A stretch of 64,000 bases of DNA, taken from an uncultured Candidatus Entotheonella sp. Lineage in GTDB: Bacteria > Tectomicrobia > Entotheonellia > Entotheonellales > Entotheonellaceae. The notes beneath the pieces were generated by a model. It saw only the letters and a program-made list of their open reading frames with translations. It was not told where the DNA came from and did no database searches. Made by a program: the position numbers and the translations under genes. Shown here one piece after another: positions 1-64,000 of this stretch (its first letter is position 1; each line of letters opens with the position of its first letter). Where the stretch lies: positions 310,001-374,000 of the forward strand of contig OY282375.1 of the NCBI GenBank assembly GCA_958295825.1, in the 5' to 3' direction.

Positions 1-946
1 TATCGAGTACCCTCAAAGTATGGTGAAACACCTCGTTGACGAATTGCTGCCACTTGTCATCGAGGTAAAGAATCTCCGAAAGATCGAAAAACCTCTCCAC
101 GTGCATCTGTTCTAGTTGATAGCGCATTTCGTCAGTCGCCACACCCACAACCAGAAAGTTTTTGGAGCTCACAGGCGTACGATCAAAGGACTTCTTGACC
201 GCGCCGAGCCGCTCCAGTGCCCCGGCCGGGTCTGTACCGCCCTTCACTTCGATGGTTGACACGATATCCCAAGCGCCGTTTGGGAACTTCCTTTCAAAGC
301 AAATGTCTGGCTCAGACCCAAGGATCATGCGCAGACTTTCGTCATCGCCCAATATCCAACTTGTGCGGGTCTCATCGGCTCTGCATGCCTTGCCAGAATG
401 GGTCTCGAACCAGTTGACAATTTTGTCCTTAACGGCCGTTTCGGCCTCCTGCCCGATGATATTCCTCAACGCCCCGTCTTCGGTGCTTCCCATGGTCGCC
501 AGAATGTTGCGGTAGCCATTCTCCAACGTCCAATCCGTCGACTCACGTATGATGGAAGAAATGACCGCGTTGTAAAGCCGCGCAACTGGAAGCGCGCGGT
601 CTTCCGTGACGCGCGCGCGGATGGGTGCTTTCTCCCAGCGGTCCACGGAACCGGCAATCTGTTGCACCCGCTTCAAGGACAGCGTGGCGATGCCTCGGTA
701 GTGCAGCGACGTATCCGGGTGTGCGCGCAGCATATCGGGATGGGCGAAGACAAGGCGTCGCTTGACGCCGATTCCTTTCACGTAACGCCACGCCACGAGG
801 TCGATACCAAATGCTTCCGGGCGTCCCGTCAGATCCCCGGCAAACGCCAGAATCTTGGTGCGCACCGCCTCATCGACTCGCAGGCGAATTCGGCAGGAAA
901 TGATCTGTGCCCGTTTGCGGGCTTCTTCCAGCCTGTTTCTTTCCAT
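1..946 (-). CDS. Type II restriction endonuclease, XamI/XcyI-like, partial at left edge
   Basis: The frame is open from an ATG at 946 to the window edge (about 315 residues visible), so its stop lies outside. A PD at about residues 213-214 followed by EVK at about 233-235 makes a PD-(D/E)XK nuclease core. The segment FAHPDMLRAHP, then HYRGIATLSLK, resembles the conserved block of XamI/XcyI-type type II enzymes as I remember those families. The start overlaps the stop of the upstream methyltransferase by one base (TGATG), which implies translational coupling and a restriction-modification pair. It would cleave unmethylated DNA at a short site. The methyltransferase is frameshifted, so either the nuclease is also dead beyond the edge or another methylase protects the host. 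The nuclease class is fairly secure; the exact family is less so. Confidence 0.72.
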   Translation of the reverse strand, partial: MERNRLEEARKRAQIISCRIRLRVDEAVRTKILAFAGDLTGRPEAFGIDLVAWRYVKGIGVKRRLVFAHPDMLRAHPDTSLHYRGIATLSLKRVQQIAGSVDRWEKAPIRARVTEDRALPVARLYNAVISSIIRESTDWTLENGYRNILATMGSTEDGALRNIIGQEAETAVKDKIVNWFETHSGKACRADETRTSWILGDDESLRMILGSEPDICFERKFPNGAWDIVSTIEVKGGTDPAGALERLGAVKKSFDRTPVSSKNFLVVGVATDEMRYQLEQMHVERFFDLSEILYLDDKWQQFVNEVFHHTLRVLD

Positions 947-1772
947 CACAGCTTCACCCAGTGGTATACGCATTTGCGTATCTCTTCCCGCCCGAACCGA
1001 CCCATCTGCTGGCTGGAATTTCCCTTGCCCCGTGGCAACGTCCAGATCGACTTGCAACGGAATCCCGCCTGCTCGGCAAAGTCGGAGAGAATCAGGTCCA
1101 CGGGTGCTTCCTCGCCGTGATAACGTGCGTTATCGTTAACCATGAAGACATGCCCGCCTGCGGCAACAACGCGGGCCAATTCATGGATGACAACGGCCAT
1201 TTCGGTGAAGTAATGCTCGAGCAGACGGATGACGTGCCTGTTGCCGAGTTCGGCTGCATGGACCCGGAGGATATCGAGCACCTCACACAAAGCAGGGTTG
1301 TTGGCCACCATATCGAATATTCCGGTCAAACTGGGCCGACTTTGCTTGGTACATGGCCTCCAGTTCGGCGCGTTTCGAGTGATTCTCGACAGTTGCGGAC
1401 AGCAGCGTTTGGCGCAATGTCTTGAAACGATGTTCGTCGTAACCGAGCCAGGCCAACTCCAGCGCGTAGGTACGAGTGTAGTCATACCGATTCGCGTAAG
1501 GGGGGGACGTGATCACGGTGCCGATTTCACCGGTTTGCAAATTGGCTCAACTCGGTCAGACAAGAGCCATCAACAAAGCGGGGAGACGGCCCCGCGTATC
1601 TGCGCTTGAGGACCGGCACGTCGTGGACAATCTCGCCCAGGCGGCGTGTCAGTACGTCACCGAGCGCAGGCAGGGCTCCTTTGTCTAACCGAGTGCTCCC
1701 CGTCCGGCCCGACCGTGGATCCCAACGCAGGTACTTGTAGCGGCTTGAGATTATCGGGCACCGGACCTGAGA
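946..1772 (-). pseudogene. SPPY-type DNA methyltransferase, frameshifted, N-terminus lost
   Basis: Fragments of one SAM-dependent DNA methyltransferase lie in successive frames. The first (about 1772-1545) contains RYKYLRWDPRSG. The second (1540-1283) contains the catalytic motif [11 protein letters not shown]. The third (about 1320-946) ends with a methyltransferase-like stretch containing RVVAAGGHVFMVND and is followed by the nuclease gene. Two frameshifts, near 1545 and 1310, are needed to join them. No start codon is seen, and the upstream end runs into the terminal repeats of the IS21-family element, so the insertion probably removed the 5' end. SPPY indicates an N4-cytosine or N6-adenine enzyme. 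It is the cognate protective partner of the nuclease downstream. Confidence 0.75.
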
Positions 1773-1784
1773 TCATCGCCATTT

Positions 1785-1900
1785 TCGGCCCAGATTATTT
1801 GAGACTGTAATTTGGCTTCGGCCCACATTACGTGAGAATGAGCCCACGTTAGTTGAGACGGACCCACATTGCTGAGACTGAGACCGGAAGCATGAGACTG
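1785..1900. repeat. Tandem short repeats of the IS21 end
   Basis: Variants of GCCCACATTxxxTGAGACTG occur at about 1788-1806, 1821-1839, 1842-1860 and 1862-1880, with a further CATGAGACTG at 1891-1900. Spacing is about 20-30 bp. Multiple terminal repeats are the usual transposase-binding sites of IS21-family elements. Confidence 0.6.
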
Positions 1901-2042
1901 GCGGTCTTTCCCTCCTTCGTCTGTGGCTTTCCTGCGTCCCGCAGGCCTTCCTACCAAGTGTCAACGGCGGGGAGAGAAGTCCCCTTTTCGGCACGATAAG
2001 ATGTCCCATTTTCTGCGCGTCAAGGGAGACTCATCCGGGTGG

Positions 2043-2825
2043 CTACCCCGCAGCAGCCTTGCCGTCCTCCTCCGTCGCCGGCGCACTGAGCATGCCGGCC
2101 TTGCGCTTGCTCTTGAGCCGGTAGCTCTCGCCCTTGACGTTGATCGTCGTCGAGGGGTGTAACAGCCGCTCCAGGATCGCCGTTGCCAGCACCGCATCAC
2201 TGAAGATGTCGCCCCAGTCCACGAAACTCTTGTTGCTCGTCACGATCAGCGACGCCTTCTCGTAACGCCGCGCCACCAGACGGAACAGCAGGCTGGCATC
2301 CTGACGAGACAAGGGCAGGTAGCCGATCTCGTCGAGGATGAGCACCTTGGGATACGTCAACTGCTGCAACTGGCGCTCCAGGCGGTTTTCCTGACTTGCC
2401 CGCTTGAGCTTGCCCATCAGCTGCTCAAGGGTCAGCAACAGCACCCGGTGGCCCACCTCGGCAGCCTTGACGGCAAGCCCGATGGCCAGGTGGGTCTTGC
2501 CAACCCCCGGCGGACCCAAAAGCACGACGTTCTCCGCCCGTCCGACGAAGCCAAGGGCGCTGAGTTCGCGCACCCCCTTGCGGTCGATCGAGGGCTGGAA
2601 GCTGAAGTCGAACGGCTCCAGGGTCTTGAGCCATGGCAGACGTGCCTGCGCCAGGCGCACCTGCGCACCCTTGTGTTGGCGGCCCTGCCACTCGCAGCTC
2701 AGGGCCTCGGCCAACAGTTCCCGGTAACCCAGGTCCTTCTTCGCCGCTTGCTCCAGCAGGGCGTCGCACGGCGCCGCCAGATGGTCGAACTTCAGGGCCT
2801 CGAAGAGGCTATCCAGCGCTGGCAT
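2043..2825 (-). CDS. istB: IS21-family ATP-binding helper protein IstB
   Basis: AAA+ ATPase helper of the IS21 transposase; it oligomerises on target DNA and directs integration. Walker A is GPPGVGKTHLA and Walker B is VLILDEIGYLP, followed by sensor-region ASLIVTSNKSF. The length of 260 residues is normal for IstB. I chose the ATG at 2825 (MPALDSLFEALK) because GGAGGTGG stands just before it; an ATG 15 bases upstream is possible. The start overlaps the end of istA, the usual arrangement. The frame is intact, unlike istA. Confidence 0.9.
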   Translation of the reverse strand: MPALDSLFEALKFDHLAAPCDALLEQAAKKDLGYRELLAEALSCEWQGRQHKGAQVRLAQARLPWLKTLEPFDFSFQPSIDRKGVRELSALGFVGRAENVVLLGPPGVGKTHLAIGLAVKAAEVGHRVLLLTLEQLMGKLKRASQENRLERQLQQLTYPKVLILDEIGYLPLSRQDASLLFRLVARRYEKASLIVTSNKSFVDWGDIFSDAVLATAILERLLHPSTTINVKGESYRLKSKRKAGMLSAPATEEDGKAAAG

Positions 2826-3978
2826 GGGCCACCTCCTCATAGGCGCCTGGCGAGCGCGCTTCCACCGTCACGTCGGCCCACAGGCGCGCGTGGTGATCGG
2901 CCACCGTCTGCCAGCCCGCCTCGGCTGGCGTCAAGCGGTGCCGCGCGATGCCGCGCTCGCCCGCGTAGACTGCCAGGGCGTTGTCCAGGCTGACGTGGAC
3001 CGTCACCATCTGGCCGCAGTAGGCCGAGGGCACCGAGTAGCGGTTGCCGCGTACGTTGACGTAGGCATCCCAACCCACCTGCCGGGTCTCGACGTAGCTG
3101 GTGTCAAAGCGATGGACGGGCAGTGGCAGGAGGGTCGTCTGCTCGCGCTGGAACCGTACCGCCACGACCTCCTTGACGGTGCCGTGCAGGCGCCGGTCGG
3201 CTTCTTCGAGCAGCCACGCCTCCAGGAGCTGATTCAGATGCGCAAAGCTCTCGAACGAACGGTAACGGCTGGAAGAAGTGCTGCTTGACGTAGCCCACTA
3301 CTCGTTCCACCTTGCCCTTGGTGCGCGGGCGGTAAGGACGGCAGGCTTTGGGCATGAAGCCGTCATGGCGGGCCAGTTGCTTGAAGCGTTCGTTGAAGCG
3401 CACGGCGCCGGGCACGTGCGCGGTCACTGCGGACTTGGGGTTGTCGACCCATACCTGCCGGGTGACGCCACCGAACCCGGCGAAGGCCCGCGCCAGGCTC
3501 TCGTAGGTGTGCTCGGCATCGCAGCACGGTGCCGCCATGACGTGGAAGCGACGGGAGTAGCCCAGGACACGGACGGCGACGTGGACTCTCCGGGCCTTGC
3601 CGCCGACCGGGACGATGACGTCGCCCCAGTCATGCTGCAGTTGCCTGGCGGGCTCGGTTTCGAACCGCACGGTGGCGCGTCTGGGCTCGACGTAGGCGCG
3701 CAAGACACGAATCTTGCCGTCGTATCCCAGAGCCTGGAGCTCGCGAAAGATGACCACGGCGTTGAAGACGCCGGCGCGGAGCAGCTTGTCCACGGTTGCC
3801 ACGTAGGGCTTGAGCTTGGCGTACCTTTCGCGGCGGCGTGTCCTGGAAGGCGGCCGGCCGCGCTTGAGGGCGCGTCTGACCGTTGGGGTATGTCCCCCGA
3901 GGCGCTTGGCAATGTCGCCTTGGAGACCCCTTGGTGACGTAGCTCCTGTATCATCCAGTAGTCCTCTTGAGTAAGCAT
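2809..3978 (-). pseudogene. istA: IS21-family transposase IstA, two frameshifts
   Basis: DDE-type transposase of the IS21 element. The true N-terminus MLTQEDYWMIQELRHQG starts at 3978. A frameshift near 3905 joins it to a helix-turn-helix region containing DIAKRLGGHTPTVRRALKRG and to the integrase core (HDWGDVIVPVGGKAR, then VWVDNPKSAVTAH). A second frameshift near 3270 is needed to continue into RYRSFESFAHLNQLLEAW and the C-terminal part that ends at 2809. Restored length is about 390 residues, normal for the smaller IstA group. As it stands the protein is not made in one piece. It overlaps istB. Confidence 0.85.
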
Positions 3979-4074
3979 GCTGGCCTCCGGTTTGTGGGAA
4001 ACCAGAGGGTTGCACGAGTTACTTGAGGGGACACCTTAAAATGCCGTTTGGGGGACTTTTATCACTGCCGCTGA

Positions 4075-4368
4075 CAGCTGCAGCGTGCTCTCGAACCGAC
4101 CCTGCCGCTCGGCGCGTGCGTGTGGCCGTTTCTCGCGGGTATAGCGGTCGACAACGTGCTGCCGCTCCGGGCGGGCGATGCGCTTCGCGTCCTGGGGTTT
4201 CGCCGGCATCTCCGGTCGCCGGCCCTGCGGGTGGCGGGAACTCTCGTCATCGAACGGGTAGTGGATGTAGCCGTTCTGGTCGGGTGTTCTTTCTGGGCCT
4301 GCTCTGCTTCTTCCCTTTCGTGGGCGTCGACCAATCCGGCAGCCGCGAGGACGCCCCCCAATGCGTGA
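4075..4368 (+). pseudogene. Remnant of a lysylphosphatidylglycerol synthase TM-domain / flippase-like gene
   Basis: A reading frame from 4075 encodes a segment with GIAVDNVLPLRAGDALRVLG and LRSPALRVAGTLVIERVVD, the hallmark stretch of the LPG_synthase_TM (formerly UPF0104) polytopic membrane family. That family includes flippase-like and aminoacyl-phospholipid proteins. There is no start, and an in-frame stop at 4072 marks where homology ends near the IS21 boundary. Near 4285 the membrane-like reading shifts to another frame (FFLGLLCFFPFVG), so the fragment is frameshifted and only about 80 residues survive. It is a decayed bystander between two mobile elements. Confidence 0.6.
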
Positions 4369-4511
4369 GTTGAAGCGACCGGCGAGCGAGCGCGGAGCCC
4401 GAGGCCGGGGGATGCAGGGGGAAACCACGGAAGGAGAATATGCAATTAGTAGTTACAGGCTTGACAATTCAGACATGCAAGGTAATACCTTCTCTTGTAG
4501 GAGGTGATGCC

Positions 4512-5387
4512 ATGAACCTGATCAGCATTTTCAGCAAGTACCCGACTCAAGAATCCTGTACCAAACACCTTGAAACCGTCCGTTGGGGCGACAACCCGAC
4601 CTGCCCATATTGCAAAAGCGACAAGGTGGCCCGCAAGAACGAACTGGATAAAGTGGGCCGCTGGAATTGCCATGCGTGCAAGTCCAGCTTCAACGTGCTG
4701 TCCGGCACCGTGTTCCAAAAAACGCGCATCCCGTTGCAAAAGTGGCTCTTGGCAATCGGCTTGATTGTAAACGCCAAGAAAAGCCTGTCCAGCTGCCAGC
4801 TTGCGCGTGACCTTCGGGTCTCGCAGCCTGCCGCGTGGTACATGCAGCAGCGCATCCGCGTTGCCATGGTGGCGAGCGAACGCGAATTGCTCCAGGGCAT
4901 CGTCGAGATGGACGAGACCTACCTAGGCGGCAAGCCCCGAAAGGGAAACAAGCGCGAAGACGATAAGCCCGCCAAGAAAGGACGCGGCACCAGCAAGCAA
5001 GCCGTGGTTGGCGCTGTTGAACGTGGCGGGCGCGTGTTCGCCAGCACGTCCACCAGCCTTTCGGGTACGGCCGCTGCTGCGCTTCATCAAGGCCAATATC
5101 GACCCTGACGGCTCGCTGCTCATCACGGACGAATGGAAGGGTTAACAACGGCGTCCGCAAGCACGTCAAGCACGCGGTCATCAATCATAGCCCAGCCTAC
5201 GTTGGGCAGCACGCATACCAACACGATTGAGGGCTTCTGGAGCCTGCTCAAGCGGGCCGGGTATGGCCAGCATCACCATTACAGCAAGCTCTACACGCTG
5301 CTGTACTTGGCTGAGGCGTGCTGGAAATACAACATGCGCAAGAACGACAACGCCTTCCGTGCCTTCTTGCGGGGGTGCTTCGGATGA
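4512..5387 (+). pseudogene. IS1595-family transposase (copy A), broken
   Basis: DDE-superfamily transposase with an N-terminal zinc ribbon (CPYCKSDK, then WNCHACKSSF) and catalytic-region motifs EMDETYLGG, LLITDEWKG and HTNTIEGFWSLLKR. The start at 4512 follows AGGAGGTGATGCC. The frame breaks near 5080, and again after DEWKG, where a stop occurs at about 5142, so the protein is not continuous. The final ATGA overlaps the start of the methyltransferase, an arrangement repeated in every copy here. Confidence 0.85.
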
Positions 5388-6253
5388 ACCGGCTCTACTA
5401 CGGCGACTGCCTGACCGTGATGCAGGAATACATGGGCCTCGGTAGTGTAGACCTTATCTACTTGGACCCGCCCTTCAACAGCAATCGTAACTACAACGCC
5501 ATTTACAAGGACGAAACGGGACGGGTGCTGCCAGACCAGATCGAGGCGTTTTGCGGCCTGTGGACGCTGGACGCGGAACGCCAGCGTGCCATCCAGTCAT
5601 GCCCGTGCTGATGCGTGATGCTGGCATTGACGATGCGGCGGCACAGCTGTGGAAACTGTGGCTTCACGCCTTGCGTCACACGCAGCCGCGTCTGCTGGCC
5701 TATCTGACGTATATGGCGGAGCGCCTCTTGCAAATGAAACCCATCCTGAAGCCAACTGGCTCGATTTATCTGCACTGCGGTCCGACCGCCAGCCACTATA
5801 TCAAGGCGCTTATGGACGCCATCTTCGGACATGAAAATTTCAGGAATGAGCAGGAATGAGATTGTCTGGAAAAGGACCACGACGCACCGTGACAGCAAGA
5901 CTTGGAGCCGCGTCTCTGACGTCATCCTGTTTTACTCAAGAGGCCAACGCATCATTTGGAATACCCCTCGCAAGTAAATACAAGCATGATGATGGGGATG
6001 GGCGGCTTTATACATTGGATAACATGACCAGCCCGAATCTGCGACCGAATATGATGTATCAATGGAAAGGATTCCCAACTCCGGCAAAAGGATGGCGTTA
6101 TTCCAAGGAGACAATGGCACGGTTAGATCAAGACGGGCGAATCTGGTATCCAATGCTAAAGAATGGCACATATGACACTTCACGGCGGCCTCGGTTCAAA
6201 AGGTATCTGGACGAAATGAGAGGTGGCGTCATGGGCAACGTGTGGTCTGACAT
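5384..6253 (+). pseudogene. Beta-class DNA methyltransferase passenger (copy A), frameshifted and truncated
   Basis: It starts with MNRLYYGDCL and carries the catalytic motif DPPFNSN at residues 28-34. The motif order (IV before I) is that of beta-class N6-adenine or N4-cytosine enzymes. Frameshifts occur near 5600, 5855 and 5940. The frame ends at WSD, where an IS5-family element starts, so the SAM-binding FDPFCG motif and the nuclease-like C-terminus present in copies C-E are lost. The start codon overlaps the transposase stop as ATGA. Confidence 0.8.
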
Positions 6254-7181
6254 GAGGCTGTTTCATAACTACCTGATGATAGTCACAAGCAAATGAGTTA
6301 GAAGCCATTGAGAAGCTTATTCAGCGTTATCAGCATGCACGCGATAGGAAAGAAACCGCGGTAGACCTCAATATAGCGATCCCAGCGCACCACCAAGCGA
6401 CGAAAATTGCCCACCCAGGAAATCGTTCGCTCAGCCGACGTTGGTAACGGCGCAGCTTGCGACCGTCCTGCAAGGAGGCTCGTTTACGGTTTCTGCGATG
6501 CGGGCAAATCAAATCAATGCCCCGAGACCGAAGACGCTGGCGAAGGGCGTCTGCGTCCGCCGCCTTGTCATCAATGAGGCGCGCGGGCTTTTGGCGAGGC
6601 CGACCGCGGCCACGACGCGGCACCGACACCTGCGTCAAGGCCCGCTTGATCAAGGTCACTTGCGCTGCGGACGCCGATTCCAGGAGGTTTCCCAGAGGAA
6701 CACCTTGGCCGTCTGCCACCCCCATCCACTTCGTACCTTTGCCCTTCTTGGCAGGGTCGACGCAAGGCCCCCTTTTTTGGCCGGGGCAAAGCTGCCGTCA
6801 GCAAAGGTTTCGGCCCCATCAAGCTGTCCTTGGCGGTCAAGTTGCGCCAGAAAGGCGCGCCATGCCTTAAGCCACACCTCTTGTTCCTCCCAGAGGCACA
6901 GACGACGCCAACAGGTGCTGGGGGAAGGATAGGACGCTGGCAGGTCTTTGCAGCGGGCGCCGCTGCGAAGGACCCACAAGATGCCCTCGAAGCAAGGGCG
7001 ATTGGGGATTGGTTTGGGTCCACCCCAAGGCGAGGCTTGGGGTTTGGGCAGGAAGGGAGCGATTTTTTCCCACTGCTCATCGCTTAGTTCACTCTGATGG
7101 CGGTTCATATCAGGCCTCCTTTGAGCCATTGATTGCATACCAAAAGGAGGCCTCATGCAAATTAAGTTATGAAACTGCTTC
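6254..7181 (-). mobile_element. IS5-family insertion sequence inside transposon A
   Basis: Imperfect inverted ends are visible: GAGGCTGTTTCATAACT at 6254-6270 and its reverse-complement counterpart, GAAGCAGTTTCATAACT, at 7165-7181. Between them is a minus-strand IS5-type transposase in two frames. The insertion interrupts the copy A methyltransferase after codon WSD. No clear target duplication was found: the left flank ends ACAT and the right flank starts TAGG. Only 25 bp separate it from transposon B. Confidence 0.65.
6330..7108 (-). pseudogene. IS5-family transposase, frameshifted
   Basis: The N-terminal part starts MNRHQSELSDEQWEKI, typical of IS5-type transposases, and continues with GILWVLRSGARCKDLP and GAETFADGSFAPAKKGG (first catalytic Asp region). 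A frameshift near 6690 leads to ARLIDDKAADADALRQRL and ICPHRRNRKR. A further shift near 6440 is needed to read the usual C-terminal block around the catalytic Glu. It is not expressible as one protein. Confidence 0.8.
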
Positions 7182-7206
7182 TAGGCCGAAGAAAACAGCG
7201 TTTCGT

Positions 7207-7230
7207 TTGGGAATTACATACTTGACACAA
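7207..7230 (+). repeat. Left terminal inverted repeat of transposon B
   Basis: It begins TTGGGAATTACATACTTGAC and is identical over 24 bases to the reverse complement of 9684-9707. The promoter for the transposase may lie inside: TTGACA at 7222-7227, then TATATT about 16 bases later (7241-7246), upstream of the ATG at 7272. Confidence 0.85.
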
Positions 7231-7271
7231 CAATTGGCATTATATTGGTTGTGTAAGAGAGAGACACAGCC

Positions 7272-8192
7272 ATGAACACCAAGGAATATGATAGCCTTTA
7301 CGCTCTGCTGGAAGCATTTCCCACCGAAGACGCCTGCATCGAGCATCTTGAACAACTCCGCTGGCCGAAGGGCATCACCTGCCAATGGTGTGGCTGCTGT
7401 CGAAAGTTCTACGCCATCAAACGACGACATGTCTACAAGTACGCCGACTGCAAGCGCGAATTCAGCGTCCGCAAGAACACCATCTTTGAAGACAGCCCTG
7501 TCAAGCTGCGCAAGTGGTTTGCCGCCGCCTGGCTGATGGCCTCCAACTGCAAGGGCATTGCTTCCACCCAGCTGGCGCGCGAAGTCGGCGTCACCCAGAA
7601 AATCGCCTGGTTCATGCTCAGCCGCTTACGCGCCGCCATGCGCATGCTGAACGATAAGGCCGGGCCGCTGGATGGCGAAGTTGAAGCCGATGAGACTTAC
7701 ATCGGCGGCAAGGAAGCCAACAAGCACGCCAACAAAAAACTGCGCGCCGGACGCGGGCCTGTGGGTAAGGCCTCGGTGGCTGGGCTTCGCTCCCGCCGTG
7801 GGAAGATCAAGGCTGTTCCTGCAACCAGCGTGAATCGGCGAGCCCTGCATCACTTTATCCGTTCCAATGTCATTGAAGGTGCGACGCTCTACACGGATGA
7901 AGCCCTGGTGTATGACGACTTGGCCGGATACAGCCATGAAAGCGTCAATCACGGGCATGGCGAATACGTGAGAGACAAGGTGCACACCAACGGCATGGAG
8001 TCCTTTTGGGCCATCGTGAAGCGCAGCTATGTCGGTATCTTCCATCACTTCAGTTGGAAGCACCTGCATCGGTATATGCACGAATCGAGCCTCCGATGGA
8101 ACATGATGGGGCTGACGAATGCGCAGCGCATGGACGTGATTCTGGGATCGTCAGCTGGTATCCGGCTCTCTTATCAGAGGCTTGTCCAATGA
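7272..8192 (+). CDS. IS1595-family transposase (transposon B), intact
   Basis: A 306-residue DDE transposase. An N-terminal zinc-ribbon-like region holds CQWCGCC and later YADCKREF; the second pair is reduced to one Cys, so the ribbon may be imperfect. Catalytic-region motifs are VEADETYIGGKE, ATLYTDEALVY and HTNGMESFWAIVKR, the D-D-(N/E) layout of IS1595/ISXO2-like proteins. The length is normal for the family. It is the only intact transposase of the five copies and could act in trans on related ends, although its inverted repeats differ from those of A, C, D and E. Its TGA overlaps the ATG of the methyltransferase. Confidence 0.92.
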   Translation: MNTKEYDSLYALLEAFPTEDACIEHLEQLRWPKGITCQWCGCCRKFYAIKRRHVYKYADCKREFSVRKNTIFEDSPVKLRKWFAAAWLMASNCKGIASTQLAREVGVTQKIAWFMLSRLRAAMRMLNDKAGPLDGEVEADETYIGGKEANKHANKKLRAGRGPVGKASVAGLRSRRGKIKAVPATSVNRRALHHFIRSNVIEGATLYTDEALVYDDLAGYSHESVNHGHGEYVRDKVHTNGMESFWAIVKRSYVGIFHHFSWKHLHRYMHESSLRWNMMGLTNAQRMDVILGSSAGIRLSYQRLVQ

Positions 8193-8977
8193 TGAACATG
8201 AACAGGGTTCTGAAACAAGCCATGACGCGCGTCAACCCGGAGATCATGGGGCAATGGCTCAGCAAGGTGCATCACGGGGATTGCGTGAAACTCATGGACA
8301 AGATGCCAGTTGGTTCTGTGGACGTGATTGTCACCAGTCCGCCATATAACATCAGGAACAGCACGGGTAACGGCTTGAAGGACGGGCGCGGCGGCAAATG
8401 GGAGAAAGCAGAACTGGTGAAGGGCTATGCCGGGCACAACGACGCCATGCCGCACGATGAATACGTAGCCTGGCAGCAGGGTTGCTTGCGCGCCATGATG
8501 CGCGTGCTCAGAGAAGACGGCGCTATATTCTACAACCACAAGTGGCGCGTACAAGGTGGCCTGCTACAAGACAGGGCGGACATCGTACAGGGCTTTCCCG
8601 TGCGCCAGATCATCATCTGGCAACGTAGCGGCGGCCTGAACTTTAATCCTGGCTACTTCTTGCCCACGTATGAAGTCATCTATCTGATTGCCAAGCCCAA
8701 CTTTCGCCTCGCGCCGAAGGCAAATGCGCTTGGCGACGTGTGGCGCATTCCCCAGGAAGCCAACAACCCACATCCCGCGCCCTTTCCGGTCGAGCTTGCA
8801 CAGCGTTGCATCAATTCTACAACTGGGCAGATCGTCCTTGATCCGTTCATCGGTTCAGGCACCACGGCAATGGCTGCGGAGATGGCGCGTCGGGCATGGG
8901 TCGGCATGGAAATCTCTGCTGATTACTGCAAGCTGGCAAGCGAGCGAATCAACGCTGTCAGAAGGATGATCCGATGA
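8189..8977 (+). CDS. DNA methyltransferase of a type II RM pair (transposon B passenger)
   Basis: A 262-residue SAM-dependent DNA methyltransferase of beta order: the catalytic motif TSPPYN lies near residue 50 and the SAM-binding VLDPFIGSGTT near residue 217. SPPY suits N4-cytosine or N6-adenine methylation; pairing with an MvaI/BcnI-type nuclease suggests N4-cytosine in a CC-x-GG type site (inference). It starts at the ATG overlapping the transposase stop; further ATGs follow immediately. It ends ATGA into the nuclease gene. With the nuclease frameshifted, it would act as a solitary epigenetic methylase that rides on the transposon. Confidence 0.92.
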   Translation: MMNMNRVLKQAMTRVNPEIMGQWLSKVHHGDCVKLMDKMPVGSVDVIVTSPPYNIRNSTGNGLKDGRGGKWEKAELVKGYAGHNDAMPHDEYVAWQQGCLRAMMRVLREDGAIFYNHKWRVQGGLLQDRADIVQGFPVRQIIIWQRSGGLNFNPGYFLPTYEVIYLIAKPNFRLAPKANALGDVWRIPQEANNPHPAPFPVELAQRCINSTTGQIVLDPFIGSGTTAMAAEMARRAWVGMEISADYCKLASERINAVRRMIR

Positions 8978-9680
8978 CCGACTTCCCGGGCAGTCCGCCC
9001 AAGACCCGTAAGGAACTGTTTGAGCGTATGCGCGCTATCATTGTGCCATGGGTAGCATGACATGCCAAAAGGTCCGCGCGACAACGGCTCAGGCGCGCCA
9101 GGGCTGTTACTGGAAGACCTGCTGGGCACCACGGCAGGCTCACAGGATATACCCGGACGCGGCAGGCTGGGAACTCAAGTGGCACTCTGAGCGCACTCAC
9201 TTGGTGACGTTGTTCCACAAGGAAGCAGACGGTCCGGAAGCTATCATGCGCTACATGGTGCGGCGCTATGGCATCAGAGACGCGAAAGGCCGCCGCAGTT
9301 TTCGCCACACCATCAGGGGTAAGTCTGACCTGTTTCGTGTCGTGAACGATGCAGGGCAAGTCATTGTGCGTCCAGTCAAGGGTAACGGCCCTGTTCCCTA
9401 TTGGGCGCCTGAAGAACTGGTAGCGGCGGCGGCGAAGCTGCGCCGCCTGTTACTGGTGCAGGGCGAGCGGAAAGGACAAAGCGTCCGGTTTCTGCATGCT
9501 GACGCCTATGAGACCTTTCACCTTGCCGATTTCGTCTACGAATTGGTCAAGGGGACGATCGCGTTGGATTTCGATTGTCGGGAAATGACGCCAGGCAGTG
9601 ATGGGCTACGCAATCATGGCACGAAGTTTCGCATTCCACCCCTGACGGTATGCAGGCTCTATCTGAAAAAGGAGCGATTG
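8974..9680 (+). pseudogene. MvaI/BcnI-family restriction endonuclease, two frameshifts
   Basis: The frame from 8974 (MTDFPGSPPKTRKELFERMR) stops at 9060. A shift continues as MPKGPRDNGSGAPGLLLEDLLG at 9062, and a second shift near 9160 gives AAGWELKWHSE, with the ELK catalytic pair, then LVTLFHKE and later NHGTKFRI. The order GxG-LEDLLG, WELK, TLFHxE, NHGTKFR is the pattern of MvaI/BcnI nucleases as I know the family. It overlaps the methyltransferase stop as ATGA. The frame has no clean stop before the right inverted repeat. Loss of the nuclease with retention of the methylase is the expected direction of decay. Confidence 0.75.
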
Positions 9681-9683
9681 TAC

Positions 9684-9707
9684 TTGTGTCAAGTATGTAA
9701 TTCCCAA
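9684..9707 (-). repeat. Right terminal inverted repeat of transposon B
   Basis: Exact reverse complement of 7207-7230 over 24 bases. It marks the right limit of the transposon; the passenger nuclease homology ends only a few bases before it. Confidence 0.85.
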
Positions 9708-9792
9708 TTGAAGACTGGGGCCTTTCACGCCATGCTGATCCAGCTTGGCGTGACGCGCGCCGGTCCGCAGGAGGCACGATTGAGGCGTAGTT

Positions 9793-10251
9793 TTGTTTAC
9801 TCCGCCGTATTCACGCCAAGACGATCGAGCTGATGGATTTGTGGTCACTTTCCCTGACGTGCCGGAAGCCATTACCCAAGGGGCAGACGTGTCCGACGCC
9901 TTGCAGCAGGCGGCTGACTGCCTGGCGGAGGCCAGCGCCGGTCGTATCCGGCGCCAAGCGTGCCTTCCTGAAGCGTCTCCGACCGGACCGGACCGCTATC
10001 CGGCCCCATTGCCCGCACAAACTGCGGCGAAGGCGGCTCTGTATCTGGCTATCCGACAGACAGGTATGACGCCGGTCGAAATCGCCGCGCATCTGTGCTG
10101 CGATGAAAAGGAAATGCGACGGCTACTGGACCCGCGCCATACGTCCAAACTGTCGCGTTTGGAAGCGGCTCTGGCGGCTTTAGGTCAGCAGTTGGTGGTT
10201 GGCGTGCAGGCCAAGGAGTGGGATGAAAGGAATGTAGCCCTGCATTCCTGA
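9793..10251 (+). CDS. HicB-family antitoxin-like protein with C-terminal HTH, possibly 5'-truncated
   Basis: The N-terminal part (GFVVTFPDVPEAITQGAD) is the partial RNase-H-like fold of HicB antitoxins. After a linker, a C-terminal region (AAKAALYLAIRQTGMTPVEIAA, read in two pieces) looks like a DNA-binding helix-turn-helix. Total length is about 150 residues. The only upstream in-frame start is a weak TTG at 9793, with a stop at 9781. The right end of transposon B lies 86 bases away, so the natural start and any hicA toxin may have been removed by insertion. No hicA is visible on either side. The family call is fairly secure; function as an antitoxin is doubtful without the toxin. Confidence 0.65.
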   Translation: MFTPPYSRQDDRADGFVVTFPDVPEAITQGADVSDALQQAADCLAEASAGRIRRQACLPEASPTGPDRYPAPLPAQTAAKAALYLAIRQTGMTPVEIAAHLCCDEKEMRRLLDPRHTSKLSRLEAALAALGQQLVVGVQAKEWDERNVALHS

Positions 10252-10338
10252 GTTTTCATGTTGGACCAGGAAAAACAACCCGACTAACTCTGACAGCACA
10301 TCCAGATGCTGTTGCTCACGGAGATGGAACACAACACC

Positions 10339-10899
10339 ATGAAACGCTGGATCGTTACCGCACTGATTGCCGCATTGCTTGTTCTTGGTACCACAGTTTC
10401 GCACCGCGCCATTGCCGACGACGAGGCGGACTACGAAGCGCTGAACCTCTTCCTCTTCCCCGAATCCATCGCTTTGCCGGACGTCAGCTTGCCGGACGTG
10501 GACGGCAAGCCGGTGCCTCTGTTGTCGTTCCGCGACCGCGTGCTCATCCTTAATTTCTGGACCACCTGGTGCCACTATTGCGAACGGGAGCGCGCTGCCC
10601 TTGAGGCGTTGTACAAACAATACAAAGGGGATGGCTTGGCAATTCTGGCGGTCAACATGGGGGAAACGGCGGATCAGGTGAGGGCTTACGTCGCCAAGCA
10701 CGGCCTCAGTTTTCCGCACGTCATGGACCCGGAGGCGAGGGCCGAGGCGGCGTTTGCCATTCAGGCCACGCCGACGAATTTCCTGATCGACCGCCGCGGC
10801 CACGTGGTGGCGGGCGGCATGGGGTATCGCGACTGGACCGGGCCGCAGGCGTATCGGCTCATTGAACGTCTCTTGGCGGCTGGGGTCGAAAGCCGCTGA
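10339..10899 (+). CDS. TlpA-like periplasmic thiol-disulfide protein
   Basis: Thioredoxin-fold protein with an N-terminal signal (MKRWIVTALIAALLVLG) that exports it to the periplasm. The redox motif is WTTWCHYCERE (CxxC with His-Tyr between). The cis-Pro region reads QATPTNFLIDRRG. The length of 186 residues is typical of the TlpA/ResA group. I start it at 10339 because the signal peptide begins there; an in-frame ATG at 10324 is also possible. It lies 15 bases before msrP on the same strand, so it may supply reductant to, or keep reduced, partners of the methionine sulfoxide reductase (inference). Confidence 0.85.
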   Translation: MKRWIVTALIAALLVLGTTVSHRAIADDEADYEALNLFLFPESIALPDVSLPDVDGKPVPLLSFRDRVLILNFWTTWCHYCERERAALEALYKQYKGDGLAILAVNMGETADQVRAYVAKHGLSFPHVMDPEARAEAAFAIQATPTNFLIDRRGHVVAGGMGYRDWTGPQAYRLIERLLAAGVESR

Positions 10900-10914
10900 C
10901 AAGGAGGATTAGGC

Positions 10915-11886
10915 ATGCATTACCATCGCAAACCCGGTTGGATGATTCCCGAGAGCAAAGCCACGCCCGAATCGGTGTTCATGCAGCGCCGTAAGTTCCT
11001 GGCGGGCAGCGCGGCGATGGCGGCCGGCGGCATCCTCGGCGCGACGGGCGGCATCGGTTTCGCCGCGGACGACAAAGAGGACAAGACCCTCGACCTGTAT
11101 CCAGCGGAGCGCAATCCGGAATACACGCTCGACCGTCCGGTGACGGAGGAGGAGGTCGCCGCCGCCTACAACAACTTCTACGAGTTCGGCCCCGTCAAGA
11201 CCATCTCGCGTCTGGCGCAGCGCCTGAAAATTCGCCCTTGGCAGGTGGAAGTCGGCGGCTTGGTCAACAATCCCCAGACGTTCGACATCGATGACCTCAT
11301 CCGCGCCATGCCGCTTGAAGAACGACTGTATCGCCTGCGCTGCGTCGAGGCCTGGGCCATGGCGGTGCCGTGGACCGGCTTCCCGTTCTCTGCCCTGATC
11401 AAAAAAGTGCAGCCTGGCCTGCAAGCCCGCTACGTCAAGCTGACGACGTTCCTGCATCGCACCGTGGCGCTGAACCAATTGCGCGTCTGGTATCCCTGGC
11501 CATACGAAGAGGGGTTAACCATTGAGGAGGCGATGAACGAGCTTACCCTGCTGGTGACGGGCGTGTACGGGCATCCGCTGCCCAAGCAGCATGGCGCCCC
11601 GTTGCGGCTCGTCACGCCGTGGAAGTACGGCTTCAAGAGCATCAAATCGATCGTTTCCATTGAATTCGTCAAGGAGCGGCCCGTCAGCTTCTGGGAAACC
11701 CTGGCGCCGAAGGAATACGGTTTCTGGGCCAACGTCAACCCGGCGGTCTCGCACCCGCGCTGGTCGCAATCCACCGAGCGCATGCTGGGCACGGACGAGA
11801 AATACGACACGGTGATTTTCAACGGCTACGGCCAGTGGGTTGCGGGGATGTATCCGACGCTGCGCGAGCGGGAGTATTTTTTCTAG
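10915..11886 (+). CDS. msrP: Periplasmic protein-methionine-sulfoxide reductase catalytic subunit MsrP
   Basis: Molybdopterin enzyme of the sulfite-oxidase fold that repairs oxidised methionines in periplasmic proteins. A twin-arginine signal (QRRKFLAGSAAMAAGG) stands at about residues 24-40. The molybdenum-ligating Cys lies in RLRCVEAWAMAVPWTGFP, and the C-terminal part includes GAPLRLVTPWKYGFKSIKS. The length of 323 residues matches the family. The start at 10915 follows a strong AAGGAGG. The usual membrane haem partner MsrQ is not next to it; the TlpA-like gene upstream and an SDR downstream form the local operon instead. Confidence 0.93.
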   Translation: MHYHRKPGWMIPESKATPESVFMQRRKFLAGSAAMAAGGILGATGGIGFAADDKEDKTLDLYPAERNPEYTLDRPVTEEEVAAAYNNFYEFGPVKTISRLAQRLKIRPWQVEVGGLVNNPQTFDIDDLIRAMPLEERLYRLRCVEAWAMAVPWTGFPFSALIKKVQPGLQARYVKLTTFLHRTVALNQLRVWYPWPYEEGLTIEEAMNELTLLVTGVYGHPLPKQHGAPLRLVTPWKYGFKSIKSIVSIEFVKERPVSFWETLAPKEYGFWANVNPAVSHPRWSQSTERMLGTDEKYDTVIFNGYGQWVAGMYPTLREREYFF

Positions 11887-11927
11887 CCGCGGGCGTAGGG
11901 CGTACCCGCGGAGCAGGGGAGAGGACC

Positions 11928-12686
11928 ATGGGCAAATTGGACGGCAAGGTGGCGCTGATCAGCGGCGGCGCGCGTGGTCAAGGCGCCGCAGAGGCCAGAA
12001 CGTTCGCCCGAGAGGGCGCCAAGGTAGTGTTCGGCGACGTTGCCGATGACGACGGCCGCAAACTGGAAGCCGAATTGCTGGCTGACGGGATGGAAGCGGC
12101 CTACGTGCATCTGGACGTGTCGAACGAGGCCGATTGGCGGCAGGCAATAGAGGAGACCGTGCGGCAGTTCGACAAGCTGGACATTCTGGTGAACAACGCC
12201 GGGATTACCATCCCGCGGGTGCCCATCGAGGTACGCTTGGAGGCCGAATGGGACCGCGTCATGGCGGTGAACGCCAAGGGGGTGTTTCTGGGCACCAAGC
12301 ACGCCATTCCGGAGATGCGCAAGGCGGGCGGCGGCTCTATCGTGAACATTTCGTCCGTTGCCGGCATCGGCCAATCGGCGCACCAGGAACCGGCTTATGC
12401 GGCCAGCAAGGCAGCGGTGCGCATCTTCAGCAAGGTGACGGCCAGCCAGTGCGCCCAGGACAACATCCGCTGCAACTCGGTGCACCCGGGGCCGGTCGAT
12501 ACCGCCATGCTGCACAACGCCATGCCGGACCCGGAGGTGCTGCGAGAGCGCCTGCAGCGGGTGCCGCTGCGCCGCATGGCGTTGGTCGATGAGATCGTGG
12601 CTGGCGTTTTGTTCCTGGCGTCGGACGACGCGTCGTACGTGACCGGCAGCGAGCTGGTCATCGACGGCGGCGCGTTGGCGCAGTAG
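11928..12686 (+). CDS. Short-chain dehydrogenase/reductase
   Basis: Classical SDR oxidoreductase of 252 residues. The cofactor motif is ISGGARGQG near the N-terminus, followed by the adenine-pocket Asp of HLDVSN, then NNAG, the catalytic Ser in ISSVAG and YAASK. It ends with [15 protein letters not shown], typical of the FabG/cyclopentanol-dehydrogenase-like group. The ATG at 11928 follows GAGAGGACC, 41 bases after the msrP stop, so it may be co-transcribed. The substrate cannot be inferred. Confidence 0.9.
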
Positions 12687-12852
12687 AAAGGCTCATGTGC
12701 GTTACGGCAGATAAAGCCTTCCGGCCCCACGAACGCGATACTCCACCAGATTGTCATCAAGCCAACGTTCCCCGGTACAACACGGGGCAGCAATGTGACA
12801 CGACAGCCGCCGCTGTAGAGACGTTCTTGTAATCGGCGGGTTGCGTTTGGGC

Positions 12853-12881
12853 GTGTTCCCCGCACAGGCGGGGATGAACCG
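12853..12881 (+). CRISPR. Orphan type I-E CRISPR repeat
   Basis: A single 29-bp unit starting GTGTTCCCCGCAC and ending GGGATGAACCG. It is identical to the consensus of the main array but on the opposite strand and 8 kb away. No second repeat is found one unit (61 bp) to either side. It lies between the SDR gene and the damaged left end of transposon C. The remaining DNA of the 12687-12956 gap shows no convincing gene. Confidence 0.9.
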
Positions 12882-12956
12882 GTAAAACAATATGATCCGA
12901 ATATGATCTAGTGGCATCCATTGGGAAGACGCTTACAGCAATTGGCCGGTGACGCC

Positions 12957-13835
12957 ATGAATCTGATCAGCATTTTCAACAAGTACCCCGATCAGGCAGC
13001 CTGTATCCGACACCTTGAAGCTGTTCGTTGGGGTGACAATCCTGCCTGCCCCCCACTGCAAGAGCACGAACATTGCCCGCAAAGCCGACTCTGAGCGCGT
13101 CGGGTGCTGGAATTGCCATGCGTGCAAGTCCAGCTTCAACGTGCTGTCCGGCACCGTGTTCCAAAAGACGCGCATCCCGTTGCAAAAGTGGCTCTTGGCA
13201 ATCGGCTTGATTGTAAACGCCAAGAAAAGCCTGTCCAGCTGCCAGCTTGCGCGTGACCTTCGGGTCTCGCAGCCTGCCGCGTGGTACATGCAGCAGCGCA
13301 TCCGCGTTGCCATGGTGGCGAGCGAACGCGAATTGCTCCAGGGCATCGTCGAGATGGACGAGACCTACCTAGGCGGCAAGCCCCGAAAGGGAAACAAGCG
13401 CGAAGACGATAAGCCCGCCAAGAAAGGACGCGGCACCAGCAAGCAAGCCGTGGTTGGCGCTGTTGAACGTGGCGGGCGCGTGTTCGCCAGCACGTCCACC
13501 AGCCTTTCGGGTACGGCGCTGCTGCGCTTCATCAAGGCCAATATCGACCCTGACGGCTCGCTGCTCATCACGGACGAATGGAAGGGTTAACAACGGCGTC
13601 CGCAAGCACGTCAAGCACGCGGTCATCAATCATAACCCAGCCTACGTTGACGGCAGCACGCATACCAACACGATTGAGGGCTCTCTGGAGCCTGCTCAAG
13701 CGGGCCGGGTATGGCCAACATCACCATTACAGCAAGCTCTACACGCTGCTGTACTTGGCTGAGGCGTGTTGGAAATACAACATGCGCAAGAACGGCAACG
13801 CCTTCCGTGCCTTCTTGCGGGGGTGCTTCGGATGA
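12957..13835 (+). pseudogene. IS1595-family transposase (copy C), broken
   Basis: It starts MNLISIFNKYPDQAACIRHL. A frameshift in the first zinc-ribbon Cys pair near 13054 is followed by WNCHACKSSF, EMDETYLGG and LLITDEWKG. A stop follows at about 13588, and another frame carries the terminal part with LWSLLKRAGYGQHHHY. The N-terminal section diverges from copy A, but the remainder is almost identical to it, including the same lesion after DEWKG, so A and C share a broken ancestor. The final ATGA overlaps the passenger start. Confidence 0.85.
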
Positions 13836-14099
13836 ACCGGCTCTACTACGGCGACTGCCTGACCGTGATGCAGGAATACATGGGCCTCGGTAGTGTAGAC
13901 CTTATCTACTTGGACCCGCCCTTCAACAGCAATCGTAACTACAACGCCATTTACAAGGACGAAACGGGATGGGTGCCGCCAGACCAGATTGAGGCGTTGT
14001 GAAGGGCGCATCAATTGGCCGTCAGGCGGGGATGGCGTGCCCCGCTCCAAGCGGTATCTCGACGATATGGAAGGTGTTCCCGCCCAGAACATTATTGTA

Positions 14100-14944
14100 G
14101 GCTCAGGACCTATAAAAGAGTATCATGGGGCCTGTGATGAGAGTCAACACGCTGACGCCACTAGGAGAGCGATCATGTCCGAGCACCACTTCTGGCTGTC
14201 CGACGACCCGTTTGACCGACTCAAACCCCTGTTACCCAACAAGGGGCGCGGCGTCCCACGCGTCGATGACCGAAAGGTCATCAGCGGTATCATCCACGTC
14301 ATCCGCTATGGGCTGAAGTGGCGCGGCGCCCGCCTGTTACGGACCCCACAAGACGCTCTACAACCGCTTCGTGCGCTGGAGCAGGGCCAGGGTCTTCGAC
14401 CGCATCTTCCAAGCCCTGGCTGCCGAAAGCACCGCCACCAAGACGGTCATGATCGACAGCACCCATCTCAAAGCGCATCGCACCGCCGCCAGCCTGCTCA
14501 AGGGGGGGCTTTTCCACGCCAGATCGGACGCACCCGGGGTGGGCTGAACTCGAAGCTCCACGCCGTCTGCGACGGCGATGGCAAGCCCGTCGTGCTGCGG
14601 TTGACGGCGGGCCAAGTCAGCGACTACTGCGGGGCTGATACGGTACTTGACGCCCTACCGGAAGCCGATGTCCTGATAGCCGACAAGGGTTATGACAGCG
14701 ACAGGTTGCGCGAGGGCCTTGCCGAACGTGGCATCAAGTCCTGCATTCCAGCCCGCGCCAAGCGCAAAGAGCCGAATTGTCTACGACACCGAGTTGTACA
14801 AGAGCCGCAACCTCATTGAGCGCCTGTTTGGCAGGCTCAAGGATTGGCGCCGCATCGCCACTCGGTACGACCGCTGTGCGCATACGTTCTTCAGTGCCAT
14901 CTGCATAGCTGCCACGGTTAGTTTCTGGTTATGAGTCCTGAGCC
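14100..14944 (+). mobile_element. IS5-family (IS427-like) insertion sequence in transposon C
   Basis: The ends GGCTCAGGACCTATAA (14100) and the matching reverse complement GGCTCAGGACTCATAA (ending 14944) are inverted. TA stands directly outside both ends, compatible with the 2-bp duplication of IS427-type elements. It is inserted in the copy C methyltransferase, whose reading resumes after it. The length of 845 bp is normal for the group. Confidence 0.85.
14175..14934 (+). pseudogene. IS5-family transposase (IS427-like), frameshifted
   Basis: The start MSEHHFWLSDDPFDRLKPLL and VISGIIHVIRYGLKWRG are typical. A frameshift near 14325 moves the reading to GPHKTLYNRFVRWSRARVF and TVMIDSTHLKAHRTAASLL (first catalytic Asp). 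Another shift gives GGLNSKLHAVCDGDGKP and DVLIADKGYDSDRLRE, and a final one near 14770 gives YKSRNLIERLFGRLKDWRR, with the catalytic Glu. Restored length is about 250 residues. Confidence 0.85.
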
Positions 14945-14994
14945 TAGACATCCTGCCTCTTTCAGCCAAAGAAAGGCTTGGCTTTCTTACCCAA

Positions 14995-15699
14995 AAGCCG
15001 GTTGCCTTGCTGGAGCGCATCATCAAGGCGAGCAGCAACGAGAGGGACGTTGTGTTTGATCCCTTCTGTGGCTGCGCCACCACGCTTGAAGCAGCCCACA
15101 ATCTCAATCGGAAATGGATCGGCGTTGACATCGCTATCCATGCCGTCAAGCGCATAGCAGCGATCCGGCTACGTGACCGGCTTGGCTTGAAAGAGGGGAC
15201 CGACTTCACCATCGAAGGCATCCCGCACACGCTGGCAGGTGCCCGCGACCTGTGGCAGCGAGCCCCTATCATTTTCAGAAGTGGGCGGTTGAACAGATTG
15301 ACGGCTTCGTGACAACTTGGCGCACAGGCGACGGTGGGATTGACGGACGCTTGTACTTCGCTCTACCAAACACGCCGACCCTGCAAAGCATGGCGATTGA
15401 AGTGAAAGGTGTGCAGGAGGTATCAATCCGTGACCTGCGTGCTTGAAAACGACGACGCCCTGCTGGCTGGGCTGGTCATCATGGAAAAACTGGGCGACCG
15501 CAAGGAGCAAAACTTCCGGCGCTTCATGGCCGAGGCAGGTGATATGGACGTGTTATGCCTAAAGTACCCGCGCATGCAGATGCGATCGGTGCCGGAAATC
15601 TTGGACGGCAAAGGGTTTGACACGCCTGGAGCGGTTGCGCGAGGTACCCAGCAGGGCGTACTATTAAGCCCATAACTTATGATTGCGAAAACCTTTTCC
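14995..15699 (+). repeat. Left arm of a 0.7-kb inverted repeat (transposons C and D)
   Basis: About 700 bp of copy C, from GGTTGCCTTGCTGGAGCGCA onwards, reappear inverted and nearly identical at 17536-18256. The match runs through the transposon end and a further 17 bases of flank (TTGCGAAAACCTTTTCC). Confidence 0.85.
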
Positions 15700-15841
15700 A
15701 TCCGAATTCTCGCATATCTGCAACGTTTACGCACAGGAAGCCAAAATTGTTTCGGAGGTTACGGTCAACGCAATGGAATACAAGCGTCAAATGCTGTTCA
15801 GTTCGTGCCGGTCGCATTTTCGTTTCATCCAAGCATTTGCT

Positions 15842-17101
15842 TTATGACGTGCGAACGGCGTGCCCACAACCGGGGCAGAAGGCGTAATCGGCGTTGAGGG
15901 CATGGCCGCAATGGCTGCAGAAATTGGCGACGGCGGGCATGACCGATGGTAGGGCGGGCGGCCTTGGCTGGGTTTCGGGCGAAGCGGGGGCCGCGTGCCG
16001 GCGCCGGGAGGCGGTCCACAGCAGAGTGGCCAGCACGTACGCGGCGGTAACGCCTGCCAGAATACTGAAGTAGATCAGCATGCGGTCCTGCGGCCCGCGG
16101 GCGGCGGGGCTTCCGTCTGGCGCGCTATCCGCTTTGGGTACGGACGGTTGCGGGTCGGTTTTGACGTAGCTGACGGTGAACGCCGTTGGCTGCCCGGCCG
16201 CGACGTCGCGGTATGCGAAGCGGTGGTACGTGGTGTCGCGGCCCTCGGTTTCCTGGGCCATGGCGGGTGGTTCGGTGACGAATTCGCTGGCCGTGTAAGG
16301 CTTCTGGATATCCACGTCGAACTGGGTGATCGGGTAGGGGGCCGTGAAGGTATAGCTGAAACTTTTGGCATCCCCGGAGGTCTCGAAGGGGTCGTAGTAC
16401 AACTCGGCGAAGAAACGCGGCGAGGGCAGGGTGATTTCCAGAGTGTCCGAGACGTCGCCGGGAATGACGCGGTGCGGATGCAGGAGGAGTTCTCCCAGTT
16501 CGGAGATCATGCCGGCGCCGATGAGTTCCGCGTCCTTGGGAACGGGCAGCGTGACCTGCGTCGGGAAGGCGGCGCCCGGTGCCAATTCGCCTCGTATGAT
16601 GAGCAGCACGCGAGGGTCGTCGTATTCCGGCCAAATGGAAAGCTGCAACCGTGCGATTCGTAGATCAGCCGGCGGTTCGGCCGCGGTTACTACGGGCGCC
16701 GCCGGTTGCGTTTCGGCCAGAGTCTGTACGTAGACGACCACATTGCGAATGTCTTGGTCGTCCAGTTGGCCGCCAAAGCCGGGCATGGCGTTGGATAATC
16801 CCGCCGCCGCACTGCCGTCCTTGATGACGACGAACAGGTGTTCCGCCGAGCGGCTTTGTATATACGTTGGATCGGCAAGATTGCGCGGCGGCACCGGCAG
16901 CATGCGGGCCATGCGTCCACCGCGGCCGTCCGCTCCATGGCAATCCACGCACAGGCGTTCGTAGACCGCCTTGCCGGCAGCCGCGTCGGATTGTGGCCAC
17001 GTAACGTTGGCCGGGCTGAGGAACAGAATTCCAACGAGTAGGTACAGCAGCTTCAATGGATGCGTCCAGGCGATAGCGGTGGCTGGGAAACCTCGCGGCA
17101 A
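15842..17101 (-). CDS. Exported c-type cytochrome with membrane anchor and C-terminal zinc ribbon
   Basis: A 419-residue protein. An N-terminal signal of about 36 residues (LKLLYLLVGILFLSPANV) is followed by a monohaem cytochrome c domain with CVDCH near residue 51 and a distal Met candidate in NAMPGFGGQ. A long beta-rich middle (about residues 145-330) has no family I recognise. A transmembrane helix (ILAGVTAAYVLATLLW) is followed by a zinc-ribbon tail with FCSHCG and FCPGCG. The order implies a periplasmic haem domain and a cytoplasmic Zn ribbon. It sits alone between two inverted transposon copies. The cytochrome call is certain; the electron partner is unknown. Confidence 0.85.
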   Translation of the reverse strand: MPRGFPATAIAWTHPLKLLYLLVGILFLSPANVTWPQSDAAAGKAVYERLCVDCHGADGRGGRMARMLPVPPRNLADPTYIQSRSAEHLFVVIKDGSAAAGLSNAMPGFGGQLDDQDIRNVVVYVQTLAETQPAAPVVTAAEPPADLRIARLQLSIWPEYDDPRVLLIIRGELAPGAAFPTQVTLPVPKDAELIGAGMISELGELLLHPHRVIPGDVSDTLEITLPSPRFFAELYYDPFETSGDAKSFSYTFTAPYPITQFDVDIQKPYTASEFVTEPPAMAQETEGRDTTYHRFAYRDVAAGQPTAFTVSYVKTDPQPSVPKADSAPDGSPAARGPQDRMLIYFSILAGVTAAYVLATLLWTASRRRHAAPASPETQPRPPALPSVMPAVANFCSHCGHALNADYAFCPGCGHAVRTS

Positions 17102-17295
17102 GCAGGCGGCATTCAGCGGAAATGCCTAGGCATGACCTTCTCAGAACAGGCGGGAGTTGTCAAATGCGGGGCGCGCCGGAAGCCATCGGGAAACGGCGGC
17201 GGATTTGCGTTACAGTGACGGCGTTCCGGCCCTGTACGTTTTGGCGAGCTTTGGTTGGTGATGACACGCAAGCCCCACCTTGTCAGGAGAGCACC

Positions 17296-17545
17296 ATGCC
17301 GTACGTTGATCTGGCTTTTCGCCTGAATGGGTCCGCGATTAGTGTGGATCAATGGGTATGCCTTATATGCCGCTCTGAGCCAAGGCCGTGCCGGAAATTC
17401 ACCAGGCAATCAATAGTGGCGTTCAGCCCATTCGTGGCACCTACAGCGGGAACGGCAAGCTCCAATTGTCCGACTCGTCCCGTTTAGTCCTGCGCCTGCC
17501 GGATATAGCCCTCCGCCCCTACCTGAAACTGGCCGGGAAAAGGTT
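17296..17545 (+). pseudogene. Truncated Cas6 of a different CRISPR subtype (Cmx6 / I-MYXAN-like)
   Basis: It starts after AGGAGAGCACC with MPYVDLAFRLNGSAISVD. Small frameshifts then give GYALYAALS, VPEIHQAINSGVQPIRGTY, GKLQLSDSSRLVLRLPD and YLKLAGKRF. This series (VDLxFxLxG, D-GYxLYxAL, P-IHxxxxxxxxPIRG, RLxLRLP, LAGKR) is how I remember the N-terminal half of Cas6/Cmx6 crRNA endonucleases. Homology stops exactly where transposon D begins, so the insertion removed the C-terminal half. No other genes of that subtype are in the window. Confidence 0.68.
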
Positions 17546-18256
17546 TTCGCAACCATAAGTTATGGGCTTAATAGTACGCCCTGCTGGGTACCTCGCGCAA
17601 CCGCTCCAGGCGTGTCAAACCCTTTGCCGTCCAAGATTTCCGGCACCGATCGCATCTGCATGCGCGGGTACTTTAGGCACAACACGTCCATATCACCTGC
17701 CTCGGCCATGAAGCGCCGGAAGTTTTGCTCCTTGCGGTCGCCCAGTTTTTCCATGATGACCAGCCCAGCCAGCAGGGCGTCGTCGTTTTCAAGCACGCCG
17801 CTCAAAGCACGCAGGTCACGGATTGATACCTCCTGCCCACCCTTCACTTCAATCGCCATGCTTTGCAGGGTCGGCGTGTTTGGTAGAGCGAAGTACAAGC
17901 GTCCGTCAATCCCACCGTCGCCTGTGCGCCAAGTTGTCACGAAGCCGTCAATCTGTTCAACCGCCCACTTCTGAAAATGATAGGGGGGCTCGCTGCCACA
18001 GGTCGCGGGCGCCTTCCAGCGTGTGCGGGATGCCTTCGATGGTGAAGTCGGTCCCCTCTTTCAAGCCAAGCCGGTCACGTAGCCGGATCGCTGCTATACG
18101 CTTGACGGCATGGATAGCGATGTCAACGCCGATCCATTTCCGATTGAGATTGTGGGCTGCTTCAAGCGTGGTGGCGCAGCCACAGAAGGGATCAAACACA
18201 ACGTCCCTCTCGTTGCTGCTCGCCTTGATGATGCGCTCCAGCAAGGCAACCGGCTT
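17536..18256 (-). repeat. Right arm of the 0.7-kb inverted repeat (transposons C and D)
   Basis: Inverted counterpart of 14995-15699. The arms face each other across about 1.84 kb holding the cytochrome gene and the cas6 fragment. Confidence 0.85.
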
Positions 18257-18450
18257 TTGGGTGTTATAACCCATGCGCTCTCTGGCTTGGCTGTTTATTG
18301 GAGGGATGTCAGACCACACGTTGCCCATGACGCCACCTCTCATTTCGTCCAGATACCTTTTGAATCAAGGCCGCCGTGAAGTGTCATGTGTGCCATTCTT
18401 TAGCATTGGATACCAGATTCGCCCGTCTTGATCTAACCGTACCATTGTCT
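17560..18450 (-). pseudogene. C-terminal part of methyltransferase-nuclease passenger (copy D)
   Basis: It reads from near KRYLDEMRGG and WSDIPP through the SAM motif FDPFCGCATT, then a frameshift near 17985, then the nuclease-like region with GDGGIDGRLYF and IEVKGGQEV, to the stop at 17560. The catalytic DPPF motif and start are missing. The 14-bp segment deleted from copy C is present here, and the C-terminal 125 residues after the frameshift are uninterrupted. Confidence 0.82.
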
Positions 18451-18535
18451 TGTGCAAAATCGACTTTCGCAATTACAAGTTACAGGCTTGACAATTCAGA
18501 CATAGGGTAGTCCCTTCTCTTTAGGAGGTGACGCC

Positions 18536-19316
18536 ATGAACCTGATCAGTATTTTCAGCAAGTATCCGACGCAAGAATCCTGCCTTGAACACCTTGAAAC
18601 CGTCCGTTGGGGGGATAATCCGACCTGCCCGCATTGCAGGAGCGACAAGGTGGCCCGCAAGAACGAACTGGACAAGGTGGGCCGTTGGAATGGCCACGCT
18701 TGTAAGTCCAGCTTCAACGTCCTGTCCGGCACGATCATGCAAAAGACCAAAGTCCCTTTGCAAAAGTGGTTCCTGGCAATCGGCTTGATGGCGAACGCCA
18801 AGAAACGCCTGTCGAGCTGCCAGCTTGCCCGTGGTCTGGACGTGAGGCAACAAACCGTATGGTACATGCAAACCCGCATTCGGGTTGCGATGGTGAACCG
18901 CGAGCGTCACCTGCTCCAAGGCATCATCGAAGCCGACGAAACCTATCTGGGCGGCAAGCCGCGTAACGGCCCGCACTGCCGCCAAGGTCCACGGCAAGAC
19001 CCTGCTCAAGTTCATCAAGGACAACGTGGAACCCGCCGGCTCGCTGCTGATGACGGACGAATGGAAGGGCTATGGCGGCGTCAAGAACTTCATGCAGCAC
19101 GCCGTTATCAACCACAGCACGGCCTATGCCGAAGGCTCGGTTCACACCAACACGATTGAGGGCTTCTGGTCTTTGCTCAAGCGCGCCTGGTACGGCTCGC
19201 ATCACCACTACGGCGTACCGTATACCCTGCTGTACGTCGCCGAAGCCTGCTGGAAGTACAACGAACGCAAGAATGTCGATCCATTCAGCACCTTCCTCCG
19301 GGGATGCTTCGCGTGA
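18536..19316 (+). pseudogene. IS1595-family transposase (copy E), internal deletion
   Basis: It starts MNLISIFSKYPTQESC after AGGAGGTGACGCC. The zinc ribbon has CPHCRSDK, but the second pair reads WNGHACKSSF, so one Cys is replaced by Gly. The catalytic region EADETYLGGKPRN runs into a deletion and frameshift near 18970; the other frame continues with LLKFIKDNVEPAGSLLMTDE and HTNTIEGFWSLLKRAW. About 35 residues present in copy A are missing. The terminal GTGA overlaps the passenger start. Confidence 0.85.
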
Positions 19317-20920
19317 ACCGGCTCTACTACGGCGACTGCCTCACGATCATGCGAGATCACGTGAACCTGGGCAGCGTGGACCTGATTTACCTGGACCCGC
19401 CCTTCAACTCGAATCAGGAATACAACGCCATTTACAGGGATGCCACCGGCCGCCTGCTGCCTGACCAGATTGAAGCCTTCTGCGACCTGTGGACATTGGA
19501 CGAGGAGCGCGAACGCGCCATCCGCGTCATGCCGGTGCTCATGCGCGAACGCGGCATCGATGACAAGGTGGCTGAGTTCTGGCGTCTTTGGGTGAATGCC
19601 TTGCGCGGCACGCAGCCGCGCTTGCTGGCGTATCTGTCCTACATGGTAGAGCGCTTGCTGTCAATGAAGCCCATCTTGAAGCCGACTGGCTCCATCTACC
19701 TGCATGGTGATCCGACTGCCAGCCACTACCTCAAAGTGATGATGGACGCCATCTTGGGGCATGAGAACTTCAGAAGCGAGATTACCTGGCGACGCACAAG
19801 TTCTCATAACGATTCCAAAGGCTTTGGGCAGGTGAGAGACCTCATCCTGTCCTATTCCAAGACATCTGCTAGGACGTGGAATCCGGTGTATGTGCCTCAT
19901 GATGAGAAATAGGTGTCCGACTTTTACAGACCTGAAGACGAGGAGGGCAGATACAGACTTCACGAAATCATACGCACGGCATCAATGGGAGAAAGGCCGA
20001 ACCTTGTGTATGAATACAAGGGATATGTCCCAAGATGGGGGTGGCGTATGAAGCCCGCCAAGTTGCGGGCGTTGGACAGAGAGGGGCGACTTGTATGGTC
20101 TGGCACGGGGCGCCCTGATCGCAAGACCTATCTCTCTGGCGGGCGACCTGCAACGAATTTGTGGAACGATATTGACAACTTGTCTGGCCGCGCCCGTGAA
20201 CGCATGGGCTACGCGACGCAAAAGCCCTTGGCGCTGCTTGAGCGCATCATCAAGGCGAGCAGCAATGAAGGCGACGTGGTATTCGACCCGTTCTGCGGTT
20301 GCGCCACCACGCTGGAGGCTGCCCACAGACTGGGGCGGCGCTGGGTCGGTATCGACATCGCCATTCACGCCGTCAAGCGCGTGGCGAAGGTGCGCCTGCA
20401 AGACCGCCTGCGATTGGTGGCGGGCAAGGACTTTGAAGTTGACGGCGTGCCGCGCACCCTGGAAGGCGCCCGCGACCTGTGGAAGCGTGATCCCTACCAC
20501 TTCCAGAAATGGGCTGTCGAAACCGTGGACGGCTTCGTGACAACGCGGCGCACGGCAGACGGCGGCATCGACGGACGCTTGTACTTCGCTATGCCGAACG
20601 TGGACGACCTGCAAAGCATGGCGATGGAGGTGAAGGGCGGCAAGAATGTCGGTATTGCCACGCGACGCGCCCTGCGAGGCGTGTTGGAGAACGACGCGGC
20701 GCTGAGGGTCGGCCTGATTATCCTGGAGCCATTGGGCGTAACGAAGGAACGTAACTTCCATCGCTTCATGGCTGAGGCAGGGGATACCCAGTCCACGTTT
20801 GCGCGGCCATACCCCCGTATGCAGCTACGGACGGTTGAAGACATTCTGAATGGCAAGGGATTCGACGTGCCGGGCATGGTTGCGCGCGACACAGGGCAGG
20901 GCGTGCTATTAAGCCTGTAA
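19313..20920 (+). pseudogene. DNA methyltransferase with C-terminal PD-(D/E)XK-like domain (copy E), one in-frame TAG
   Basis: The most complete passenger: 535 codons from the GTG that overlaps the transposase stop, broken only by a TAG at 19910 between HDEK and VSDFYRPED in the same frame. DPPFNSN stands at about residues 28-34, the SAM motif FDPFCGCATT near 323, and the C-terminal domain carries GGIDGRLYF near 416 and EVKGGKN near 438, an order that fits a PD-(D/E)XK (Mrr-like) nuclease. The fusion would be a single-chain modification or restriction-modification enzyme. The amber codon could be a real mutation or be read through; I cannot tell. Confidence 0.82.
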
Positions 20921-20964
20921 CTTGTAATTCCGTTCACCAAATTGCCCAGGGCGTCGACCCTCAC

Positions 20965-23900
20965 GCTTTCATCCCCGCCTGTGCGGGGAACACCCCACCG
21001 TGTCGTGTCTCACGGGGGCTCCCCGCGGTTCATCCCCGCCTGTGCGGGGAACACTCCAGGCCCGCAAGCCGAGGGATGAGATATGCCGGTTCATCCCCGC
21101 CTGTGCGGGGAACACCCGAGGGGATAGGCAGGAAGTCGCCGGAGGGTCGGTTCATCCCCGCCTGTGCGGGGAACACTTTCCTCAATCATCCCAGCCTGGG
21201 GCACCATCCGGTTCATCCCCGCCTGTGCGGGGAACACTACACGTTCAGCTCAAGGGACTCTTCGGCCACCGGTTCATCCCCGCCTGTGCGGGGAACACGC
21301 GTCGTACCGCATTAGGTTCGTGCTTTCCGACGGTTCATCCCCGCCTGTGCGGGGAACACTATGGCAAAAGCTGTACCAAGGTGACGTTGAGCGGTTCATC
21401 CCCGCCTGTGCGGGGAACACCCGCTGCTGACGATCGTCGCCCTGATTTTGTTCGGTTCATCCCCGCCTGTGCGGGGAACACAGCTAGTTGACGCTGTACC
21501 ATGTAGGCGGACACGGTTCATCCCCGCCTGTGCGGGGAACACGAATTGCGCAACGTCCAGGAGGGACTGGAAGGCGGTTCATCCCCGCCTGTGCGGGGAA
21601 CACGCCCGTGCGAGTCCCCGCCGACATCATCACGTCGGTTCATCCCCGCCTGTGCGGGGAACACATGACCGCCTTTGCGGAGAATGGTTCCCGTTCCGGT
21701 TCATCCCCGCCTGTGCGGGGAACACTGGCAATGCCAGCAGAGAGAGAAATCACCCGGCGGTTCATCCCCGCCTGTGCGGGGAACACTCACAAGCAAGCCG
21801 GGTGCTCTGTTGATTATCCGGTTCATCCCCGCCTGTGCGGGGAACACACCCAGCCTTGTTGCTGGAATTTCGTATTAACCGGTTCATCCCCGCCTGTGCG
21901 GGGAACACGATTCGCGCAAACGTCTTGATCCGCGCGTCCACGGTTCATCCCCGCCTGTGCGGGGAACACGACCACGTGGGTGGCCTGGTACCCGTGGTTT
22001 CCGGTTCATCCCCGCCTGTGCGGGGAACACGGAATCCCGCTCACCAAGCGCCACTTCCGGGCCGGTTCATCCCCGCCTGTGCGGGGAACACGGCGCTACC
22101 CAAGACAGTAGTTTCCGCCGCATCGGTTCATCCCCGCCTGTGCGGGGAACACTCGGCGAGGATGTCACGCATCCGCTCTCACTCCGGTTCATCCCCGCCT
22201 GTGCGGGGAACACCGGAAGGGCAACCCGCGCTATTTGGTTCTGTGCGGTTCATCCCCGCCTGTGCGGGGAACACCGTGTCGGCGTTGCGCCAAAAGAAAC
22301 GCCGATCGGTTCATCCCCGCCTGTGCGGGGAACACGCGGACCTGCACCTGCTGGCCGTGGCCGCGATCGGTTCATCCCCGCCTGTGCGGGGAACACTGCG
22401 GCGCGATTTTGTTGATTGCCTCGGTGGTCGGTTCATCCCCGCCTGTGCGGGGAACACTGGAGAAACTCGCGCCGGCTGCACGTAGATGTCGGTTCATCCC
22501 CGCCTGTGCGGGGAACACACGTGCAGGCGGAGGTCGAACGCAAGAGCGCACGGTTCATCCCCGCCTGTGCGGGGAACACCTCAAATGCACGTTCAACGGG
22601 GTTTTCAGCGCCGGTTCATCCCCGCCTGTGCGGGGAACACTTCGATCCGCCGCACCCGGATGCGCGGCTCGCCGGTTCATCCCCGCCTGTGCGGGGAACA
22701 CCGCCTCGTTGGCCCTCTGCCACCTGATGGACGCGGTTCATCCCCGCCTGTGCGGGGAACACATGGCTGGGGCGCGGCCTCACGATCTGCACGTCGGTTC
22801 ATCCCCGCCTGTGCGGGGAACACCAGATCGCATGCCCGAACGCCCTGTGCCTGGCCGGTTCATCCCCGCCTGTGCGGGGAACACGCGAACGACTGCTGGT
22901 TCCGGGCGAGGCTGTCCGGTTCATCCCCGCCTGTGCGGGGAACACCGACTGGTACAGCCCTGGGAGCACCACGCCTTCGGTTCATCCCCGCCTGTGCGGG
23001 GAACACCATCAATGGCTACGCCCAGCTTGGCCTCCACCCGGTTCATCCCCGCCTGTGCGGGGAACACCCCGGCGATCTCGCTGTCGTGGACGAAGCCGCC
23101 GGTTCATCCCCGCCTGTGCGGGGAACACATATTGATAGCTCCGTGTGGCGGCGTCGGTAGCGGTTCATCCCCGCCTGTGCGGGGAACACTGCACCAGGTC
23201 GAGCGGTTTCTGCCGCTGCGTCGGTTCATCCCCGCCTGTGCGGGGAACACGTGAGCACGCTCATCGTACTCCCTTCAAAGCCCGGTTCATCCCCGCCTGT
23301 GCAGGGAACACACGTCGGCGCTGGTGCCGCCCTCGCGCCGGGACGGTTCATCCCCGCCTGTGCGGGGAACACCGCGCACCGTCGCTGCGTACAGCCCTCA
23401 GCTGCGGTTCATCCCCGCCTGTGCGGGGAACACGAAGCGATGACGCACGTGCGGCGCATACAGGCCGGTTCATCCCCGCCTGTGCGGGGAACACACACCT
23501 GGCTCTACAGAGACGCCGTCCCCAGGCGGTTCATCCCCGCCTGTGCGGGGAACACGGCAGACGACTCTTTGGCCCAAAACGCGTAGCCGGTTCATCCCCG
23601 CCTGTGCGGGGAACACGAAGTCGGCCTCGGCGGCGAGCACGACGACGTCGGTTCATCCCCGCCTGTGCGGGGAACACGTTCGGGTTCGGGCGCGCCGGCG
23701 CTACCGGGGCGGTTCATCCCCGCCTGTGCGGGGAACACGTCAACACCATCTCCCGGAACAGAAATATGTTCGGTTCATCCCCGCCTGTGCGGGGAACACG
23801 AACAGGAAGAGGAGGAGAACGCTTGAAACTGCGGTTCATCCCCGCCTGTGCGGGGAACACTCCGCGAGACAGCGAACGAACGCCGAGCTCGCCGGTTCAT

Positions 23901-25385
23901 CCCCGCCTGTGCGGGGAACACTATTTCTCCGCCACACAGTCTACCAGCGTGGTCGGTTCATCCCCGCCTGTGCGGGGAACACCGCCTCTCTCATTTTTTT
24001 GTTGGCGGCGACCACGGTTCATCCCCGCCTGTGCGGGGAACACCCCACTGATGCGTCGTGACGTGAGGAAATCGGCGGTTCATCCCCGCCTGTGCGGGGA
24101 ACACGATTTGGACCGCCCTGTTCAGCCATTCTATAGCGGTTCATCCCCGCCTGTGCGGGGAACACAGTCGCCCCGTGAACGACGAGCCGATGATGGCCGG
24201 TTCATCCCCGCCTGTGCGGGGAACACTGGATCGCGGCGTAGGCCGTGTCGTATCGCGCCGGTTCATCCCCGCCTGTGCGGGGAACACTTCGGCCCCGATT
24301 TCAGCCTGCGCCTGCTCACCGGTTCATCCCCGCCTGTGCGGGGAACACCTCCTCGCTGATGCCCCGGCGAGCGCAGGCGACGGTTCATCCCCGCCTGTGC
24401 GGGGAACACTTTAGCCGTCGCGGGGATTTATGGGCGCGCGGCGGTTCATCCCCGCCTGTGCGGGGAACACGTAAGCGCGGTGCTCTACGGGCAGGACAGC
24501 CGCGGTTCATCCCCGCCTGTGCGGGGAACACGGACGCTTGTAGACGTCGCGCGCGTGCTGCAGCGGTTCATCCCCGCCTGTGCGGGGAACACACGATTCT
24601 CTACCAGCGGCCGGCCACCGGGCGCGGTTCATCCCCGCCTGTGCGGGGAACACCCCGATCGGTATACCGGGCGGTTCCCCGCCTTCGGTTCATCCCCGCC
24701 TGTGCGGGGAACACCCGCCCCAGTGCAGGATGCCGTTGTAGTCAAGCGGTTCATCCCCGCCTGTGCGGGGAACACGGAGCGAGCCGGTGAGCGCACCCGT
24801 TACCCTCCGGTTCATCCCCGCCTGTGCGGGGAACACCATGCGAGCGATATCGCCGTTACCGTTGACTCCGGTTCATCCCCGCCTGTGCGGGGAACACAAA
24901 CTGGAAACGCTACGGGAAATTCTAGACACCGGTTCATCCCCGCCTGTGCGGGGAACACCAATAGCAAAATCTTCGCGGTCAACGCCGCTGCGGTTCATCC
25001 CCGCCTGTGCGGGGAACACGGAATCCCTCCACTCAGTTGCCTCCCCGCGTGCGGTTCATCCCCGCCTGTGCGGGGAACACCGTGGCCCGCCGACGTGCTG
25101 CTGACAAGGTAACGGTTCATCCCCGCCTGTGCGGGGAACACCAGCTCGCCGTGCATGTACCCGATGCCGCTGTCGGTTCATCCCCGCCTGTGCGGGGAAC
25201 ACGACCCGGCCGGGATGGAAACCGCGTCGTTTAGCGGTTCATCCCCGCCTGTGCGGGGAACACTCCGGGGAGTTCAAGGATACGCCGTTCACCGTCGGTT
25301 CATCCCCGCCTGTGCGGGGAACACCTGGTTCGCCAGGTTCTCCAAGTAGACGTTGCCGGTTCATCCCCGCCTGTGCGGGGAACAC
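20965..25385 (-). CRISPR. Type I-E CRISPR array, 73 repeats and 72 spacers
   Basis: The repeat unit is 29 bp; read on the minus strand it begins GTGTTCCCCGCAC and ends GGGATGAACCG, the type I-E pattern with an internal CCCCGC/GCGGGG hairpin. Units recur every 61 bp (32-nt spacers): the first and last repeat starts, 20965 and 25357, are exactly 72 periods apart. The repeat at 20965 differs from consensus in its last three bases (minus-strand reading), which marks it as the old, trailer end. The leader and cas2 lie at the right. One internal repeat (about 23283-23311) has a single G-to-A change on the plus strand. All other repeats look uniform, suggesting a long, actively maintained array. Confidence 0.98.
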
Positions 25386-25499
25386 TCTTCTCACAAGATT
25401 CTAAAAAATAAAGACTTTCACGGTTACTAACTCCGTACCGACTTTTCTCTTTGGATCTCTCATGGTAGCAGGGGACTCCAGACTTGCTTGTCCGCAGGG
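25386..25499 (-). promoter_or_regulatory. CRISPR leader
   Basis: An AT-rich stretch between cas2 and the first (newest) repeat, with AAAAAATAAAG on the plus strand at about 25403. Its position next to cas1-cas2 and the conserved repeats fits a leader holding the array promoter and the spacer-integration site. I could not identify a specific promoter or IHF site by eye. Confidence 0.7.
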
Positions 25500-26730
<1,231 letters not shown>

Positions 26731-26804
26731 GACGGTCAGGACCTCCCGATGAAGAAAATGCCGATCGCTGTCGAGTATCAGAGCGCCGGCCGACGGTCAT
26801 CCGG

Positions 26805-28007
26805 TCACCGAGTCGCTCCCTCGTTGTCCCGAGGCCTGAGGCAGAAGGTGACCCGCACGAATGGGTTGCGTTCATCCTGCATCAGCTCCGGCTCCGTGCC
26901 GTTGAACGCATGCATCTCTCTGCGCATGATCAGCCAACCTCTGCCCCACCGTTCCATAAAGCCCATACCGGCCATGAAGTGCGCAAGGGATTCGTTTCTC
27001 GACCGGGGGTTGACGCCGGCGCGTACGCGCTCCACCGTCATGTGGTTGGGCAGCGCCCCTGGGCTGGTCACGTCTACTCGGTGTTCGAACACTTCGAGCA
27101 GCACCTGCGAGCCGGTGATGGCGTAGTCACGATGCGTCACTGCATTCGCCAGCGCTTCCCGCATGGCTCGCCGTGGCAGCAAGTGGCGGTCTTCGCGTCT
27201 GAGGTTCTCATACGACTCGAATCGGCCGAGACCGAGAAACCACCCCGTTGCCCGTTCGACCTGCTCGTCCAGACGCCCGGCCGAATTAGCCACCTGCAAT
27301 ACCTCGCAAGCGCGGTCATCGCCCGCATAAGCCACGCATTCGATGCGGAAATCGCGCGTCCGCGTGTAGCGCTGAGGGTCTTTCCCAAAGGCGAGAACCC
27401 CGTAGAGCGTCGCGCGCAGCTCGCCTCCGATCTCGACTAGCACATCTCGATTGCGCAAGTCGTCCAGGCTGTCCGGCTGCGGATCGTCCGTGGTGTCGAA
27501 TCCCAGACGTTGCAGATAGGAGCGGAAGGCATCGAGATCAATGTGCGCGGGCGTTGCATCGAGGACTGCGCGTTCCTCGGTGAGGATGTACCCGAACGCA
27601 TTGTAGAGTTCCTGGAGTTCCGTCGCCGATGGCTCGACGCTGCTACGCTCGCGGCGAACCCAAACCCGAGCGTCGTAGCGCACGGGCTCGAATCCGCGTT
27701 GCCGCGGGATCTCAATCCAGTGCACCCACCCAGCCGGACCCTCGAAGCGTCCGGTGCGAGCGTGAACCGGCACGCTGCAACCTGTTTGGAGAAAGGAGGC
27801 CAAGCGTTCCTGCACCCTCTCGGTGTCCTCCTTGACGCCGATAATCCTCCGAGGGTCTTCAACTCCCAGGATGATCAGACCGCCCTCGGTGTTGGCGAAG
27901 GCACACATCGCCCTCCCGATGGCGGACAGGTCACCGAGCCCCCGCTTGAATTCCGTGTGTTGGTCTTCGCCCGCCTCGATCCGGCGCCGGACATCCTGCC
28001 ATTCCAT
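26805..28007 (-). CDS. AlbA_2/Schlafen-type ATP-binding protein inside the cas operon
   Basis: About 400 residues. The N-terminal part has DQHTEFKRG and AMCAFANTEGGLIILGVED, the AlbA_2 (Schlafen-like) domain. The middle is a winged region around ATELQELYNAFGY. The C-terminal part has RRAMREALANAVTHRDY and GRGWLIMRREM, as in HATPase_c_4 (RecG-like ATP-binding) proteins. I start it at MEWQDVRRR (28007), where homology begins; an ATG at 28061 is also open. It sits between cas6e and cas1 on the same strand, a place usually without an extra gene. Such proteins are commonly called transcriptional regulators, and some relatives work in phage defence. Its role here is unknown. Confidence 0.82.
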   Translation of the reverse strand: MEWQDVRRRIEAGEDQHTEFKRGLGDLSAIGRAMCAFANTEGGLIILGVEDPRRIIGVKEDTERVQERLASFLQTGCSVPVHARTGRFEGPAGWVHWIEIPRQRGFEPVRYDARVWVRRERSSVEPSATELQELYNAFGYILTEERAVLDATPAHIDLDAFRSYLQRLGFDTTDDPQPDSLDDLRNRDVLVEIGGELRATLYGVLAFGKDPQRYTRTRDFRIECVAYAGDDRACEVLQVANSAGRLDEQVERATGWFLGLGRFESYENLRREDRHLLPRRAMREALANAVTHRDYAITGSQVLLEVFEHRVDVTSPGALPNHMTVERVRAGVNPRSRNESLAHFMAGMGFMERWGRGWLIMRREMHAFNGTEPELMQDERNPFVRVTFCLRPRDNEGATR

Positions 28008-28103
28008 GACGTGATTCTCCTGCCGATCATATCCCATCGGCGCCTTTCCGAGGCAGGCCAAGGAGCTGTTGCCGCAAGTGAACGGTATTGCCGACGCCTT
28101 CAG

Positions 28104-28793
28104 TCAAGCGCGACGAATGAGCATCAGACCACAGCCGTATGCCTTGGCGGCGCCAAAGCCACCCGCGATGGCCGCCAGAAAAGCGTCGGGATCGCTTACC
28201 GTCAAGAGCCCGTCGAAGTCCAGCGTTGAAAACGACATGACGGACGCTGACCCTTTACGCGCAGCGCGGTGTTGCTCATAACCGTCCACGCGCATCCCGT
28301 CTGGCCGGATGGTGAAACCCGCCCTCTCGGCTTGCCGTTCGAGCCATGCAAAGCCCCGTTCCCGCATAAACGCAAGGCGGTGTTCGGCACGCCCGCCGCC
28401 GGGGTGGGAACGCAAGGCGTCCATCACCACGTCGTGCTTGACCGAACGCCCCCGCCGAGGGTCATAGCGGCGGACCACCGGATTGGCTCGCAGCGAGAAT
28501 TGCAACCGGTCTCCCGCCTCGAGTACTGGCGCGAACGGTTTTGGTGCGTCGATATCGAACAATGCGTGATGATCCACCGGCCGACGGGCCGACAGAACCA
28601 GGAAGGCGCCCCGCTCCATTTCGCGCCACAGGAAATCACGGCGGCGGTCAGGGGCGTCGGCAAAGAGCGACCAGACGAGATGATGACCCGGATGGTTGGC
28701 CCCGTTTTCCCCGCTCTGCAACAATGGCAGCAGCGCTTTCACCGTAGCATCGCGCCGGAGCCGGGCACGGGAGAGATAGAGGTCCACGGTCAT
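28104..28793 (-). CDS. cas6e: crRNA endonuclease Cas6e (CasE)
   Basis: RAMP-fold ribonuclease that cuts the array transcript within each repeat and stays bound to the 3' hairpin of the crRNA in Cascade. The length of 229 residues is typical. It opens MTVDLYLSRARLRRDA, and the candidate catalytic His is in GANHPGHHLVWSLF near the N-terminus. The glycine-rich end, GGFGAAKAYGCGLMLIRRA, is the family hallmark. It overlaps cas5 by 4 bases (ATGA), implying coupled translation. Confidence 0.95.
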   Translation of the reverse strand: MTVDLYLSRARLRRDATVKALLPLLQSGENGANHPGHHLVWSLFADAPDRRRDFLWREMERGAFLVLSARRPVDHHALFDIDAPKPFAPVLEAGDRLQFSLRANPVVRRYDPRRGRSVKHDVVMDALRSHPGGGRAEHRLAFMRERGFAWLERQAERAGFTIRPDGMRVDGYEQHRAARKGSASVMSFSTLDFDGLLTVSDPDAFLAAIAGGFGAAKAYGCGLMLIRRA

Positions 28794-29521
28794 TCTTGAC
28801 TGCTTTCAGGCACGGCAACCGCCTCCAGTCGATCGGTGAACTGCCAGCGGGTTCGGCTGAGAACGGCATCACGCCGGCGTTCGATGCGCACGTCGGCAGG
28901 TGCGCCGGGTGCGTCGTGGTCGAAGGCGACCTCGCCTGTCGCTACGCCGTTGATGTGAATGCTTTGCATAATGCTCCGTTCTGCCTCGCCCGGCTGCCGC
29001 GCCTCGAGGGCGTCCATGAAGGTGTCGGCTTTAATGATTTCGGGGTTGAGCGGTAAACCGAGCGGCGCCGACTTGCGTCCGACATAGAGCGCGAAACGCG
29101 GACGCTGCAGGGCGTTGGCGACATCTTCGAGATCGACAGCCTCGCCACGGCGTGGCCACAGAGCGACGGTAAAATAGGCGTCCGCTCGCCATTCCCGGCT
29201 GGAGAGTACGGTATTGAGATCGTCCGCTTCCAACTCCTGCCGCCGCGTCGCGAAGGTGCGGCCCTTACGGGCCTTCGGCGTCTGAGCGGTGTGATAGTCG
29301 ATGAGCGGACGACCCGGCGCGTCTGTCCTGACGGCGTAATACAGACCGGCCTCCAGGTTGTGGTGGGCGGTTTCATCCGTGCGCTCGATTCCCAGGGCGG
29401 CGGCGACCAACCCCAGGATGGCGGAGCGTCCTGGCCGCGCCCAGCTCATGCGGCGTTCCCCGACGGCAATCTCACCAAATGACGCCATTGGAGCGTAGAG
29501 GGTGAATAGCAGGAAGCGCAT
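28790..29521 (-). CDS. cas5: Cascade subunit Cas5e (CasD)
   Basis: RAMP-fold subunit that caps the 5' handle of the crRNA and contacts Cas8e. It has 243 residues, opens MRFLLFTLYAPMASFGEIAV and continues with RPGRSAILGLVAAALGIER, the conserved N-terminal pattern of I-E Cas5. It starts 4 bases after the cas7 stop and overlaps cas6e by 4 bases. Confidence 0.95.
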   Translation of the reverse strand: MRFLLFTLYAPMASFGEIAVGERRMSWARPGRSAILGLVAAALGIERTDETAHHNLEAGLYYAVRTDAPGRPLIDYHTAQTPKARKGRTFATRRQELEADDLNTVLSSREWRADAYFTVALWPRRGEAVDLEDVANALQRPRFALYVGRKSAPLGLPLNPEIIKADTFMDALEARQPGEAERSIMQSIHINGVATGEVAFDHDAPGAPADVRIERRRDAVLSRTRWQFTDRLEAVAVPESSQE

Positions 29522-29525
29522 GGCG

Positions 29526-31149
<1,624 letters not shown>

Positions 31150-32814
31150 TTATTTCCCCTCTTGCTCGCCCTTGCCGGGTTCGGGCGAAGCGATACCGAG
31201 GTCACGCTCGAACAGGGCGCGTCCAGACTTGCCACGACCGCCCAAAGCCAACGCCAGGAAGAACCGCGCCTTGACGTGACGGCGCATGTCCCGGTCCTCC
31301 AATCCATCTGCCGACGCATATTCGTCGAATAAGCGCAGCGCAGCTCCAGCCATGACTGGAGCCCAGTTCTCACGCGCGTTGATTGTGGGATCATCGACGT
31401 CCGGGGCGTTCTGGATTGACGCCACCGCATCCCTCATTGCCGCGTAAAATGCCCCTTCTGTTTCGCGGTAGAAACGTTCAGCTATGAAGCCGTAGTCGCC
31501 TGTTGCGTCGGAAGGTCGCTTGTAGAGAGCCGATTTCACAGCGTTTGTGATCAGCCGACTTACTCTGTCGGCGCCCGCCGTTGCGTGCTCGATAAATTTC
31601 CCGAGCCATTCCCGCGACGCCGCGACGGGCAGAAACCAGAAAGGCATCTCGCTCTCAATCCACGCACGGGCCTTCATGTTGTCCATGTCATAGCCGAACG
31701 CGGTGAATCGCGTCTGTCCCCTCCGCAGAGCACGTTCTGGCCAGTGCCGGACCACTTGGGCGGGCTCTCGAAGCTTGTCGCTGCTTGGAATAACGAGACC
31801 GGGCCAAAGGCGGTAACTAACGCCGCCGGGCTTGGGATGAACGGGCAATTTCGCAGTCCCCGCCTTCTGCCGGTAATACGGTGACAGCGGGTGCTCAAAC
31901 CCTTCCGAGTATTTCGTGCCGTAGTTCCTGGTACGGTACGACGTCACGATGACCATATCCTCAGAGTCGGTGAGGGAGCAGGGTCGGTTTCGTGCGTTCT
32001 CAAACAGGAGCCGAATACGTCGAGGCATGCCCCAATAAACCTGAAGGGGATGAACATCCGCCGGCGTCGTCAACCTGCCGCCTTCCTTGGGGTTGGATGC
32101 CCGTGTGGGAAGGAGCCAGGGAAAGATCGACCCGAGGCCATCAGGCCCCTTATCTTCGACAACACGCCTGCTGATTTGTCTTGTGCTCTCAACGTTGGGC
32201 CAAATTCGACCCCATAGGGTGGCACCGTAATTCTCATGGTCATTGACGATCAAAGTCGTCATCGGTCCGCCGCCGCGCAGCGACGTGCGATTTCCAGAGC
32301 CGCCAGACGGAGCGTAAGCACTCAACGTGAAGAGGGCCATTGCCGCAGCGGCACGGCTCAGGGCCAGCATATCGCCTCGCTTAACAAAAAGGTCAGCGTT
32401 GTTACGCAATGTTTCGGCGCCGGGTGCGTCAATCAGAAGTGCCGCAATTTTCTTGTTCTTTGCACCCTCTGGCAGATCGACGTCTTGCAGAAATCGCGGG
32501 CCGGGGCCGTCCAAATCGAAGGCGTGGGCAACCGTCAAGAACCGCTTCCTGAGAACATCCGGCGCTGGCGGACTCTGCCACCAATCTTCCCATTCCTCAT
32601 CGTCTTCCGGCGCAGCAGCAGTAGACAGCAGGCCAATCAGAAACTCGTGCGCCGCGCCGTTGAAATCCGGCCGCGGCCAAGCAAAGGCCACAAACGGGTC
32701 CTCTGCAATTCCGTCGGTGACGCGCCAGGGCGGGATATGCTCGACAGCACCGCTGCGGCGACGGACGGGCAGCCAAGCGGCGTTGATCAGGTTGAAGACA
32801 TTGGGTTCGGACAT
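31150..32814 (-). CDS. cas8e: Cascade large subunit Cas8e/Cse1 (CasA)
   Basis: PAM-recognising large subunit that recruits Cas3. The protein of 554 residues starts MSEPNVFNLINAAWLPVRRR, the family start; upstream in-frame Met codons (to 32907) lack homology. It includes LLSTAAAPEDDEEWEDWW and a C-terminal helical bundle (MAGAALRLFDEYASADGLED). It is the first gene of the Cascade block, adjacent to cas11. A 456-bp gap containing an oppositely oriented hicB-like gene separates it from cas3, so it may have its own promoter. Confidence 0.95.
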   Translation of the reverse strand: MSEPNVFNLINAAWLPVRRRSGAVEHIPPWRVTDGIAEDPFVAFAWPRPDFNGAAHEFLIGLLSTAAAPEDDEEWEDWWQSPPAPDVLRKRFLTVAHAFDLDGPGPRFLQDVDLPEGAKNKKIAALLIDAPGAETLRNNADLFVKRGDMLALSRAAAAMALFTLSAYAPSGGSGNRTSLRGGGPMTTLIVNDHENYGATLWGRIWPNVESTRQISRRVVEDKGPDGLGSIFPWLLPTRASNPKEGGRLTTPADVHPLQVYWGMPRRIRLLFENARNRPCSLTDSEDMVIVTSYRTRNYGTKYSEGFEHPLSPYYRQKAGTAKLPVHPKPGGVSYRLWPGLVIPSSDKLREPAQVVRHWPERALRRGQTRFTAFGYDMDNMKARAWIESEMPFWFLPVAASREWLGKFIEHATAGADRVSRLITNAVKSALYKRPSDATGDYGFIAERFYRETEGAFYAAMRDAVASIQNAPDVDDPTINARENWAPVMAGAALRLFDEYASADGLEDRDMRRHVKARFFLALALGGRGKSGRALFERDLGIASPEPGKGEQEGK

Positions 32815-32949
32815 GACGCGCCTCGGAATGCACTGTTGGACATACAGCGATACCGCTGTTGATCTTGCCACAGTAGGAGAAATCCGACAAACTTGCCAAC
32901 GAACCAAGCCCTGTATACGGCATCACGCAATTTGTCGGGAGGTGACGGC

Positions 32950-33189
32950 ATGGATTTGTACAGGTTGCGAGCCGTTCTGCGGGAACCGTCAGACGCAGCC
33001 GAGGGCAAGTGCTTGGCCGAAATACCTGACTTGCCTGGCTGCCGGGCGCGGGGCGACACCGCTGCGCAGGCGTTGGAAAGCCTGCAAAGCGTTACGGCAG
33101 CGTTCATCACCTCCTATCGCGACCGGCGACCCGCTTCCACCGCAAGTGGCAGCAGCGGCGTTGACACTGGGCGAGCAGCCGGGTTTTGA
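32950..33189 (+). CDS. HicB-like protein on the opposite strand between cas3 and cas8e
   Basis: 79 residues beginning MDLYRLRAVLREPS, with CLAEIPDLPGCRARGDTAAQ and ALESLQSVTAAFI, the compact fold of HicB_like antitoxin domains. The ATG at 32950 follows GGGAGGTGACGGC, an excellent ribosome-binding site. No hicA toxin frame is seen nearby. It reads against the cas genes and diverges from cas8e with starts 135 bp apart, so the shared region could hold both promoters. Regulation of cas8e is possible but not shown. Confidence 0.7.
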   Translation: MDLYRLRAVLREPSDAAEGKCLAEIPDLPGCRARGDTAAQALESLQSVTAAFITSYRDRRPASTASGSSGVDTGRAAGF

Positions 33190-33270
33190 CATGGCGTGTG
33201 GCGCAGCCTGACCGGAAGAATGCCGACGGCGCGAAGCAGTCCTCCCGGTCACAGGCTGATATTACCCTCC

Positions 33271-36006
33271 TCACCGTTCTTTCCTGTCTGTCGTCAAGCC
33301 CTGTTGCGAGTTATAGTTGAGCCGGACGTCCGTCGCCGTCTCGCCCCCCGACCTTGCCGTTCCGGACCAGGTTTGATCCCCGGCCTCGGTCTCCTCGAGC
33401 ACCACCAGAATCTTGTCCGCATCGAACCGCGTCCAGGCCATCTTGGCCGTTTGGACGGCGTCGGCATACTCAGGCGGCACGGCTTCGCCGCTGACACGCC
33501 GCGCGGTCATGTTCACCTCACTGAACCGCCACGCCCGCCATGGCTCATCCGGTTCGACATGGGGAGCGTAAGGCTCGATACGGCTGCCGCGAACCCGTGC
33601 GAGCCGTAGCGTGACTTGCGGGTCGTCAACGAGCCGGGTTGGCGTGCGTACGTCGCGGTCCCAGGCGCCGCCGTCCCATACGTAGCCCTTGGCGAGATCA
33701 AGTACGTTGGTATTGGCCACCCCGCGCTCGGCGCCCGCTCTACCCTCTGCGTCGAAGAAGCGGCCCAGCAAGGCTTCTGGAACGTCCGCATCGACGTCGT
33801 CGCCGTATACGGCTTCAATGAGCGCCCGCAGTCCGCCGGGGCTTTCGATGCCGGCGGTGTCTGCCAGCGCTTTAGCTGTGAGCCAGAGGCGCGCGTGATC
33901 CTCGTAGACATACGCCGCGCGCGGAAAAGCCCGGCTGAACCATTTCGCGTCCGCGTCGGCGATGGGTTCCGGTCCCACCACGAGTAATTCCGGCTGGCCT
34001 TGGCGTTCGGGGCGTTGGTGTCGCCACAGCCTGCCCGCGCGCTGGATCAGCAGATCAATCGGCGCGAGATCGGTGATCAGCGCGTCGAAGTCCAGGTCCA
34101 GCGATTGCTCGACTACCTGCGTGGCGATCAGCACCCTGCCGGCTCGCCGTGCGGGGGGCGTACTACCGGACTTGCCGAACGTCGCAACCACTCGTTTCTC
34201 GATTTGCAGGCGATCGACGAGTGCGAAACGGGCGTGAAAGACATCGGCATCGAGCCCCCTGGCCGTCAATGCTGCATGGGCTTCGAGAGCGTCATCGACC
34301 GTGTTGCGGATATAGAGCACGGCTTGGCCGCTGCCAGATGCCTGTTCGACCGCGGTCAACGCCTCCTCGGTGGTGCGGAGGAAACGCACCGGAAGCGTAC
34401 GCGCTCGCCCGGGCTGTCCGGAAACCTTCGTGGATGTTCGGACGCTGGCCCCACAGACCGTGGCCAATGGGTAGCCCATGTCGCTGTCGACCGAGTGGGG
34501 TGTCACCTCTTTGTTTCCCAACCCTTTCGAGAAGGCGTCGGCCAGCCGTTTGCGGACCGACAGGGGAAGGGTGGCCGACAGCAGGATTGCAGAACCGCCC
34601 AACCCCGCCTGGAAATCGAGCAGCCGCTCGATTTCGCGCTGCATGTAGGCGTCGTACGCATGCACCTCGTCAAGAATGAGGACGCGGCGCATCAGGCCCA
34701 GCAGCCGCAGCGATTGGTGCCGGCTGGGCAGGATCGACAACAGCGCCTGATCCACCGTGCCGGCGCCCGCATCGGCTAGAAAGGCGCGCCGTCTGTCGTC
34801 GGCAATCCAGGCCGTGCAGGCCGCTGAAGCGGTCGTTTCTGATCCCGCCTCCCAGCTCTTGGCAGGTGAGTAGGGGGCCTCATCGCGCCCGGCCGCCAAC
34901 ACCGCCGACCGAAAGCCGTCGTGCATGTCGCGGGCGCCGTGAGCCAGGGCAATGGAGGGCAAAGCGTCTGTTGCGAACAAATGCCGACATGCGGTGGCGA
35001 GGCGGTCGAACATGGCGTTGGCCGTGGCCATGGTGGGCAGCGCCACGTAGAGGCCGTCCGCCCGCCCGGACGCCATCAGCCTTTGAGCAAGCATCAGGGC
35101 CGCCTCCGTCTTGCCGCTACCGGTTTCGTCTTCGATCATGAACAGCGCCGGACCGTCCGGCAGCTTGACGGATTTGGCCCAATTCTGCATCGGCGTCGGG
35201 ATCGCATCCGCGCCAATCAAGGCGCCGTAGTCAAGATGGCTGCTGCTGTCGGTGGGCAGGACGCCAGCTGCTTCGACGGCGCGCTCTGCTCGCTTCCGGG
35301 TATAACGCCAGTACGCCTCGAGGTCTTGAGCCGGTTCACGATACGGAAACCATTCCTGTTTGGAACCGATCCAATCCGCCAGCACGGCAAGGCCGGCGAG
35401 AGCAAAAGACGCACGCCGCACACGTTCGCGTTCGAGCGGCGGCAACGCCTGGGGCAAGGCGAACAGATCGCGCGTCTGCTGGATAAACGTTTCGACAGCT
35501 TCGATGCCTGCCCTGCCGAAGTCGGACCGTAATGTGATGAGGCTCTCACCGGTAACCGGCGGCGGCGGGGCGCCGTGATGCCCGACAACCGCCGAAACCA
35601 AGACGCGCCACACACGGCGGCCCGGTCCGCTGGGCAGCTGGAAAAGACCATCAGCAGCATCAGCATCGAACAGGCGCAGTCCCCCGGCGCCGTGGTCGTA
35701 ACGGTCCGGAACAGAAGCAGGATCGTCGCCAAAACAGTCGGGGTACAGCACCGGCGCCTTTGCCTGGAATTTCTTGGCAAATTTGCCGATGTCGTGCAGA
35801 CACAGGAGGAAGCAGACGACGGAAACGGTTTCTTCGCTCGGCAGGCCCAGCAGGCCGGGCAGGCTTTGTCGCAGGCCGCGACGTTGGGTCAGCAGCGCTT
35901 CACCGACCGCGGCGACATCGAGACAATGGTAGGGAAGCGGGTGCCATTGCGGACCGCGGTCGGGTTCAAGGGGCTGCGCCTTGCCCCAGAATGAGAGCAC
36001 ATTCAT
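33271..36006 (-). CDS. cas3: CRISPR-associated helicase-nuclease Cas3, type I-E
   Basis: Cascade-recruited nuclease-helicase that degrades target DNA. The protein of 911 residues has an N-terminal HD nuclease domain (LHDIGK with HD at 71-72, GHHG at 142-145, ADWIGS at 210-215). The superfamily 2 helicase follows with Walker A GSGKT at 296-300, DEVH at 446-449 and SATLP at 477-481, then a C-terminal accessory domain. All expected catalytic residues are present, so it looks functional. The gene lies 69 bases downstream of the hydroxyacid dehydrogenase on the same strand; an own promoter must be in or near that gap. Confidence 0.97.
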   Translation of the reverse strand: MNVLSFWGKAQPLEPDRGPQWHPLPYHCLDVAAVGEALLTQRRGLRQSLPGLLGLPSEETVSVVCFLLCLHDIGKFAKKFQAKAPVLYPDCFGDDPASVPDRYDHGAGGLRLFDADAADGLFQLPSGPGRRVWRVLVSAVVGHHGAPPPPVTGESLITLRSDFGRAGIEAVETFIQQTRDLFALPQALPPLERERVRRASFALAGLAVLADWIGSKQEWFPYREPAQDLEAYWRYTRKRAERAVEAAGVLPTDSSSHLDYGALIGADAIPTPMQNWAKSVKLPDGPALFMIEDETGSGKTEAALMLAQRLMASGRADGLYVALPTMATANAMFDRLATACRHLFATDALPSIALAHGARDMHDGFRSAVLAAGRDEAPYSPAKSWEAGSETTASAACTAWIADDRRRAFLADAGAGTVDQALLSILPSRHQSLRLLGLMRRVLILDEVHAYDAYMQREIERLLDFQAGLGGSAILLSATLPLSVRKRLADAFSKGLGNKEVTPHSVDSDMGYPLATVCGASVRTSTKVSGQPGRARTLPVRFLRTTEEALTAVEQASGSGQAVLYIRNTVDDALEAHAALTARGLDADVFHARFALVDRLQIEKRVVATFGKSGSTPPARRAGRVLIATQVVEQSLDLDFDALITDLAPIDLLIQRAGRLWRHQRPERQGQPELLVVGPEPIADADAKWFSRAFPRAAYVYEDHARLWLTAKALADTAGIESPGGLRALIEAVYGDDVDADVPEALLGRFFDAEGRAGAERGVANTNVLDLAKGYVWDGGAWDRDVRTPTRLVDDPQVTLRLARVRGSRIEPYAPHVEPDEPWRAWRFSEVNMTARRVSGEAVPPEYADAVQTAKMAWTRFDADKILVVLEETEAGDQTWSGTARSGGETATDVRLNYNSQQGLTTDRKER

Positions 36007-36075
36007 GGCGATGTCTCTGTTGATCCGGCGCTTGCAGCGGAACGCGCCTCTCGCAGCCCCCGTGTCGTGAACAAA

Positions 36076-37131
36076 CTACAACTCCAGCGCGATGGAAAAG
36101 TCCGGGATGCCTTCCCAGCGGCCGGGGTTGCTGGCGCGCATGACGGCGATGGTCTTGATGACCTCGGGGTTGGCGAGACCGTGGGGGCGCTTGCCGGTGA
36201 GGACGTTGATGACGTTCTCGGCCTGCTTGTGCGGGCATTCGTCGAGGAAGGTGGGCGAGAAGCCGGCGAGGTGGGGCGTGATCACCAAATTGGGCACCTT
36301 GAGCAGTGGGTTGTCGTGCTCAATGGGCTCGACCTCGGTGACGTCGATGGCGGCGGATTCGATCTGGCCTTCCTGCAGCGCCGTGAGCAGGGCTTGCTGG
36401 TCGATCAGCGGCCCGCGCGAGCAGTTCACCAGAATGGCGGTGGACTTCATCTGCGCGAACAGGTCGGTGTTGAACAGGTGGTAGTTCTGGCTCGTGGCCG
36501 AGCTGTGGATGGAGATGTAATCCGATGTGCGCGCCAGTTCTTCGAGGCTGACGAGCCGCACGCCGTACAGGTCGGCGGACGACTGCGGCACGAACGGGTC
36601 GTAGGCGATGATCTGCGCCGGGCCGAAGCCACGGATGCGCAGGGCGAAGGCGCGCCCGATGTTGCCGAAGCCGACGATGCCGACGGTGTGGCCGCCGATA
36701 CGGCGTACGGACTGCTGAAACTCGCTGATCAGCGGCGGGTTGTCGCTCCACTGCCCTTGCCGCGTGGCGGTGATGGTTTCGTAGAGCCGGCGCGTCATGG
36801 CCAGCAGCATGGCGACGGCGTGGTCGGCCACCTCGGCGGTGTTGACGCCGGGCACGTTGCAGGCGAGGACGCCCAGTTCGGTGGCCGCGGGCAGGTCGAT
36901 GGAATCGACGCCGACGCCCATGCGCGACACCACCTTGAGCTTGGCGCAGGTTTCCATCACTTCGCGGCTGGTGTCCGGGCGGGTGTTGACCAGGGCGCCG
37001 TCGGCGTCGCGCAGCAGGTCGATCATCTCCCCGGTAGTACGAGCGGTTCCTTCAACGGTCTCGATCCCCGCTTTTTCAAACAGGTCAAAACGGTTGTACT
37101 TGTTGGCCATCAGGGCAACTTTCAGGGGCAT
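36076..37131 (-). CDS. D-2-hydroxyacid dehydrogenase (phosphoglycerate-dehydrogenase-like)
   Basis: NAD-dependent oxidoreductase of the D-isomer-specific 2-hydroxyacid dehydrogenase family. A catalytic Arg lies in NCSRGPLI, a Glu in DVTEVEPIEHD and a His in ITPHLAGF; the cofactor loop is VGFGNIGRAFALR. I chose the ATG at 37131 (MPLKVALMANKYNRF), which follows CGGAGTATC. The length of 351 residues is usual. It lies 48 bases after the VOC gene and is probably co-transcribed. The substrate cannot be named; the neighbours suggest organic-acid or amino-acid catabolism. Confidence 0.9.
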   Translation of the reverse strand: MPLKVALMANKYNRFDLFEKAGIETVEGTARTTGEMIDLLRDADGALVNTRPDTSREVMETCAKLKVVSRMGVGVDSIDLPAATELGVLACNVPGVNTAEVADHAVAMLLAMTRRLYETITATRQGQWSDNPPLISEFQQSVRRIGGHTVGIVGFGNIGRAFALRIRGFGPAQIIAYDPFVPQSSADLYGVRLVSLEELARTSDYISIHSSATSQNYHLFNTDLFAQMKSTAILVNCSRGPLIDQQALLTALQEGQIESAAIDVTEVEPIEHDNPLLKVPNLVITPHLAGFSPTFLDECPHKQAENVINVLTGKRPHGLANPEVIKTIAVMRASNPGRWEGIPDFSIALEL

Positions 37132-37179
37132 TGTGATACTCCGTGCGTGTGTGGTCATGCAAAACGGTGACGGCGTTGC

Positions 37180-37590
37180 TTACGCGGATTGGATGAACTC
37201 GACCCAATTGCCGTCGGGGTCCTCGACCATGGCGATGACGACGCCGGGACGCACCTCCGTCCGCGGCCAGACGACCTTGTGCCCTGCGGCGGTAATGGCG
37301 TCCAATACCTCGTCGAGGTTGCTGATCGTCATGGTCCAGTACCGGTAGCCGGTGCCGCCGGGGATGCCGCCGGGCGCTGCGGGCCGGTTGGGGTCATTAA
37401 TCGGCACGACGATCTTGATCAGGCTGTTGCCGAACCACAGCCGGTGCATGGTCTTGATGCCGACGTGCTCCATGTGGATGTCGCCCTCGTGCCGGAAGCC
37501 GAGCATGTCCCGGTAAAACGTCAGCATGGCATCGCCGTTGGTGGTGACGATGCCCAGGTCGATCGCGTCTTTCACGACGTTGACGCCCAT
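37180..37590 (-). CDS. VOC-superfamily (glyoxalase-like) protein
   Basis: 136 residues with the paired beta-alpha-beta-beta-beta module of the vicinal oxygen chelate fold: LGIVTTNGDAMLTFYRDML at the start, WTMTISNLDEVLDAI in the middle, and the terminal VEDPDGNWVEFIQSA that supplies a metal-ligand Glu. It could be a lyase, an isomerase or a dioxygenase-like protein. It heads a two-gene minus-strand unit with the dehydrogenase, and is divergent from the amidohydrolase gene across a 176-bp intergenic region that must contain both promoters. Confidence 0.87.
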   Translation of the reverse strand: MGVNVVKDAIDLGIVTTNGDAMLTFYRDMLGFRHEGDIHMEHVGIKTMHRLWFGNSLIKIVVPINDPNRPAAPGGIPGGTGYRYWTMTISNLDEVLDAITAAGHKVVWPRTEVRPGVVIAMVEDPDGNWVEFIQSA

Positions 37591-37766
37591 GAATGTTTCT
37601 CCTTACGCTGGGGAATTGATTGGTCACGACGGCACACTAAATCACATTTTGGCGGTAGCGTCCACAGCGGCATCCCGCTTTGCTCGGCGGGCGGTGGAGA
37701 CGCAACGTCCGCTGTGCTATCGTAGCCAAATCTTCCCACCTCCCACCCGTATCATAAGGGGACACC

Positions 37767-39473
37767 ATGCAATACGATCTCATCATCCGAAACGGCACCG
37801 TCGTCGACGGTTCCGGCCTGCCGCGCTACCGTGCCGACGTGGGCATCGTGCACGGCCAGATCGCCGCCATCGGCCGGATCAACGCTGCCGCCAAGGAGAC
37901 CCTGGATGCCGAGGGGCACGTGGTGGCGCCCGGCTTCGTCGACGGTCATACCCACATGGACGCGCAGGTCAATTGGGACCCGCTGGGCACCTGCTCGTGC
38001 TGGCACGGCGTCACCAGCGTGGTGATGGGCAACTGCGGCTTCTCCCTCGCCCCCTGCGCCGAGGCGCACAACGACCTGGTCATGCGCAACCTCGAACGCG
38101 CCGAGGACATCTCGCCGCAAGCCATGGCCGCGGGCATCAAGTGGACGTGGGAAACCTTCCCGGAATACCTCGACACCGTGGCCCGGCTGCCCAAGGGCAT
38201 CAACTACTCGGCCTACGTCGGCCACTCGGCCCTGCGCACCTACGTCATGGGCGAGCGGGCGTTCGACGAGGCGGCCACCCCCGAGGACATCGAGAACATG
38301 CAGCGCCACGTGCGCGACGCCATCCGCGCCGGCGCCATGGGTTTCACCACCTCGCGCAGCCAGTCGCACCGCACCCCGAACGGGCAGCCGGTGGCCAGCC
38401 GGCTGGCGGCCTGGGACGAGGTGCGGCATCTGGTCGGCGCCATGGGCGAGATGGGCGCCGGGGTATTCGAGATCGCCAACGAGAATCCCAAGACGCCCGA
38501 GGGCCTGCAGGATTACCTGTCACGCCTGCGCGACCTCGCCGTTGATACCGGCGTGCCCATCACCTACGGCCAGTTCGGCCGCCGCAACGGGCCACAAACC
38601 TGGCGCTCCTTCCTGGCCACGGCGGACGAGACCGCCGCGGCTGGCGGCAGGATGTTCATCCAGGTGCACAGCCGGGCGCTCAATCTGGTGCTGTCGTTCG
38701 AGACCCACATGCCGTACGACAAGCTGCCGGTGTGGCGCGACGTACGCCAATTCTCCCTCAGCGAGCAGGAAGCCGCGCTGCGCGACCCCGACGTGCGCCG
38801 CAAGCTCATCGAGGCGGCCCACGGGCAGGCGGATGACGGCGGCCACGGCGTCGGCCCCGAGGCGCGGTCGGCGAATTACGACTACCTGTTCGTCATGCAC
38901 AGCGGCCTGACGCCGCACCGCTCGGTGGCCGAGGTGGCGCGGGAGCGCAATCAGGACCCGGTGGAGACGGTGATGGACCTGGCGCTGGAAAAGGGCATGA
39001 AACAGTGCTTTCTGCAGCCCATCGCCAACGAGAACGAGGAGCACGCCCTGGAGATGATCCGGCACCCGCGTACCGTGGTTACCTTTTCGGACTCCGGCGC
39101 CCACGTGTCGCAGATCATGGACGCTTCGTTGCAAACCCACCTGCTGGGCTACTGGGTGCGGGAGCGCCAGGAACTGGCCCTTGAGGACGCGGTGCGGCAA
39201 CTGACGTTGGTGCCCGCTTCCTACTGGGGCATGCACAATCGCGGCTTGCTGCGCACGGGTTACGCGGCGGACGTGGTGGTGTTCGATCCCGAAACGATCG
39301 CGCCGATGCTGCCGGAGGTGGCGAATGACCTGCCCGCCGGGGCACGCCGCCTGAAACAGAAATCCGTCGGCATCAAGGCCACGGTGGTGAACGGCGAGGT
39401 GCTGATGCGCGACAACGAGCACACCGGCGCCCTGCCGGGCCAGTTGATACGCGGTTCTCTGGCAAGGGGGTAG
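37767..39473 (+). CDS. N-acyl-D-amino-acid deacylase / D-aminoacylase-type amidohydrolase
   Basis: A metal-dependent hydrolase of 568 residues. It opens with DLIIRNGTVVDGSGLPRYR, followed by the metal-binding GFVDGHTHMDAQV. Later conserved blocks are SDSGAHVSQIMDA, with the catalytic Asp candidate, and RTGYAADVVVFDPETI near the end. The pattern is that of the N-acyl-D-amino acid deacylase/dihydroorotase-like family. The ATG follows AAGGGGACACC. The reaction is probably removal of an acyl group from an N-acylated (D-)amino acid or a cyclic amide. It overlaps nothing; an outer-membrane protein gene starts 3 bases later. Confidence 0.88.
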   Translation: MQYDLIIRNGTVVDGSGLPRYRADVGIVHGQIAAIGRINAAAKETLDAEGHVVAPGFVDGHTHMDAQVNWDPLGTCSCWHGVTSVVMGNCGFSLAPCAEAHNDLVMRNLERAEDISPQAMAAGIKWTWETFPEYLDTVARLPKGINYSAYVGHSALRTYVMGERAFDEAATPEDIENMQRHVRDAIRAGAMGFTTSRSQSHRTPNGQPVASRLAAWDEVRHLVGAMGEMGAGVFEIANENPKTPEGLQDYLSRLRDLAVDTGVPITYGQFGRRNGPQTWRSFLATADETAAAGGRMFIQVHSRALNLVLSFETHMPYDKLPVWRDVRQFSLSEQEAALRDPDVRRKLIEAAHGQADDGGHGVGPEARSANYDYLFVMHSGLTPHRSVAEVARERNQDPVETVMDLALEKGMKQCFLQPIANENEEHALEMIRHPRTVVTFSDSGAHVSQIMDASLQTHLLGYWVRERQELALEDAVRQLTLVPASYWGMHNRGLLRTGYAADVVVFDPETIAPMLPEVANDLPAGARRLKQKSVGIKATVVNGEVLMRDNEHTGALPGQLIRGSLARG

Positions 39474-39475
39474 CT

Positions 39476-40417
39476 ATGCACACGGTGATCGGCTTTATTT
39501 CGGCAGTCCTCGCCATCCTGATGTTAGTCCTGCAAACAGCCTTGGGCGCGGCGGCGGTGGCCGAGACAAACCGCCGGGGTTTTTATGTCGGCCTGGACGT
39601 CGGGGCAGCCATACCGCACGAACTCGAATCCCAACGGACGAATACAGGCATCCCGACGAACTGCGACCAGTGGCTGAAATCTGCCACGCTCCCCAACGGG
39701 ACGGGCGTGCCTCTGCCGCTGGATCAATGTGAACCCAGGGCCCTGCCGGGAAGTCCGCTGCGTTTCGATCTCGATACCGGTGTTCTGGCTGGCGCCAGCA
39801 TTGGATACGCCCTGAACGGCCTGCGTATCGAGGCCGAGTATGTTTACCGTCAACACAAGGGTGAACGCTTGCCGTTGATCGTTCCGGGCGATGGAAAACA
39901 GCCGGAGTTCGTCCGGCGGGATGAAGAAATCAGCGCGTTGCGCGGCAACCAATTCTTCGCAAATCTCTACTACGATTTCCAAGATCGGATATCGCCCACG
40001 CTGATACCCTACCTGGGATTCGGGTTGGGCCTGATGAGCGTGGAAATAGATTATTCGGCAACGTCCATCCGGACGGACGACCGTGAAAGGTTGATAGCGT
40101 TGGGGCGAAATCCCAACGCTGCTGGCTTGACATCAGCAGCCGATGAGGTGCTGTCCGACAGCTTGTTCGGCTACCAGTTGATGGCGGGCATGGATTACGC
40201 CCTGAGCGACCGGTTATGGCTGGGCGTCAAGCTGCGCTACGGGGATGCGTTCGGGGATTTCAGCGACGGCGGCAATCCCTGGAAGCCACTGCGAGGCCAC
40301 GCTTCCACGGTCGGACCCGGAACTTCAGGTGGCGATTTGCCCGTCCATTACGAGATACGGGCCAATAATCTGGGTATGTGGGGGATTTCGGTGGGCCTCA
40401 AGTACTTCTGGCAGTGA
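39476..40417 (+). CDS. Outer-membrane beta-barrel protein
   Basis: 313 residues with an N-terminal signal peptide (ISAVLAILMLVLQTALGAAA) and alternating aromatic/polar strands such as GFYVGLDVGAAIPH, GLRIEAEYVYRQH and LWLGVKLRYGDAFGD. It ends WGISVGLKYFWQ, near the terminal aromatic that outer-membrane barrels use for assembly. It resembles the OmpA-like/P44-Msp type of eight-strand barrels in general layout. It starts 3 bases after the deacylase stop, so it is probably translated from the same message. Confidence 0.8.
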   Translation: MHTVIGFISAVLAILMLVLQTALGAAAVAETNRRGFYVGLDVGAAIPHELESQRTNTGIPTNCDQWLKSATLPNGTGVPLPLDQCEPRALPGSPLRFDLDTGVLAGASIGYALNGLRIEAEYVYRQHKGERLPLIVPGDGKQPEFVRRDEEISALRGNQFFANLYYDFQDRISPTLIPYLGFGLGLMSVEIDYSATSIRTDDRERLIALGRNPNAAGLTSAADEVLSDSLFGYQLMAGMDYALSDRLWLGVKLRYGDAFGDFSDGGNPWKPLRGHASTVGPGTSGGDLPVHYEIRANNLGMWGISVGLKYFWQ

Positions 40418-40739
40418 ACCAGACGCCTGCAAGTGCAGGGACCTTTATCCTGATTTGGCACGCCCGTCCCTGAGCAGAGGGAGCAACAGGAACATCCATG
40501 GCAGAGCAAACATCCCGGAGCCGCTGGCAGTGGGCGGCGATTGCCGTGTTGGCGTAATTGCTCTAATGCGCACGATCCCAAAGGGGGATGCCTTCAAGCG
40601 CTCCCTTGAGCGAGCGTACCCGGTGAAAAACAAGGAGGCGCCTCTTGGCCCCTGGAATACGAGCATACCCCCTTGGCAAACGGTCTACCCTGTCTCCTTG
40701 CAACCCTCTTATGCGTATCCGTATGGGTGTTCGCAACGG

Positions 40740-40763
40740 CCCGGCGCCCATCCGGGCGCCGGG
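40740..40763. terminator. Strong hairpin between convergent genes
   Basis: A perfect 10-bp stem, CCCGGCGCCC and its complement, with loop ATCC. There is no T-run after it on either strand, so it is only a possible bidirectional terminator. It lies in the 40418-40786 gap, where I see no supported gene; a short frame at 40498 (MAEQTSRSRWQWAAIAVLA) may be the 5' stub of a lost membrane-protein gene. Confidence 0.5.
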
Positions 40764-40786
40764 GAACCCCCTTCCCGGAAGGCGTC

Positions 40787-41200
40787 CTATGTCGCGCGCC
40801 GTTGCGAATCGCCAGGAATCTCGCCCCGCGGCGGCAGTTGCCAGACATTGGCCGGCAGGTAGCTGGGGAAACGCCGGATCATCTCATACGCCTCGGGCTC
40901 GCTCTCCGCCAAGTTGTCGATGACGCCGGCCTCGTATATCTGGGTGCGTTCATCCCCCAATTCCTCCTTGGTGATGTCGTATCCGAGGGCAGCCTTCACC
41001 ACCGGCACCGTGCACAGCAATTGTTTGATCCCCGGCGTGCTGGATGACACGGGAATGTAGGTGCGGCCAATCTGCTCAAACGTGCGCACGTAGGGCAGGC
41101 GCCATTCGTAGGCCAAGCGTTGCGCGTAGCCGCCCATGTTGCCGACGGCAGCGTCAGCGGCGCCGTCGCGCACGGTGAAATCGCCAAGCGTTAAGGACAA
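40787..41200 (-). pseudogene. Acyl-CoA carboxyltransferase (PccB/AccD-like) remnant
   Basis: A 137-residue frame holds pieces of a biotin-dependent carboxyltransferase: FTVRDGAADAAVGNMGGYAQR, then TFEQIGRTYIP, LLCTVPVV, KAALGYDITKEELGDER and MIRRFPSYLPANVWQLPPRGE. A normal subunit is about 500 residues; both ends are missing, and a large internal part is gone at the VPVV-KAALG junction, where the full-length protein would have two similar PVVxAALG stretches. It lies 6 bases downstream of the lyase gene, where a propionyl-CoA-type carboxylase would make sense. Confidence 0.65.
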
Positions 41201-41206
41201 CCCGTC

Positions 41207-42136
41207 TCACGCCCCGGGCGTCGTTGGCACCACGCTGGTGGCAATGGATTGATCAAGGGCCTCGAAGTCGTGGTAGCCCAGCGTTTCGTAAAGCTCCGCC
41301 CGTGTCAGCATGCAGCCCAGCATGCCCGCTGTCTCACCAGTGGCGGCCAGATGGGCGTACACATCGGCAACGGCTTTGGCTGCCACCCGTAGCGACGACA
41401 CCGGCCAAATGACCAGCTTGAAGCCCAATTCTTCGAAGTCCTTGGCGCTGCGGTATGGGGTGCGGCCGAATTCGGTCATGTTGGCTAGCAATGGACCGTC
41501 AATGGCGGTCGCAAAGGCACGAAAGTCCTCGTCGGCGGTCAATGCTTCGGGGAAAATGATATCGGCGCCGGCCGCGCGATAGAGACTCGCGCGTTGGATG
41601 GCGTCGTCGAGACTCGACGCCGCGGCGTCCGTGCGGGCGACGATCTGCAGATGCGTGCGGGCGCGCCGGGCGGCGGCGATTTTACGCGCCATGTCGTCGG
41701 CATCAGCCAATCGCTTGTCGTTGAGATGACCGCATTTTTTTGGCAGCACCTGGTCTTCGATTTGCACCGCCGCAGCGCCGGCATCTTCCAATTCGCGCAC
41801 CAGGCGCATGACGTTGAGCGCCTCGCCGTATCCAGTATCGCCGTCCACCAGAACCGGCAGGCCGGTGGCCCGAACCAATTGGCGAGTGGCGTGACAAAGT
41901 TCTTCCAGAGTGATGACGCCGAGGTCCGGCAGCGCCATTGAGGCGCTGAGCGCCGCCCCGGACAGGTACAGCGCCTTGAAACCGGCCCGTTGGGCGAGAC
42001 GTCCCGACAGCGCGTCGTGCGCTCCCGGCGCGGCCACAATGCCCGGCCTGTCCAGCAACGCCTGCAAGCGCTCACCGGCGGAACGGTCCGGCTGCGCCGC
42101 GGCATCAAACCAAGGCGGTCGAATGGGGCTGGTCAT
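41207..42136 (-). CDS. Isocitrate lyase/PEP mutase superfamily lyase (PrpB-like)
   Basis: 309 residues. Metal-binding and substrate motifs are LVDGDTGYGEALNVMR and IEDQVLPKKCGHLNDK; the latter is the KKCGH variant of the methylisocitrate/dimethylmalate lyase signature, with its catalytic Cys. ARTDAAA and IFPEALTADED follow as in PrpB. It may split 2-methylisocitrate or a related 2-alkylmalate; the exact substrate is uncertain. It forms a minus-strand series with the M20 amidohydrolase upstream (20-base gap). Confidence 0.88.
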   Translation of the reverse strand: MTSPIRPPWFDAAAQPDRSAGERLQALLDRPGIVAAPGAHDALSGRLAQRAGFKALYLSGAALSASMALPDLGVITLEELCHATRQLVRATGLPVLVDGDTGYGEALNVMRLVRELEDAGAAAVQIEDQVLPKKCGHLNDKRLADADDMARKIAAARRARTHLQIVARTDAAASSLDDAIQRASLYRAAGADIIFPEALTADEDFRAFATAIDGPLLANMTEFGRTPYRSAKDFEELGFKLVIWPVSSLRVAAKAVADVYAHLAATGETAGMLGCMLTRAELYETLGYHDFEALDQSIATSVVPTTPGA

Positions 42137-42156
42137 GGCTGTGGGGATTTCCCATT

Positions 42157-43350
42157 TCAGGCGGCCGACAGGGCATTGAGCATCACGTTGAGGGCCACCC
42201 GCAGACCGACGGGCAGGCCGACTTCGTTCATCTCGAACTCCGGCGCATGATGCGGGCGCGGCACGCCGTCATTTGGCGCGATGCCGACCCGGAAGTAGCA
42301 CCCCGGGCGCTCTTCCAGAAACAGACTCATGTCGTCGCTGCCCATCATCATGTCGGCTTCGCCCACGCAGTCCGCACCCACCTCGTCCACCGCGCAGCGA
42401 TGCACGAACGCCGACTCGTTGTCGTGGTTGATGACGGTCGGGCAGCCTTCGTCGGCGAAAGAAAGGTGGGCTTCGGCCTCGTAGGCGTGTGCGATGTTGG
42501 TCACAAAGGCACCCAGACGCTCCATCACCTGTTCGCGGACCTCCGCGTTGAAAGTGCGCAGGGAGCCGCGCAGGGTGGCGGTGACCGGAATGATGTTGTG
42601 CTTGGTGCCGGAGACAATTTGCCCGACGGTCAGCACTGCTGGCTCTTTGGCCGCGACCTCGCGGGATACGAGGTTTTGCATGCCCAGCAGGATGTTAGCG
42701 GCAACGGTAATGGGGTCAATCGACAGATGAGGGAAAGCGCCGTGGCCGCCCTTGCCGCGTACCTCGACATCGAAAAAGTCGGCCGACGCCATGCACGGAC
42801 CGGACCGGACCGCCACGTGCCCTCCCGGCGTCTGGGTAGTCAGATGCAGGCCGTAGACCTGTTCGACGTGCGGGTTTTCCAGCACCCCGGCTTGAATCAT
42901 AGGACGCGCGCCGCCGAACACTTCTTCTGCGGGTTGGAAAAGGAACACGGCCGTTCCCGGCATCTCGGCGCGCCTTGTGGCCAGCAGTTCCGCCAAGGTG
43001 ATGCCGATGGCGACGTGCCCGTCGTGTCCGCAGGCGTGCATGATCCCAGAGGTGCCAGAGGCAAAGGGTGCGTCGAGTATTTCAGTCAGTGGCAGAGCAT
43101 CGATGTCGGCACGCCAAGCCACCGTATGGCCGGGTTTGTCACCGTGTAGAATGCCGACGGCGGCGGTCGTGCCGCCGATGCCGGTGCGTACATCCAAACC
43201 GGAATTGTGCAAGCGAGTAGCGATAATCTCGGCTGTGCGGTGCTCCTGGAAGCTGAGTTCGGGATGGCGATGGAAGTCGCGCCGCAGAGTGACGAGGTCA
43301 TCGTGGCGGGCGGACAACTCTTCGGACCAAGTGCGGGTCGTTTTGCTCAC
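42157..43350 (-). CDS. M20-family amidohydrolase (hippurate hydrolase / N-acyl-amino-acid hydrolase)
   Basis: Zinc-dependent amidohydrolase of 397 residues. The metal-site motif is MHACGHDGHVAIG; other blocks are VAWRADIDALPLTE, FLFQPAEEVFGGARPMI and MMGSDDMSLFLEERPGCYF. I chose the GTG at 43350 (VSKTTRTWSEELSARH) because GGAAAGGGAA lies just before it and earlier codons have no homology. It probably releases amino acids from N-acyl or N-carbamoyl forms, matching the D-aminoacylase-type gene in this region. Confidence 0.92.
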   Translation of the reverse strand: MSKTTRTWSEELSARHDDLVTLRRDFHRHPELSFQEHRTAEIIATRLHNSGLDVRTGIGGTTAAVGILHGDKPGHTVAWRADIDALPLTEILDAPFASGTSGIMHACGHDGHVAIGITLAELLATRRAEMPGTAVFLFQPAEEVFGGARPMIQAGVLENPHVEQVYGLHLTTQTPGGHVAVRSGPCMASADFFDVEVRGKGGHGAFPHLSIDPITVAANILLGMQNLVSREVAAKEPAVLTVGQIVSGTKHNIIPVTATLRGSLRTFNAEVREQVMERLGAFVTNIAHAYEAEAHLSFADEGCPTVINHDNESAFVHRCAVDEVGADCVGEADMMMGSDDMSLFLEERPGCYFRVGIAPNDGVPRPHHAPEFEMNEVGLPVGLRVALNVMLNALSAA

Positions 43351-43425
43351 AGCATTCCCTTTCCATTGGCGGCACGTTGACATCACAGGGCAGGGGCACA
43401 AAGCGGGGTAAGCAGGAACCTTGCC

Positions 43426-43887
43426 TTATGGGGCGTGCGCGGCGCGCAAAAGTTCATCCAGTATTCTGCGATAGAGCCGGCGGGTGCAACGGTTGCATTG
43501 TGTGTATTGCTTGACGACACCGGCGTTGCCGAGGTGCGTCAGGTGAACCGGATCGACATAGCCCTGATCGTCGATGTAAAGGTGGTAGACAACATCAACG
43601 TCCAACGCCTGCCGAACTTCCGCCATGCACGCCTGCGTTCCGTCGCACCCGGCGCTTGTGGCACGGGCTTCGGCAGCTTGCACTTGGTCTTGCGGCACCA
43701 GTCGGTAATACTGCGACAGCAATTCCCGTAGCACCTCGGTGCGTTTTGACACCTCCCCCGATACAACGCCCACCATCACCGGCCTCATCAACGCGGCGCT
43801 CTGCGGCTCAGCGTCCGCGAAGGACGGCACACCCATGCAGGCCACGGCAACCAAGCCCCACACAACGCCTCTACGCCCTCGAAACAT
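43426..43887 (-). CDS. Secreted protein of unknown function
   Basis: About 153 residues from MFRGRRGVVWGLVAVACMG, a clear signal peptide with probable cleavage after FADA. The mature part has MVGVVSGEVSKRTEVLRELL, a Cys pair in GCDGTQACMAEV and another in CNRCTRRLYRRIL. The layout (beta strand, helix, VYHLYIDDQGYVD) recalls small TolB-N/FlgO-like periplasmic domains, but I do not recognise the family. It is a single gene on the minus strand. Confidence 0.55.
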   Translation of the reverse strand: MFRGRRGVVWGLVAVACMGVPSFADAEPQSAALMRPVMVGVVSGEVSKRTEVLRELLSQYYRLVPQDQVQAAEARATSAGCDGTQACMAEVRQALDVDVVYHLYIDDQGYVDPVHLTHLGNAGVVKQYTQCNRCTRRLYRRILDELLRAAHAP

Positions 43888-44120
43888 GTATGACTCCGTG
43901 GAAAAGCGTTGTTGTCTGCCCGCCGAATTTGTATCCAACGGGCGCCTTGTTCATCACCAGGATACGGGTTTCCAGAGTTGGCACTCTATGGGTTGGGAAG
44001 TATCCTAACGGGTCAGCATTAGGCAGGCGTTGAAGGGTAGGATTCGATCAGAACGGCACGGCGGCTTCGCGGTTCCGCCCGCAAGCCATCCAAGGCATGC
44101 GGGCGGAACTGGAAACGAGA

Positions 44121-44444
44121 TCAGGACACCCCGCGGTCTTGTAACTTCTCCGGGGTGACCAGTTCGTAGAACTCGATCCAGGTATTCTCCTGAATCGGGC
44201 GCATCTCCTTGACGAGTTCAAAAACGGCCTTGGGTACGTTGGAGTAGCGGTTCGGCTCGATGGTGTCTTGCGTCCACTCTACGTACACCATGCCGGGTTC
44301 GCCGGGCAAGCCGGTGCCGCCGATGTAAACGCTGGACGGGTTGCGGCCCGCCGCCTCATAAGCGGCGGCAATCTTGGTGGCCAGGGCAGCGGCTTTCCAT
44401 TCCTGACCGCGCTGCACTTGAAAAACTCGTTTGATGACGTACAT
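44121..44444 (-). CDS. Small conserved-looking protein, ABM/dabb-like
   Basis: 107 residues. It opens MYVIKRVFQVQRGQEWKAAA and contains VYIGGTGLPGEPGMVYVEW, with an alternating pattern suggestive of the ferredoxin-like alpha-beta barrel of monooxygenase-like domains. No certain family match. It is preceded by AGGAACC and lies just downstream of a short membrane-protein gene and the symporter gene, on the same strand. Confidence 0.5.
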   Translation of the reverse strand: MYVIKRVFQVQRGQEWKAAALATKIAAAYEAAGRNPSSVYIGGTGLPGEPGMVYVEWTQDTIEPNRYSNVPKAVFELVKEMRPIQENTWIEFYELVTPEKLQDRGVS

Positions 44445-44471
44445 GGGTTGGTTCCTCCCGGCTTACGCCGC

Positions 44472-44771
44472 TCAATTGCCTTCCTCTGGCTCTACTGCCG
44501 GGGCGGCTTCGGCCGCCGGTTCGTCCACCGGCGGGACGCCGGGGATGGCGGCGTGGGAGCCGTGCTTGTCGCCCAGCTTGATGAGTTCGCCAATGGCCTT
44601 CTGGCGGTCGTCCGTCATCATCTGGCAGGCCTCGATGTCCATGCGCTCGGCGCAGAAGCGATCCCAATAGCTGCCGGTCTGGCTCACGGCGATGATACCG
44701 CCGACGGCCAAGCCAATGAATATCATGGCCATGAAGTACACGCCGACGTTGCTGTCACGTTGCGATTCCAT
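44472..44771 (-). CDS. Small single-pass membrane protein linked to the symporter
   Basis: 99 residues with one transmembrane helix (VYFMAMIFIGLAVGGIIAV), a Cys-containing soluble stretch (DRFCAERMDIEACQMMTDDR) and a Pro/Ala/Glu-rich tail. The start follows AAGGAGAACGC. It starts 18 bases after the symporter stop. I do not recognise the family; it may be an accessory subunit. Confidence 0.55.
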   Translation of the reverse strand: MESQRDSNVGVYFMAMIFIGLAVGGIIAVSQTGSYWDRFCAERMDIEACQMMTDDRQKAIGELIKLGDKHGSHAAIPGVPPVDEPAAEAAPAVEPEEGN

Positions 44772-44789
44772 GCGTTCTCCTTCGCGCCT

Positions 44790-46292
44790 CTAGTCTGCTG
44801 GGCTGGGTGCGGCAGCCGCGCTTGGCACCGCGGTGCCAAGGATCGCGTCATATTCTTCCTGCATGTCGCGAATCTTCTCATTGCTGGTCAGCAGGCTCAC
44901 CACCACGAAGAAGAAAATCGCCGCCGCCAAGCCGTAGGAAATGGAGCCCAGCGGGCCCGGCAACAGAGCGTCCAGGCCGAAGAGCTGGAACTGCTTGATG
45001 AGGAAGAAGACCAAACCGCCGCCCATGGACCACGCAGCGCCGGCGGGGGTGGCCTTCTTCCAGTAGAACATGCCGAACACGGACGGGATGTAGATGATCG
45101 TCAGGCTGATGCCCAGGATGATCAGGTTCAGAATGGAGGCCGACTTGAGATTGAGGGCCCACAGGTACAGGGCGGCCATCAGGAACACCGTGGACCATTT
45201 GCCGAAGGTGAAAATAGCCAGGCTCTCTCGCCTCTCGCCGCGCAGGATGCCGCCGATGTCGTGGGTGATCAGCGAACCCGCGGAGAGCAGTTGGCTGTCC
45301 ACGGTGGACATGCCCGCCGCGAAGGCGGCCACCAGCAGCATGGCGCCGAAATAGGGCAGGTTGTCTTTGAACAACGCCCCTAGAACGCTATCGGCGTCCT
45401 GCAAGCCGTCGGGCAGAATCACGTGCGCCGAGGTGCCGATGACCCAGGTGGTGAAGAACAGCACCACGAAAATGATCGGCACCGCCATCAGGTTCTTGGC
45501 CACGTGCGAGGCGGACTTCGCCATGTACATGCGCTGCCACAGGTAAGGCAGGAACGAGAAGGACAGGGGCAGCAGACCCAGCTCGTAATAGCGCCACGTC
45601 AGCTTGCCCTCGAAGGACGTCTTGGCGGCATAGTCATTGGTCAGGGTCCCCACCATCGATTCCCAGCCGCCCGACCAGCTGACGACCAGAATACCGGCGA
45701 TTATCAACAACGCAGCGAAAATGAACCCCTGGATCATGTCGGTCCATACGACTGCGCGGGCGCCGCCGAAGTACATGTACAGGGCGATGGAGATCGACAC
45801 CACCGTGACGCCAAGGTTATACGAAATGATGCCGTCGGTGAGAGCCTCGAAAGTCTTGCCGATTGCAACGAGCTGCGCCACCGCGTAGGGCAGAACGGCC
45901 AGCAGGCCGATGGCCGCGCACCAGAACACGACCGGACGGCTCTTGTAGAAATCGCCCAGCATGTCACCGGGCGTGATGTAGCCCTTGGCCTTCCCGAGGC
46001 GCCACATCTTGGTGGCCAGGAAAAAGTAAACCACCGGCATGAAGGCAAAGAAGAACACGAAGAAATAGCTGGAACCCTGCCGGTAGAATTCCGACGGCGA
46101 GGACACCACGGTGCCAGTGGAAAAGATGCTTGCCATCGTCGTGCCGATCAGGGCCAGTAAGCCGATGTTGCGGCTGGCCAAGAAATAATCCTCGGACGCG
46201 CGGGTAGAAATACGATGCGCAAAGTAGGAGAGGAATTTCAGCCCGATAAGATAAGCGGCCAGCAAAATGATGGTAAAGGTAACAACGCTCAT
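44790..46292 (-). CDS. Sodium:solute symporter (SSS family)
   Basis: A 500-residue polytopic membrane protein with about 13 helices. LASRNIGLLALIGTTMASIF near the N-terminus matches the SSS Na+-binding helix region, and AAFAAGMSTVDSQLLSAGSL is the classic helix-8 motif of sodium/proline and sodium/pantothenate carriers. The substrate is probably a carboxylate or amino-acid derivative in view of the neighbouring hydrolases and lyases. It is flanked by two small membrane proteins on the same strand. Confidence 0.92.
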   Translation of the reverse strand: MSVVTFTIILLAAYLIGLKFLSYFAHRISTRASEDYFLASRNIGLLALIGTTMASIFSTGTVVSSPSEFYRQGSSYFFVFFFAFMPVVYFFLATKMWRLGKAKGYITPGDMLGDFYKSRPVVFWCAAIGLLAVLPYAVAQLVAIGKTFEALTDGIISYNLGVTVVSISIALYMYFGGARAVVWTDMIQGFIFAALLIIAGILVVSWSGGWESMVGTLTNDYAAKTSFEGKLTWRYYELGLLPLSFSFLPYLWQRMYMAKSASHVAKNLMAVPIIFVVLFFTTWVIGTSAHVILPDGLQDADSVLGALFKDNLPYFGAMLLVAAFAAGMSTVDSQLLSAGSLITHDIGGILRGERRESLAIFTFGKWSTVFLMAALYLWALNLKSASILNLIILGISLTIIYIPSVFGMFYWKKATPAGAAWSMGGGLVFFLIKQFQLFGLDALLPGPLGSISYGLAAAIFFFVVVSLLTSNEKIRDMQEEYDAILGTAVPSAAAAPSPAD

Positions 46293-46384
46293 ATCCGATA
46301 TTCCTTCCAGTTATTGATCCCTGGTAAGCCCTGATTCCGAGCATCAGCCACGCCGACGGCCCCGAATCCACCACGTTCGGCCCC

Positions 46385-46612
46385 TCAGTTATCCGCTTCC
46401 ACGCTCGCGTCGAGCTGTCTGGCATACGGCATCAGCCAAGTGTTGTACACGATAATCAGGCCAATCACGAGGATCCACGTGCCTCCGAACACTAAGGCCA
46501 GTTGTGTTGGAATGCCGAATATGAGCCCTGTCGGCCTGCCAAAGAGGCCCACCGGGACAAGGACCTGAATCGCGAAGCCGATGCCCATAATGATCCAGCC
46601 TATCCCTGCCAT
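46385..46612 (-). CDS. Small two-helix membrane protein, likely symporter partner
   Basis: 75 residues from MAGIGWIIMGIGFAIQVLV, with a second helix, ALVFGGTWILVIGLIIVYN. The start follows GCAAGGGAAAGG. It lies 92 bases upstream of the SSS symporter on the same strand. Small subunits of this shape accompany several sodium symporters; that role is inferred here from position and topology only. Confidence 0.65.
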   Translation of the reverse strand: MAGIGWIIMGIGFAIQVLVPVGLFGRPTGLIFGIPTQLALVFGGTWILVIGLIIVYNTWLMPYARQLDASVEADN

Positions 46613-46736
46613 GCAATATCCTTTCCCTTGCAAAGTAACGTCGCGCCCACGCCTGCGGGCTGCCCTGTTTGTGCGGGGCTGATACCCTATACGAATGTCC
46701 ATTTCAATGCAAACCGGGATGCCGGTTCCGCGGCCC

Positions 46737-47654
46737 TCACAGCGCCTTGACGTGCGGGTATTCCCCCACCTCAATGCCGAACGCCTCTGCCTGCAGCAAC
46801 AGAGCCAAAGCATTCCGCACGTGGGCGTAGTCGATCATCATGCCGTCGTACGTCGTGGCGGCGCGGCCTTCCTGCTCGGCCGCCGCCATGGTCTGAAGCA
46901 CACCCTTGTTCCACTCGATTTCCTCGCGGCTTGGCGCGAACACCTCATTGGCGATGGGCACGGCGGCGGGATGAATCAGCAGCGCCCCCCGATAGCCGAT
47001 CGCGCGCGCCCGCTGCAATTGTGTCCGCACCAGTTCCAAATCACCAACTTCGAGGGAGCCCGTGGCAATCGGGTAGGCAATGCCGGCAGCACGATTGGCC
47101 AACAAAACATGCGAGGCCATGTACAGGGTTTCCAGTCCGGGGCGGGTCCACTTGTAGCCGATGGCCTGCGCCACGTCGCCGGAACGCGAGCCGACCCCGC
47201 CAATAACGCTGCCAACCCGCGGGCAGGCGGTGGCGAGCTCGTAGGCTTTCAGGATGCCGCGCGCGGTTTCCGGCAGGGCCATGATTTCAATGCCGCCCAC
47301 CGGCAATCCGGCCTTGCGCTCGCACAGTTCGATCCAGGCGTCGACCTTGAGCAATTCCTCCGGGTACTCCAGCTTGGGCACGGCGATGGCCACCACTCCC
47401 TCGGCCACCACGGCTTCGACATCCTCGGCCGTCAGCCCGGTCGACAAACCATTCACCCGTACGACAATCGGCATGCCGCGCTCGCGCGAGCGTTCAATAC
47501 CAGCCCGCACGATGGGTCGCGTGGGCAGCTTTTCGGCAACGGGTACGGCATCCTCCAGGTCAATAATCAAGGCGTCCGGGCCAAACCTGGGAGCCTTGTC
47601 GATCCAGTCCGGACGGTTTCCCGGCACGAAGAGGACAGAACGGTAAGGCTTCAT
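46737..47654 (-). CDS. HpcH/HpaI aldolase / CitE-like CoA-ester lyase
   Basis: 305 residues opening MKPYRSVLFVPGNRPDWIDK, then DALIIDLEDAVPVAEK with the metal-binding Glu-Asp, VVRVNGLSTGLTAED, and IEIMALPETARGILKAYELA. This is the CitE/malyl-CoA lyase-like group, acting on beta-hydroxyacyl-CoA such as citramalyl-CoA or malyl-CoA. It fits organic-acid catabolism with the PrpB-like lyase and the carboxyltransferase remnant. The 3' end of an IS5-type fragment lies directly upstream. Confidence 0.9.
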   Translation of the reverse strand: MKPYRSVLFVPGNRPDWIDKAPRFGPDALIIDLEDAVPVAEKLPTRPIVRAGIERSRERGMPIVVRVNGLSTGLTAEDVEAVVAEGVVAIAVPKLEYPEELLKVDAWIELCERKAGLPVGGIEIMALPETARGILKAYELATACPRVGSVIGGVGSRSGDVAQAIGYKWTRPGLETLYMASHVLLANRAAGIAYPIATGSLEVGDLELVRTQLQRARAIGYRGALLIHPAAVPIANEVFAPSREEIEWNKGVLQTMAAAEQEGRAATTYDGMMIDYAHVRNALALLLQAEAFGIEVGEYPHVKAL

Positions 47655-47679
47655 CGACGGTCTCCTGCATGCTCAGACG

Positions 47680-47958
47680 AGGCGTGTAAGAGTCTGATCC
47701 ATAAGTCGTCAAGGCGGTGATTTCCGAAGACATACGTGGTCTCTGGCGCCGAGCGACCCGTCGCATCATGAACCGGCATCCGGCCAGCTTCACCCAGGCC
47801 AGAGAACTTGTCACCGTCCTCTCTACGTCCTTGGCAAGACGATGGCAGCGCCCCATCCACGCAAACGTCCGCTCTACTACCCAACGACGTGACAAGACCG
47901 TCAATCCCTTGGCCCCCTTGGGCTTGGGTACAATCTCAATCAACTCTGATACACCCAA
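47680..47958 (-). pseudogene. C-terminal fragment of an IS5-family transposase
   Basis: It carries KPKGAKGLTVLSRRWVVERT and FAWMGRCHRLAKDVERTVTS, the C-terminal block with the catalytic Glu (VVERT) of IS5-type transposases, followed by ARRQRPR. The N-terminal two thirds and the element ends are absent. It sits upstream of the CitE-like gene and may have replaced its native promoter. Confidence 0.82.
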
Positions 47959-47964
47959 CTCTTG

Positions 47965-48209
47965 CAGGGCTTCCTACCCGCGTCAGGCGCTCGGAGATCC
48001 GTAATGCCCGCCTCCATTCGAGTCATACTGGCGCCCATCCGGTCCAAACGCCCGTTCATTACCTGTATGTCCGCCCGCGGGGATTGCGATCGTCGTTGGC
48101 ACGACCCACTGCATACTTCGTTGCCACGCCCGCAACAACCACGACGACGGCACTTGTCAGCGGTCAGCCACTCTCCGATTTTCGCCATGCTCGTCATTTC
48201 GACCTGCAC
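47965..48209 (-). other. Possible remnant of a small membrane/coiled-coil gene
   Basis: One minus-strand frame reads MAKIGEWLTADK and later MNGRLDRMGASMTRMEAGI, a heptad-like stretch; a neighbouring frame supplies AVVVVVAGVATKYAVGRAN, a likely membrane segment. Joined by frameshifts they would give a short membrane-anchored coiled coil cut off by the IS5 fragment. Support is weak. Apart from this I see nothing in the 47959-48210 gap. Confidence 0.25.
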
Positions 48210-48210
48210 C

Positions 48211-48627
48211 CTACGCTGGTTCGAACATCGGAAGCGCCACTGTGTCGTCCCCTTGGTCCGCCCAGCGCAACCGTACCCGCATGCCGCACGTTACGTCACG
48301 CACCGGGTCCTCCACGCCGACGATGTTCGACATCATCCGAAAGCCCTCGTCGAGATCCACGTACGCCACCGCGTAGGCGCCCAATTCGGCAAACGCCGGG
48401 TGGCGGCTCTGCATGATGACGCTGAAGGTGTACACCGTCCCTTCGCCTTTGGAGACGTGCCAAGTGGTATCGCGCCCGCCGCATTCGGGGCAGTGGCGGC
48501 GCGGGTAGAAGATGACGGCGTGACACCCGTTACAGGTCTGGTACGTCAGCTCACGGCGCTTGGTGGCGTCCCAGAAAGGCTGCGTGTCCGGCTCGGGAAA
48601 ACGAGGTTGGGGTCTTGACGCGGCCAT
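48211..48627 (-). CDS. DUF35 OB-fold/zinc-ribbon acyl-CoA-associated protein
   Basis: 138 residues from MAASRPQPRFPEPDTQPFW. The rubredoxin-like zinc ribbon has CNGCHAV and CPECGG, followed by an OB-fold (GEGTVYTFSVIMQSRHPAF, GAYAVAYVDLDEG). DUF35 proteins bind acyl-CoA and pair with thiolase-like enzymes, as here with the gene immediately upstream. The ATG at 48627 follows AAAGGACGACC. Confidence 0.9.
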   Translation of the reverse strand: MAASRPQPRFPEPDTQPFWDATKRRELTYQTCNGCHAVIFYPRRHCPECGGRDTTWHVSKGEGTVYTFSVIMQSRHPAFAELGAYAVAYVDLDEGFRMMSNIVGVEDPVRDVTCGMRVRLRWADQGDDTVALPMFEPA

Positions 48628-48679
48628 GGTCGTCCTTTCTTTTGTGATGGGGTGGTATGCCAGAGCGATTGGCGTCGGA

Positions 48680-49870
48680 TCAGTCGGCGGCCAGGATGGT
48701 GACCGCGGTGGCGTGGCGGGAGCCGAGCTGGCCGCCGTTGCCCACCGCAACGGCCAGCTTGGCGTCGTTCACCTGCGAGGCGGACTCGCCGCGCAACTGC
48801 CGGGCGGCCTCGATGAGGAGAAAGATGCCGCGCTGTCCGGGGTGGTTCGACGACAGCCCGCCGCCGTCGGTATTGAGGGCCGGCTTGCGCGGGTCGTCGA
48901 ACACCAAATGCCCCTCGCTCACGTATGCCCCACCCTCTCCCTTGGCGCAGAATCCCAGGTCTTCGATGAGGCACATGACGGTAATGCTGAACGAGTCGTA
49001 AGCCATCAGCACGTCGATTTCCGCGGGCGTCACGCCGGCTTCGCCGAACGCCGGCGGGGCGGCCTGCGCCCCAGCGCTGACGGTGATGTCGCCGCCGTTC
49101 TCGCGGTACTTGGTGGCCTCGCCGGTGCCGATGATCCACACCGGCTTCTTGCGGGCGTTGCGGGCCACGTCAGAGGACGCAATGACCACCGCGCCACCGC
49201 CGTCGGAAACCATGCAGCATTCCAGCAGGTGCAGGGGATAAGCGATCAGGCGCGATTCCAGCACGTCGCTGACCGTGATCTCGCGCACGCCGACGAACTG
49301 CAGATCGGTCATCGCCTGCACGGCCTCCGGGTTGCGCATGGCGTGGCGCCGGGTGGCCACGGAGATGTGGGCGAACTGCTCGTTCGTGGTGCCGTACTGG
49401 TGCATGTGGCGGTTCTTGACCATGGCGTAATTGCCGATGAGCGTCAGGCCCCACGGGTCTTCCATGTTGTTGACGAACGTCGCCGGCCCCGCGCTGGTGG
49501 CGCCCGCTGTACCGATGGCGCGGCGGTCCGAGTGGGCGGTGGCGCCGTAGGTCAGCAGGGCCGCGTTGCACTTGCCGGCGGCGATCATGCTCAGGGCGTG
49601 ATTGGCCTGGAACTCGAAGGAGCTGCCGCCCACGTAGGTGGTGTCGATGTGCCGAGGCTTGAAGCCGAAATACTCCGCGATGGCCAGCCCGCTGATGCCT
49701 TGGTCGCCCCCGGTGTCGTACACCGCGTCGACGTCCTGCCAGCTCAGCCCGGCGTCTTCGAGGCTGCGCGCAGCGCACTCCGCTTTGATTTGCAGGGCGC
49801 TGACGCTACCATCCACACGCAAGGGATATTCATGAATTCCAACAATAGCGGCGTCTCTCCGCTGCGCCAT
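48680..49870 (-). CDS. Thiolase-like protein (SCP2/Ltp2-type), probably not a classical thiolase
   Basis: A 396-residue thiolase-fold protein. The usual nucleophile-Cys position after the VGGSS block reads SSFEFQAN and lacks Cys, while a C-terminal QLGSRHATAVTIL keeps the His region. Such Cys-less forms, together with DUF35 partners, act as retro-aldolases on beta-hydroxyacyl-CoA (Ltp2/ChsH2-type) rather than condensing acetyl-CoA. The DUF35 gene follows 52 bases downstream on the same strand, so the two probably form a complex. The substrate is unknown. Confidence 0.87.
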   Translation of the reverse strand: MAQRRDAAIVGIHEYPLRVDGSVSALQIKAECAARSLEDAGLSWQDVDAVYDTGGDQGISGLAIAEYFGFKPRHIDTTYVGGSSFEFQANHALSMIAAGKCNAALLTYGATAHSDRRAIGTAGATSAGPATFVNNMEDPWGLTLIGNYAMVKNRHMHQYGTTNEQFAHISVATRRHAMRNPEAVQAMTDLQFVGVREITVSDVLESRLIAYPLHLLECCMVSDGGGAVVIASSDVARNARKKPVWIIGTGEATKYRENGGDITVSAGAQAAPPAFGEAGVTPAEIDVLMAYDSFSITVMCLIEDLGFCAKGEGGAYVSEGHLVFDDPRKPALNTDGGGLSSNHPGQRGIFLLIEAARQLRGESASQVNDAKLAVAVGNGGQLGSRHATAVTILAAD

Positions 49871-49914
49871 TGGCGACTCCTTTCTGTCCGAATGAAGGCA
49901 TATTCAATGCTTGC

Positions 49915-50174
49915 TAGGGCCTGTTGACATTCATGGCAATGATACGGTCGTATGAGTCGCCAGCTTGGCTCCGGAGTCAATAGGGATGCCAGAAACCAGC
50001 ACGATGCTTGTCTCGGTGTCGGCCTCTTGCTTGAGGGTTTGGAACTTCAAGACGCTGATTTCGACTCTCTCCACGTGCGATGTTCAGACGGAAAAGTCCT
50101 TCAACATCAATAAGTTGCCATGATTCATGAAGGCGATCCGTGCTTGGCAATCGCGCGAATGTCAACAGGCCCTA
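49915..50174. mobile_element. MITE-like element, 260 bp, IS5-type ends
   Basis: Perfect 18-bp inverted ends, TAGGGCCTGTTGACATTC at 49915-49932 and its complement at 50157-50174, flank about 220 bp without a convincing gene. The ends match the surviving right end of the IS5 remnant at 57991-58005 (TAGGGCCTGT, then GTACATT), so that IS type could have mobilised it. It sits between the thiolase-like gene and the CBS-domain gene; the rest of this 450-bp gap shows no gene. Confidence 0.75.
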
Positions 50175-50319
50175 GCCAAAGGGGGCGCCACCGTAGCACG
50201 CAGCCCCAGAGCCGTCAACGCGGCCAGCGTTTGCATTCGCCACGCCGTTCGTGTAGCTTAGCCGCGCTTTTTGACCTCGCCCAAACCCAGCGGTTCGACT
50301 TCACCACCGGCAGCAAGCC

Positions 50320-52239
50320 ATGACCGACCTCCTCGTCGCAACAGAACCCGACACGACGCGCATCGTCCCGGCGGACGCCTCACCCATGAGGGTGCTGGCT
50401 GAGACCCGCAGCTTCAAGGACCTGGACCGCCCGACGCTGGAAGTGCTGGTAGCGGCGGCAGATACCTACCGCATCGCAGCCGGACGCGCCCTGTTCCGCG
50501 AGGGCGAGCCGTTCGGCAACGTCGTGTACGTCCTCTACGACGGCGCCATGCGCCAATATCGATCCACCGGCTTCGAATGCGAGGTGCATCAGGGCGACTT
50601 CCTGGCCTTGGCCAATTACGTGGACCGCGCCCCCTTCCGCTCCACCGTGGAAGCCCGCAGCGATTGCGTCGTCCTCGGCCTGGCCACGGAAACATTGGAG
50701 CAGCTCGAGCGCAACTACCCGTCCCTGTTCAACTGCCTGAACCGCATCATTGCCCACAAGCTGCGCGACCGCAGCCCAGTGCGCGACATCAATCGCGGCG
50801 CCCTGGCGCAGCCGGTGCGCAGCATCATGAGCCGGCCCGTCACCTGCGCGCCCGACACACGGCTGCGCGACGCCCTGGCCCTGATGCGCAAACGCAGCAT
50901 CGGCGGACTGGTGGTCACGGACGCCGACAACCGCCTGCTGGGCATCCTCACCCGCGCCAGCTTGGCCGAAGCGGTCCTTTTGCAGGAAGCACGAGCGGAC
51001 GACGCGATTCTGCCGGCGGCCTGCCAGCAGGCCCACACGGTGGAGCCGAACACGCCGCTGTGGCAGGTGCAGGAAATCCAGCAGCATTTCGCTACCAAGT
51101 ACGTCGTCGTCGTGGCCCAGGACGCCCCGGTTGGCGTGGTGGCCCAGAGCGACATCCTGCGGACGCTGATCGCCTCGCCTGGCGTGCTGACGCCGCACGT
51201 GGCGCAATCCAACGACCTGCAGGAACTCGCCGAGTTGAAGTCGCGCCTCGTCGAAGAGGCCGCCGACATTCGCGAGGCCAATCACTGGGCGCGCGCCGCG
51301 GTGCGTTTCCTGAGCGAAACCCATCTGGCCATCCAGCGCCGGGTGGTCGCCCTCAGCCTCGATTGGATGCGTGACCAGGGACACGGGGAGCCGCCGACCC
51401 CGTTCGTCCTCCTCATCATGGGCTCCGGCGGGCGCAAGGAAATGCTGCTCGACCCGGACCAGGACAACGGCCTCATCCTGGCCGACGTGCCGCAGGCGCA
51501 CGAGCCGCCCGCGCAGCAGTGGTTTGAGCGCTTCAGCGACCATCTGAACGAGGGCTTGGCGCACGTCGGCTACCCGCTTTGCCCCGGCGGCATCATGGCG
51601 CGCAACCCCGTTTACCGGCGGACGCTGTCGCAGTGGCAGCAACAGGTTACGTCCATCGCCGCCAACCCCACCGAGGCGGCAGCGCGATGGTCCAACATCG
51701 TCTTCGACTTCAACACCTTATACGGCGACGACACGCTCACTGCGGCCCTATGGCGGCACGTGCTGGAGACCACCGCGGCGCATCCCCGGCTGTTCACCCG
51801 CATGGCCGCGGACGACGCGCGGGGTCGGCCGGCGCTGGGCTTTTTTCACCAACTTGTCGCCACCACCTGGGACGACGAAGGCGCCCACATCGACCTGAAG
51901 CGCAACGGATTGCGGCTGATCGCCGACGCGACGCGCATTTTCGCGCTGCAGGCCGGCGTAAGGGCGCAGAACACCAGCGACCGGCTGGCCGGGCTGGTGC
52001 GTCTGGGCGCCTTCTCCGAGGCGTTCAGCACCTCGGTAGGCGACGCTTACGAGGCGCTGCTGGACCTGCTGTTGGCGCACCAGATCGAGCAGGCGCGGGC
52101 GGGCGAGGCGTTCAACACCCTGATTGATCCGAAAACCCTGACCGAGCAGAACCGCGCCACGCTGCGCCTCGCCATGCGCATGGTGAAGCGCCTGCAGGAC
52201 CGCCTGCAAGAAGCCTTTGGCGTCGCTTACATCGACTGA
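50320..52239 (+). CDS. cNMP-binding/CBS-domain protein with DUF294 nucleotidyltransferase-like domain
   Basis: 639 residues, cytoplasmic. A cyclic-nucleotide-binding fold (about 20-140, with GRALFREGEPFGNVVYVLY) is followed by two CBS motifs (about 165-290, PVRSIMSRPVTCAPDTRL and GVVAQSDILRTLI). A DUF294 nucleotidyltransferase-like core comes next, with GSGGRKEMLLDPDQDNGLIL near residue 370 (GSG-R-E and DxDN metal motif), then the DUF294 C-terminal helical domain. This architecture is thought to sense nucleotides and modify a partner protein, in analogy to GlnD. The next gene, a DnaQ-like exonuclease, is 16 bases downstream, a pair seen widely in proteobacteria. Confidence 0.92.
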   Translation: MTDLLVATEPDTTRIVPADASPMRVLAETRSFKDLDRPTLEVLVAAADTYRIAAGRALFREGEPFGNVVYVLYDGAMRQYRSTGFECEVHQGDFLALANYVDRAPFRSTVEARSDCVVLGLATETLEQLERNYPSLFNCLNRIIAHKLRDRSPVRDINRGALAQPVRSIMSRPVTCAPDTRLRDALALMRKRSIGGLVVTDADNRLLGILTRASLAEAVLLQEARADDAILPAACQQAHTVEPNTPLWQVQEIQQHFATKYVVVVAQDAPVGVVAQSDILRTLIASPGVLTPHVAQSNDLQELAELKSRLVEEAADIREANHWARAAVRFLSETHLAIQRRVVALSLDWMRDQGHGEPPTPFVLLIMGSGGRKEMLLDPDQDNGLILADVPQAHEPPAQQWFERFSDHLNEGLAHVGYPLCPGGIMARNPVYRRTLSQWQQQVTSIAANPTEAAARWSNIVFDFNTLYGDDTLTAALWRHVLETTAAHPRLFTRMAADDARGRPALGFFHQLVATTWDDEGAHIDLKRNGLRLIADATRIFALQAGVRAQNTSDRLAGLVRLGAFSEAFSTSVGDAYEALLDLLLAHQIEQARAGEAFNTLIDPKTLTEQNRATLRLAMRMVKRLQDRLQEAFGVAYID

Positions 52240-52255
52240 GCGGGGAAAGGAAACC

Positions 52256-52984
52256 ATGCGAGCCAATGAGCCTGTGGTGATGCTCATGGACAGACTGCGC
52301 GCCTGTCTCATGGGACTGCGAAACGACCCACTGTTGGCGGATCCGCAATGCCATGCCCTGCACACGCGCGTCCGCGCCCTGAAGCCGAAGGCCCTCACCT
52401 GCCTGCCGGTCGAGGAGACCCGCTTCGTCGTTCTGGACACCGAAACCACCGGTTTCAAGGTCTATGGCGGAGACGAAATCGTCTCCATCGCCCTGTTGGA
52501 AATGCACGGCCTGGAGCCTACCGGGCGCGAGTTCAACACCTTCGTCAATCCCCGACGCGCTATTCCACCGGCTTCCACCGAGATTCACAACATCTGCGAC
52601 GCGGACGTCGCCTGCGCCCCGGCAATCGAGGAAGTGCTGCACGACGTGACGCAGTTCATCGGCGCAAGCGTTCTAGTCGGACACCACGTGCCGTTTGACC
52701 TGCGCTTCCTCAACAAGGTGCTGCACCAGAAATTTCGCTGCCGCCTGCGCAACCCCTGGCTTGACACTATGCTGATGTACGTGGCGCTAAGCGGCCGGCT
52801 GGGCCACTACACCCTGGAGGACGTGGCGCGGTTCTGCGGTGTGGAAATCCGCGCCCGCCATACCGCCCGCGGCGACGCCCTGATGACCGCCGCCATGTTC
52901 AAAACCCTCGCTTCCAACCTCATCGCCGGCCACCGTACGGTTTCTACGCTCATCAAACGCCAGACGCAGGCGGGATTGTTCTGA
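52256..52984 (+). CDS. DnaQ-like 3'-5' exonuclease
   Basis: 242 residues. DEDD exonuclease motifs: FVVLDTETTGFKVYGGDEIV (Exo I), VLVGHHVPFDLRFLNKVL (Exo II) and the HTARGDALMTAAMF block (Exo III, DEDDh type). The N-terminal 55 residues are a short helical extension. The ATG at 52256 follows GGGGAAAGG. It is the likely partner gene of the CBS/DUF294 protein; a role in replication as epsilon is not implied, since such stand-alone forms are often paralogues. Confidence 0.9.
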   Translation: MRANEPVVMLMDRLRACLMGLRNDPLLADPQCHALHTRVRALKPKALTCLPVEETRFVVLDTETTGFKVYGGDEIVSIALLEMHGLEPTGREFNTFVNPRRAIPPASTEIHNICDADVACAPAIEEVLHDVTQFIGASVLVGHHVPFDLRFLNKVLHQKFRCRLRNPWLDTMLMYVALSGRLGHYTLEDVARFCGVEIRARHTARGDALMTAAMFKTLASNLIAGHRTVSTLIKRQTQAGLF

Positions 52985-53072
52985 TTCTGACATGGCAATG
53001 GATTGTCGGATTACGCTGCGCTGATCCGACCTACACGTACACTGTGGTCGGGCGGCCGACACGGAGATTTCG

Positions 53073-53849
53073 ATGATACGTTCTCGGACAACATGGCTCT
53101 GGTTCTCGATGTTGCTGGTGCTCGTTGGGGTTGCCATCCCGGATTCGGCGTTCTCACAAATCTACGCCAAGGGCGGGGTTATATTCGACCGGGCCAAAGA
53201 CACGCGATTTCAGGGCGGAAGTGGTATTGACGGCGACCCGCTGAGCTCAGAAGGCGACTTTGGCACGATGACCGGTTTGGAGTTGGGGCTCGGCTATGCC
53301 ATCCTCCCCGCCCTGCGGCTCGAAGCCGCCATACAGTACCGCCCGGAATTCTCCTTCAAGGGACACGCCGACTTTAGTGGCTTGGACCTGACCGATCGCC
53401 GGGACGTCTCTGCTGAGGTATCTGTCTGGTCCGGCATGTTGGCCACTTATCTGGATGTTCCCATACCCGGATTCGCCCTCCTTCGGTATACGCCTGTCAA
53501 CCCGTTTATCGGTGTCGGGGGTGGTCTGTCTCGAATTGATATGGGGGAATCCCGCATGAATTCTCCCGTCACGTCTACAATAGTTCCAGGCGGTCACCAC
53601 TTGAGTTTGTCTTGGATGCTGACGGCGGGCCTCGCCGTATCGCTAACGAGATGGACGGTCGATGTCGCTTGGCGTTATACCGATCACGGCAGCATCGAAA
53701 CCGGGAGTGGCGCGGGGAGAGTGGTCTGTCGCATCGCGGGAGGCGAAAGCTGCGAGGCAGATCAACTGCCGCCGCCATTCCAGTTGGGCGAAACGCGAGG
53801 CGATTTAAAGAGTCACGGCTTTACCCTAACCCTGCGTTACTCGTTTTAA
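53073..53849 (+). CDS. Outer-membrane beta-barrel protein
   Basis: 258 residues with an N-terminal signal (LWFSMLLVLVGVAIPDSAFS), then barrel-like strands such as LELGLGYAILPALRLEAAI, TPVNPFIGVGGGLSRIDMG and WTVDVAWRYTDHGSIETG, ending HGFTLTLRYSF with a C-terminal Phe. It resembles the OmpA-like/opacity-type barrels and has the same general plan as the protein at 39476. Single gene; the function is structural or adhesion-related at best guess. Confidence 0.8.
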   Translation: MIRSRTTWLWFSMLLVLVGVAIPDSAFSQIYAKGGVIFDRAKDTRFQGGSGIDGDPLSSEGDFGTMTGLELGLGYAILPALRLEAAIQYRPEFSFKGHADFSGLDLTDRRDVSAEVSVWSGMLATYLDVPIPGFALLRYTPVNPFIGVGGGLSRIDMGESRMNSPVTSTIVPGGHHLSLSWMLTAGLAVSLTRWTVDVAWRYTDHGSIETGSGAGRVVCRIAGGESCEADQLPPPFQLGETRGDLKSHGFTLTLRYSF

Positions 53850-53934
53850 ACCGACATCTTCGCCGCCGGATTTAGGACCCCAACCCTGTTACAGCAACCA
53901 TTACTCTGCCTATCACGTTGGAAGGAACTTCTTC

Positions 53935-56502
53935 ATGGCCGACGAACCCCTGGATCCCTACCAATTGCCCCGCAACGCCATACCGTCACGTTACGATCTC
54001 ACCCTGCAGCCCGACCTGCAGGCGGCGACCTTCACCGGCTCGGTCATCATCGCCCTGGAGGTTACCGAGCCCACCGACGCCATCTGGCTGAACGCCGCCG
54101 AACTCGAAATTATCTCCACCGCCTTGGAGGACAACGACGGCAACCACGTGTGCAGCCCCGAGGCAGAGTTGCTGACGGACCAGGAACGGTTACGGCTGGG
54201 ACTCGGCGCCTCCCTGCCGCCCGGCGGCTATCGCCTGATGCTAGGCTTCGAGGGCATCCTCAATGACAAGCTGCATGGGTTTTACCGCTCCACCTTCAAG
54301 GACGACGACGGCAACGAGCACGCCATCGCCACCACGCAGTTCGAAAGCACCGACGCCCGCCGTGCCTTTCCGTGCTTCGACGAACCGGACTTCAAGGCCG
54401 TTTTCGGCGTCACCCTGATCGTGCCGGATGACCTGTACGCCGTCTCCAACGCCCCCATCATCTCCGAAACGCCCGCCGGCAACGGCTGGCGCCTGGTGTC
54501 CTTCGACGACACCATGAAAATGTCAACTTATCTCGTAGCCTTCATCGTCGGCCCGTTCGAGGCCACCGAGGCGGTGGACGTAGACGGCGTGCCGCTGCGC
54601 GTCGTGCACCCTGTCGGCAAGGGGCACCTGACGGAATTCGCGCTGGAGGTCGGCGCCTTCACCCTGCGCCATTTCGCCGAGTATTACGACATCCCCTACC
54701 CCGGCCAGAAGCTGGACCTCGTGGCCATCCCAGACTTCGCCTTTGGCGCCATGGAAAACCTCGGCTGCGTCACCTTTCGTGAGGTGCTGCTGCTCCTCGA
54801 CCCGCAACAAGCGACGCAGCCAGAGCGGGTACGGGTGGCGGACGTCGTCGCCCACGAAATCGCTCACATGTGGTTCGGCGATTTGGTCACCATGCGCTGG
54901 TGGAACGGCATTTGGTTGAACGAGGCGTTCGCCACCTTCATGGGCACCATGGCGGTGGACGCCTTCGACGCGCAGTGGCAACGCTGGGTGCAGTTCAGCC
55001 TGGAGCGCTCGGCGGCGTTCGACGTGGATTCCCTGCACCACACCCGCCCGATCGAGTATCCGGTGCAGTCGCCCAAGGACGCCGACGGCATGTTCGACCT
55101 GCTCACCTACGAAAAGGGCGGCTCGGTGTTGCGCATGCTGGAGCAGCATCTTGACGAAACGCCGTTCCGCGACGGCATCCGGCACTACCTGCAGAAGCAC
55201 CAATACGGCAATACCGAGACCAACGACCTGTGGGACGCTATCGAGGAGGTAACGGGCGAACCCGCCCGCCGCGTCATGGATTCGTGGATCTACCAGCGCG
55301 GTTTCCCGCTGCTTTCAGTCGCCGGCGATGCAACGGGAAAGTTGACCCTTAACCAGCAACGCTTCAGCTTCACACCGTTCGGCAACGGAGACGACTCCGT
55401 GTGGTCAATCCCCGTGACGCTACGTTACGGGCACGTCGGTCAGGTGACGGAGCGGCGCGAGTTGCTGGAATCGGCGTCGTTGGAGATCGATTTCGGCCAT
55501 CCCATCGATTGGGTGGTAGTCAACGCCGGCGGGCACGGCTTCTACCGCGTGCGATACGCGCCGGACCTGTTGCAGCAACTCCGGCCCATCATGCTGCGGC
55601 AACTCACCGCCGTCGAGCGCTACTCGCTAGTTGACGATACCTGGGCGTCGGTGCTCTCCGGCAATACCGCAGCCGCTGATTTCCTCGCCCTGGCGCGGGG
55701 CTTGGGGTACGAAGACGACCTCGACGTGTGGACCCTGCTGTGCGGCTGCCTGGAGCAATTGGGCCGGCTGCTGGATGGGGAAGCCGAAACGCGTTACCAA
55801 GCAGAGTTGTGCAATCTGTATACCCCGGCGCTGGAACGGCTGGGATGGACGCCCAAGCCGGACGACACCTCGCGCGTCCTGGAACTGCGGGGGCTGCTCA
55901 TCCGCTCTCTGGCGGTGGCAGCCAACGATGCCGGTGCACAGGAGCAATGCCGCGAGTTGCACGGCCGTTACCTGCAGGACAGCAACAGCGTGGAGCCCAA
56001 CGTCGTCGCCGCGGCGTCAGCGGCGGTGGCCTGTTGCGGCAGTGAGGACGACTACGGCGTGTTCGTCGAGCGCTTCAAGACCGGCGCCACGCCGCAGGAA
56101 GTGCGGCGCTATCAGAACCTGCTGGCGTCGTTTCCCGGTGCCGCCCAAATAGCCAGGACGCTGGACATGAGTCTCGACGGCACCGTGCGCACCCAAGACG
56201 CCCCGTACCTGGTCGCGCAATGCCTGCGCAATCGGCGCTGCGGCGAGCAGGCGTGGCGCTTCCTGCGCGACAACTGGGAGGCCATGCTGGAGGCGTATCC
56301 CAACAACGCCATCGTGCGCATGCTGGACGGCGTCAAGACCCTGTCCGTGCCCGACGTCGCCGCCGACGTGATGGCGTTTTTCGACAGCCACGAGGTACCG
56401 CAGGGGGAATTGACGCTGCGGCAGCATCTGGAGCGGTTGCAGGTGAACGTGGCATTGCGGGAGCGGGAAGCGGGGCGCTTCGGGGTGGCGCTGGCGGGGT
56501 GA
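53935..56502 (+). CDS. M1-family metalloaminopeptidase
   Basis: 855 residues, cytosolic (no signal). The substrate-anchoring FGAMENLG and the zinc motif HEIAHMWFGD followed by NEAFATFMG are intact. The size and the C-terminal ERAP1-type helical domain place it with the puromycin-sensitive/tricorn-factor-like group rather than PepN proper. It removes N-terminal residues from peptides and would finish the degradation of peptides in a region rich in amino-acid hydrolases. Confidence 0.94.
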   Translation: MADEPLDPYQLPRNAIPSRYDLTLQPDLQAATFTGSVIIALEVTEPTDAIWLNAAELEIISTALEDNDGNHVCSPEAELLTDQERLRLGLGASLPPGGYRLMLGFEGILNDKLHGFYRSTFKDDDGNEHAIATTQFESTDARRAFPCFDEPDFKAVFGVTLIVPDDLYAVSNAPIISETPAGNGWRLVSFDDTMKMSTYLVAFIVGPFEATEAVDVDGVPLRVVHPVGKGHLTEFALEVGAFTLRHFAEYYDIPYPGQKLDLVAIPDFAFGAMENLGCVTFREVLLLLDPQQATQPERVRVADVVAHEIAHMWFGDLVTMRWWNGIWLNEAFATFMGTMAVDAFDAQWQRWVQFSLERSAAFDVDSLHHTRPIEYPVQSPKDADGMFDLLTYEKGGSVLRMLEQHLDETPFRDGIRHYLQKHQYGNTETNDLWDAIEEVTGEPARRVMDSWIYQRGFPLLSVAGDATGKLTLNQQRFSFTPFGNGDDSVWSIPVTLRYGHVGQVTERRELLESASLEIDFGHPIDWVVVNAGGHGFYRVRYAPDLLQQLRPIMLRQLTAVERYSLVDDTWASVLSGNTAAADFLALARGLGYEDDLDVWTLLCGCLEQLGRLLDGEAETRYQAELCNLYTPALERLGWTPKPDDTSRVLELRGLLIRSLAVAANDAGAQEQCRELHGRYLQDSNSVEPNVVAAASAAVACCGSEDDYGVFVERFKTGATPQEVRRYQNLLASFPGAAQIARTLDMSLDGTVRTQDAPYLVAQCLRNRRCGEQAWRFLRDNWEAMLEAYPNNAIVRMLDGVKTLSVPDVAADVMAFFDSHEVPQGELTLRQHLERLQVNVALREREAGRFGVALAG

Positions 56503-56524
56503 TCTGTACAGATAGGAAGCCAAT

Positions 56525-57398
56525 GTGACCGGCATTTGGACGAACAAAGGGAACGGCTGGGAATTGGCCGATGCCCAGCCGTTTTCGGATGAAGCAACTC
56601 TGCAGCGGCTGGTTGCGGAGAACCCGCAGTTGTTGCCGCCAGAGCATTTCCGTATCTAATGGAATTATCGAGGGACCAACTCGCAAAGCACAGCAATTTC
56701 GTGGTTTCGGATGCAAGTCAATCTGCTCCGAAAGTGCTCTAGCCGGTTCTCCACGGGTTTTCACGCTGGGCAAGGAAGTCAGGCTGGGAATGGGCTACGC
56801 GGACGTTCTGGCCGTGGAAGCATCAGGGCGTCCAGTGATTATCGAAGTGAAGTTAACTCGCAACGCCGAAGCTCGGCGGGCTACCGTGTCGCAGGTCCTG
56901 GCATACGCAGCGTTTCTGCACGGCCACGACGTTGAGGCCCTTGAGCAACGCCCATTGCGCAACGCTCTGGCCGATGCGGGCTACGAGTCTATCGCCGAAG
57001 CGGTCGCTGCCGAGACCCAAGAAGGCGCAGTTGACGGAGTGGAGTCCGTGCCGGCGCTGCAAGCGTATCTGGGCTCCGGCAGATTTCGCCTGGTGCTGGT
57101 TCTGGACGATGTTCCCAGCGAGCTCGAACGCATCATTGCTTACCTGGACTCCGTGACGCTTCAGACGCTGACGCTCGACCTGATCGCAATCAATGTATAC
57201 GATGTGAACGGCGTTGAGATTGCCTTGCCGCAACGCGTCTCGCCTGACATCAGCGCAAACGTAGGCCCTTCCGTGATAGCCCCAAGCAGCGTACTATCCG
57301 ATGAGCCGGATGCGTTCGTTGAATCCTTGGGCCATACTACCGGACAAGACCGTGAGGCTTTCGATCAGTTGGTAAATTGGGCAACTAGATTGGCCTAA
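56525..57398 (+). pseudogene. PD-(D/E)XK nuclease-like (NucS/DUF91-type) gene split by a 100-bp insertion
   Basis: The N-terminal part, from the GTG at 56525 after AGGAAGC, reads MTGIWTNKGNGWELADAQ and ATLQRLVAENPQLLP, then stops at 56659. After 56741 homology resumes with AGSPRVFTLGKEVRLGMGYA and the nuclease core ADVLAVEASGRPVIIEVKLT, where the Asp and EVK fit a PD-(D/E)XK site. The insert at 56641-56740 accounts for the break: removing it leaves LLP joined to LAGSPR, in frame. A restart inside could still yield a C-terminal protein. Confidence 0.7.
56641..56740. mobile_element. 100-bp inverted-repeat insertion (MITE-like)
   Basis: It begins AGAGCATTTCCG and ends CGAAAGTGCTCT, imperfect inverted complements. 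It interrupts the nuclease gene with a net non-multiple of three bases and a stop. No clear target duplication could be defined. Confidence 0.55.
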
Positions 57399-57412
57399 TT
57401 TCCGAACCGAAT

Positions 57413-58005
57413 AGGCTCTAGAGATGCCCTCAGGCCCCGGACGATCCGCAAGAGACAATCGGGAGTTCCTTGAAGCCGGCCTGTGGATGGCTCGTACCGG
57501 AGCCCCATGGCACGACAATTGTCCGATGAGGTCGGGCTGTGGAAGCGTCGGCATGCCGACGCTTCCAATGATAGGCGCTGAAAGGCGTTTTCGAGAGGGT
57601 TTTCAAGGAATTGTCGGCGTATGCCGATTGCGAGTACGTGCTCGTCGACGGCACCCTCGTGCGGTTCCACCAACCCGGGGCCGGAGCCAAGCGCTCGCTC
57701 GCGGGGTGCCCCAAGTACCCAGATCAGCGTGAGGAGCGATGCCTTGGGCAACTTGGTGAAGTTCGTGTTGCTGCCGGACCAGCGTCACGACCTGATCGGT
57801 GCGCCGCTGCTGCTCGCCGACGTCGAATTCGAGGCGCTGATAGTGGACAAAGCCTGCGACAGCAACGAGTTGCGCGCCCAGTTTCAAGCTCGTGGCGCTA
57901 CTGTGGTGATTCCTCCCAAGTCGAATCGCGTCGAGGTGATCGAGTACGACTCGGAGATGTACGAGTGGCGGCGCTTGGCACTCGCCTAAATGTACACAGG
58001 CCCTA
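57413..58005 (+). pseudogene. Decayed IS5-family element
   Basis: Transposase pieces in several frames: DNREFLEAGLWMARTGAPWH, GIVGVCRLRV versus ELSADADCEYVLVDGTLVRF in neighbouring frames, LVKFVLLPDQRHDLIGAP and VDKACDSNELRAQ. The middle part, including the catalytic Glu block, is deleted. The right end, TGTACACAGGCCCTA at 57991-58005, matches the MITE ends at 49915 and 50174 closely. The left end near 57413 is unclear. Confidence 0.75.
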
Positions 58006-58081
58006 GCTTACAGTCCTTCGCGGGCCGCAACGTTTTCGCTTGACAAGCATTTTTGCCAACGGTACCCTCAGCTACTTTTTA

Positions 58082-58153
58082 CAGGCACGTAGCTCAGGGG
58101 GAGAGCGCTTGCTTGACGCGCAAGAGGTCGGCGGTTCAAAACCGCCCGTGCCT
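58082..58153 (+). tRNA. tRNA-Val (anticodon GAC)
   Basis: Full cloverleaf by eye: acceptor AGGCACG/CGTGCCT, D-arm GCTC/GAGC, anticodon stem CTTGC/GCAAG with loop TTGACGC (anticodon GAC), T-arm GGCGG/CCGCC with loop TTCAAAA, discriminator A, no encoded CCA. The length is 72 bases. It stands where thrS is usually found, upstream of infC. Confidence 0.95.
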
Positions 58154-58300
58154 ATTCCGAAACACACAGCTTTCAAACAGTGCGCATTGCAACGCAAGGA
58201 GAAGATGCGTTGAAGGGGTCGCGGGCCGGCTAGGCAGGTGGGCCGAGGCGTCCTCTAAAATCCGAACTATCTCTATTATTTTGCCGGCATATCGGGTAAA

Positions 58301-58326
58301 CGCCCGCCATTTCCAGGGCGCTTTTT
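58301..58326 (+). terminator. Possible terminator or leader hairpin before infC
   Basis: Stem CGCCC/GGGCG with a 10-base loop, directly followed by CTTTTT. It could end the tRNA transcript or act as an attenuator in the infC leader. The 58154-58415 interval has no coding frame I can support. Confidence 0.5.
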
Positions 58327-58415
58327 GGCGTCGAGCACCCTGCAATCGGTGAAAATCCTGCCTGCTTTGAGGATGTCACCGACTTTTAGGAACAGATTCT
58401 TAGGAGTAGGTCGCT

Positions 58416-58928
58416 ATATCTAAGCAGCAACGCATTAATAGGATGATTCGGGTTCCAGAGGTTCGCGTCATCGGTCAGGAAGGTGCCCAATTGGGTATCA
58501 TATTGACGTCGGACGCTTTGCAGATGGCTGAAGAGCAAGGCTTGGATCTGGTCGAAGTTGCCCCGAACGAAAAACCACCCGTCTGCCGAATCATGGATTA
58601 TGGCAAGTACAAATACCAGCAGAGTAAACGTCTCCAGCAGGCTAAGAAAAAGCAAAAAGTCATTCTCGTAAAAGAAATCAAGCTGCGGCCGAAGACCGAA
58701 GAGCATGACTATAACTTCAAAAGTCAACACGTACGGCGTTTCCTTCAGGACGGACACAAGGCGAAAGTCACCATCGTTTTTCGGGGCCGCGAGATGGCCC
58801 ATACCGAGTTGGGCCGGCGCATACTGGACCGTATGGCCGGAGAATTGGAGGACGTAAGCACCATCGAGCAAACACCCAAGCAGGAAGGCCGCAATCTGGC
58901 GATGGTTCTGAGCCCGCGGTCGTCCTGA
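58416..58928 (+). CDS. infC: Translation initiation factor IF-3
   Basis: 170 residues from a proposed ATA start at 58416: ISKQQRINRMIRVPEVRVIG is the normal IF-3 N-terminus, and TAGGAGTAGG lies 9 bases upstream of the ATA. The first ATG (58443) would cut nine conserved residues. Later blocks: LDLVEVAPNEKPPVCRIMDY, KKQKVILVKEIKLRP, VTIVFRGREMAHTELG. IF-3 splits ribosomes and proofreads the initiator tRNA; a rare start codon lets IF-3 repress its own synthesis. Followed by rpmI and rplT. Confidence 0.95.
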   Translation: MSKQQRINRMIRVPEVRVIGQEGAQLGIILTSDALQMAEEQGLDLVEVAPNEKPPVCRIMDYGKYKYQQSKRLQQAKKKQKVILVKEIKLRPKTEEHDYNFKSQHVRRFLQDGHKAKVTIVFRGREMAHTELGRRILDRMAGELEDVSTIEQTPKQEGRNLAMVLSPRSS

Positions 58929-58965
58929 ACACTCGATGGTGTTTTATTATTTGAGGGATGAGTTA

Positions 58966-59160
58966 ATGCCAAAGATGAAGAGCAATCGAAGCGCCAGAAA
59001 GCGCTTCTCTTTCACCGCGCAGGGTAATATACGACGCGCTCACGCCTATAAGCGGCACAAACTGGCCATAAAGACGCGCAAACGCAAACGTGGTCTGCGT
59101 CAATCCACTCTGGTCTCCGCTGCGGACAGCGGGCGTATGAAACGCCTCCTTCTCGTTTGA
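58966..59160 (+). CDS. rpmI: 50S ribosomal protein L35
   Basis: 64 residues starting MPKMKSNRSARKRFSFTAQG, typical of bL35, highly basic. The ATG at 58966 comes after GAGGGATGAG. The position between infC and rplT is the standard one. Confidence 0.96.
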   Translation: MPKMKSNRSARKRFSFTAQGNIRRAHAYKRHKLAIKTRKRKRGLRQSTLVSAADSGRMKRLLLV

Positions 59161-59194
59161 GTTTCCTCCACCGTTACAAGACAGGAAAAGAATC

Positions 59195-59551
59195 ATGCCG
59201 CGAGCAACGAGTGGTTCAGTCACGCGTCGGCGCCATAAGCGTTTGTTGCAACACGCAAAGGGCAACCGGGGCGGTCGTGGTAATTTGTACCGGCGAGCTC
59301 GCGAGACAGTCGAGCGCGGTTGGAAGTTTGCCTATCGTGACCGAAAGGCTCGCAAGAGAGATTTTCGCCGATTGTGGATTATCCGTATCAATGCTGCAGC
59401 ACGCATACATGGGTTGACCTACAGCAAGTTCATGTCAGGTCTCAAACTGGCTAATGTCGGTCTCGACCGCCGAGTATTGGCATCAGTGGCCATGCACGAG
59501 CCCGAAGCGTTTGCCGAGGTGGCGGCGCTTGCCAAAAAACACCTGTCCTGA
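59195..59551 (+). CDS. rplT: 50S ribosomal protein L20
   Basis: 118 residues starting MPRATSGSVTRRRHKRLLQH, with the bL20 pattern and the C-terminal domain LANVGLDRRVLASVAMHEPE. It is needed for early 50S assembly and usually represses its own operon. Here the next genes are a coiled-coil gene and zapA, not pheST. Confidence 0.97.
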   Translation: MPRATSGSVTRRRHKRLLQHAKGNRGGRGNLYRRARETVERGWKFAYRDRKARKRDFRRLWIIRINAAARIHGLTYSKFMSGLKLANVGLDRRVLASVAMHEPEAFAEVAALAKKHLS

Positions 59552-59609
59552 GGGACAAAGGCTTGCCGAATCACAAGGCGCCGGCTTTGTGGCGGCTTGA
59601 GGCTCCCAG

Positions 59610-59930
59610 ATGGATGTGGACCAATTCATCATACTTGAAGCTCAGGTTGAGCGATTGCTTTTGTCTCATGACCGTTTGAAGCGGGATAACAGGCAGTTGC
59701 AGACCGAGATCAAGCAGTTGCAGACCGAGATTGGGCAATTGCAGAGCGATGTGTCAGTTCGGGAAAAGCGGATTACCGGCCTGCAAAACGCGCGGGAAAG
59801 GCTCACGCAATTGCGTGCGATTGTGCAGGATTTGCAACAGGAGCGGTTTGTCGTGCACAAGAAGCTCCAGGAGTTGCTGCAGATTGTTGAGCAGCTTGAA
59901 AATTCCCCTCAGAGGCGCGAGACAGGCTAA
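59610..59930 (+). CDS. Coiled-coil protein, ZapB/TIGR02449-like
   Basis: 106 residues, almost wholly a heptad coiled coil (VERLLLSHDRLKRDNRQLQ, repeats of QLQTEI). Short coiled-coil proteins of this kind commonly precede zapA and are thought to take part in cell-division ring assembly. The QLQTEI repeats are a DNA-level tandem duplication near 59695-59740. It ends 26 bases before zapA. Function inferred from form and place. Confidence 0.7.
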   Translation: MDVDQFIILEAQVERLLLSHDRLKRDNRQLQTEIKQLQTEIGQLQSDVSVREKRITGLQNARERLTQLRAIVQDLQQERFVVHKKLQELLQIVEQLENSPQRRETG

Positions 59931-59956
59931 GATTCAGGCAAACGAAGGGGCTCAAT

Positions 59957-60247
59957 ATGGCAGAGGACATTGAGGTCGAGATATTCGGACAGACGTTCCG
60001 GCTTTCTGCCGGGGCAGCGGAATCCGACTACATGCAACGGTTGGCGGCGCATGTCGATGAGAGAATCCGCGCTATCGCTGACGTAAGTCCGTCCGTATCT
60101 TTCAATCGTTTGGCCATCTTGGCTGCCCTCAACATTGCCGATGATCTCTTCAAACTCCAGGATGACTTAGATCATGCTTCGCAACTCATGGACGCGAAGA
60201 CCGACAGGCTCATCACAGCGATCAAACAACAACTGACAACGAACTAA
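59957..60247 (+). CDS. zapA: Cell division protein ZapA
   Basis: 96 residues with the ZapA fold: VEIFGQTFRLSAGAAESDYM and LAAHVDERIRAIADV, then NRLAILAALNIADDLFKLQD and a C-terminal coiled coil. ZapA bundles FtsZ filaments at midcell. The gap to the next gene (60248-60375) holds no coding frame; in gammaproteobacteria this place has 6S RNA, but I cannot fold one here. Confidence 0.9.
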   Translation: MAEDIEVEIFGQTFRLSAGAAESDYMQRLAAHVDERIRAIADVSPSVSFNRLAILAALNIADDLFKLQDDLDHASQLMDAKTDRLITAIKQQLTTN

Positions 60248-60375
60248 ATCTTGGTCGCCCCTCCAGCCGCTGACCGCCCTTGATCCGTTGAGAATGTCCT
60301 CGTTCCCCGTTTGAAACCATATCTACCTCCACCCGCATAACGATTTTGTAATCAGCCAAGACATCAACAACAACC

Positions 60376-60951
60376 ATGCTCACCAAAGCGCAGTTGCGTG
60401 AATCGTGCCTAGCTCGCCGAGCAGCCCTGACGATGGCAGAACGCCGCCAAATGAGCGCCGCAATCGCCAAGCATATTTGCGACATGCCGGCTTTTCGGGA
60501 TAGCCAGACAGTCATGCTTTACATGGCGTTGCCGCAGGAAGTGCATACCGCGGCAATCCTCGCGGAAAGCCGCCATCAAGGAAAACGGGTAACGGTTCCC
60601 GTCGTAAAGCCGTGCGGGCTCGTTACCGCGGCACTGCCGACGGGCCAACTCCAATTTCAGACGGGCCCCTTTGGCATTCCTGAACCTGCCGTCAGCACAG
60701 GGATTATATCCCCTGAAGACATCCACTGCGTGATGGTCCCTGGCATCGCTTTCGACCGCCGCGGCACGCGATTGGGCTTCGGGAAAGGCTATTACGACCG
60801 CTTCCTGTGTCGGCTCCCTGTCACAACGCACGTGTGTGGCTTGGCCTTTTCATTGCAGATCGTCCAACATGTGCCCGACTTGCCGCACGACGTCCGCATG
60901 CAGTCGCTGGTGACCGAACAAGGCGTGCTGCTTTGCGAGGGTACCTGCTAA
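60376..60951 (+). CDS. 5-formyltetrahydrofolate cyclo-ligase
   Basis: 191 residues. ATP-dependent enzyme that returns 5-formyl-THF to 5,10-methenyl-THF. It starts MLTKAQLRESCLARRAAL, and the C-terminal nucleotide/folate motif VPGIAFDRRGTRLGFGKGYY is complete. It follows zapA, the common order. It converges with holB, the two ends overlapping by 4 bases. Confidence 0.94.
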   Translation: MLTKAQLRESCLARRAALTMAERRQMSAAIAKHICDMPAFRDSQTVMLYMALPQEVHTAAILAESRHQGKRVTVPVVKPCGLVTAALPTGQLQFQTGPFGIPEPAVSTGIISPEDIHCVMVPGIAFDRRGTRLGFGKGYYDRFLCRLPVTTHVCGLAFSLQIVQHVPDLPHDVRMQSLVTEQGVLLCEGTC

Positions 60952-61952
60952 GCCGGACGCGCCGCCACCGCTTCGCTCAAGGTTTGCTGCAGGTGGACCA
61001 ACAGGCGTTCGAAGATAAGCTGAGGATTGACGTTCATGGCGAGGTAGTGGCGGAGCTGCTCAATGAGGTCACACGTGTCGAGCAGCCGTTCATGCGCCAA
61101 CGGGCGCGCCAACTCACTCAGTTCCGCCCGCACGTCCTGATTATAGAGCGGTGCCACCGGAGCGACTTTAAGCACCACTAGGTCCCGGCACAGAAGCTCA
61201 AGCCATCGCAACAACTCTTCGCACTGTTCCCGCCTGCCGGCAAATTGTCTCGCCTTGCTGAAAAGACCGGGATCCCTCACGCCCAGCGCATCGGACAGCA
61301 AAGTATACGCCGCCTGTCGTTTGGCGAGGATCTGCACGGGCTCCGTTTCCGCAAACGCGTCCAGGCTGCCTTCCACCAGTGAAGCAGCGGCCCTCGCCGT
61401 TTCGGCATCCACCCCTCGTTGCGAAAGAATACTCGCGATATGTTGTGGGGCAAGGGGCTGAAAAGGCAAAAGTTGGCAACGCGAAACGATAGTCAGCGGC
61501 AGCGCCTCCTTCCTGCCGGCCAATAACAGCAGCAGCGCATTGCCGGGCGGCTCCTCCAGCGTCTTCAATAGGGCGTGCGACGCCGGGAGTGTCAGCAACT
61601 CGCACCCGTCGATGATAATCGTGGTGCGCTGGCTTTCGTACGGCTTATAGCTGAGGCGATTCTGGATCATGCGAATGGCTTCGATCCTGATCGAAGCGCC
61701 CTCCGGCTCGATCAGCAGCACATCGGGATGGTTCCGGCTGGCGATCTTGTGGCACGTTGTGCAGGCGTCGCAGGCATCGGCGGTGGCAGCGGTGCAATAC
61801 AACGCCTTGGTGAATTGCAAGGCCGCGAGTTTCTTGCCCGTGCCGTTGGGTCCATAGAACAGATAGGCATGCGATAAACGGTCACTTTGCAGCGCTTTTC
61901 GCAATCGCGCGACGGCCCGCTCCTGTCCCAAAATACCCTCAAAACTCACCAC
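60948..61952 (-). CDS. holB: DNA polymerase III delta' subunit
   Basis: 334 residues of the clamp-loader AAA+ family. GQERAVARLRKALQ and the Walker-A-like GPNGTGKK are followed by zinc-ribbon Cys residues in CDACTTCHK, the pseudo-Walker B IIIDGCELL and the sensor SRC in TIVSRCQLLPF. It helps load the beta clamp onto primed DNA. Convergent with the cyclo-ligase gene. The frame is complete. Confidence 0.92.
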   Translation of the reverse strand: MVSFEGILGQERAVARLRKALQSDRLSHAYLFYGPNGTGKKLAALQFTKALYCTAATADACDACTTCHKIASRNHPDVLLIEPEGASIRIEAIRMIQNRLSYKPYESQRTTIIIDGCELLTLPASHALLKTLEEPPGNALLLLLAGRKEALPLTIVSRCQLLPFQPLAPQHIASILSQRGVDAETARAAASLVEGSLDAFAETEPVQILAKRQAAYTLLSDALGVRDPGLFSKARQFAGRREQCEELLRWLELLCRDLVVLKVAPVAPLYNQDVRAELSELARPLAHERLLDTCDLIEQLRHYLAMNVNPQLIFERLLVHLQQTLSEAVAARPA

Positions 61953-62099
61953 CGCTCCTTGTGCTCGATAGGCGGAAATATCGCTAAGGTATCACGGCGA
62001 ACCGACTTCTGCCATCCCGACGCGCGGTGCTCCGCGGGTAAGGATTGCGCCACCCAAACCGCCCCAAGATGACCGTTAGGAAATGGTTCATCACCGTCC

Positions 62100-62127
62100 T
62101 TGCGGTTGAAACATTGACGGGTATAAT
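62100..62127 (+). promoter_or_regulatory. Sigma70-type promoter for hrcA
   Basis: TTGCGG at 62100-62105 and TATAAT at 62122-62127 with 16 bases between, 46 bases before the hrcA ATG. I do not see a CIRCE operator (TTAGCACTC and its inverted copy) nearby, so autoregulation by HrcA is not supported here. Confidence 0.65.
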
Positions 62128-62173
62128 AGCTTGTTTTTCGCCCTTGAATTCGTCGTGGCAGGAAGGTGCACGT

Positions 62174-63229
62174 ATGCCTCAGATGCCAGAACCCGAAGGC
62201 TTGGATGGGCGCACGCAAAGCATTTTGACGGCCATCGTGCATTGTTTCATTCAGAACGCCGAGCCCATCGGTTCTCGGACGATATCGAAACGCTTCGATT
62301 TCGGCCTGAGCCCGGCAACCATCCGCAACGTGATGTCCGACCTTGAGGACCTCGGATTCCTGGAGCAACCGCACACCTCCGCAGGACGCGTCCCCACCGA
62401 CAAAGGCTATCGATTCTACGTCAATCACCTAAGCGATCTTGATGTTCTCAGCAGCGAGGATTCCGCTCGTATCTCGCAGCGCTACACGCTTTATCGCGGC
62501 GAAGTCAACGAGGTGATGGTGGAAACCTCCCGCCTGCTCTCGGAGGTCACGCAGTACGCCGGGGTGGTTCTTCGCACCTTCACGACCACGATTTTCAAAC
62601 GCATCGAGTTTGTCAAAGTACGCGACCAGCAGGTCATGGCGATTTTCGTCATGGAATCCGGGATGATCCAGAACAAGCTGATTATGCTCGACGACGAGTT
62701 GAGTCAAGACGACCTGCATCGCATCTCCAATTATCTCAATTATGAATTTGCCAATCAGCCGCTGCGTGAGATTCGCCGCCAAGTGCTCGAACGCATGCAG
62801 GAGGACAAGGCGCAATACGACAGCCTCGTCCAGCAGGCGATGCACGTGGGCGAAAAGACGTTTGCCGACACCGTGGAAAGCGAGAGCGACATTTATCTGG
62901 GCGGCACAGTCAACATTCTGGATCAGCCCGAGTTCGCCTCGAATGTCGATCAGATGAAGGACCTCTTCGCGGCGTTTGAAGAAAAGAATCGGTTGATCAG
63001 CGTGCTCGACAAGTGTCTTGAGGAAACCGGCGTGAATGTCGTTATCGGCTCGGAAACCCCCTTCAAGGATATTCACAAGTGCAGCTTCGTAACCCATACC
63101 TACACCTATGCCGACCGCACGATCGGCGTCCTCGGCGTCCTCGGTCCAAAACGCATGGCCTACCCACGCGTCATGGCCGTCGTTGATTACACTGCACAAC
63201 TCGTCAGCAAAATCCTCACTCAGGGTTAG
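62174..63229 (+). CDS. hrcA: Heat-inducible transcription repressor HrcA
   Basis: 351 residues. An N-terminal winged helix (PIGSRTISKRFDFGLSPATI, then NVMSDLEDLGFLEQPHTSAG) binds CIRCE operators; the central GAF-like and dimerisation regions (YAGVVLRTFTTTIFKRIEFV) follow. The ATG at 62174, after AGGAAGGTGCACGT, begins MPQMPEPEGLDGRTQSIL; upstream codons show no homology. It normally represses groESL and dnaK genes; neither is within the window. Confidence 0.95.
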   Translation: MPQMPEPEGLDGRTQSILTAIVHCFIQNAEPIGSRTISKRFDFGLSPATIRNVMSDLEDLGFLEQPHTSAGRVPTDKGYRFYVNHLSDLDVLSSEDSARISQRYTLYRGEVNEVMVETSRLLSEVTQYAGVVLRTFTTTIFKRIEFVKVRDQQVMAIFVMESGMIQNKLIMLDDELSQDDLHRISNYLNYEFANQPLREIRRQVLERMQEDKAQYDSLVQQAMHVGEKTFADTVESESDIYLGGTVNILDQPEFASNVDQMKDLFAAFEEKNRLISVLDKCLEETGVNVVIGSETPFKDIHKCSFVTHTYTYADRTIGVLGVLGPKRMAYPRVMAVVDYTAQLVSKILTQG

Positions 63230-63308
63230 CGGTCCTGACCTCTGATGGCCCCACCTTAAGCTGCGGCGTCTCCCTGAAATCCTCCAACTATTCAAACCGG
63301 TGGCCTGA

Positions 63309-64000
63309 ATGCAATGGTGGAACGTTTACGTGCAAACGCCGGCGCATACAAGAGATGCGGTCAGCGCTCACCTCGACCGCCTGGGTTCGACAGCGGTAAT
63401 CATCCATGAGCACGCCAGACTATCGGCCTGCCGGGAACCCTGCGTGGACAACGCGCTTTACACTCGGGGCTCGACAGTCCTACAAGCGGCGTTGGCGGGG
63501 CATGAAGAACTCTTGCCACGGCTTGCCGCCTTGCAACGATTCATGGCCACCGGCGCCGGGTTCGAAGCGACCCTGTCTTGGGCCTTATACTGCTGCAAAC
63601 TGAGTGACCAACGATACCTAACCCAATGGCAGGACTTCTTTCATCCTTTCTGGGTGGGTGGCCGCTTGCTCATTCGTCCTTCCTGGGATACCTCATCCAT
63701 GCCGCGCGACAAGGCATGGGTGACCATTGATCCGGGCTTGGCCTTCGGAACCGGCACGCACCCAACCACCCGTATGTGCCTGGACATGCTGGCCGACTAC
63801 GCCCCGCAATGCCAAGGCGGTGATCTTCTTGACGCGGGCTGTGGCTCGGGTATTCTGTCGCTGGCCGCGCTGAGGCTCGGCTTGCGCACCGCAGTCGGCG
63901 TGGACGTGGACCCCCAAGCGGTTGTCGTAGCGATCGACAATGCCGCGACGAATGACCTGCAGAAACAGGTGCAATTCATTTCCGGCTGGTGCGACGCTGC
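63309..64000 (+). CDS. prmA: Ribosomal protein L11 methyltransferase, partial at right edge
   Basis: 230 codons from the ATG at 63309 (MQWWNVYVQTPAHTRDAVSA), still open at the window end. The SAM-binding part is present: DPGLAFGTGTHPTTRMCLDM followed by DLLDAGCGSGILSLAALRLG and VGVDVDPQAVVVA, the PrmA signature. It trimethylates ribosomal protein L11. The C-terminal 60-70 residues lie outside the window. It reads in the same direction as hrcA, 79 bases downstream. Confidence 0.93.
   Translation, partial: MQWWNVYVQTPAHTRDAVSAHLDRLGSTAVIIHEHARLSACREPCVDNALYTRGSTVLQAALAGHEELLPRLAALQRFMATGAGFEATLSWALYCCKLSDQRYLTQWQDFFHPFWVGGRLLIRPSWDTSSMPRDKAWVTIDPGLAFGTGTHPTTRMCLDMLADYAPQCQGGDLLDAGCGSGILSLAALRLGLRTAVGVDVDPQAVVVAIDNAATNDLQKQVQFISGWCDA

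Follow-up and report, generated by a model that had tools for sequence, protein, structure and literature searches.

What does a complete Schlafen-type gene do between the interference and adaptation genes of a type I-E CRISPR-Cas operon, and how did it come to lie there? The question was raised by the DNA analysed here, a stretch of 64,000 nucleotides from an uncultured Candidatus Entotheonella sp. (the window), whose genome consists of a single 4.29-Mb contig. Schlafen RNases have begun to connect the antiviral immunity of bacteria with that of animals, and both BREX and type I R-M systems are known to carry them as add-ons. A recurrent intact Schlafen gene in a DNA-targeting CRISPR operon extends this add-on pattern to type I-E and offers a naturally occurring case for examining whether type I CRISPR systems can be equipped with RNA cutting as a fallback. 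The reading favoured below, namely that the gene is the captured effector half of a TrlF + Schlafen module acting as a second-line RNase, is given about an even chance of holding as a whole.

The type I-E operon and its embedded gene

The type I-E set around the gene was found to be complete, with all of its parts on the minus strand. The gene for cas3 (911 aa, 33271-36006) was assigned from its sequence and position, without an HMM scan, and occupies the same place as the cas3 ORFs of two related loci, L009 and L028. It is followed by cse1/cas8e (31150-32907, counted from the most upstream start codon; TIGR02547), cse2/cas11e (30628-31149; TIGR02548), cas7e (29526-30578; TIGR01869), cas5e (28790-29521; TIGR01868), cas6e (28104-28793; TIGR01907), cas1e (25786-26730; TIGR03638, E = 1.2e-106), cas2e (25500-25808; TIGR01873) and a CRISPR array of 73 repeats and 72 unique spacers (20965-25385; consensus GTGTTCCCCGCACAGGCGGGGATGAACCG). 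Between cas6e and cas1e lies an intact gene of the same orientation (P0001; 26805-28007, 400 aa) for a Schlafen/AlbA_2 + GHKL-ATPase protein, identified by its open ORF, conserved start, Pfam matches and AlphaFold model. It is separated from cas6e by 96 bases (28008-28103, minus strand) and from cas1e by 74 bases (26731-26804, minus strand); relative to a sister locus with an empty site, homology stops at 28109 and resumes at 26758. The sequence-only reading had described a complete 400-residue AlbA_2 plus HATPase_c_4 protein at this place, in this direction and with these gaps, and the open ORF and Pfam matches bore it out. The stretch from cas6e to cas1 contains no consensus promoter and no minus-strand terminator, such scans being weak evidence; the embedded gene may be transcribed together with the cas operon.

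The gaps bear on a control of the CreTA kind, a CRISPR-regulated toxin-antitoxin in which Cascade with a crRNA-like guide would repress the gene. CreTA is also an extra element in a type I cas locus, and known modules adjoin cas genes, one of them between cas6 and cas8 (PMC8501985). However, neither gap contained a repeat-like element, in the window or in L009, and no crRNA-like guide or clear spacer match was found, the best match being 22/32 and the cas region no better than the rest of the window. Control of this kind was rejected on the gaps and the spacers; known CreT toxins are, in addition, small RNAs, whereas a protein of 400 aa is encoded here, and the explanation retains next to no probability.

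Domains and sequence constraint

The start codon is the conserved ATG of the family (M1 is invariant in 15 relatives), and a Shine-Dalgarno-like AGGAG was read from the sequence at 28017-28021 (minus strand). An SLFN_AlbA_2 (Schlafen) domain covers residues 14-124 (27636-27968, minus strand; PF04326, E = 2.4e-18, 67.2 bits against a curated cut-off of 25.3) and aligns to the solved SLFN14, SLFN12, SLFN5, SLFN8 and SLFN11. AlbA_2 domains are not always nucleases. Within this domain, the alignment of relatives located the Schlafen motif ExxxxExK (27945-27968, minus strand), whose residues E14, E19 and K21 are unchanged across the 15 relatives, with D51 further on. E14, E19 and K21 align with E206, E211 and K213 of SLFN14, which requires the equivalent residues to cleave tRNA (PMC12215978); in rat Slfn13, mutation of E205 or E210 abolishes activity (PMC5862951).

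A HATPase_c_4 (GHKL-type) domain follows at residues 299-388 (26844-27113, minus strand; PF13749, E = 3.5e-19, 69 bits against a cut-off of 26; also matched by Foldseek). Its N-box (E284, N288, H292) lies just upstream of the Pfam match and is invariant in the 15 relatives. The protein gave no other Pfam match and no wHTH, only 12 residues remaining past the end of HATPase_c_4 (388/400), and contained no recognisable DNA-binding domain besides AlbA_2. The AlphaFold model reached a mean pLDDT of 83.7 and a pTM of 0.62, so that its domain arrangement is uncertain; Foldseek matched it to the bacterial structure 3lmm, the RecG-related N-terminal domain 2kyy, SLFN12 and the catalytic domains of histidine kinases. 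With the vertebrate Schlafens (SLFN11/12/13/14) the protein has the AlbA_2 fold and ExxxxExK in common, but it possesses one AlbA_2 lobe instead of two and a GHKL domain in place of the helicase part. Matches of the protein to 'pAgo/Aga' in PADLOC most likely reflect domains in common, and an Argonaute was rejected.

Two roles had been put forward from the sequence alone, a CRISPR-linked regulator and a back-up defence effector. The former corresponds to the classical annotation of COG2865-type proteins, here as transcriptional regulator of the cas operon, and related AlbA_2/HATPase_c_4 proteins are sometimes annotated in this way. The missing C-terminal wHTH, the invariant nuclease motif and the absence of the gene from half of the closest I-E operons (see below) all count against it, and a regulator is considered very unlikely. 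The effector role is in agreement with the motif, with the TrlF + Schlafen home family described below and with published embedded systems (PMC12839542, PMC12255303).

Between the embedded gene and the intact copies of loci L008 and L009, dN/dS was 0.13-0.14, which is within the range between other family members and, as an average over their history, does not date the selection to the I-E context. Judged from these ratios, purifying constraint acts on the intact I-E and relic copies.

Recurrence at the cas6e-cas1 junction

Among the 84,980 species genomes scanned, nine loci (L008-L016) matched the protein at 60% or more over most or much of its length, and several shorter pieces were obtained as well. 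The neighbourhood survey of I-E loci that the sequence-only reading had proposed returned an intact copy, 76% identical, at the same cas6e-cas1 junction in L009 (Immundisolibacterales MAG), an 85-residue remnant at the same junction in L028 (Binatia MAG), where the adjoining cas genes are intact, and a relic in L008 (Acidobacteria MAG). A unique inserted oddity was ruled out by these three loci, and the first half of the refutation named in the sequence-only reading, that the gene would be at this place in no other I-E locus, was contradicted by L009. The close relatives stem mostly from MAGs, and their taxon assignments and deletions may be partly artefacts.

Six close I-E loci were compared: the window, L009, L028 and loci in the genomes G014, G120 and G126. 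The Schlafen gene is intact in two (window and L009), internally deleted in one (L028) and absent from three. In the sister Entotheonella locus of G014 (L043), whose cas6e and cas1e are 85% and 94% identical to those of the window, the two genes are no more than 50 bases apart, and over the DNA compared the Schlafen gene makes up the large difference; in G120 and G126 (cas1 85%) the junction is empty with a gap of 5 bases. Presence of the gene thus differs among closely related I-E systems of one lineage. Since the sister gap measures 50 bases and the same junction is used in L009 and L028, its placement is not due to chance.

At 46 further I-E-type loci (cas1 37-70% identical), sampled from Pseudomonadota, Acidobacteriota and the group around the Binatia MAG, and at second I-E systems of some of the genomes named above, no relative was found at the junction; cas6e could not be placed in six of these. 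In a cas1 tree, every Schlafen-bearing locus and the three empty ones formed one clade (98/97). The association of Schlafen and I-E is rare, and a gene missing at the junction from these 46 loci and from half of the close set is no conserved I-E core gene. It is an accessory, not a cas gene, present as a complete gene at a recurrent site inside another immune system. The three close loci without it and the truncated one likewise mean that the I-E system does not need it.

The same comparison bears on an accessory role in adaptation, in which the protein would help Cas1-Cas2 to acquire spacers. The gene does lie directly upstream of cas1 and in its direction; however, the sister locus L043, with a near-identical cas1 and with an array, has no copy, and relatives of the protein pair with TrlF, not with Cas1, which makes this role extremely unlikely.

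Probable origin in a TrlF-linked family

In nine other members of the family (L010, L011, L012, L115, L116, L117, L120, L121 and L122), the Schlafen gene was located 7-23 bases downstream of a gene for an ATPase of ~930 residues, which is degraded in places. Three of four tested partners passed the NCBIfam model NF045780, 'TrlF family AAA-like ATPase' (351-367 bits against 350), and the fourth scored 330. Distant relatives of the embedded protein on plasmids have the same TrlF-family partner. The Schlafen protein of such pairs, also annotated 'RNA-binding domain-containing protein', is of the same subfamily as the embedded protein, which is 53-77% identical over the full length and nested within that subfamily in the protein tree. 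In contrast to these pairs, the embedded gene lies in a cas operon and is preceded by cas6e; it has no adjoining TrlF gene, and the window genome contains no close TrlF partner, the best match being a 41% C-terminal fragment elsewhere.

The I-E and relic copies, together with the N-terminally deleted remnant L118, formed a clade (98/95) inside the TrlF-linked family. A grouping that kept the five I-E and relic copies together but left L118 out was rejected (p-AU 0.023), and L118 is therefore either a derived remnant or a sign that capture occurred twice; from the tree, capture by the I-E lineage probably happened once. No near relative of the protein was found in viral contigs (one match, 27%) or plasmids (all matches under 60%), and a phage or plasmid origin was dropped because these matches are too distant.

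Schlafen genes are embedded in other defence loci as well. An RNA-binding protein paired with an AAA-like ATPase is embedded in type I R-M (PMC12255303), and for BREX systems, across at least 1017 taxa, back-up effectors are reported in which a Schlafen RNase is joined to a minimal histidine kinase and a wHTH (PMC12839542). With the latter the embedded protein has its two core domains in common, and its gene is likewise placed inside another defence operon; it differs from them by its type I-E CRISPR-Cas host and by the absence of a wHTH. A relative in L012 lies downstream of genes for BrxL and a TrlF ATPase, as in the BREX association.

Several further arrangements of the pair were observed. 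The three genes for BrxL, TrlF ATPase and Schlafen stand in a row in L012 (1060-7176), which suggests that the pair also attaches to BREX-related loci. On the Klebsiella quasipneumoniae plasmid p2_21223 (L134, 3377-7164), a TrlF ATPase + Schlafen pair is located between the hsdR and hsdS genes of a type I R-M operon. In L121 (5424-15414), a second tandem cluster of TrlF-like and Schlafen-like genes is found directly behind the first pair.

Relic loci and loss of the AlbA_2 half

In the Acidobacteria MAG locus L008, an intact copy, 82% identical, has no cas genes adjoining. It begins shortly after a 57-base 3' tail of cas6e including the stop codon (44/57 identical; 0/2000 shuffles as good). 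At most ~15 bases downstream of it stands one I-E repeat, and behind this a tmRNA gene. The locus has retained the Schlafen gene but lost its cas genes, an argument against a strict need for Cascade in keeping the Schlafen protein harmless; because this one relic locus retains the gene intact after cas loss, the protein can probably work, and stay quiet, without Cascade. The relic (8345-8694: cas6e tail, Schlafen gene and one repeat) was seen to stop ~100 bases before the tmRNA gene. Genes for tmRNA are a common integration site for islands.

Two further loci were graded as probable relics of I-E loci, L015 because two I-E-like repeats lie ~66 bases downstream of its Schlafen relative, and L014, the weaker case, because of a leader-like stretch, its only similarity of this kind, in common with L028 (3/2000 shuffles as good). 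A cas6e tail was searched for upstream of both and was absent.

The AlbA_2 core was lost by deletion in four copies, each time in frame and with different endpoints (residues 20-139 in L014, 32-143 in L015, 22-128 in L028 and 7-135 in L018); L028 and L018 carry further damage. In-frame losses with differing endpoints are as expected of a costly domain. They suggest that carrying the nuclease half has a cost in some settings, and they fit a toxin-like effector, with assembly errors in MAGs as a possible contribution.

These loci also bear on the gene being a passenger, an independent Schlafen defence gene or a decaying remnant in an expressed I-E site that is functionally unconnected with Cascade and with adaptation. 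Presence and absence among close loci, repeated truncation and the retention of the gene in L008 without cas genes would all be expected of such a gene. The same junction and orientation in two other phyla would not, nor would purifying constraint on the intact copies or preservation of the gene while the I-E locus was transferred between distant genomes, and a passenger is regarded as possible, if on the unlikely side.

Type I R-M operons can house RNase effectors such as PrrC, for which control by the host system was shown. Like the embedded gene, that of PrrC is an RNase-type gene inside another immune system's operon, although of an unrelated protein family. By analogy, the embedded protein could be a suicide RNase that guards Cascade, blocked by Cascade or a Cas protein until a phage or an anti-CRISPR puts that inhibitor out of action; this is judged improbable. 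The location in the operon without a TrlF partner of its own agrees with a guard, the truncated nuclease halves of L014, L015 and L018 would be an expected escape, and type I R-M operons contain related pairs (PMC12255303); against it, L008 has an intact copy and no adjoining cas genes, and L028 lost the nuclease half though its cas genes are intact. Put more fully, a Schlafen tRNase that had lost its own sensor ATPase would now rely for sensing on Cascade or a different Cas protein, with anti-CRISPRs or cas loss leading to abortive translation arrest, for which likewise only an outside chance is allowed. Were it true, escape would have left its trace in the repeated in-frame loss of the nuclease half only. 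Together, the intact, internally deleted, empty and cas-less loci offer a ready comparison for what silences such an effector.

The AlbA_2 half was also observed on its own, as a stand-alone protein of 147-150 residues, 69-71% identical to the embedded protein and with ExxxxExK intact (G000:C1:1106188-1106598 in L002; L017, 6992-7444; L042, 1468-1920). This protein and its neighbours are conserved between Entotheonella genomes, and the N-terminal homologue in L017 is 100% identical to that of G002.

Proposed course of capture and action

In the favoured reading, the gene would stem from a two-gene defence module of TrlF-ATPase and Schlafen, of which it formed the effector half, and would have been captured into the interference/adaptation junction of one type I-E lineage while its ATPase partner stayed behind. 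This lineage would then have moved between phyla, some descendants losing or truncating the Schlafen gene. On a signal of infection, the protein may work as a (t)RNase that depends on metal and is under the control of its GHKL-type ATP-binding domain; by halting translation in the infected cell it would provide a second-line or abortive defence. Recurrence in distant bacteria suggests a second line of defence built into the operon.

Repeats and mobile elements elsewhere in the window

One perfect I-E repeat was located at 12853-12881 (plus strand), ~8 kb from the array and with no second repeat nearby. It lies ~70 bases upstream of one of two copies of a transposase-like element (4503-5535 and 12948-13983; 82-99% identical in parts), and an ORF at 18536 opens with sequence like that element. 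Diverged duplicates (71-78%) of a DNA-methyltransferase-like gene were found at 14989-15687 and 20216-20932, and also at 17957-18343 (minus strand) and 19304-20920 (plus strand); they border the far end of the CRISPR array, one being split into two ORFs and another being a partial inverted copy.
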